DNA from: Armatimonadota bacterium
GTDB taxonomy: Bacteria; Armatimonadota; UBA5829
Length of the DNA stretch: 34,206 bases
Direction of reading: 5' to 3'
NCBI GenBank assembly: GCA_026392045.1
Contig: JAPLCU010000037.1
Location: 1 to 34,206 of the forward strand
The translations under genes were made by a program, and so were the position numbers. Positions 1 through 34,206 of this stretch are shown here, one piece after another. Every line of letters starts with the position of its first letter. Within the stretch, counting starts at the first letter, position 1. The notes beneath the pieces were generated by a model. That model was not told the origin of the DNA, did not search any database, and worked only from the letters and a program-made list of their open reading frames with translations.

Positions 1-2126
1 CTGCCGTTGCCGTTGAAGTCGACCCACACATCCAACATACCGGCTGCGCTTGCGATGACATTGACGATCGCGGGCTGGCCAGGAACCAGGGGGGTGAGGA
101 AGAACACTCCATCCTCATCATCAGGACCAATTAGCGGGTTGTTATCATCGCCCATCGCGTTAGGATCAGGCTGTCCATCCAACTCAGCATCGATAAACTG
201 ACCCAGACAGAAGCCGCTTACTATCTGGTGGCTGGCCCCATTGCTGGCGGCAAGGGTTGGATAGCTGGGGAAAAGTATACTGTCGGGCGCATCGCCCCAG
301 TCAATCCCCCCGGCGACGCCGAATATGACAAACGCCAGATCAATTGGGTTATTTTTGTATTGGTGGCCATTCGGATAAATGAGTTTTTGCCACAATCCCA
401 GGTAGGGCTCCGATCCTTGGCCCCACACGGCGGCGTCATTCCAGTGGTTGACCGATGTCTTCCATCCAAAAAGCGGATTGTCCTGCGTGTTCAGCCCAAG
501 TGATGTGGCCTGAACATCCAGCCAGTAGACTTTCGGAAGCTGGGGTGTACCCGTCTGGATAAATTGTCCACTGTCGATAGGGAACTCATACTTCCAGCAC
601 GCATGGTCGCCAATAGGCATATACTCATTCGGTGGATACATCCATCCTTCGACTATGTTCATTGCATAGGGTATCGCTTCGAACTGCCCCGGATAGAATT
701 CCTGCATCCAGAGTAGCTCACCCGGATGGCTGTATGGAATATTCAGACCTGCCGGCACGTCCTCGTGTATGCTCAAAGTGAACTTCACCAGGTCGGCCCT
801 CTGATTACCTGCTGCATCTTCAGGAAGAATGTCAGCCAGCCACGAACCCCAAAGGTGGATACCCGTGATGGGACCAGTAGCCTTGCACTGAAAATCGTCA
901 GCCAGAATGTATGGCGATGTGGCATTTACGTCAATTCCCAAAGGTGTCAGGTCAGGCATTTGCGTCCACTTGGGGCAAATTTTTATACGATAGTCTTCCA
1001 CTTCACCATCTGGAGCAAGACCTGTGTAGGAAAGGCCACCATTTGTGCTGTAACGGAACCTTGCGAAAGTAGTAGCGCCAGCGACTGCGGTGTTGGGGAC
1101 GGTATAGGTCAGGGTATTATCTCCAGCCACGACAGATTCAGATACAAGAATCTGGTCTCCTGTATCAGCCCAACTCCCGTTGGCGTTGAAGTCTATCCAG
1201 GCATCAATTTTGCCTGGGTCGGACACATTTACTTTGACTGTTGCCGCTGAGCCAGCAATAATCTGACTTATAAATATGACACCGTCCTCATCATCAGGAC
1301 CAAGTGGCGGGTTGTTGTCATCACCCTTGGCGCTGGAGTCGGGCTGGCCGTCAGGCTCGATGTCGATATTAGCGCCCATCCTCATTTTGCCGACTACCTG
1401 GTGCCGCGCGCCGTTGTTCACAAGCAAGGTCGGATAGCCAGGAGAAAGCATACTATCGGGAGCGTCGCCGAAGTCCATAGTTGCAGGCGAAGACAGCGCA
1501 ATGTGCAGGGGGCTCTGGGTTGAGCTTGGAATCCAAGTCTGCCCGCCATCAAGGCTGAGCTCGGTGAACACATCAAAGAAACTATCAATCTGGAATGTGC
1601 CGCCTGGCTCAGTGAGAATCGTGGTATGTCCCAAAGATTGTTTCGTCGGACTTTCGCGCATCATGAATGGCCCGAACACTCCACTTCCATTGAGGCTCAG
1701 ATCAAGCATCTCCTCTTGGAAGTAGCGGGTGGGGGCTATGTCCATGTAGTGGTTTGTCTGAATCCATCCTGGCCCAGTGGCGCTTGCCGGAGACCAAGTT
1801 AATCCGCCATCTAATGAGAATTCCATGTTGGCATTGGCCCCAAAACTGTGAGTCAGGATGCCGCCTAGTGGGGGCGGCGGCACAGATCCCGTGAACCCCG
1901 AGAGTGTGAAGTTTCGCAGGCTTATCGTCGTTCCTGCGCCGATTAAGTATGACACGGTGTTGGTTCCCGTATACACTCCGCTGGGCGGCGGAAGCCAATC
2001 AGTCGGGAATGCCATGACTGCCGTCATGGTAAAGAACATCAGTGCGGCCAAAATAGCCGCTGTAACCATGCCTCGCCGAACTTTGCCGGCTCGGGCAGGT
2101 TGCACGTTGTGCAATAATACTTCCAT
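1..2126 (-). CDS. Secreted GEVED / DUF7901-type surface protein, 3' end outside window
   Basis: I translated this frame by hand; it is open for 708 codons without a stop and runs off the left edge. It starts at ATG 2126, with GGAGG six bases upstream. Residues about 20-40 form a hydrophobic signal segment. Residues 41-217 are a beta-rich region mentioning no recognisable active site. Residues 218-382 form a GEVED domain, opening with DFGDAPDS, with GPDDEDGV and IDFNANGSW in the middle and closing with GEVEDYRIK. Residues about 384-605 resemble the DUF7901 module that often accompanies GEVED. A second GEVED copy begins at residue 609 (DWGDAPDS) and is cut by the window edge. GEVED proteins are extracellular, probably calcium-binding adhesive or matrix proteins; that role is family knowledge. 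No catalytic motif is visible. Whether the missing C-terminus carries a sorting signal cannot be seen. The gene is divergent from the esterase gene at 2449. Confidence 0.85.
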   Translation of the reverse strand, partial: MEVLLHNVQPARAGKVRRGMVTAAILAALMFFTMTAVMAFPTDWLPPPSGVYTGTNTVSYLIGAGTTISLRNFTLSGFTGSVPPPPLGGILTHSFGANANMEFSLDGGLTWSPASATGPGWIQTNHYMDIAPTRYFQEEMLDLSLNGSGVFGPFMMRESPTKQSLGHTTILTEPGGTFQIDSFFDVFTELSLDGGQTWIPSSTQSPLHIALSSPATMDFGDAPDSMLSPGYPTLLVNNGARHQVVGKMRMGANIDIEPDGQPDSSAKGDDNNPPLGPDDEDGVIFISQIIAGSAATVKVNVSDPGKIDAWIDFNANGSWADTGDQILVSESVVAGDNTLTYTVPNTAVAGATTFARFRYSTNGGLSYTGLAPDGEVEDYRIKICPKWTQMPDLTPLGIDVNATSPYILADDFQCKATGPITGIHLWGSWLADILPEDAAGNQRADLVKFTLSIHEDVPAGLNIPYSHPGELLWMQEFYPGQFEAIPYAMNIVEGWMYPPNEYMPIGDHACWKYEFPIDSGQFIQTGTPQLPKVYWLDVQATSLGLNTQDNPLFGWKTSVNHWNDAAVWGQGSEPYLGLWQKLIYPNGHQYKNNPIDLAFVIFGVAGGIDWGDAPDSILFPSYPTLAASNGASHQIVSGFCLGQFIDAELDGQPDPNAMGDDNNPLIGPDDEDGVFFLTPLVPGQPAIVNVIASAAGMLDVWVDFNGNG

Positions 2127-2186
2127 TTCTTTCCTCCATATCCTTCCAAGAGCTAGGGTTTTGTCGCAAGTTTTGCTTGCTACTGC

Positions 2187-2215
2187 AATATGCCATGCAA
2201 TCGGCGTGTTGTCAA
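2187..2215 (-). promoter_or_regulatory. Candidate sigma70-type promoter for the GEVED gene
   Basis: On the minus strand there is a perfect TTGACA (2215-2210), then a 17-base spacer, then CATATT (2192-2187), which matches the -10 consensus at four of six positions. This would leave an untranslated leader of roughly 50-60 bases before ATG 2126. It is a consensus match only. Confidence 0.4.
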
Positions 2216-2300
2216 GGTCATGCCACTAATTTTTTTAATTACTTTTGCGCTAAAGTCATAGATGCAAGAATTATGAGAGAACCAGTTCTGACAAATATTA

Positions 2301-2341
2301 GTTCCACCCCTATTGACAAATCCCTTTTTTGGTGGAACAAT
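2301..2341 (+). promoter_or_regulatory. Candidate promoter enclosed by an 8-base inverted repeat (operator-like)
   Basis: A perfect inverted repeat, GTTCCACC (2301-2308) and GGTGGAAC (2331-2338), has arms 30 bases apart centre to centre, about three helical turns. Between the arms lies a perfect TTGACA (2313-2318). AACAAT (2336-2341), a four-of-six -10 match at 17-base spacing, overlaps the right arm. It lies in the 322-base divergent spacer upstream of the secreted esterase gene, so it could be a repressor site controlling that gene and the GH2 gene behind it. It could also be a transcript hairpin. Confidence 0.35.
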
Positions 2342-2448
2342 GCAATCAGAGTATATTGAGTTTGAGTGGCATGGTAATTGCGCTATGCCGTTGGGTGAAT
2401 CATTATTTGGGCTCTTTGCCATATAGTAGATAATCTAAAGGAGAAATT

Positions 2449-5400
2449 ATGAAACCGACAACAAGGGTAATTCTGTTTGCGATGGTGATAATATCTTTGG
2501 CATTGGCGGCAAACGCGACTGTGGCAGTCAATTCGCTTTTTGGAAACAACATGGTTCTTCAGCGCGATAAGGCCTGCCCTATCTGGGGCAGCGCTGCGGC
2601 TAGCAAGACCATCACGGTTACCTTAAAACTTACTGCTAGCCCGTATACCGTAGTTCAGACAAAAACCACCACTTCAGATGCCCAAGGCAACTGGGTGTTG
2701 TACCTGGACGCGATGGCTGCGAATAGCACCAACCGTACATTGACCATCAACGAGGCAAGCGCAAACACGCTTACTTTTACCAATGTAGTGGTCGGCGACG
2801 TCTGGATTTGCAGCGGTCAGTCAAATGCGGACTTCGGTCTGAGCGGGTGCAATCGTCAAACTGAAGATGTCAATACCGCTAACTTCGCGGGAATAAGACA
2901 TATGCGGGTGCCGATGGTTACATCGCGCGACCCTCTGAAAACACTTTCGAGTAGCTGGGAGGTCTGCAGCCCAAGCACAGCAGGCGGATTCTCAGCGATT
3001 GGTTTCTACTTCGCAAGAAAAATCTACCAGGATCAATCTTCAACCATTCCCATCGGCATAATAACATCTGCCATAGGCGGAACCGTTATCGATATTTGGC
3101 TGGCTCCAGAAGGCCTTTCAGACATTCCAGTGATCCAGCCGCTCTATACCCAGGAAATCATGCCTTGGGGTCCTTTTTGTTCGTTTAATGGAATGGTGCA
3201 TCCTTTAGCGCCGATTGGCGCAAAGGGTATGATTTGGTATCAGGGCGAAAACAGAGAAATGACCAACCAGTCCACAGACAGCTATTATCTCAAAGAGAAA
3301 GCTCTTCAGAACGGTTGGAAACGTCTATTTGGTTTGGATGATTTCGCTTTGTATGTTGTGCAGTTGGCCAACTGGCTGGATCCTGCCGCGATTGACTCTA
3401 CAACCCCTGATGCATGGGGCTCGTGGTCGGATACCCGCCAAATGCAGGAAATGGTTTCCAGACTTCCCCACGGAGGCATGGCTTCAGCGATTGACGTTGG
3501 TGAAGCCGCCGACATCCACCCAAAAGACAAGCTTGATGTTGGTGAGCGCCTCGCTTTGTGGGCGTTGAAGAACGATTACGGGCGTACAACCATAGTTCCC
3601 AGCGGCCCGATTCTAAAAGACGTAACTGTTTCAGGAACTAAACTGATATGCTCTTTCGACTATGTTGGCAGCGGCCTTATGGTCGGTTACAAGACTAGTT
3701 ATCCGGCTGCCCAAAACTTGAGCTTAACAGGCGGCACACTGCAGAGGTTTCTTGTTGCGGGAGCCAGTGGGTCCTGGTATACGGCCACTGCAACCATCGT
3801 TGGCAATACTGTGGAAGTCTCCTCACCATCAGTTTCAGCTCCGCGCAAGGTGGCCTATGCATATTGGATGAACCCGGCGGTTCCCGTGGAAACTCCTACA
3901 CAAACAAAAGGCTTGCTTTATAATATCGAAGGCCTCCCCGCATCGCCGTTCTACATAGACGATGCCACGGCGACAGGGCATTTCACGGTTACCGCAACAG
4001 CAGGAGCGGGCGGAACCATCAGCCCGCTAGGCGCGACCACATACCTGAAACGCCGAAATCCTCTTTATACAATCACACCAGATGTGGGCAAGTATATTCT
4101 GGATGTGAAGATTGATGGAACATCGGTAGGATCGGTCAAATATTATACTTTTGACCCGCTCTATGCCAATCACACGATTGCAGTTACTTTCGATACTGTT
4201 GCTCCCAACTATACGATCACCACCACCAGCACCGCAAGCGGCACGATCAGCCCAGCCGGGCCGGTTAGTATCGCGCAAGGCGGATCGCAGACATTCAAGA
4301 TGGTTCCTAACACCGGATGCAGGCTCATAACAGTGACCGCCGATGGAGCGCCTTTGGGCAATAGGAATAGTGTAATATTTGCTGATGTCAGGACTGCCCA
4401 TAGTGTTAATGCGACTTTCGCCGTAATTCCCACGCCGGGCACAGGAACCGGTTTGAGGGGCGATTATTATATAGGCACGAACTTTGAAACATTCAAAGTC
4501 ACCCGAACAAACGCAACTATCAACTTTGACTGGGGCGTCGGATCACCCAACCCCGCAATTCCGATAGAAGGATTCACGGTCAGATGGTCCGGGCAGATTC
4601 AGCCGCAATTCACTGAAACTTACAAGTTCTACGTGAATCATGATGATGGCGCGAAGCTGTGGGTGAACAACGTGCTAGTCGTGAACAATTGGGGCGCCGC
4701 CGGAACCGATGATAACGGCAGCATCGCCTTAACCGCTGGGACAAAATATAACATTAAACTGGAATATGTCGAGCAAATAAGCAATGCAAGCTGCAAGCTG
4801 GAATGGTACAGCACGAGCCTGCCGAGGGAAGTAGTTCCGCAGACTCAGCTCTTCCCAGCCACCACAGCTATTTACACGCTTACGGCAACTGCTGGCTCTA
4901 ACGGCTCATTCAGCCCAAGCGGCGCAGTATTGGCGAACTCTGGCGGAAGCCAGACATTCAGCGTGCTGCCATCTGTAGGATACTACGTCTCTGATGTAAA
5001 GGTAGATAATGTCTCAGTGGGAGCGCCCACTAGTTATACATTCAATAATGTTACCGCTAACCATGCTATCACGGCCACGTTTGCGGCATTGCCAAGCTAT
5101 AGCGTTTCTGGCAAGGTGATCAACAAGACAACCCTGGCGGCTATATCCGGGGCAAAGGTCAATTTCTATACTTCTGCGAGCTTTATAGGCGCTGCGTCAT
5201 ACACTGCAACTACGAATGCATCAGGCGACTATACTATCAGCATTCCTATGGGAACCTGGAGCATAAACGCCACCGCAACCAATTATTTCAATTCAGCGAC
5301 TCAACTATTGACGGTCAGCAATGCGGCCGCCACAAATATCAATTTCTCACTGGCTGATGGCACCAGAAACATTCCGCGGACCTCTGATCTTCTCTTCTCC

Positions 5401-7038
5401 GTTGTTACCGATTCTCTGCCTGCCAGCGGAAACATAAGCGGCTGGGCGACCTATCAGCCCTCGGGCCAGACGCTGGCTATTATAGGCTCCCCTGCAGTAG
5501 AATCGATCATGGGAAGAAAATGGGAAAAGAACCTATATACTGATGGCGATGGCTTTAGATTCGGAGGCTCCAACTCGACTCCCATAGCTTGTAGCGGTGC
5601 AAGCATCGTCCTTGTAACCAAACCAACAAGATCCGCCGACAGCGGCAACTGGAGATCGATTGTAGATATATTCTATGATCGGCTGGTTCTGGGCCTTACT
5701 AATGATGGCGGCAAAGTGTGCGTCAGACGAAACGGCAGCATTGAGTTCAGCAACAATGCCATCCCCGACGGACAGGTTACTGTCTTGAGCATGGTCGTCC
5801 AAACGGACGGCTCCTACAGCGTATACGCTAACGGCAGCTCCACGGCGATCCTCAGCGCAACTGCCACCGGTGCAAATAGCTTCATATCTCTGGTGCCAGG
5901 TGTTACCGGAGGTGTGGGTGGATATGGGACTTATGTCAATGTCGGACGAAACAACCCCGACGGATGGACCACAACCAACGGCTACATCGGCGATGTATTC
6001 GTCTATAAAACTGCGCTTACCCTTGCTGAGCGGCAGACTATTGAAACCGATCTCATGAGCAAGTTCATCACTGGCGGGGCAACTAATTACACCATAAACT
6101 CAACGGCAGGGGCGGGAGGGACGCTGAGCCCTTCTGGGTCAGTATATGTTAACTCGGGAGCCAGCCAGACATTCACCATAGCGGCGAATACAGGATACGC
6201 AACGTCCGATGTCACTGTGGATGGCATATCGCAGGGAATAAAAACAAGCCATACATTCACCAACGTTACTGCGCCTCATAGCATATCGGCGGCATTCGTC
6301 CTGACAACAAAGACCATTACGGCGTCTGCTGGAGCCAATGGGTCGATAAGCCCGAGTGGGGCGGTTGTTGTGAATTATGGAGCAAACCAGACATTCAACA
6401 TCTCGCCGAACGCGGGCTACAAGATCGCCAGCGTTACTGTCGATGGCTCCAATGCAGGCGCCGGAGGCTCCTATACGTTCAACAATGTCATCGTCAATCA
6501 CACGATCACGGCGGCATTTACCCCGATTACTTACACGATCACCTCGTCTGCTGGAGCTAACGGGTCTGTTACTCCGAGCGGAGCGGTGATTGTGAACTAC
6601 AACGCAAACCAGATATTCACATTGTCTCCGTCTGCCGGTTACGGCATCGCGAGTATGAGTGTGGATAGCGCCCCGATTATATCGGGGCCGGTAACAAGCT
6701 ACACGTTCATCAATGTTTTAGCCGACCATACCATATCGGCCACTTTTGCTAAGCTCATAGGTTTGAATAACAAGTCTGCTCTGACCGATGCCAAGCTTGT
6801 AGGAAAAGTCGTGAAAGTCTGGGGCAAGGTCAAGAGCGTGAACGCCGCGACGTCTTTTGTGATAAGTGGCTATAGCTACAAGGATAAGGTCAATAACATC
6901 ATCGTAGTGAAAGATGTTACAGTCAATTTCAACGGTCTAGCACAGCCGTCGGGCTTCGCTGTCAATAAGACCGTTGTAGTTACTGGCATTCTCAGCGCAA
7001 GCAAGGCTATCCAAGCTCAGGCGATAAGTGTATACTGA
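2449..7038 (+). CDS. Secreted multidomain sialate O-acetylesterase-like protein (1529 aa)
   Basis: The start is ATG with AGGAG just upstream, and residues 1-26 form a signal peptide. Residues about 27-500 are an SGNH-type sialate O-acetylesterase: the nucleophile motif CSGQSN (Ser125), SAIGGTVIDIW, the WYQGEN block near residue 263, and the DIHPKDK motif with Asp355 and His357. The catalytic set therefore looks complete. The family removes acetyl esters from sugars; the true substrate may be plant or microbial polysaccharide. Behind the enzyme are two InlB-type B-repeats, a PA14 domain (about 664-802), a third B-repeat, a carboxypeptidase-regulatory-like beta domain (about 884-975), a LamG/concanavalin-like region (about 976-1206), three more B-repeats (about 1214-1434) and an OB-fold-like C-terminal domain (about 1437-1529). 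Stand-alone family enzymes are roughly a third of this length. The GH2 gene follows after 41 bases, so co-transcription is likely. Confidence 0.9.
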   Translation: MKPTTRVILFAMVIISLALAANATVAVNSLFGNNMVLQRDKACPIWGSAAASKTITVTLKLTASPYTVVQTKTTTSDAQGNWVLYLDAMAANSTNRTLTINEASANTLTFTNVVVGDVWICSGQSNADFGLSGCNRQTEDVNTANFAGIRHMRVPMVTSRDPLKTLSSSWEVCSPSTAGGFSAIGFYFARKIYQDQSSTIPIGIITSAIGGTVIDIWLAPEGLSDIPVIQPLYTQEIMPWGPFCSFNGMVHPLAPIGAKGMIWYQGENREMTNQSTDSYYLKEKALQNGWKRLFGLDDFALYVVQLANWLDPAAIDSTTPDAWGSWSDTRQMQEMVSRLPHGGMASAIDVGEAADIHPKDKLDVGERLALWALKNDYGRTTIVPSGPILKDVTVSGTKLICSFDYVGSGLMVGYKTSYPAAQNLSLTGGTLQRFLVAGASGSWYTATATIVGNTVEVSSPSVSAPRKVAYAYWMNPAVPVETPTQTKGLLYNIEGLPASPFYIDDATATGHFTVTATAGAGGTISPLGATTYLKRRNPLYTITPDVGKYILDVKIDGTSVGSVKYYTFDPLYANHTIAVTFDTVAPNYTITTTSTASGTISPAGPVSIAQGGSQTFKMVPNTGCRLITVTADGAPLGNRNSVIFADVRTAHSVNATFAVIPTPGTGTGLRGDYYIGTNFETFKVTRTNATINFDWGVGSPNPAIPIEGFTVRWSGQIQPQFTETYKFYVNHDDGAKLWVNNVLVVNNWGAAGTDDNGSIALTAGTKYNIKLEYVEQISNASCKLEWYSTSLPREVVPQTQLFPATTAIYTLTATAGSNGSFSPSGAVLANSGGSQTFSVLPSVGYYVSDVKVDNVSVGAPTSYTFNNVTANHAITATFAALPSYSVSGKVINKTTLAAISGAKVNFYTSASFIGAASYTATTNASGDYTISIPMGTWSINATATNYFNSATQLLTVSNAAATNINFSLADGTRNIPRTSDLLFSVVTDSLPASGNISGWATYQPSGQTLAIIGSPAVESIMGRKWEKNLYTDGDGFRFGGSNSTPIACSGASIVLVTKPTRSADSGNWRSIVDIFYDRLVLGLTNDGGKVCVRRNGSIEFSNNAIPDGQVTVLSMVVQTDGSYSVYANGSSTAILSATATGANSFISLVPGVTGGVGGYGTYVNVGRNNPDGWTTTNGYIGDVFVYKTALTLAERQTIETDLMSKFITGGATNYTINSTAGAGGTLSPSGSVYVNSGASQTFTIAANTGYATSDVTVDGISQGIKTSHTFTNVTAPHSISAAFVLTTKTITASAGANGSISPSGAVVVNYGANQTFNISPNAGYKIASVTVDGSNAGAGGSYTFNNVIVNHTITAAFTPITYTITSSAGANGSVTPSGAVIVNYNANQIFTLSPSAGYGIASMSVDSAPIISGPVTSYTFINVLADHTISATFAKLIGLNNKSALTDAKLVGKVVKVWGKVKSVNAATSFVISGYSYKDKVNNIIVVKDVTVNFNGLAQPSGFAVNKTVVVTGILSASKAIQAQAISVY
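3981..6750 (+). repeat. Six InlB-type B-repeats in the esterase gene
   Basis: Units of about 74 codons begin near 3981, 4210, 4873, 6088, 6309 and 6532. Each follows the pattern TITASAGANGSISPSGAVVV, then TVDG, YTFNNV and HTISATF. The first three are divergent and separated by PA14 and other domains; the last three are tandem. This is the bacterial surface repeat often labelled Flg_new_2 or divergent InlB B-repeat, acting as a spacer or adhesive module. Confidence 0.85.
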
Positions 7039-7079
7039 TATTTTGATTTTAGCAAGAGAGAAGATGTAAGGAGAATAAA

Positions 7080-10000
7080 ATGAGAGCGAAATCAGTTAAA
7101 GCAAGAGTGTTTTTAGTTTTAATTGTAATATTCGCAACACTGACGCTGGCATCAGCCGCGGCAGGCTGGCAATTAAAGCAGGCTCCGATCATGACGGACT
7201 GGGCTGCCCAGGTGAACTCCGCAAATCCTCTTCCAGAATACCCACGCCCGCAACTAGTTAGATCAGACTGGCTCAACCTCAACGGCATTTGGCAGTTTAA
7301 GCGCGGCTATGCCCCAGACACGGTTCCCGTTGGGCAGAACCTTGGCGGCGATATATTAGTGCCCTACCCGGTCGAGTCCGCGATATCGGGCGTTATGGCA
7401 CATTATGATCGCGTGTGGTACCGCCGCACATTCACCGTCCCGTCTGCGTGGGCTGGCAAGAAAATTATGCTCAACTTCGGCGCGGTGGACTGGGAAGCCC
7501 AGATATATGTCAATGGTACCAGCGTAGGCACCCATCAGGGCGGCTACGACCCGTTTAGTTACGATATTACGTCGTATCTCACCCCCAGCGGCGCGCAGGA
7601 GATTATTGTCAGGGTTTACGACCCGACCGATTCCGGCGGGCAGCCGCGTGGTAAGCAGGTGAACGGCCCAGGAGGCATTTTTTATACAGCCACAACCGGC
7701 ATCTGGCAGACCGTCTGGCTCGAACCTGTGGCGGCGACCAGCATCAGCAGCCTCAAGATTGTGCCGGATGTCGATGGCAGCAGGCTCAAGCTCACTGTTA
7801 ACACAATAGGTCCTACTACCGGTATGACCGTGACGGCAACAGCCAAGGACGGCGCAACGACAGTCGGCGCCGTGACCGGCAGCCCAAACACCGAACTCTA
7901 CATAAGCATTCCAAGCCCAAAGCTGTGGTCCCCGGACAGCCCATTCTTGTATGATCTGAATATCTCACTGGACTCGGGGGCCACTGTGATGGACTCCGTT
8001 ACGAGCTATTTCGGTATGCGCAAGATTGCCAGGGCGCTCGTTAATGGCATCTATAAGCTGGTTCTCAATGGGCAGTTTGTATTTCAGATTGGGCCGCTGG
8101 ACCAGGGATTCTGGCCCGACGGGATCTACACCGCGCCAACTGACGCGGCGCTGAAGTGGGACATTGAGACCGAAAAACAGCTCGGATTCAACTGCGTCCG
8201 CAAGCATGTAAAGATCGAGCCTGCGCGCTGGTATTACTGGGCGGATAAGCTCGGGCTGATGATTTGGCAGGACATGCCCAGCGGCAACAATGGTACTACT
8301 GCAGAAAAGACCCAGTTCGAGATCGAGCTCCAGAGAATGATCGAAAACCACTGGAATTCGCCCTCAATCATAATGTGGGTTGTGTTTAACGAAGGATGGG
8401 GGCAATATGACACCGTAAGGCTCACAAACTGGGTAATGGGCTTCGATCCCAGCCGAATAGTGAACTGCGCCAGTGGGTGGTCGGACTTCGAGGTCGGGCA
8501 TGTCATCGACTACCACAGCTATCCCAGTCCGGTCTGCCCAACGAGCAGCACTCGTGCGCGTGTGTGCGGCGAATACGGCGGCATAGGCTATGCCATTACG
8601 GGCCATATGTGGGACCCCAATTCCTGGGGCTATACCATGGTGACCAGTTCGGGAGACCTCACCGATCTCTACGGCCAGTTTACTTCGACTCAGGTCGGCG
8701 GGTTCAAGACCAACAATGGCCTGAGCGCCGCCATCTACACCCAGATTACCGACGTGGAAACCGAGATCAACGGCCTGGTAACTTATGATAGAAAGGTCAT
8801 TAAGCCCATCATTTCGGCCATCTATGATGCGAATCACTTCCAATACGTCGCTACAACATTTACAATCACTGCATCCGCCGCAACCGGCGGCACCATCAGC
8901 CCAAGTGGATCTGTGGTGGTGAACCAGGCTACAAACAAGACATTCACTATCGCGGAGAACCCCACCGGTTACGCAATATCCAACGTCACAGTGGACAGCG
9001 TGCCTCAGGGCGCTATAACCAGCTATACGTTTAGTAACATCATCGCCAACCACACGATCTCTGCCGCGTTTGTGACCGTGCCTACATTCACAATCACTGC
9101 ATCCGCGGGGACCGGCGGCACTATCAGCCCAAGCGGCGCTGTGATTGTGAACCAGGGTGGAAGCAAGGTTTTCACAATTGCTCCGAGTGTTGGCTACGCC
9201 ATATCAAATGTCACAGTAGATGGTGTATCTAAAGGGGCAATAACCACCTTCACGTTTAACAATGTCACGGTTAGCCACACGATCTCGGCCGCGTTTGTGG
9301 CTATGCCCGCAAAGACAATCACTGCATCCGCCGGAGCCAATGGGTCGATCAGCCCGAGTGGAGCTGTGGTGGTGAACTACGGCGCAAACCAAACATTTAC
9401 ATTCCCCGCAAACACTGGCTACCAGGTTGCCAATGTAACCGTGGATAGTGTGTCTCAAGGAGCGATAACCAGCTATACATTCACCAACGTTACAGCCAAC
9501 CATACAATCAGCGCCACGTTTATGGTTCTGACACCTGTTGCTTACTATCAATTTGAGAACAATGTAAATGACACCCAGGGCGCATACAATGGCACAGCGT
9601 ACGGCACCCCCACCTATGTTACCGGCAAAGTCGGCGCTTTGGCGATCCAGTTCAACGGGACAAACCAGTATGTATCTATTACAAGACCGGTTTCTACTAA
9701 CTGGACAATCTCATTCTTTGTAAAGACCACCCAGACCAGTCCTACCGGATCCCAATGGTATAACGGCAACGGAATAGTCGATGCAGAAGTGGGTGGGGTT
9801 ACAGACGACTTCGGCATCTCGTATCTGAATAGCAAGGTGGCATTCGGCGTAGGCAACGGCGATACGACTCTCCAGTCCACCTCGACGATCAATGGCGGCA
9901 GTTGGAAGCATGTGGCTTGCACACGCAACAGCGCCACTGGTCAGATGAAGGTATATATCAACGGAGTTCTTGAGGCAACAACAACAGGCCCGACTGGGGC

Positions 10001-11066
10001 AAAGAGTGTCCCTGCTACTATGCACTTCGGAAACCTCCAGACCAATATCAACTACTTCAGCGGCGCCATCGACCAGGTAAAGATCTTCAATAGTGTCTTA
10101 ACCGCCACAGACATTACGAATTTGGCGCTTGACGGCACAATCTATACGATCACTGCATCCGCTGGAACCGGTGGATCGATTAGCCCGACTGGAGCTGTGG
10201 CGGTGAACTACGGCGCAAGCCAGACATTTACGTTTCCTCCGAACGTTGGTTATGTCATCTCGCAGGTCACGGTGGACAGCGTGAACCAAGGCGCGCTCAG
10301 CAGTTATACATTCAGCAACGTTACTGCTGCGCATACCATTTCGGCGACCTTTGTCTTGACAACCAAGACCATCACGGCGATAGCCGAAGGCAATGGGTCA
10401 ATAAGCCCGAGCGGAGCTGTTGTAGTGAATTATGGCGCAAACCAGACATTCACCATCACCCCGAACATAGGCTACAAGATCGCCAGCGTCACTGTCGATG
10501 GCGTCAATGCAGGCGCCGGAGGCTCCTATACGTTCTCCAATGTCATCATCAACCATACGATTGCGGCGGCATTTACTCCGATTACTTACACGATCACCTC
10601 ATCTGCTGGAGCTAACGGATCGGTTGCTCCGAGCGGGGCTGTGACCATGAACTATGGCGCGAATCAGACATTCACATTCTCGCATTCGGCAGGCTGCGGC
10701 ATCGTGGATATGAAGGTGGACGGAGCATCCATTGTGCCGGTAGTAAGTTACACTTTCAATAACGTCATCGCCAACCACACCATCTCAGCCACATTTGCCA
10801 AGCTCATAGGTATGAACAACAAGTCTGCCCTGACTGACAGCAAGGTGATAGGAAGAGCAGTCAAGGTCTGGGGTAAGGTCAAGAGCATAAATGGCGCCAC
10901 ATCGTTTGTGATAGCCGATAGCTATAATGCCTCCGGCATTACCGTTATGGTGAACGGTGTCGCGTTACCAGCCGTCTTCGACACCACCAAGACTGTCCTT
11001 GTCACCGGCCTTCTGACCAAGGATGATAGCGGCAATCTCATAGTCAATGCTCAGGATGTAAAATAA
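7080..11066 (+). CDS. Secreted GH2 family glycosidase with B-repeats, LamG and OB-like tail (1328 aa)
   Basis: The start is ATG with AAGGAG (7068-7073) six bases upstream. Residues 1-27 form a signal peptide. Residues about 55-215 are the GH2 sugar-binding jelly roll (LNGIWQFKRGY, YDRVWYRRTF, GIWQTVWLEP). Residues about 216-315 are the immunoglobulin-like domain and about 318-592 the TIM barrel. The acid/base is Glu438 in FNEGWGQ and the likely nucleophile is Glu498 in CGEYGG. GH2 retaining enzymes hydrolyse beta-galactosides, beta-glucuronides, beta-mannosides or arabinosides; specificity cannot be read here, although the style resembles uncharacterised beta-galactosidase-like members. Three B-repeats follow (about 594-814), then a LamG-like domain (about 820-1018), three more B-repeats (about 1022-1240) and the same OB-like C-terminal domain as the upstream gene (about 1241-1328). 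It probably acts outside the cell together with the upstream esterase. Confidence 0.92.
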   Translation: MRAKSVKARVFLVLIVIFATLTLASAAAGWQLKQAPIMTDWAAQVNSANPLPEYPRPQLVRSDWLNLNGIWQFKRGYAPDTVPVGQNLGGDILVPYPVESAISGVMAHYDRVWYRRTFTVPSAWAGKKIMLNFGAVDWEAQIYVNGTSVGTHQGGYDPFSYDITSYLTPSGAQEIIVRVYDPTDSGGQPRGKQVNGPGGIFYTATTGIWQTVWLEPVAATSISSLKIVPDVDGSRLKLTVNTIGPTTGMTVTATAKDGATTVGAVTGSPNTELYISIPSPKLWSPDSPFLYDLNISLDSGATVMDSVTSYFGMRKIARALVNGIYKLVLNGQFVFQIGPLDQGFWPDGIYTAPTDAALKWDIETEKQLGFNCVRKHVKIEPARWYYWADKLGLMIWQDMPSGNNGTTAEKTQFEIELQRMIENHWNSPSIIMWVVFNEGWGQYDTVRLTNWVMGFDPSRIVNCASGWSDFEVGHVIDYHSYPSPVCPTSSTRARVCGEYGGIGYAITGHMWDPNSWGYTMVTSSGDLTDLYGQFTSTQVGGFKTNNGLSAAIYTQITDVETEINGLVTYDRKVIKPIISAIYDANHFQYVATTFTITASAATGGTISPSGSVVVNQATNKTFTIAENPTGYAISNVTVDSVPQGAITSYTFSNIIANHTISAAFVTVPTFTITASAGTGGTISPSGAVIVNQGGSKVFTIAPSVGYAISNVTVDGVSKGAITTFTFNNVTVSHTISAAFVAMPAKTITASAGANGSISPSGAVVVNYGANQTFTFPANTGYQVANVTVDSVSQGAITSYTFTNVTANHTISATFMVLTPVAYYQFENNVNDTQGAYNGTAYGTPTYVTGKVGALAIQFNGTNQYVSITRPVSTNWTISFFVKTTQTSPTGSQWYNGNGIVDAEVGGVTDDFGISYLNSKVAFGVGNGDTTLQSTSTINGGSWKHVACTRNSATGQMKVYINGVLEATTTGPTGAKSVPATMHFGNLQTNINYFSGAIDQVKIFNSVLTATDITNLALDGTIYTITASAGTGGSISPTGAVAVNYGASQTFTFPPNVGYVISQVTVDSVNQGALSSYTFSNVTAAHTISATFVLTTKTITAIAEGNGSISPSGAVVVNYGANQTFTITPNIGYKIASVTVDGVNAGAGGSYTFSNVIINHTIAAAFTPITYTITSSAGANGSVAPSGAVTMNYGANQTFTFSHSAGCGIVDMKVDGASIVPVVSYTFNNVIANHTISATFAKLIGMNNKSALTDSKVIGRAVKVWGKVKSINGATSFVIADSYNASGITVMVNGVALPAVFDTTKTVLVTGLLTKDDSGNLIVNAQDVK
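8858..9521 (+). repeat. Three tandem B-repeats (first array of the GH2 gene)
   Basis: Units begin near 8858, 9087 and 9312, each about 220 bases, with the same TITASAG, TVDSV, YTFSN and NHTISA landmarks as in the esterase gene. The array links the catalytic barrel to the LamG-like domain. Confidence 0.85.
10143..10797 (+). repeat. Three tandem B-repeats (second array of the GH2 gene)
   Basis: Units begin near 10143, 10362 and 10587. The last two units plus the OB-like tail (10362-11063) are paralogous at DNA level to 6309-7035 of the esterase gene, including a 31-base identical tract at 6450-6480 and 10505-10535. This points to duplication or gene conversion of the 3' module. Confidence 0.85.
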
Positions 11067-11073
11067 TAGCCCC

Positions 11074-11092
11074 GCTCCGATTAAATCGGAGC
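11074..11092. terminator. Hairpin between convergent genes, possible bidirectional terminator
   Basis: GCTCCGAT and ATCGGAGC form a perfect 8-bp stem with a TAA loop. It sits in the 51-base gap between the GH2 gene and the convergent kinase-like gene. There is no long T run on either side, only TTATTTT-like sequence in the minus direction, so the terminator function is inferred from position. Confidence 0.45.
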
Positions 11093-11117
11093 TCATGAGT
11101 TATTAAAATCACACAAC

Positions 11118-12215
11118 CTACCGGTATTTAGCAACTATGGCGCTCATCTGCAAAGGATTTTGCTCCATCTCAGCCACCATCTTAAACTGCGTTCGGCACC
11201 GATCTAAATTGTGACGGACGCGCTGTGTCTTAAAGTATGTGTCTCCATTCAGATAATCAGTCAGAAACCGCATTCCACATTCAAGAGTTATAAGCTTTGC
11301 CGAAAATGGCAAATAATCGATTTCTGTAGGAGTCAAAAAACTCCTGGCAGCATCCAGATAACCATGAGCGAGATAATCAAACATTTCCAGGCTCACACCT
11401 ACTTTGCAAAGATCTCGCTCATCCTCAGCCGCTGTGCCGGCGCCTATGCGGATTGAATCGCCAAAATCATACAGCGCGGAGCCTGGCATTACGGTATCCA
11501 GATCAATGACACAGATACCCTCTCCGGTAATGTCGTCAATTAAAACATTATTCAGCTTAGTGTCATTATGAGTCACGCGCTCCGGCAGCTTGCCCGCAGC
11601 GAGCATATCCACAATGACAGACGTCTCAGGCTCTCGCGCAAGAACAAAATCAATATCGGCTTTCACTGACTGCGCTCGGTTCATGACATCTATTTCCAAT
11701 GCCTCAACAAATGCCTCGAAGCGCTTGCGGGTGTGGTGGAAGTCAGGTATTGTTTCATGCAATCGCTCGCCTGGCAGAGCGCTCATCATCTTCAGAAAAT
11801 TGCCAAACGCCTTGTTAGCGCTATATATATGCCGCAAGTTCTCAACCTGGTCATAAGTGTGAGCGCCTTCGATAAATATAAAACTTCGCCAGTAGTTACC
11901 TTCGTCGCAACGATAATATGATTTGCCATCCACCGCAGGTATCAGATTCATTGTACCTCGCCGGGGATCGCCGCCGGCAGCAGCTATTTGTTCATACGCA
12001 TACCGCGTCACCCGCTCGATATTCTCCATTACCGCTTCTGGCTCTTTGAAAATGCTATGATTTAGCCGCTGGTGAATATAGCGGACCAAATCATCACCCA
12101 CTTGAAACCGGCTGACAAAAGTATCATTTATATGACCGGAGCCGTATGGAACCGCATCCAGAAACCGGCCTTCCAACTGGAATTGCGAGGTAATTTCTTT
12201 TAAGTTTTGTTTCAT
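11118..12215 (-). CDS. Phosphotransferase family protein, NahK-like sugar 1-kinase candidate
   Basis: A 365-residue cytoplasmic protein without signal peptide, in the aminoglycoside phosphotransferase/kinase-like fold. The catalytic loop is THNDTKLNN with Asp218, and the metal-binding segment is VIDLDTVMPG with Asp238. The HNDTKLNN form is typical of the group containing N-acetylhexosamine 1-kinase (NahK), which phosphorylates GlcNAc or GalNAc at C1 with ATP. The length also fits that group. The substrate is an inference; other sugars or amino sugars are possible. It is convergent with the GH2 gene and has its own promoter-like sequence directly upstream. The Shine-Dalgarno sequence before ATG 12215 is weak. 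A role in using sugars released by the neighbouring secreted hydrolases is plausible but unproven. Confidence 0.82.
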   Translation of the reverse strand: MKQNLKEITSQFQLEGRFLDAVPYGSGHINDTFVSRFQVGDDLVRYIHQRLNHSIFKEPEAVMENIERVTRYAYEQIAAAGGDPRRGTMNLIPAVDGKSYYRCDEGNYWRSFIFIEGAHTYDQVENLRHIYSANKAFGNFLKMMSALPGERLHETIPDFHHTRKRFEAFVEALEIDVMNRAQSVKADIDFVLAREPETSVIVDMLAAGKLPERVTHNDTKLNNVLIDDITGEGICVIDLDTVMPGSALYDFGDSIRIGAGTAAEDERDLCKVGVSLEMFDYLAHGYLDAARSFLTPTEIDYLPFSAKLITLECGMRFLTDYLNGDTYFKTQRVRHNLDRCRTQFKMVAEMEQNPLQMSAIVAKYR

Positions 12216-12244
12216 AGCTATAACCCAATCCTGAACCTGATCGA

Positions 12245-12273
12245 CTTATATCATACAGTTTGAATGACACCAA
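12245..12273 (-). promoter_or_regulatory. Candidate promoter for the NahK-like kinase gene
   Basis: On the minus strand TTGGTG (12273-12268) and TATAAG (12250-12245) are separated by 17 bases, and TGA immediately before the -10 makes an extended -10 element. The leader to ATG 12215 would be about 25 bases. This is one of the better promoter matches in the window. Confidence 0.5.
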
Positions 12274-12346
12274 GCGCAAGACTGGACTGCACCCCTGAAA
12301 TGAGACAATCAGTTAAGGGGTTGCATTATGTTGATATACTTGATAT

Positions 12347-12374
12347 ACTTCGGGACTGTTTTTCGTCCCGAAGT
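12347..12374. repeat. Palindromic element, 10-bp stem
   Basis: ACTTCGGGAC and GTCCCGAAGT pair perfectly around an 8-base loop. It is the first of several palindromes in the 446-base spacer between the kinase gene and the GH127 gene. No real coding sequence is seen in this spacer; open frames crossing it are repeat-derived. Confidence 0.7.
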
Positions 12375-12392
12375 TCAGCATTCGTGCGTGCA

Positions 12393-12410
12393 TCCCGAAA
12401 GCTTTCGGGA
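12393..12410. repeat. Perfect 18-base palindrome
   Basis: TCCCGAAAGCTTTCGGGA is identical to its reverse complement. It lies 18 bases after the preceding hairpin and shares the CCCGAA arm, suggesting one family of small palindromic repeats. Confidence 0.75.
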
Positions 12411-12435
12411 CGATCTTGCTTCGCCATTGCCCGCC

Positions 12436-12457
12436 ATCCTGAGGCTCTCGAAGGACG
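12436..12457. repeat. REP-like motif
   Basis: The stretch ATCCTGAGGCTCTCGAAGGA resembles the common intergenic motif that translates as HPEALEGRS and is often miscalled as part of small proteins. The assignment rests on resemblance; copy number elsewhere in the genome is unknown. Confidence 0.4.
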
Positions 12458-12513
12458 AAGCGCCAAAGCTCGAATTCACGCCTTAGAACAAAGCAATTGA
12501 ACCCATCGTGGAG

Positions 12514-12531
12514 CCCCGAGAGCTTTCGGGG
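12514..12531. repeat. Near-perfect palindrome related to 12393-12410
   Basis: CCCCGAGAGCTTTCGGGG folds on itself with one G-T pair and has the same AGCTTTCGGG core as the palindrome at 12393. Confidence 0.65.
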
Positions 12532-12570
12532 TTGCCCCAAAGAGTAGCTCGACCACCGGAGCCGGCAAAA

Positions 12571-12602
12571 GTGTTGGTCACAACACTAAGAAATGTGATA
12601 AT
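12571..12602 (+). promoter_or_regulatory. Candidate extended -10 promoter with operator-like inverted repeat, GH127 gene
   Basis: TGTGATAAT (12594-12602) is a good extended -10 element; a weak -35, TTGGTC (12574-12579), lies 17 bases upstream. The inverted repeat GTGTTG-GTCA-CAACAC (12571-12586) covers the -35 and could bind a repressor. The leader would be about 50 bases to the GTG start at 12662. Both calls are by eye. Confidence 0.4.
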
Positions 12603-12661
12603 ATATCCCCGGCAAATCAGATGAGTTGTTATCGGCTCGATTTAGGAGGAGGCTTGCAGAG

Positions 12662-15295
12662 GTGTTTAGAAAGATATCGGTTAGTATTATTCTGACGGCG
12701 GCGATGCTGGTGATTGCGCCATCGGTTTTCGCTGCGAATTCCAATTATGTAACCAACCGCGCGCCGCTCGCAAATACGGCGTTTACACCGCTTCCGCTTG
12801 GCAGCATAAAGGCCAGGGGCTGGTTGCTGAAGCAGTTGGAACTGCAGCGCGGCGGTCTCACGGGCAACGCTGAAGCTGTTTACCCTGAGCTCGGTAAGGA
12901 CAGCGCGTGGCTCGGCGGAAAGGCTCCGGATTCTGACTGGGAACGCCCTACATATTACACAAGAGGCTTGATTCCTCTCGCTTACACGCTTGGAGATGCG
13001 AGTTTGATAGCTAAGGCGAAGAAGTGGATGGATGCGGCTATCAAGAGCCAGAGGCCGGATGGTAGTTTCGGCCCGCCTGAAAATAGCGACTGGTGGGCTC
13101 GAATGCCGATGCTTATTGCATTGGAAGATTATTACGAAGCTTCTGGCGATAAGAGAGTTGTCCCATTTTTGGAGAAATATTTCAAATATCAGGACGAAAA
13201 GACTCCCGATGGCCTTGGGTATTGGGGAGCTGCGAGGGCAGCGGATAATATTCAAGCTGTAATCTGGCTGTATAACCGAAATGGCGACCAGAAGCTGCTT
13301 GGGTTAATGGACAAAATCAGGAAGCTCACAGAGGACTGGACGAGCGCGCTGCTCTCGGGTTCGATGGGCGATAATCATGGCGTGAATGTGGCAGAGGGTT
13401 TCAAAATGCCGCCTGTTTGGTACCAGAGGTCGCTGGATGCTAAAGATAAGACCGCATTTATGATAGGCCATGAGAACGCGATGCGCTTGCATGGGCAGGT
13501 TCATGATCTGCCATCTTGCACGGAATTTATGGCTGGTAAAAGCTCGCTGCAGGGCGTTGAGCTTTGCTCGATTGTCGATAGGATATTCTCGGACGGCATT
13601 GCCATGACTATTCTTGGCGATGCAAAAATCGGCGATATTACAGAGAAGTTTACATTCAACGCGCTCCCTGGCGGCACCTCCAGAAGTATGCGCCAGCACC
13701 AGTATTACATCATCCCGAACCAGGCGCAGAATGTGTTTGGCCCGAAGGGGATTTATGGGCAGGACTATGAAAATGCCCTCTGCCCATCCACTCGCTCCGG
13801 TGTGCCGTGCTGCTGTTTCAACTGGCATATGGGCTGGCCTAAGTTCGTGCAGTTTAGCTGGGCGGCTACTTCGGACAACGGCCTTGCGGCGCTTACTTAT
13901 GGGCCGATGGAGGTCAAGGCGCAGGTCAGCGGCGGGATTGCTAAGTTTGCTGAGGAGACCCATTATCCTTTCAGTGAGCAGATTAGGCTGATATTTTCAG
14001 GGGCAAAGCCGGTGAAGTGCCCGTTATGGCTTCGCATTCCGGAATGGTGCAAAGCGCCTGTTGTTGAGGTGAATGGTGTAGCTCAGAAGAAAGTTTCCTC
14101 CGGGACATTCTTCATTATCAACCGTCAATGGAAAACTGGCGATGTTGTTATGCTTAGCTTCCCTATGGAGCTGAAAATTACAAACCAGATTAATAATTCA
14201 GTAGCCATCGAGCGCGGGCCGCTGGTGTTTTCGCTTAAGATTGGCGAAGATTGGGTCAAGCGTGTTCCGATGACCGTGAATGGCATGGATTTCAGCGAGT
14301 ATGAAGTGAAGCCGACCACGCCCTGGAATTATGGTCTGATAATCGATCAGGAGAACCTTGCGGCTTCGATTAAGGTTAATAAGAAAGCTATGCCTGCTGA
14401 CCCGTTTATTCAGGCTGACGCGCCTATTACGCTGAGCATAAAGGCGAAGAAGATTCCGACATGGGTTATGGAAAAGAACGGCCTGCCGCAGGAAGTTCCG
14501 CAGGGGCCTTTGAATCCGTCGACGCCTGTTGAGGAAGTTACCCTGGTTCCGTTCGGCGCAGAAAATATCAGAATCACCTATTTCCCCGTGATCTCCAGCG
14601 CAAGTCCTGCTCAAGGCCTGACCGGGGAGTATTTCAACGGGGCGGATTTCAAAGAGCTTAGGATCACCAAGACCGATCCGAACATTGAGCTCCATTTTGG
14701 AACCGGTTCACCCGACCCGGCCGTGAGCGCTGAAAGATACTCTATCAGGTGGACCGGGCAGATAAAGCCGAGGTATTCGGGCACTTCTATTATTGTGGTT
14801 ACCACCAACGGTAATGCTGAATTATGGATAGAGGGCAAGACAGTTCAGCAACTTAGGGCGCATGTTTCTGGAATGCCGGCATTCACAGCCCCTGAGCTCA
14901 TTGCAGGAAAATGGTATGACATTAAGCTGGAGTTCGGTAAATGGGCTGACATGGCTGATGTTTCGCTGCAATGGCAAAGCGACAAGCAGCCTTTGGAAGT
15001 AGTTCCAGCTACCTGCCTGCGCCCACGAGAGGCTGCTGGTTTGGAAGCACAGTATAAATTTGATGAGATTGCCGGAGATGTTGCTGCGGATTCTTCGGGG
15101 TATGGCAGGGATGCGAGGCTTTCAAATACAACCCTTGGGATTGACGGCAGGAACGGCGGCGGCGTCATTGGGTGTTGGGGAAGGGAAGCTGTGTTCGGGC
15201 AGATTTGCATTTTCCCCAAGCAATTCCATGGAAAATATGATGCCCGGCTCCAAGATACTTGTGCAGCCCAACCCATGCTTCAACACAGTTGCTAA
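12662..15295 (+). CDS. Secreted GH127 (DUF1680) beta-L-arabinofuranosidase-like enzyme, LamG tail frameshifted
   Basis: I chose GTG 12662 because GGAGGAGG (12645-12652) precedes it and it gives a clean signal peptide (MFRKISVSIILTAAMLVIA, mature near AANSN). A longer frame opens with TTG 12626 but lacks a ribosome site. Residues about 30-610 are the GH127 (alpha/alpha)6 barrel: RGWLLKQLELQRGGLTGN near the start, a Glu-x-Cys pair at 300/302, and the cysteine cluster VPCCCFNWHMGW at about 381-392, matching the zinc-bound catalytic cysteines of HypBA1. The family hydrolyses beta-L-arabinofuranosides of plant glycoproteins and polysaccharides. A PA14 domain follows (about 630-770), related to that of the esterase at 2449. 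A LamG-like domain begins (EAQYKFDEIAGD) but this frame decays after about 15170 and stops at 15295, while the rest of LamG is in the +1 frame. The catalytic part is intact. Confidence 0.85.
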   Translation: MFRKISVSIILTAAMLVIAPSVFAANSNYVTNRAPLANTAFTPLPLGSIKARGWLLKQLELQRGGLTGNAEAVYPELGKDSAWLGGKAPDSDWERPTYYTRGLIPLAYTLGDASLIAKAKKWMDAAIKSQRPDGSFGPPENSDWWARMPMLIALEDYYEASGDKRVVPFLEKYFKYQDEKTPDGLGYWGAARAADNIQAVIWLYNRNGDQKLLGLMDKIRKLTEDWTSALLSGSMGDNHGVNVAEGFKMPPVWYQRSLDAKDKTAFMIGHENAMRLHGQVHDLPSCTEFMAGKSSLQGVELCSIVDRIFSDGIAMTILGDAKIGDITEKFTFNALPGGTSRSMRQHQYYIIPNQAQNVFGPKGIYGQDYENALCPSTRSGVPCCCFNWHMGWPKFVQFSWAATSDNGLAALTYGPMEVKAQVSGGIAKFAEETHYPFSEQIRLIFSGAKPVKCPLWLRIPEWCKAPVVEVNGVAQKKVSSGTFFIINRQWKTGDVVMLSFPMELKITNQINNSVAIERGPLVFSLKIGEDWVKRVPMTVNGMDFSEYEVKPTTPWNYGLIIDQENLAASIKVNKKAMPADPFIQADAPITLSIKAKKIPTWVMEKNGLPQEVPQGPLNPSTPVEEVTLVPFGAENIRITYFPVISSASPAQGLTGEYFNGADFKELRITKTDPNIELHFGTGSPDPAVSAERYSIRWTGQIKPRYSGTSIIVVTTNGNAELWIEGKTVQQLRAHVSGMPAFTAPELIAGKWYDIKLEFGKWADMADVSLQWQSDKQPLEVVPATCLRPREAAGLEAQYKFDEIAGDVAADSSGYGRDARLSNTTLGIDGRNGGGVIGCWGREAVFGQICIFPKQFHGKYDARLQDTCAAQPMLQHSC

Positions 15296-15551
15296 ATCTA
15301 TGGGCGGATGGAAGCACATCGCGGCGGTGTTTGATACCGACACAAAGACCGCGAGGATTTATGTGGATGGGCTGATGGACACAGCCGTTCCCTGCCCTTA
15401 CGACAGCGCCCTAAAGCTTGGAAACCTGAAGCTTGGCGGCGGTATTGAGAGGCACGGCAGCTTCGACGGCAAGATCGATGATTTTCGCATATATAATTGG
15501 GCTTTGGCGCCTGAGAATATCGTGGCTGTGTGCCAGGCTTCAGAGAGATAG
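15171..15551 (+). pseudogene. Displaced LamG remainder of the GH127 protein (+1 frame)
   Basis: From about 15171 the frame one base ahead of the GH127 gene carries the LamG ending: GGWKHIAAVFDTDTKTARI, YVDGLMDTAVP and DGKIDDFRIYNWALAPENI, stopping at 15551. It has no ribosome site or start of its own. It is read as the continuation of the upstream gene after an insertion or a two-base loss between about 15150 and 15290, perhaps in the G-rich run at 15168-15185. Either a real mutation or an assembly/consensus error would explain it. Confidence 0.7.
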
Positions 15552-15775
15552 ATATCAACGATGCCATTAAGAAGGGATTTTTGCGAGTTTGTCGAAGTTC
15601 TCTAATTGTGGTAGTTATCTCGTAACTGGGAAACTCATTGTCAGTTTCAGCCGCAAACAAGGCATATTAGATGTAGTTCGGGCAAGCGTTGTGATCAGGA
15701 ACTTGTGTGAGCGCTGAGTCCGTATAAGAATTGCTGATCAGATTAAATTATACCGCGCGGCTATGGTTGCGGTTT

Positions 15776-15819
15776 TGTTGCTTCGGTATCCTGATGCCGA
15801 AGCTTTGCTGATTCAGGTT
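15776..15819. repeat. 44-base direct repeat with internal palindrome, copy 1
   Basis: This lies in the 335-base spacer 15552-15886, in which no gene is seen. The core 15777-15803 contains arms GCTTCGGTAT and ATGCCGAAGC (one G-T pair) around CCTG, so it can form a 10-bp stem. It is identical over 44 bases to copy 2, 51 bases downstream. The same 27-base core occurs inside the exosortase gene at 20539. Confidence 0.85.
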
Positions 15820-15826
15820 TTGTTGC

Positions 15827-15870
15827 TGTTGCTTCGGTATCCTGATGCCGAAGCTTTGCTGATTCAGGTT
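15827..15870. repeat. 44-base direct repeat with internal palindrome, copy 2
   Basis: Identical to 15776-15819 with only seven bases between the copies. It ends immediately before the ribosome binding site of ugd (AGGAG at 15875-15879), so the two hairpins would lie in the leader if transcription starts upstream. They could influence ugd expression or be inert insertions. Confidence 0.85.
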
Positions 15871-15886
15871 CAAAAGGAGTTCGTAT

Positions 15887-17197
15887 ATGAATCTTTGCGT
15901 GATAGGCACGGGATATGTCGGCTTGGTAACTGGCGCGGTGTTCTCTGACCTCGGATACACCGTTTACTGCGCCGATACCGATGGCTCGAAAATCGATATG
16001 CTCAACTGTGGCAAGATGCCCATTTACGAACCGGGACTCGAAGAAGTGGTGGAGCGTAACACGCAAGACGGCAGGCTGTTTTTCTCGACTGACATCGGCG
16101 ACTGCATCAGCCGTTCGGAAATTGTCTTTATTGCCGTCGGAACTCCTCCGGGAGCGGATGGATATGCAGACCTTGGGGCGGTAAAAGCGGTCGCGAAGAC
16201 TGTGGCTCAGAATCTTAACAGCTATAAAGTGGTTGTCAACAAGAGCACGGTGCCGGTTGGCACGGCAGATATTGTTAGAGAGATTATTATTGAGAACCGT
16301 GTTGATCCTCAAGTGGATTTTGATGTGGTTTCCAACCCCGAGTTCCTGCGCGAAGGCAACGCCATCACGGACACTCTAAAGCCCGATAGAATCGTGATCG
16401 GAGCTTCTTGCCAATCTGCGGCGATGAAGCTTGTCGAGCTATATGCGCCGCTTGAGCGGCCGATGGTTGTTACGGATGTTCGCTCAGCCGAGGTGATAAA
16501 ATACGCGTCGAATTCGTTCCTGGCAACCAAGATTTCTTTCATTAACGCAATTGCGAATATTTGCGAGCTCGCCGGGGCGGATGTGCACAAAGTTGCTAAG
16601 GGGATTGGCTTGGATGCCCGCATTGGAACTGCGTTTTTGAACGCCGGTCTTGGGTGGGGCGGGTCTTGTTTTGGAAAGGACACCGCCTGCTTCATCGCAA
16701 CAGCCGAGAAGCTGGGTTATGATTTCGCGCTGCTGAAGTCTGTTGTGGACATCAATTCGCAGCAGCCCGCTTTCTTCGTTAAGAAAATAAATAGTGTTCT
16801 CAGAGGGCTTGAAGGCAAGAAAATCGCGGTGCTTGGTCTCGCATTTAAGCCGAATACCGATGACCTTCGAGACGGCAAGTCCATTGAGATTATGGCCCAG
16901 CTTTCGGCCTTGGGCGCTGAGATACGAGCCTATGACCCCATCGCCATGGACAATGCCAGGAAAGCCTACCCAGATGTTGATTATTGCGTCGACCCATACC
17001 AGGCTGCTGCTAATGCTGATGCTATTGTGATCGTAACTGAATGGAACGAGTTCAAGTTCCTGGATTTCGATAGGCTCAAGAAGACTATGCGCGCCCCTGT
17101 GATTTTCGACGGACGCAACATGTTCGACCCCGATCGCATACGAAGCAAAGGCTTCGAGTATCACTGTGTGGGAAGAGCGGCGAAGGACAGGGAATAG
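15887..17197 (+). CDS. ugd: UDP-glucose 6-dehydrogenase
   Basis: A 436-residue cytoplasmic enzyme oxidising UDP-glucose to UDP-glucuronate with two NAD+. Start ATG with AGGAG (15875-15879) seven bases upstream. The N-terminal Rossmann domain opens with VIGTGYVGL (GxGxxG, residues 5-13) and has the NAD-ribose acidic residue at Asp30. Family landmarks are YEPGLEE (47-53), GTPPG (85-89), KSTVPVGT (119-126), NPEFLREG (150-157) and the catalytic Cys261 in GWGGSCFGKD. The C-terminal UDP-binding domain has LGLAFKPNTDDLRD. Length is normal and all key residues are present. It is the first gene of the polysaccharide operon and supplies UDP-GlcA for the epimerase two genes downstream. Confidence 0.95.
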   Translation: MNLCVIGTGYVGLVTGAVFSDLGYTVYCADTDGSKIDMLNCGKMPIYEPGLEEVVERNTQDGRLFFSTDIGDCISRSEIVFIAVGTPPGADGYADLGAVKAVAKTVAQNLNSYKVVVNKSTVPVGTADIVREIIIENRVDPQVDFDVVSNPEFLREGNAITDTLKPDRIVIGASCQSAAMKLVELYAPLERPMVVTDVRSAEVIKYASNSFLATKISFINAIANICELAGADVHKVAKGIGLDARIGTAFLNAGLGWGGSCFGKDTACFIATAEKLGYDFALLKSVVDINSQQPAFFVKKINSVLRGLEGKKIAVLGLAFKPNTDDLRDGKSIEIMAQLSALGAEIRAYDPIAMDNARKAYPDVDYCVDPYQAAANADAIVIVTEWNEFKFLDFDRLKKTMRAPVIFDGRNMFDPDRIRSKGFEYHCVGRAAKDRE

Positions 17198-17210
17198 AAG
17201 GGAAAAAGAG

Positions 17211-18494
17211 TTGAAAGAGAGAATCGCTGTAGTTGGCCTGGGATACGTTGGTCTTCCTGTGGCTTTGGCATGTGCGGAAAAATTTAGCAACACGGTTGGG
17301 TTCGATATAAATGCATCCCGCGTCAATGCTCTCAAGAGTGGCGTTGATAACACTGGAGAACGCACAAAAGAAGAGTTGATGAAATCTCCACTAGTCTGGA
17401 GCAGCAATATCGATGACCTCAAAGACATTTCCTTCTTTATAGTTGCTGTTCCTACCCCTATAGATTCAGCGAAGAGGCCAGATTTGACCCCTTTGGAGAG
17501 CGCTTCGCGGACCGTTGGCAAGGTGTTGAAGCCGGGAGCGGTAGTCGTTTACGAATCGACAGTGTACCCTGGCGTTACGGAAGATATATGCGGGCCTATT
17601 TTGGCGAAAGAATCTGGCCTGGCGCAGAGCGTGGACTTCAAACTCGGATATTCACCAGAGCGCATCAACCCCGGCGATAAAGAGCATACGCTTGAGAAGA
17701 TTATCAAGGTGGTTTCTGGTGAAGACGAAGAAACCCTCGAAAGGGTCGCGGCCGTGTATGGCGCTATTATTGATGCGGGAGTGCACAAGGCGCCGTCGAT
17801 AAAAGTGGCGGAGGCTGCCAAGGTCATAGAGAACACCCAGAGAGACCTCAATATCGCCCTTATGAATGAACTCTCGCTGATATTCAGCAGGATGGATATA
17901 TCCACAAAGGACGTGCTGGATGCGGCGGAGACCAAGTGGAACTTCTTGAGGTTCACCCCCGGTCTGGTGGGTGGACATTGCATTGGCGTTGACCCTTATT
18001 ACCTCACCACTAAAGCCGAGGAGCTGGGCTATCACCCGGAAGTTATTCTTTCGGGACGTCGAATTAATGACTATATGGGGCGCTATGTGGCTAGGAGAGT
18101 TATAAAGATGCTTGTGAACTCCGGTTGCGAGAACATGAAGAATGCAAGGATCGGCGTAGTGGGTTTGACGTTCAAAGAAGATGTTTCGGACCTGCGCAAT
18201 AGTCGAGTTCCTGATATAATTAGTGAGTTCAAAGACTACGGAATTCAGGCGCTTGTCTATGATCCTATGGTCGATGAACACGAGGCGATGGAAGAATACG
18301 GGATCAAGCTTTCGAAATGCGAGGAGCTCGAGGACCTGGATGCGTTGGTCCTGACTGTTCCTCATGCCGCTGTGATGCAGATAGGCAAGGATAAGTTGCT
18401 TGAGAAGATCAAGCCCGGCGGAATTTTGGCGGATATTAAGTCTGTATATCATGGCGCGCAAATGCCGAATAACATCCAACGTTGGGCGTTTTAG
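17211..18494 (+). CDS. UDP-N-acetylhexosamine 6-dehydrogenase (WbpO/TviB/WbpA-type)
   Basis: A nucleotide-sugar dehydrogenase of the UDP-GlcNAc/GalNAc branch. I place the start at TTG 17211, 13 bases after the ugd stop, giving LKERIAVVGLGYVGLP; a longer GTG frame from 17166 would overlap ugd and adds a charged, non-homologous stretch. No ATG is available. NAD-binding GLGYVGLP, ESTVYPGVTED, GYSPERINPGD and the catalytic Cys257 in GGHCIGVDPYYL are clear; GYSPERINPGD and GGHCIGVDP distinguish this branch from UDP-glucose dehydrogenase. The C-terminal domain has GLTFKEDVSDLRNSR. It would form UDP-GlcNAcA or UDP-GalNAcA for the polymer. Tandem placement with ugd fits a capsule or exopolysaccharide operon. 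The exact epimer cannot be decided. Confidence 0.9.
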   Translation: MKERIAVVGLGYVGLPVALACAEKFSNTVGFDINASRVNALKSGVDNTGERTKEELMKSPLVWSSNIDDLKDISFFIVAVPTPIDSAKRPDLTPLESASRTVGKVLKPGAVVVYESTVYPGVTEDICGPILAKESGLAQSVDFKLGYSPERINPGDKEHTLEKIIKVVSGEDEETLERVAAVYGAIIDAGVHKAPSIKVAEAAKVIENTQRDLNIALMNELSLIFSRMDISTKDVLDAAETKWNFLRFTPGLVGGHCIGVDPYYLTTKAEELGYHPEVILSGRRINDYMGRYVARRVIKMLVNSGCENMKNARIGVVGLTFKEDVSDLRNSRVPDIISEFKDYGIQALVYDPMVDEHEAMEEYGIKLSKCEELEDLDALVLTVPHAAVMQIGKDKLLEKIKPGGILADIKSVYHGAQMPNNIQRWAF

Positions 18495-18513
18495 CTCAAT
18501 TTTTGTAAACGTG

Positions 18514-18538
18514 CGTCGGGGAATAGATTTCCCCGACG
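18514..18538 (+). promoter_or_regulatory. Stable hairpin in the operon, 10-bp stem
   Basis: CGTCGGGGAA and TTCCCCGACG pair perfectly around TAGAT in the 69-base gap between the dehydrogenase and the epimerase gene. It has no following T run, so it is a poor intrinsic terminator. It could stabilise or separate transcript segments, or be another palindromic repeat. Confidence 0.55.
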
Positions 18539-18563
18539 ATCAGCGGTAAGATAAGGTTGTCAG

Positions 18564-19571
18564 ATGAAGATAATGGTGACCGGCGCTGCCGGGTTCATAG
18601 GGTTCCATACCGCAAAGAAACTCTTGGAACGGGACGACGAGGTCATTGGGGTTGATAATCTCAATGATTACTACGACGTATCTCTGAAAGAGGCGAGGCT
18701 GGCTCAGATAAAGGACCGGCCGGGTTTTACGTTCCATAAGTTGGATGTGGCTGATCGGGATGGAATGCCGAAGCTTTTTAGCGAAACACGCCCGCAAAGG
18801 GTCATACATCTGGCGGCGCAGGCAGGGGTTCGCTATTCGCTCGAGAATCCGCACGCTTATGTGGATTCCAACCTGGTGGGATTCGTAAATATACTCGAGG
18901 GCTGCAGGTACAACGGTGTGGAGCATCTTTGCTATGCGTCGTCGAGTTCGGTATATGGCGCGAATACAAAGTATCCGTTTGCCGTGCAGGATAATGTGGA
19001 TAATCCTGTCAGCCTCTATGCAGCTACCAAGAAGGCGAACGAGCTGATGGCGCACACTTACAGCCATCTTTTCGCACTGCCGACGACCGGTTTGAGGTTT
19101 TTCACGGTCTATGGGCCATGGGGCAGACCGGATATGGCGCTTTTCATATTTACGCGGTCGATATTGGACGGCAAACCCATCGATATCTACAACTTTGGCG
19201 ATATGCTAAGAGACTTTACATACATTGACGACATAGTGGAGGGCGTAATCCGAACCTCAGATCGCGTCCCTGAAGGTAACCCGGATTGGTCTGGTGAGCG
19301 CCCTGTTCCAGGTTCGAGCAAAGCTCCCTATAGAATCTATAATATCGGCAATAACCAGCCAGTTAGCTTGCTGCGATTTATCGAGATTATTGAAGACTGT
19401 ATTGGCAAGAAGGCGATCAGGAATCTACTGCCGCTTCAGCCTGGCGACGTTGTGGCGACCTGTGCTAATGTTGACGACTTGATTAAAGATGTAGGGTTTA
19501 AGCCAAGTACATCCATAGAAGCTGGCGTAGAAAAGTTCGTAAAGTGGTATAGAGATTACTACAAGGTCTAG
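18564..19571 (+). CDS. NAD-dependent sugar epimerase, probably UDP-glucuronate 4-epimerase
   Basis: A 335-residue short-chain (extended SDR) epimerase. Start ATG with AAGG seven bases upstream. It has the NAD motif [10 protein letters not shown] (GxxGxxG, residues 7-13), [15 protein letters not shown] (the region typical of UDP-GlcA epimerases), [19 protein letters not shown] (126-132) and the catalytic YxxxK with Tyr152 and Lys156. [12 protein letters not shown] is also characteristic of bacterial UDP-glucuronate 4-epimerases. It would convert UDP-GlcA from Ugd into UDP-GalA. UDP-glucose or other 4-epimerase activity is less likely given those motifs and the ugd neighbour. Length and residues are normal. 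Confidence 0.88.
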
Positions 19572-19624
19572 CATAACCAAATCAGAAAACCAGTTATTTT
19601 TATGTGCATACGAGGAGATTTAAG

Positions 19625-21259
19625 ATGGGAAAGAGTTCTCATGGTAGTGATTTGTGGCAACAAGTGAAGAGCATTGTCCTACGATACTGGCAGGTGTTGA
19701 CCGTTGGAGCGCTGTTTATTATTGTCCAGTTGCCTGTGCTTGCTAATTGGCGAGCGATTTGGGATGAACAGGACAGCTATTATTCGCATGGGTGGTTGGT
19801 TCCCTTTATGGCGCTGTTCTTGCTTTGGGTAAATAGGAAGATAATCACCCAGACTCCTATTAAGCCGAGCTGGTATGGTTTGCTAATTCTGGCTGTGGCT
19901 GCTCCGATTCATTCGGTCGCGATGCTCATGGAACTGCGTGTGCTTTATATGCTCACGTTCTTCACCACACTTTTCGGCATTTTGCTGTTGTTCTTCGGCT
20001 GGCGTATGGTGAAGGTTGTTGGGGTGCCAGTTTTATTCTTGATCACCATGATGCCTATTGCTTCCGGCGTGATTGACTCTCTGACGGCGAATGCTCAGCT
20101 TGTCTCAGCTGCGGTGGCGACCAGGTTCCTGCAATGGACCGGTTACGAAGTTACTCGATATGGCAATATCATCACAGGTGATGGGCTTCCTTGTGATCTG
20201 CGCGTGGCTTCCCCATGCAGCGGATTGCGTCTGCTGATATCGCTGATAACGTTCACCTGGTTTTTTACCTACGTCATAATCGCTCCGAAGTGGAAAAAAG
20301 CTATATTGTTTCTCATGGCGTTTCCCCTCGGCGTATTCATAAACAGTCTTAGAATCACTATGATCGGCTATGTCGGTTTTTGGATTGGCACTGAAGAAGC
20401 TGTGCGTTCATTCCACAATTCCAGCGGCTATATTGGCTTGTTATTATGCTTTGCCATACTATTTGGTATTGCGAAGCTTATGCGCTGCGTGGATATGGAC
20501 TTGGAAAGAGAGCCGACATCGATTTCGCAGACCAACAGGTTGCTTCGGTATCCTGATGCCGAAGCCTGCCGTAGATCAATCAACACCAAGTTTGCAGTTG
20601 CTATAGTGATTTTGGTTGGGTTAGCATATATTGGCAATATGGTGGAGCCTTTGTACAGACTGCCAAAAGGAAAGCTCGATCGCACGATGATCCCTGCGAA
20701 GTTTGGCGACTGGACAAGCAAGGATATCGAGGTGGACAAAGAGACAAGGGACATACTTCAAAAAGGCGATCTGCTCAGCCGCCTCTATACCAATAGTTCA
20801 GACAGGCAGGTGCATGTGTTCCTGGATGCCGGCGTCGATCTTTCTGCTTTCCATGACCCTCATCTCTGCATGACCGGAAGCGGTAATAATATAGTGAGGG
20901 AGCATCAGTTTGAGCTGTTGATCACGCAACCATACTCCGACAAGCTGAGAGTAACTTCATTTGAACTCGTGAGAAGCGACAATACCGGCATTGTTCTATA
21001 TTGGTATATGCGCAGCAAAGACTCATATGCACTGACCAATCACTTGTGGGGTCTTAGGCGTCAGTTTTGGATTTCCGATTTGAAAGAACTGGTGACTAAT
21101 CCTATGAATATAGACGAACTCCGAAAGAAGATCAAGGCAAGGCAGTTTACGTGGTATAGATTCTCCACGGACAGGTATGCTGGAGACAAATCTGACATGC
21201 AATTCATTGAGAGCTTTGCAAGAGAGTATATCAAGAACAAGAAGGACTTTGGCAGGTGA
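19625..21259 (+). CDS. Exosortase fused to EpsI domain
   Basis: A multi-spanning membrane protein of 544 residues. I chose ATG 19625, which has AGGAG seven bases upstream, over GTG 19604. The exosortase part (about 25-285) has around seven hydrophobic segments, and the cysteine-protease-like triad is visible: Cys198 in PCSGLR, Arg243 in NSLRI, His264 in SFHNSSGY. The C-terminal part (about 320-544) is an EpsI domain after another membrane segment, with KFGDW and FHDPHLCMTGSG. Exosortases process C-terminal sorting tags of secreted proteins (PEP-CTERM type) and sit in exopolysaccharide loci; fusion with EpsI is a known arrangement. The linker between the two domains, residues about 305-314 (LLRYPDAEA), is encoded by a palindromic repeat also present upstream of ugd. 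No protein whose C-terminus is visible in this window has a recognisable CTERM tag. Confidence 0.92.
   Translation: MGKSSHGSDLWQQVKSIVLRYWQVLTVGALFIIVQLPVLANWRAIWDEQDSYYSHGWLVPFMALFLLWVNRKIITQTPIKPSWYGLLILAVAAPIHSVAMLMELRVLYMLTFFTTLFGILLLFFGWRMVKVVGVPVLFLITMMPIASGVIDSLTANAQLVSAAVATRFLQWTGYEVTRYGNIITGDGLPCDLRVASPCSGLRLLISLITFTWFFTYVIIAPKWKKAILFLMAFPLGVFINSLRITMIGYVGFWIGTEEAVRSFHNSSGYIGLLLCFAILFGIAKLMRCVDMDLEREPTSISQTNRLLRYPDAEACRRSINTKFAVAIVILVGLAYIGNMVEPLYRLPKGKLDRTMIPAKFGDWTSKDIEVDKETRDILQKGDLLSRLYTNSSDRQVHVFLDAGVDLSAFHDPHLCMTGSGNNIVREHQFELLITQPYSDKLRVTSFELVRSDNTGIVLYWYMRSKDSYALTNHLWGLRRQFWISDLKELVTNPMNIDELRKKIKARQFTWYRFSTDRYAGDKSDMQFIESFAREYIKNKKDFGR
20539..20565. repeat. Palindromic element inside the exosortase-EpsI gene
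   Basis: This 27-base stretch is identical to the cores at 15777-15803 and 15828-15854: GCTTCGGTAT, loop CCTG, ATGCCGAAGC. Here it is translated in frame (LLRYPDAEA) and falls in the linker after the last exosortase membrane segment and before the EpsI membrane segment. It seems to be a mobile palindrome captured in a coding sequence. Confidence 0.85.
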
Positions 21260-21292
21260 GGTTTTTCACAATGACAGAAAAGGAGTGCCAGA

Positions 21293-22327
21293 GTGACAGT
21301 CTATGCAATAGACCCGCTTTCAGATTCTCGGTGGTCTGAGTTGCTCGAACGCCATCCGGATGCATCGGTGTTCCACACTCCAAACTGGCTTCACGCACTG
21401 CAGCGTACGTATGGCTATGAGCCAGTTGTATTTACGACAAGTGCTCCAAACGAGGAAATGGCGGACGGCATTGTGTTTTGTCGGGTAAACAGTTGGCTAA
21501 CCGGCAAACGGCTGGTTTCTCTTCCATTTTCTGATCATTGTCAGCCTTTGGTTGATTCGCCGGAAGAGCTTCAATCACTTTTAGAGGAAGCCAAGAGCAG
21601 CATTGAGAAATGCGGTCAGAAATATCTGGAAGTTAGACCGATAGATTTGAAATATGCGGAACACGCTGATTTGGGCAGAACTGAAAAGTTTTATTTTCAC
21701 AGTATAGATTTGACGGATAGCTTGGACGAAATCAGCGCCCGCCTCCACACATCACACGTCAAGCGGAAGCTAAAACGTGCTGATAGTGAGAATCTGATTT
21801 ATTCCGAAGGCAGAGACGACCGGCATTTGGGTATGTTCTACAAACTTCTTCTTGTAACCAGACAAAGGCATCAGATTCCGCCGCAGCCGAAGCACTGGTT
21901 TGGCAATGTGCTGAGCTGCCTTGGCGATTTTGCCAAAATCCGAGTAGCGCTGAAGGATGGCGAGCCTGTTGCATCCATTCTGACCCTCGCTTACAAGAAT
22001 GCGCATTATTACAAATATGGGTGTTCTGATCTGAGATTCAGCAAAATGGGCGGCACGCAGATGCTGCTTTGGAGAGCCATTGCGGAAGCGAAGGGAGCCG
22101 GGGCTGATTTTTTTGATATGGGCAGAAGCGACCCGGAAAATACGGGTTTGGTTGAGTTCAAAGAGAGGTGGGGAGCTCAACGCAAGGAAATTTGCTATTA
22201 TCGTTACCCATCGACTACAAAGACTGGTGACGGAAGCGCAATGAAACTTGCGCAAAGCGTATTTAGGCGTATTCCGGCCGGACTACAGGAAACCATCGGC
22301 AATGTTTTATATAAACACATTGGTTAG
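21293..22327 (+). CDS. FemAB-like GNAT-fold protein, exosortase-locus type
   Basis: A 344-residue cytoplasmic protein. The start is GTG 21293, with AGGAG (21281-21285) seven bases upstream. It shows the FemAB/FemX pattern of two GNAT-like halves: [20 protein letters not shown] at the start, [10 protein letters not shown] in the middle, and the signature [20 protein letters not shown] near residues 275-295. FemAB enzymes transfer amino acids from aminoacyl-tRNA, classically to peptidoglycan precursors. Members encoded beside exosortases in EPS loci form a known but functionally unresolved group, where modification of a polymer or an envelope component is suspected. It follows the exosortase by 33 bases, in the same operon. 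Confidence 0.85.
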
Positions 22328-22338
22328 AGTATTCAATT

Positions 22339-22833
22339 ATGGCTTACACACATGATTCACCAAAGCTGAGTCTGAAAGATAAGATTTATATTATGAGGAA
22401 GCGATTAAACAAAATGGGCGGTCGCTTCTATCCGTTGCTTTCGCTAAGATTGCGCTGTTTGAGGAATGCGGGGGCCGTTATTGGAGACCTGGTTTATATC
22501 GGTGAAGACCTTATCATATCTGAAATCCTGGAAGATCGAGAGCCGCATGTCATTATCGGAGACCGTGTAGCTATAGCTCAGCGAGTTACAATTGTAACAT
22601 CATCCGATCCCAACTACTCGCGTTTATACGACTATGTCGATATCATTCATGGCAAGGTTGTCATTAAGGATGATGCATGGATTGGCGCTGGAGCCATAAT
22701 ACTACCTAACGTGACTATTGGGACATGTTCTATTGTCGGTGCTGGAGCTGTAGTCACTAAAGATGTGCCTGATTATCATGTGGTGGCGGGGGTACCAGCT
22801 AAAATCATCAAAAAACTTGAGGTGCCCTTTTGA
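22339..22833 (+). CDS. Hexapeptide-repeat acyltransferase (sugar O-acetyltransferase-like)
   Basis: A 164-residue left-handed beta-helix acyltransferase. Hexapeptide turns such as [29 protein letters not shown] and [18 protein letters not shown] are clear, and the end [12 protein letters not shown] is the usual terminal strand of maltose/galactoside/NodL-type O-acetyltransferases. It would acetylate a sugar residue of the polymer or a lipid-linked intermediate using acetyl-CoA. It begins 11 bases after the FemAB gene and its stop overlaps the start of the next glycosyltransferase gene, indicating translational coupling. The Shine-Dalgarno is weak. Confidence 0.88.
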
Positions 22834-24035
22834 GCCGTAAAAAAGTTATTGCAATGGTGGCATATACGTTTTTGCCTTCCGACGCCAGAATCAACAGGCA
22901 TGTTAAAGCTTTGCTTGAAGCAGGGTATGAAGTCGATTTGTATGTGCTGAATGATCCAAAAATGTGTAACTTTCCGCCCGATGAGCGCGTAAAAATCCAT
23001 CTTCTACAAAATCGGGAATACAACAACCATAACAAGTGCAATGTAATAAGGTCGTACCTGTCGTTTTGGATGTCATGTTCATGTGCAATGCTAAAGAACC
23101 ATTTAGCTGGACGCAAATACTCGCTTGTCCACATTAATAACATGCCGAATTTTCTGGTATTCTCTGCCTGGCACCTGAAGTTGCTTGGCGTGCCGGTATT
23201 ATTGGATATTCACGATACCATGCCAGAAATCTATCAGGAACGCTTCTCTGTCCCGAAGAGCCATAAGATGATAAAGCTTCTTTTCATAGAAGAACGAATG
23301 TCGATGAAATTTGCCAAATTTGTGCTGACCACAGAGCATACGAAGTGGAACCGCCTTATGCAAAACAACCTGCGCGAGGACAAGTCTGAAGTTGTTTTGA
23401 ATTTGCCCGACTATTCCATTTTTCCGAATGACGAATCCAGCGAAACCAAAAACACCGACACATTCAGGTTGGTCTATCATGGAACCCTTACACGTCGGCT
23501 TGGAATGGATGTTGCGGTAAGGGCGATGGCAAAGCTGGTAGACCGGATTCCGAGCTTTAGGTTTGATATAATTGGTGACGGGGAGCAGAGGGCTGAGTTG
23601 GTAGAGCTTACAAAGGAACTTAATCTCGAGAACTGGGTGCATTTTAGTGACGGGTTTGTCCCCACGACCGATTTGCCTAAACTTCTGGCTGGCTCTCAAC
23701 TCGCGATAATACCTTCGCGGAACAGTGTGGGAACTGAGTTGATGCTTCCCACAAAAATGCTGGAATATGTGAGAATGGGAATCCCCTGCATCACAGTTGC
23801 AACCCCAACCATAGCATACTACTTTAATGAAAAACAGGTTCATTTTGTTGAAAGCGAAAATGTGGATGAGCTGGCAGATGCCATCTACGAATTATATTCT
23901 AACACTGAGGAAAGATTGTCTCTTGCTCGGGAAGCCGAGCGGTTCTGGGATCAGTATAGCTACTATACTGAGAAAGACAAATATCTTAACATAGTCCAAA
24001 ACCTGGTTGCCGGCAAACGCGGCAAACCAAGATGA
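22830..24035 (+). CDS. Glycosyltransferase, GT4-like (GT-B fold)
   Basis: A 401-residue GT-B enzyme. The start is TTG 22830, overlapping the upstream stop by four bases (TTGA), with GAGGTG upstream; no ATG is available nearby. The N-terminal acceptor domain has [20 protein letters not shown] and [14 protein letters not shown]. The C-terminal donor domain has [29 protein letters not shown] and [19 protein letters not shown], where the two glutamates are nine apart, so the classical E-x7-E motif is slightly altered. It probably adds one sugar from a nucleotide-sugar donor to the growing repeat unit at the inner membrane face. Donor and linkage are unknown. Confidence 0.9.
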
Positions 24036-24053
24036 TTGGACTGGTAACTGATT

Positions 24054-25307
24054 ATGCTCAATTGTCTTCAAAACTACTTTAGAATACCGGATGAGTTTTT
24101 GCAGGAGCGCCTTTGTGACGCCTTGCGTGACTCTGCGGAATTCTGGGCTTTGCGCAACAGGTTGCCTCAGTGCGACAACAATTGCTTGTCCTCTTTCGAC
24201 CTGGACCAATTAATCGAGCATCTGCTCTATGAGACGTATGTAGTAAAATCAAACCCGGGTATGCTAACCAAAGCTACCCAGCTTGGCTATTATCTTGTTA
24301 GACCACTCATGTCGGTGTCAATGAGAAAGCATCTCCAGAGGCGAGCCTTAAAGGGCTGGGGTGAGATTTCATTCCCGCATTGGCCAGTAGATACAACGGT
24401 AGATGAACTCATGAAGCAGACGCTGACATTGGCGATAGATGACGCTTCAGAGGTTCCGTTTATCTGGTTTTGGCCTGAAGGGCATAAGAGCAGCTTAATT
24501 ATAACACATGACGTTGAGACCGCTGCGGGCAGAGATTTCTGCGAAACCCTTATGGATATCGACGAATCTTATGGCTTCAAATCGGCTTTTCAGATAGTGC
24601 CCGAGCAGCGCTACGAAGCGCCTGAAAGCTTTCTCAATAGAATCCGTGAGCATGGTCATGAGGTAAACATACATGGTTTGAATCACGATGGGCGTCTGTT
24701 TTCGTCGCAGGAATTGTTCTCGATACGCGCTGAAAAGATAAATGAATACGGCCGAAAATTCGGAGCGAAGGGCTTCCGTTCGCCCGTTCTCTATAGAAAC
24801 GCCGATTGGATGCACAAGCTCGATTTTGAGTATGATATGACCTTCCCGAATGTGGGCCATTTGGACGCTCAGCGCGGCGGGTGCTGCACGGTGATGCCAT
24901 ATTTCATAGGGAATATGGTTGAGCTTCCGCTGACCACCATTCAGGACTACTCTCTGTTCAATATTCTGGGAAATTTCTCCATAGATTTGTGGAAAGAACA
25001 GATAGCCATCATAAGCGCAAACAACGGCCTTATTAGCTTCAATATCCATCCGGACTATCTCAAAGAGAAGAAAGCGATGGACACCTACACCTCGCTTTTG
25101 GCTTATTTGAAGGACTATGTGGCTGCCAATAATGTCTGGGCTGCGCTGCCGGGTGAGGTTGCTGGTTGGTGGCGGGCCCGCAATAATATGACTCTCAAGC
25201 AACTGGGAGAAACACCTGGCTCGGATTCGACATATCTTTCTCGCGCACGCCGCGCACGGGCATTTATTCAAGAAAATCAGCTCATTTTGGAGCCAAAGGA
25301 GAATTGA
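24054..25307 (+). CDS. Polysaccharide deacetylase family protein (NodB fold)
   Basis: A 417-residue protein with no signal peptide. Start ATG 24054, 18 bases after the previous stop; the Shine-Dalgarno is poor. Residues 1-145 are an additional N-terminal region of no known type. The NodB domain follows: ITHDVETAAG (Asp153 as likely base), HEVNIHGLNHDG (His207 and His211 as metal ligands) and GFRSPVLYRN (Arg of motif 3). The C-terminal portion has FNIHPDYL. Such enzymes remove N- or O-acetyl groups from amino sugars. The lack of a signal peptide suggests action on cytoplasmic or lipid-linked intermediates. Deacetylases next to an exosortase and FemAB protein are typical of PEP-CTERM-type EPS loci. 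Confidence 0.87.
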   Translation: MLNCLQNYFRIPDEFLQERLCDALRDSAEFWALRNRLPQCDNNCLSSFDLDQLIEHLLYETYVVKSNPGMLTKATQLGYYLVRPLMSVSMRKHLQRRALKGWGEISFPHWPVDTTVDELMKQTLTLAIDDASEVPFIWFWPEGHKSSLIITHDVETAAGRDFCETLMDIDESYGFKSAFQIVPEQRYEAPESFLNRIREHGHEVNIHGLNHDGRLFSSQELFSIRAEKINEYGRKFGAKGFRSPVLYRNADWMHKLDFEYDMTFPNVGHLDAQRGGCCTVMPYFIGNMVELPLTTIQDYSLFNILGNFSIDLWKEQIAIISANNGLISFNIHPDYLKEKKAMDTYTSLLAYLKDYVAANNVWAALPGEVAGWWRARNNMTLKQLGETPGSDSTYLSRARRARAFIQENQLILEPKEN

Positions 25308-25312
25308 CAGAA

Positions 25313-25648
25313 ATGCCAGCAAAAACCGACATCAGCGCGCCCCTTAAGGTGCTTGCTGTAACGAATATGTATCCTACCGACTCCAAACCCTACTGCGGGA
25401 TATCCGTTCAAGGACATGTTGAGGCGCTGCGAGCGGCTGGTATTGAGGTGGATGTATTGTTTATAGACGGGCCAGCCAGTAAGCTGAACTATCTATGGGG
25501 CATATTTAGATTGTGGGCGTGCCTTCTTAGAAAACGCTACGATGTAATCCACGCCCATTACGTCTACATCGGATGGGTTGCCCGAATGCAAATTGGCACG
25601 CCTGTGGTCGTTACTTCCCATGGCTCTGATACGCTCGGTGATGAATGA
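25313..25648 (+). pseudogene. Truncated GT4 glycosyltransferase, N-terminal part only
   Basis: Only about 111 residues, from ATG 25313 (AAGGAG at 25296-25301; a TTG at 25304 in frame is too close to it). The content is the first half of a GT-B acceptor domain: KVLAVTNMYPTDSKPYCGIS, VQGHVEALRAAGIEVDVLFI, YDVIHAHYVYIGW and VVVTSHGSDTLGDE. In full-length relatives the HGSD segment is followed by some 270 further residues including the donor-binding domain. Here a stop follows at once, overlapping the ATG of the next, complete GT4 by four bases. It is probably a remnant left by recombination with the neighbouring glycosyltransferase. A donor-site activity is not expected. Confidence 0.8.
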
Positions 25649-26799
25649 TGAAAATCGCATACATACTCAGCATGGCCACATCCGGTGTTGCTGCTTGGAA
25701 TTACCGCGAGATTGATATTCTTCAGCAGCATGACGTGGAGATAGCTGCTTATCCCTTGAAGTGGACGGAAGGTCCATATATGCCTCGGGAAGACTGGCAT
25801 TTCCATCATCCGAATGGCTTTCGCACGCTTCTCCTGCAGATACCCGCATGTCTCAAATCACCCGTAGAATATCTTCGGCTTCTAGGACTTGCGATCAGAA
25901 CTCGTACCATTTTGGAGTTCTTACTCGCCAACGACTTTGCGCATGAAATGCGCAGGCTGAAAATCGAGCATGTGCATTGCCATTTCGGAGATCGAAAGTT
26001 CTTTACCGGCTATTACTGCCATAGGATACTAGGGCTGCCGTTTACGGTGACTGTGCATGCGTATGAAATCCTGATGAATCCCAACCCGAATATGTTTAAG
26101 CTTGCCGCAATGGCATGCGAGAAGATTATCACGGTTTCTGAGTTCAACAAAAAAGAGATAATGCGTGTTTTTGGTGTAACCGAAGAAAAGATTAAGGTAA
26201 TTCACATCCACGGCGACATGTCCGATGAACGAATGCGGAAGTCAATCAAGCTCTTTATTGCTGCTGAATTCAGGGAAAAGAAGGGGCATGATGTGCTCTT
26301 TGAGGCCTTAAAAAAGCTCAATCGAGATGATCTGACACTCTGGGTGGCTGGCAAGGGCCAACTTGATGTGAAGAAGATGGCCAATGAGCATGGTGTTGAT
26401 CATCAGGTTGTTTTCCTTGGAGCTGTCGGAAAGGATATTATGAATATCCTTTATGATGCTTGTGATATATTTGTTCTACCATCAAGAACTGCTGGCAGTG
26501 GCGACAGAGAAGGTATTCCGGTTGCCATTATGGAAGCTATGTCTCACAGCAAGCCTGTCATTAGCACAATTCATGTTGGAATTCCCGAGCTTGTGCCAGA
26601 AATGCTGGTCCCGGAAAATGATGCGGATGCGTTGGCAAAAGCAATCACATTTTTGGCGGACAATCCCGATGAGCGAAAGCGGCAGGGTGAGAACAACCTT
26701 GAGATAATCAAGCAAGAATACAGCGAAGCTGAAGTTTGTAGGCTGAAAGATTTGTTTGCTGAGATAATTGATTCTGGCATTGATAGCCAGGTTCATTAG
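25645..26799 (+). CDS. Glycosyltransferase, GT4 family (GT-B fold)
   Basis: A complete 384-residue GT4 enzyme, starting at ATG 25645 inside the stop of the truncated gene. The N-terminal domain contains HVHCHFGDRKFFTGYYCHRI and FTVTVHAYEILMNPN. The C-terminal domain contains AAEFREKKGHDVLFEALKKL, LWVAGKGQ and the donor motif EGIPVAIMEAMSHSKPVIS, with Glu289 and Glu297 in E-x7-E spacing, then GIPELVPE. It is an inverting-or-retaining undecided cytoplasmic-face transferase; GT4 members are retaining. Its sugar donor is unknown, but UDP-uronates made by the operon are candidates. A 153-base gap follows, in which no gene is seen. Confidence 0.92.
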   Translation: MMKIAYILSMATSGVAAWNYREIDILQQHDVEIAAYPLKWTEGPYMPREDWHFHHPNGFRTLLLQIPACLKSPVEYLRLLGLAIRTRTILEFLLANDFAHEMRRLKIEHVHCHFGDRKFFTGYYCHRILGLPFTVTVHAYEILMNPNPNMFKLAAMACEKIITVSEFNKKEIMRVFGVTEEKIKVIHIHGDMSDERMRKSIKLFIAAEFREKKGHDVLFEALKKLNRDDLTLWVAGKGQLDVKKMANEHGVDHQVVFLGAVGKDIMNILYDACDIFVLPSRTAGSGDREGIPVAIMEAMSHSKPVISTIHVGIPELVPEMLVPENDADALAKAITFLADNPDERKRQGENNLEIIKQEYSEAEVCRLKDLFAEIIDSGIDSQVH

Positions 26800-26952
26800 A
26801 AATGTTGCGAAATAGTTATATGCATCTTGGAATTATGTATCTTGGCAAGACCGAATAAAGCTGTTTGTCGCTTTTGAAATCAGTGATATATGACGGCGAG
26901 GCCAAAAGGATTGCTGTTGAAGACCATTTTAGAGTAACACAGGAGTTGTGAT

Positions 26953-27696
26953 ATGGCTTTAGAAAAATCAGATTTGGAATACTTTGAGCGCGGCAAATAT
27001 GAAAACCCACGTTTCTTTGACTTAATTGGGGGCGAGCCATCATTTCATGGCCTTCGTGTTCTGGATATAGGTTGTGGCCACGGTAGTCTATGTATTTACA
27101 TAGCGTTACAAGGAGCCGACTGCGTCGTGGGTGTTGATATGGACCCCGATCGAATTAAGTTTGCACAAGAGAATTTAGCCCAAAACTTCCCTCAACTGAT
27201 CGGCAAATGCGAATTCCGTTGCTGCGACAGCGCCGGGTTAACAGAAAGTGGCTTCGATATAATCACCTCAAAGGACACGTTAGAACACATCATTGACCTG
27301 GAATGTTGCATTGCTGACGTAAAAAGCAAGTTGGCCGTCGGCGGCAGATTTTTCGCTGGTTTTGGTCCACTTTACTATAGCCCATTCGGTGATCACAGAC
27401 GCTTAAAGGCCGGATTTCCCTGGGGGCATGTGGTTCTTTCTGAAAAGAAACTTTTGAAGCAACTACGAGACCAATATGGCTCAAAAGCAGAATCAGTTTT
27501 CGATTTGGGTTTGAATAAGCTAAGAGTGCGTGATTATGAAAAATTTATTGCAGACAGTGGCCTGCACCTTGTGTCTTACAAAACAAACTCAAGCAGAAGT
27601 ATTATATCGAAGCTATTCAAGCTTATTGCAAATATTCGTCCATTGCAAGACTATTTTTCCCACAACATGTATTTCATTCTCGAACGGAAGGATTGA
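26953..27696 (+). CDS. Class I SAM-dependent methyltransferase
   Basis: A 247-residue Rossmann-fold methyltransferase. Start ATG with AGGAG (26941-26945) seven bases upstream. Motif I is VLDIGCGHG (residues 36-44), the ribose-binding acidic loop is VGVDMDPDRIKFAQ (Asp62), and DIITSKDTLEHI is motif II/post-II. The rest (FGPLYYSPFGDHRRLKAGFP) is like methyltransferases found in glycan clusters. It could methylate a sugar hydroxyl or a carboxylate of the polymer. It is the last plus-strand gene of the cluster and is separated from the GT4 by 153 bases, so it may be transcribed partly on its own. Substrate cannot be deduced. Confidence 0.88.
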   Translation: MALEKSDLEYFERGKYENPRFFDLIGGEPSFHGLRVLDIGCGHGSLCIYIALQGADCVVGVDMDPDRIKFAQENLAQNFPQLIGKCEFRCCDSAGLTESGFDIITSKDTLEHIIDLECCIADVKSKLAVGGRFFAGFGPLYYSPFGDHRRLKAGFPWGHVVLSEKKLLKQLRDQYGSKAESVFDLGLNKLRVRDYEKFIADSGLHLVSYKTNSSRSIISKLFKLIANIRPLQDYFSHNMYFILERKD

Positions 27697-27749
27697 TGGG
27701 AAATGTGGGGGGGGCAACGCTCTTTGGTTAATCGTATCCCTCCTCGCGG

Positions 27750-27780
27750 CCAGGTGCAAACGGGATTGGAACGCGCCTGG
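27750..27780. terminator. Hairpin between convergent methyltransferase and GT2 genes
   Basis: CCAGGTGC (27750-27757) and GCGCCTGG (27773-27780) form an 8-bp stem with one G-T pair and a 15-base loop. Position between two converging genes suggests termination, but there is no T run. Confidence 0.3.
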
Positions 27781-27812
27781 AGGAAGGCAGTCGAATAAGC
27801 TTAGTCGGTTCA

Positions 27813-28700
27813 TCATAAACCGGGTACTGTGGTATCGAATATCTGTTTCAACGCAACTTCTGCGGACTGCTTGTCTTCTTCTGTGATGACATTATCTTTG
27901 CGCCAGTATCTGGGCAGCAAGCTTTGAGCGCCACTTGCACATAATATGCTTCTGAAAATGACCCGCATATAATACTCGGCTATGAATGAGGCAGTTTTTC
28001 TCCAGCCAATCAGTCTCGGCCCATGCAGCATTATCACGCGTCTGGACACGCGCAGATGCGCGAACTCTTTTCTCCAGAGTATATTGCCATCTTCGTCAAA
28101 ACTACGGCGAAAATAAAGTGGTTGGGGAATACGGGCAAAAACCGAATGCTGTAGTGCGCGGATCCACATTTCCCAGTCTTCGGCACGCCGGAAGCTGGCA
28201 TCGAAGTTGTCCCTGCGGTACATTGACACGCGTCCAAGCGAGGCTCCATTGAGCATGATCGGCTTCTTTATGGCCGCAGGCAGAGAAGTGTTCAATTTCG
28301 GAAGCCTACTCAGGCCAATCACGCTATTATTGGTATTGATCGAAAAGCTCCAAGCGTCTACCAGATCAACCTGTTGGTTGTTTTCCAGAAACTGGCATTG
28401 CATATCCAATCGCATAGGATGCATTAGGTCATCAGCGTCCTGCCAAGCCAAATAATCTCCCGTCGCCAGGTCAACAATCTGCTTTCTTCTGGCGCCGATG
28501 CCCTGATTTGTGCCGTCACTTATGACCCGCACTCGGCTATCTTTTACTGCTTGCGCGATTTGGAGAGAGTTGTCCGTCGAGCCGTCATCTAGCAGAATCA
28601 ACTCCCAATCCTGGAATGTCTGAGCAAAAACGGATCTGATGGTATCGCCGAGGGTATTGCCGGTGTTATAGAATGGTACGCCTATCGTAATTTTTGCCAA
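27813..28700 (-). CDS. Glycosyltransferase family 2 (GT-A fold)
   Basis: A 295-residue GT2 enzyme. Typical motifs: ITIGVPFYNTGNTLGDTIRS at the N-terminus, LDDGSTDNS (residues 37-45), the metal-binding DADD (88-91) after GDYLAWQ, and the catalytic-base region RRAEDWEMWIRA (Glu174, Asp175). It transfers a sugar from an NDP donor, cytoplasmically, to a lipid-linked glycan. No membrane helix is obvious. It lies on the opposite strand to the main operon and converges with the methyltransferase gene. A 91-base gap separates it from the secreted deacetylase-like gene upstream. Confidence 0.93.
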   Translation of the reverse strand: MAKITIGVPFYNTGNTLGDTIRSVFAQTFQDWELILLDDGSTDNSLQIAQAVKDSRVRVISDGTNQGIGARRKQIVDLATGDYLAWQDADDLMHPMRLDMQCQFLENNQQVDLVDAWSFSINTNNSVIGLSRLPKLNTSLPAAIKKPIMLNGASLGRVSMYRRDNFDASFRRAEDWEMWIRALQHSVFARIPQPLYFRRSFDEDGNILWRKEFAHLRVSRRVIMLHGPRLIGWRKTASFIAEYYMRVIFRSILCASGAQSLLPRYWRKDNVITEEDKQSAEVALKQIFDTTVPGL

Positions 28701-28791
28701 TTACTGACCTCGTTAGATGGCTTGTCATAAATCTTCAGAAAAGCTAGATGCGTTTGCTTGTTAGTAAACTTTCTTCGTTCCGACAAGGCGC

Positions 28792-30885
28792 CTACGGGTG
28801 AACGTCTATATATCTCTCACCAGCATCTGTTCTAAGCGTGCCTTGAGCTGTCACGGTCATCCCAAGTGAGAGTGAATTAGTCGGACCAACCACTTTGATA
28901 CCTCTCATGATATCAGGAAACTGAATATAATAACATCCTTTGAAAATGGCTGACACATTACCCGTTAAGCTAAGAGTTGTTCCATCAGGACTGAATAAAT
29001 AGCTAGACTGGGCGACCCTAACCAACACGCACGCAATGCCAGACCATACCCCGAAGATATTCTGTGTTTTTACATTCAGATAATACTGTAAAGCACCAGT
29101 AAGCGGGCCGAATTCAACCGTACCGTCATTATTTGTTGTCCATCCAATTATGTTAGAACTCGACGGCGCAGTTCCAACAGAATATTTAGTAGTATAAATA
29201 CTGGATGCTTTTGCTGTAGTCAGCCAGGTAGCGCTGAATGTATTCGCCCCCACTGGTATTGCTGTTAAATTGGTTACAACCGGGCTTGCCTGATCTACCA
29301 TCAGCATATCTACATCAGGTTCAGAATAAGTGTTATCCATTTTAACGGCAAAAGCGCTAAGGTATACGTAGGATTTCCCACTCCAACTAAATGGACACAA
29401 ATATGACTGCTGATTACCGTTATCTGCAGACAGTTCCTTCAACAATGTTCCACTAGTCAATGTTTGAGGACTACATTGAGATGTACTATATCTTAAATTG
29501 ATTTTCTTATAAACACTATTATCTGGTGATCTCCAATTCAGTTGAATCCCGCTTGGAGTCGGAGTTGCCGTAAAACCGCTCACACATTCATTTGGGTCTG
29601 TGTCTATTTTTTTCATTGACACATCATCCATCAGGTAAGCGCCGGAATTAAACCAATATTGCCGATAATATACTCTGTTTGCATTATCCGGAATTTTCAG
29701 AATGATGTTTTTCTCTTCCCAATCATATGCTGTGTTTCTATAACTGGGAAAACTAATTATATTATATTGCATAGCAGTATTATCGTCTACCGCAAATACA
29801 TACGGCGTAAGGCCGTTGTTACTTATAATTGTTCCGCTATCAGGCTTCTGAATCCAAGATAACTTATATCTTCCAGATGGAAGATATAGCATTTGCTGTG
29901 CCTTGCCACCCATAACGATACGGCAGCATTTTGAATTGTTGTATCCAATCTGATCAATAATTGCAGCGCCTCCCGTAAACTCCCATATGTTGGTATACTT
30001 GTTAAGCACATCGCTTGTATATAACTCAAAGCTTGTATCAAATACTCTGTTTATGTCAGGAGCAAACTGATTGTTGTTAAAGGCATCATTCATACTTGCA
30101 ATTCTAATCAAACCAGCTTCCCGCAAAGCAGCCAGCTTAGTTAGGTAGTCAGCCATTAGATCTGCTCTTGTGCAATAAGTCCTGATGTTGGTGCTTGATT
30201 GAATTCCATGAAATGCAATAATATAGATAGCGCCTGGAATCTGCGAAATATAGTCTATTGCCTGCAAGAGATCACTTGTAACAGGGGCTTCTTGATAATC
30301 CGTTGCAGTGTTATACTCTGTTCCATGCTTCCATACCGGTGAACCAACGCCCAGATGTCGACCAGAAAAATACAATTGACTTTGTGTAAAGTTGCTTTGT
30401 ATCGCCTGCCCTAATATATTACTCATCTTACCATAAGAATCAAAATACGCGTTGCCTGTCCAAGTTCCCGGTTGCAAGAAAGTATTGCAGGTAAACGGAG
30501 TGTTTGCCTGAATAGCAGCTTTGCTTTGCAGTAAATCATCTACATAAGCCTGAAGTGAGCTCATCGGCTCATGGGATGCCGAGTGAGATGCCAACTCACC
30601 ACCTGCTGTGTTGACATAATCTATCAGTTCTGCCCAGGTTAATCCCATACTGCCATCCGCTATAGATGCGCAATTCGTAATTACTCCCCAAGTAATAGGC
30701 ATTTGTAACTGTTTTGCGTATTGAAGAAAACTTTTGTTCCCAAACTCAGGAAAAACATCGCGGCAATTTGCCCAAGCATCGCCCTCACGCAATACTACTA
30801 TCGGACGGTTATCATAGGCAAAAGCTGTAGATATACAAACCATCATGACCATAAAGCAAAGGCATGTCAGCTTCATCAGTTTCAT
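28792..30885 (-). CDS. Secreted polysaccharide-deacetylase-like protein with Fn3-like and OB-like domains
   Basis: A 697-residue protein with a signal peptide (residues 1-23, MVMMVCISTAFA). Start ATG 30885 with AGGTG upstream. Residues about 26-265 resemble a NodB/deacetylase barrel: VLREGDAW, GELASHSASHEPMSS with His101 and His105 as candidate metal ligands, IIAFHGIQ and LAALREAGLIRIASM. The match is remote, so catalysis is uncertain. Residues about 270-430 form a carbohydrate-binding-like beta sandwich, followed by two Fn3-like modules (about 430-630). The last about 65 residues (DGTTLSLTGNVSAIFKGCYY onward, ending GERYIDVHP) are the OB-like C-terminal domain also seen in the esterase and GH2 proteins. 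It appears to have its own promoter. By eye the sequence is more AT-rich than the main operon. Confidence 0.75.
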   Translation of the reverse strand: MKLMKLTCLCFMVMMVCISTAFAYDNRPIVVLREGDAWANCRDVFPEFGNKSFLQYAKQLQMPITWGVITNCASIADGSMGLTWAELIDYVNTAGGELASHSASHEPMSSLQAYVDDLLQSKAAIQANTPFTCNTFLQPGTWTGNAYFDSYGKMSNILGQAIQSNFTQSQLYFSGRHLGVGSPVWKHGTEYNTATDYQEAPVTSDLLQAIDYISQIPGAIYIIAFHGIQSSTNIRTYCTRADLMADYLTKLAALREAGLIRIASMNDAFNNNQFAPDINRVFDTSFELYTSDVLNKYTNIWEFTGGAAIIDQIGYNNSKCCRIVMGGKAQQMLYLPSGRYKLSWIQKPDSGTIISNNGLTPYVFAVDDNTAMQYNIISFPSYRNTAYDWEEKNIILKIPDNANRVYYRQYWFNSGAYLMDDVSMKKIDTDPNECVSGFTATPTPSGIQLNWRSPDNSVYKKINLRYSTSQCSPQTLTSGTLLKELSADNGNQQSYLCPFSWSGKSYVYLSAFAVKMDNTYSEPDVDMLMVDQASPVVTNLTAIPVGANTFSATWLTTAKASSIYTTKYSVGTAPSSSNIIGWTTNNDGTVEFGPLTGALQYYLNVKTQNIFGVWSGIACVLVRVAQSSYLFSPDGTTLSLTGNVSAIFKGCYYIQFPDIMRGIKVVGPTNSLSLGMTVTAQGTLRTDAGERYIDVHP

Positions 30886-30920
30886 AATACACCTGTCTCG
30901 AGAAATGTCCTGCGCCCTTT

Positions 30921-30944
30921 TACAGGCTGTAGTATTTCATTATA
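30921..30944 (-). promoter_or_regulatory. Candidate -10 element with adjacent palindrome, deacetylase-like gene
   Basis: A perfect TATAAT on the minus strand (30944-30939) lies about 55 bases before ATG 30885; no convincing -35 is seen at standard spacing. The odd palindrome TACAGGCTGTA (30921-30931) falls where transcription would begin and could bind a regulator. Confidence 0.35.
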
Positions 30945-30980
30945 CCCCATAAATGCTGAGTTTAGTTATCAATTTTCGAA

Positions 30981-33293
30981 TTATTTTACCTGAGTTACGA
31001 ATGTTCTTGTCCCCGTCTCCCCAGCAGCAACTTTGCTGATTGCCCAGCTAACCGTGTTTGTTGTGCTGTTAAATGAGCCGCCCGATACTTCAGCGCTGCC
31101 TGTAACATACTCTAACTCAGCAGGCACTGCTGCCTGAACAAGCACATTTTTTGCCTGGGCTTTTCCGATGTTTGTGTATTTGACGGTGATAGTTACTGTC
31201 TGCCCAGGCGTTACCGAGGTGGTTGAGACAATTAATTCTATGCTAATCTCAGCACTCGGAGAAGTAATAATCAATATTCTGCCCATATTTGGCAAGAATT
31301 CTATTTTTGATCCTGCTAAATGAAGTTTGCCGGTATCATCAACTGCATCAAATGGCAGCGAGAACGCGTAACTTTGTCTTGTATCTGCATTTACTACTAC
31401 TATTCCGCCAGAAGCGCCTTCGCCATCTGCTCGGTATTTTCTCATTCTAAAATACATATTGTCATTAATAGGTTTATCTTCACCGTCAGGGATTCCAAGC
31501 CTCTTTGTTATGGAGAAATCAGCCATTGCATCCACATAATTACCATCTGAAGCAGGATAACTAATACCTAAACTGATAAACTCATTATTGCATAATAAGA
31601 AGCTTGCTAGAGAAAAAGGAATCCATCCTGGTTTTCCATTGCTGTCATATGCAGGATTGTTGGCCGTATCGTATTGTTTTACAGAATACGCAATGCGCTT
31701 TGCTTTCTCTTTAGGTAGAATTGCATTCCAAGCGCTAACGATTTTTGCGTCGTTTATACACCTTAACCAATATGATGAGCTGTAGGAAAAATTATAGCCG
31801 ATAAAGGAATATTCCCTAAAGAAAGCATCTGGCGTATTGTCAGGTGTATTCGATGAATATCCTGCAGATTCAGGTAATGCAGTGGTCGGCTTCCAAGAAG
31901 GGTTGTAGTAAACCTCAGCTATATCTCCATCCCATCCACCTAAGCCATCGAGATTTTGCTGAGCATTATTTACTATTGATGTTAGTCCTGCCGTCCTCAA
32001 TTTTGGAATTACACCATGCAGAAATTGCTGCACTTCCCATGTTTGTCGCAAAGCTCCATCTCGTTCTATGCGCAACACCAGGCAAGTATCTATAAATACA
32101 CCATCTGCGCCTACTGTTTTAGCTAGAGCAATAACATTATTAGCCCACTCATCTTGGTATGTTTTATCGGAAACTTTCGATATCCAATATCTATCAACAT
32201 ATCCAGCATTAAGATATTTTGCGGCATATTCATTTCCACTATCGGGATCAGGACCCAATTTTGGGTTAGTTTGCGGCCAAAGCCAGCCAGGGTGCTTCGC
32301 AACAACATAATCCATTTTAAACGGCGTCACACACCAGCGTGCGGGCCTGATGTGGTCATTTACGTCCATTCCACCTTGGTAAATATATATCTTGATGCTT
32401 GGATTAAGCTTTCGCAAAATGGGAAAATACGGGTATTCGCTCGCCATAGCAGATATGTGATCATAATTTTTTGCAGCAATACTTAGCGGCAGAGACTTGT
32501 TATACCATTCTACTATGTTTGTTTGTATGGTTCGATTTCTTGTGTAAGGCACTTCTTCGTTATCTACAACGGTCTTTCCATTTCTTACAACAAACACCTT
32601 TGCACCTGACAATAGAATGCCCGTAGTTTTTCCTGTCGAAGCCCGATCATTAAGGAATAGTGAAATAGATGGGCGTACACTGGTTACATTTGGTACGGTC
32701 AGCGTGAACTCAACATTATCTCTAAAGCCAGCAGACAGATCAACTACTGTTGATTTGCTGTGTTGTGTATCATCACCCGCCACTGTGTAGAACATCCCAA
32801 TTGATACGCTCTGATGCCCAGAAACAAAGTTAGAGCTGATTATTCTGTCGAGATGGAGTATAATTGAATCGCCTACATGAAGAGTTTCATCTAAGTAATT
32901 AGGATTAGATTGAGCAGAAATATAGATCTCAGCGCTTTGCGTGTGACCGGGAGTATTATTGATCCCAACGTATTGATAGCTTTTGCCTTTTTCAATGTAG
33001 TTGCGGCCATCAGCAGTGAAGTTACTTGAGTTTACTATCTTACATATATAGGAATCTTTGTATGCCAAGTCAATTGACACAGTCCAACTATTTGCCACAC
33101 TAAGATTGCTTGTCGGGGTGACGCCGAACGTATCAAGTTCCAGCACTCGGCTATAGTTGCATTTCTCAAAATCCCCAAGACCGAACAGTAAGTCAAAATT
33201 ATTGGCCTGTGCATATACGCCAGACACAGACAAAACACTGCCGATTACCGTGAAGAACAGATATATGAATCTGTAGAATATAGCACGAATCAA
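30981..33293 (-). CDS. Secreted putative glycoside hydrolase (GHL15/GH114-like barrel) with DUF11 C-terminus
   Basis: A 770-residue protein. The start is TTG 33293, the only in-frame start before the signal peptide (residues 1-29, ending GVYAQA). GGAGG lies 12 bases upstream, rather far. Residues about 32-240 look like a carbohydrate-binding beta sandwich. Residues about 255-620 look like a TIM barrel of the putative GHL15 or GH114-like type: IKIYIYQGGMD, DYVVAKHPGWLWPQTNPK, GADGVFIDTC with Asp402 at a strand end, and GGWDGDIAEVYYNPSW. Residues about 683-770 are a DUF11/repeat domain (SVTPGQTVTITVKYTNIGKA, TNTVSWAISKVAAGE). The family relation is remote and no activity is established for GHL15. 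It is upstream of the deacetylase-like gene on the same strand and may process or trim extracellular polysaccharide. Confidence 0.7.
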   Translation of the reverse strand: MIRAIFYRFIYLFFTVIGSVLSVSGVYAQANNFDLLFGLGDFEKCNYSRVLELDTFGVTPTSNLSVANSWTVSIDLAYKDSYICKIVNSSNFTADGRNYIEKGKSYQYVGINNTPGHTQSAEIYISAQSNPNYLDETLHVGDSIILHLDRIISSNFVSGHQSVSIGMFYTVAGDDTQHSKSTVVDLSAGFRDNVEFTLTVPNVTSVRPSISLFLNDRASTGKTTGILLSGAKVFVVRNGKTVVDNEEVPYTRNRTIQTNIVEWYNKSLPLSIAAKNYDHISAMASEYPYFPILRKLNPSIKIYIYQGGMDVNDHIRPARWCVTPFKMDYVVAKHPGWLWPQTNPKLGPDPDSGNEYAAKYLNAGYVDRYWISKVSDKTYQDEWANNVIALAKTVGADGVFIDTCLVLRIERDGALRQTWEVQQFLHGVIPKLRTAGLTSIVNNAQQNLDGLGGWDGDIAEVYYNPSWKPTTALPESAGYSSNTPDNTPDAFFREYSFIGYNFSYSSSYWLRCINDAKIVSAWNAILPKEKAKRIAYSVKQYDTANNPAYDSNGKPGWIPFSLASFLLCNNEFISLGISYPASDGNYVDAMADFSITKRLGIPDGEDKPINDNMYFRMRKYRADGEGASGGIVVVNADTRQSYAFSLPFDAVDDTGKLHLAGSKIEFLPNMGRILIITSPSAEISIELIVSTTSVTPGQTVTITVKYTNIGKAQAKNVLVQAAVPAELEYVTGSAEVSGGSFNSTTNTVSWAISKVAAGETGTRTFVTQVK

Positions 33294-33325
33294 AATATTA
33301 TTATTCCTCCTCTTTGCACTGAGTT

Positions 33326-33354
33326 CTAGTGCTAATACACTAGTATTGATTATA
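33326..33354 (-). promoter_or_regulatory. Candidate promoter -10 with operator-like inverted repeat, GHL15-like gene
   Basis: A perfect TATAAT on the minus strand (33354-33349) is followed by the inverted repeat CTAGTG-CTAATA-CACTAG (33343-33326), which would cover the transcription start. No good -35 was found. The arrangement resembles that of the deacetylase-like gene downstream. Confidence 0.35.
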
Positions 33355-33379
33355 CAATTACGAAGACGTTAGATAATTG

Positions 33380-33943
33380 TCAGTCTCTCCATTCGATAAA
33401 GTCACTAGATCCATTGTAGTTGATTATTCGGGCGGGTATGCCGCCAACAACGGCATTATCCGGGACATCTTTGGTCACCACAGCATTTGCTCCAATTGCA
33501 ACATCGCTGCCGACGGTTACTTTGCCAACAACCTTAGCGCCCGCACCAACGTAAACTCTATCGCCAAGTATTGGACAGCCTTTATTGTCACCTCTGCCTG
33601 ACCAGCCAAGCGTGACTCCCTGGTTTATATTGCATCTCTCGCCCATCTTGACCTGACCAGCAATGAAAATACATCCAAAGTGCGCGATAAACAAGCCCTT
33701 GCCAATCTCGGCATCAGAATCGATATTGATACCCGTGCTTAGCTGGACTGCCTTATGCCAGAACCAGCCAAAATATTTTAAGAGTATTTGCAATATTTTG
33801 TATTTGCAATGATGCCTTACCCAGTGACTGTAACGGTATTCAATAGTTGCCCAAGCTCCCTGCTGTGTAAGCACATATCGCAACCAATGAGTGCCGGTAG
33901 CCTCTGTGTATCGTGCGATATCCGCTTTTACATTATCAAGCAT
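33380..33943 (-). CDS. Serine O-acetyltransferase-like hexapeptide acyltransferase (CysE fold)
   Basis: A 187-residue protein starting at ATG 33943, which overlaps the end of the upstream GT2 gene by eight bases. A helical N-terminal part (about 1-70) is followed by the left-handed beta-helix: STGINIDSDAEIGKGLFIAH with His88, GERCNINQGVTLGW, CPILGDRVYVGAGAKVVGKV and [19 protein letters not shown]. This matches serine acetyltransferases, but those within glycan clusters often acetylate sugars instead; its coupling to a GT2 gene favours that. It lacks the long N-terminal domain of E. coli CysE (273 aa), which is normal for the short bacterial type. Confidence 0.88.
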   Translation of the reverse strand: MLDNVKADIARYTEATGTHWLRYVLTQQGAWATIEYRYSHWVRHHCKYKILQILLKYFGWFWHKAVQLSTGINIDSDAEIGKGLFIAHFGCIFIAGQVKMGERCNINQGVTLGWSGRGDNKGCPILGDRVYVGAGAKVVGKVTVGSDVAIGANAVVTKDVPDNAVVGGIPARIINYNGSSDFIEWRD

Positions 33944-34206
33944 TCGGTTGATCCTTTCGATTGAAAATGTTACTCACATACCACCGTCTAAGCCGACGTA
34001 TAGGCTTCCACGCAACAGAATAGCACACTCTCTTCCAAAAGCTGTATCTCAAGTGCAATATCTTCATGTAGTCATCCTGCATTTTTGTCTGATTGCTACT
34101 GATGCCATTACAGTCATAATAACACACTATAAGATCAATGTGTTTCCATCGAGCTTCTACTGCTATTGATTGATGCACCCAATCCCAATCGGCCATGATC
34201 TGATAT
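33936..34206 (-). CDS. Glycosyltransferase family 2, C-terminal fragment (5' end outside window)
   Basis: The frame is open to the right edge; an in-frame Met at 34196 is internal, as residues YQI precede it with no stop. The content matches the end of GT2 enzymes of the colanic-acid type: MADWDWVHQSIA corresponds to the ADwD catalytic region, and IDLIVCYYDCNGISSN to the terminal yid-v-a-yd-gGiS segment. It ends ...KDQPNA and its stop overlaps the start of the acetyltransferase gene (ATGCTTGA), so the two are translationally coupled. Donor and acceptor are unknown. Confidence 0.75.
   Translation of the reverse strand, partial: YQIMADWDWVHQSIAVEARWKHIDLIVCYYDCNGISSNQTKMQDDYMKILHLRYSFWKRVCYSVAWKPIRRLRRWYVSNIFNRKDQPNA

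Follow-up and report, generated by a model that had tools for sequence, protein, structure and literature searches.

The exosortase-EpsI gene and its palindromic segment

The window, i.e. the whole stretch of 34,206 nucleotides analysed here, contains at 19604..21259 (+) a gene encoding an exosortase (EpsH) fused to EpsI/DUF3485 (551 aa), the start of which may be the ATG at 19625 rather than the GTG at 19604. Upstream of this gene and of an epimerase gene, two different UDP-glucose/GDP-mannose dehydrogenase genes are arranged in tandem with overlapping ends (15887-17197 and 17166-18494). Two large ORFs of secreted type contain about nine repeat units of 222-225 nt (positions 4871-10721), and the second ORF shows a match to Flg_new_2, a divergent InlB B-repeat family.

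The preliminary description had reported a 27-base palindrome occurring three times in the window. Three copies were indeed present, but the segment in the exosortase gene (20539..20565, +) consists of an unpaired GTT head followed by GCTTCGGTATCCTGATGCCGAAGC, and the palindrome proper is imperfect and comprises 24 nt (20542-20565). Folded as single-stranded DNA, the head-bearing strand forms a 10-bp stem including one T.G pair and a 4-nt CCTG loop, with a fold energy of -8.2 kcal/mol (z -6.9). The other two copies of head and palindrome are intergenic and lie head-to-tail upstream of ugd (15777..15803 and 15828..15854, both +), their 24-mers at 15780-15803 and 15831-15854 being identical to that of the exosortase gene. 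Their location in repeats of about 44 identical nucleotides was confirmed, and their starts are 51 nt apart. At up to three mismatches, 100 shuffles yielded no copy as compared to the three observed in the window. No Rfam family matched the palindrome at the gathering thresholds.

In the exosortase gene the segment is read TTG CTT CGG TAT CCT GAT GCC GAA GCC, i.e. LLRYPDAEA, corresponding to codons 313-321 counted from GTG 19604 or approximately 306-314 from ATG 19625. Both the frame of the ORF and the Pfam domain limits confirmed that these residues lie in frame in the linker between Exosortase_EpsH (residues 36-292) and DUF3485/EpsI (residues 332-470), and both domains are still recognised. 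The sequence LRYPDAEA was found in none of the aligned fused exosortase-EpsI relatives, which favours an insertion. Orthologues had been expected to be about nine residues shorter; they lack the segment and close orthologues have a linker shorter by 6-11 residues, but the gain cannot be pinned to exactly nine residues because the best orthologue is only 48% identical.

That the nine residues represent conserved or convergent linker protein sequence instead of an insertion is exceedingly improbable. The linker is variable, so a length difference of a few residues means little alone; however, none of the aligned orthologues has the segment, LacZ and an M16 protease contain the same nine residues, and the 24-mer is common to 184 places in the genome. 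A conserved protein segment was thus ruled out by orthologues and copy number, and the same two lines of evidence support the earlier proposal of a dispersed palindrome of selfish type that was captured in frame in a linker.

Genome-wide distribution and a candidate transposase

The 184 copies were detected at up to two mismatches in the 3.55-Mb genome, the assembly of which is fragmented into 206 contigs, and a reversed-pattern control gave none; this number favours a dispersed repeat over a sequence with few genomic copies. Exact copies account for 135 of them (58 forward, 77 reverse). Individual reading of 151 copies with their flanks revealed 86 clusters of one to five copies. All 38 multi-copy clusters are arranged head-to-tail, mostly with a spacing of 30-80 nt, and none showed the inverted-pair unit of REPINs or BIMEs. 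The flank consensus reads TTAGTT before the palindrome and CTACCG after it, and thus does not contain the CGTC terminal motif of the CGTC REP superfamily; xGTT precedes 129 of 148 copies (GTTG together with the first base of the stem), in place of the GTAG or GTGG head of the GTAG REP superfamily. In the 100 exact copies read first, the TT of the head was invariant and its G was present in 88%. Directly 3' of the palindrome, CT was found in 79 of 148 copies. Array spacers usually equal the first bases of the right flank joined to the head, which indicates that units of head, palindrome and some 3' flank were multiplied locally. A second hairpin is carried by 9 of 148 copies.

CTGGTT stands on both sides of the copy in lacZ, but inspection by eye of other isolated copies revealed no such repetition, which speaks against a general target-site duplication. 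The array boundaries agree only in part with CT-bounded duplication units as transposase footprints, and carriage by phages was dismissed as the palindrome had no match in viral contigs.

Among five Y1_Tnp loci of the genome, the one on contig C107 encodes a 182-aa RAYT (L085:3988-4536, -) with the HUH motif MPDHYHVI and the tyrosine motif DYIHRNP. It is situated between inverted copies of exactly the GCTTCGGTATCCTGATGCCGAAGC palindrome at 3934 (+) and 4511 (-), both of which carry the second hairpin. The protein scored above the cut-off of PF01797 and matched NF047646 (REP_Tyr_transpos) over its full length with 74.4 bits, the NCBIfam equivalog cut-off being 80; its best PDB relative was TnpArep 4er8 (E 1.2e-4). 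Another RAYT of the genome (L082, G000:C179) is enclosed by an inverted pair of a different palindrome, GCTTCGGGACTGTTTTTCGTCCCGAAGC, at 245-272 and 883-910.

A phylum-wide search identified RAYT orthologues of 57-62% identity in genomes G243, G229, G227, G244 and G196. These adjoin palindromes with a common head and foot (GTTGCTTCGG...CCGAAGC) and a genome-specific apex, followed in most cases by a second G+C-rich hairpin. Of 291 genomes, 14 contain the foot pattern GTTGCTTCGG-N7-15-CCGAAGC, and the ten with at least five hits include all six that possess close RAYTs, an overlap with a chance of 3e-10 for unrelated genomes, a figure weakened by shared ancestry. The apex beside each close RAYT, or a near-identical one, recurs across its own genome. 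A tree of the RAYTs calculated with regard to co-descent was poorly resolved, one of 12 inner branches being well supported. G243 also contains a broken RAYT, 72-74% identical over the C-terminal half, beside the CATCCTGATG apex. In the same genome, two elements of about 190 bp (L258:1479-1668 and 3002-3191, G243:C26) have inverted footed palindromes at both ends and match the end of the C118 RAYT locus; they resemble REPIN- or MITE-like derivatives.

The repeat is therefore very probably a non-autonomous mobile element of REP type that is mobilised by the C107 RAYT (TnpA_REP, a Y1 HUH transposase), as judged from copy number, the conserved head and foot, the intact RAYT between inverted copies, the co-divergence of RAYT and apex, the head-to-tail arrays and the in-frame residence described below. 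Alternatively, the palindrome could be a Rickettsia palindromic element (RPE) or another MITE-like element unlinked to RAYT, with inverted copies beside the C107 gene by chance. In-frame residence is a hallmark of RPEs, and the copies are single or head-to-tail, not in inverted pairs. We nevertheless consider this explanation very unlikely, since the adjacency of RAYT and palindrome with matching apices is repeated in six genomes, and with clusters spaced at roughly one in 35-40 kb, an inverted pair within 600 bp around a RAYT would hardly arise by chance.

Copies inside genes

In-gene copies were called by a codon-usage scan of long ORFs, gene calls being based on ORFs and codon usage. In-frame copies were found in the exosortase gene and in 10-12 other genes, in both orientations. 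The encoded proteins are a PMT-type glycosyltransferase (L092), a CHAT-TPR protein (L095), the beta-galactosidase LacZ (L096), an arabinofuranosidase (L099), a protein without Pfam match (L112), CarB (L116), CheA (L129), the M16 protease (L133), fused glycosyltransferases with five copies (L141) and an HGD-D protein (L146), the copy of which also carries the second hairpin. Less certain are the copies at L140 (N-terminal) and L143 (contig end), and the copy at L163 is more likely located in the rpsJ leader than in a gene. All five stop-free readings of the palindrome are used, namely LLRYPDAEA, CFGILMPKP, ASASGYRS, LRHQDTEA and GFGIRIPKQ, whereas the sixth contains TGA. The earlier suggestion that the element generates new peptide segments is thus supported for open reading frames and hypothetical for expressed or functional peptides.

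The palindrome is mainly intergenic: about 73 of the 86 clusters lie outside long coding ORFs and approximately 11-13 inside genes, whereas coding sequence makes up about 0.77 of an unselected sample of 373 kb. Copies in genes are hence strongly under-represented, as expected if most gene-hitting insertions are lost. The intergenic preference, together with the stable hairpin, would also suit a DNA motif with a regulatory or structural role (a terminator, an attenuator, an uptake site or a site for chromosome organisation) whose copies increased through selection for a cell function, the link to RAYT being secondary. Such a motif is very unlikely, because the palindrome is read in frame, in either orientation, in roughly twelve unrelated genes, the consensus has no T-run after the hairpin, and only a handful of genomes in the phylum contain the repeat, with a different apex in each that tracks the RAYT.

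Comparison with relatives revealed a single clean empty site. Three LacZ relatives of 60-64% identity read REKSPWF where the protein described here reads REASPW-LLRYPDAEAW-F, a gain of exactly ten codons (30 nt). The PMT-type protein is 4-7 residues longer than its relatives. For CarB, the net length differed by about -1 from relatives of 62-64% identity and by about +9-10 from three of the relatives of about 50% identity. No length change was observed for the CHAT-TPR protein, and one of 0-3 residues for the arabinofuranosidase in comparison with three paralogues of the same genome. Since the change is close to zero at several copies, capture is not always a simple addition.

The CheA copy occupies the linker that separates two P2 domains; relatives have a single P2 there. 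The ORF L141:2642-5200 (+) comprises two group-4 glycosyltransferases that are two separate ORFs in relatives, and five in-frame tandem copies mark the junction. The array at L159 was considered as a possible strain variant of L141, but the match is limited to the array itself and short stretches on either side. A further family of short repeats, GCGAGGCTCCYGCCGAGCC (peptide EGEAPAEP), with 69 hits genome-wide in G000 and 47 in G241, is likewise found in frame in CheA (L129:7203-9644, -) as 'LAGEGEAPAEPQ', adjoining the copy of the first family.

Relation to known elements and proposed mechanism

The element shares many features with GTAG REPs and their RAYT/TnpA_REP genes (REPtrons) of E. coli, Pseudomonas and Stenotrophomonas (PMC2817692, PMC8266576): a short palindrome with a short 5' head, more than 100 mostly intergenic copies, a RAYT flanked by inverted copies, and an apex co-varying with the RAYT. 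It differs by its GTT(G) head, by the second hairpin following the first at REPtrons, and by arrays that are exclusively head-to-tail. Like REPINs and BIMEs it is dispersed and apparently RAYT-dependent, and the 190-bp elements of G243 are inverted pairs with REPtron ends; unlike them, copies in the window genome are single or head-to-tail. Because the element falls outside the GTAG, CGTC and REPIN/BIME definitions but shares with REPtrons the high, mainly intergenic copy number and the RAYT flanked by inverted copies, we filed it as a RAYT-REP variant.

The preliminary description had compared it, as an unnamed element, to the Rickettsia palindromic elements (RPE-1 and others), which also lie in frame inside coding genes. 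The evidence instead points to a RAYT-type REP element; the lineage is different, and the likeness is one of behaviour, namely in-frame residence. RPE-1 is much longer than the palindrome described here, and the Rickettsia palindromic elements are not known to have a mobiliser.

A catalogue of REPs lying in frame within ORFs was published in 2013 and covers Opitutus terrae, Rickettsia conorii (RPE-4/RPE-6) and others (PMC3733652), so this class of phenomenon is known. The intragenic GTAG and CGTC REPs of that study also occupy linkers and loops of unrelated proteins in frame. However, neither head motif fits the present palindrome, head-head dimers predominate there and head-tail ones here, and CGTC REPs are without an associated transposase whereas the in-gene element studied here has a RAYT partner. 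The present family is thus set apart by the GTTG head, the second hairpin at REPtrons, the exclusively head-to-tail arrays and a clear candidate RAYT partner for in-gene copies.

TnpA_REP is known to cleave single-stranded REP at a CT beside the hairpin, for which the head is needed (PMC8266576). By analogy with other TnpA_REPs, the C107 RAYT would recognise the single-stranded hairpin via foot and GTT head, cleave beside it and join the unit of head and hairpin elsewhere, either by copying or by moving it. Most surviving insertions would be intergenic, and those hitting genes would survive only where the frame is kept and the loop or linker is tolerant. What allows such survival is that only one of the six readings of the 24-mer contains a stop and that the LacZ unit of 30 nt equals ten codons. 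The exosortase copy would accordingly be one surviving in-frame REP insertion. Counting against the REP/RAYT assignment are the NF047646 score below cut-off, the near-zero length changes at L095 and L099, and the GTTG head, which differs from the GTAG head whose role was tested in vitro (PMC8266576); applied literally to GTTG, the published guide model predicts cleavage at CA, not CT.

It is possible, though somewhat short of an even chance, that this RAYT-driven GTTG-headed REP habitually enters genes in whole codons, at times in exchange for existing sequence, and that its head-to-tail growth joined the two glycosyltransferase genes at L141. An element of 24-30 nt may in this way lengthen linkers or join genes, and its head lies outside the GTAG and CGTC superfamilies. 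How protein-coding palindromes spread is a question left open by the Rickettsia elements, which have no known mobiliser. It becomes testable where one genome contains the palindrome together with copies inside genes and an intact candidate transposase, and where the pairing recurs in relatives. If the proposal is true, the GTTG REP family would provide the transposase that is missing for protein-coding palindromes like those of Rickettsia.
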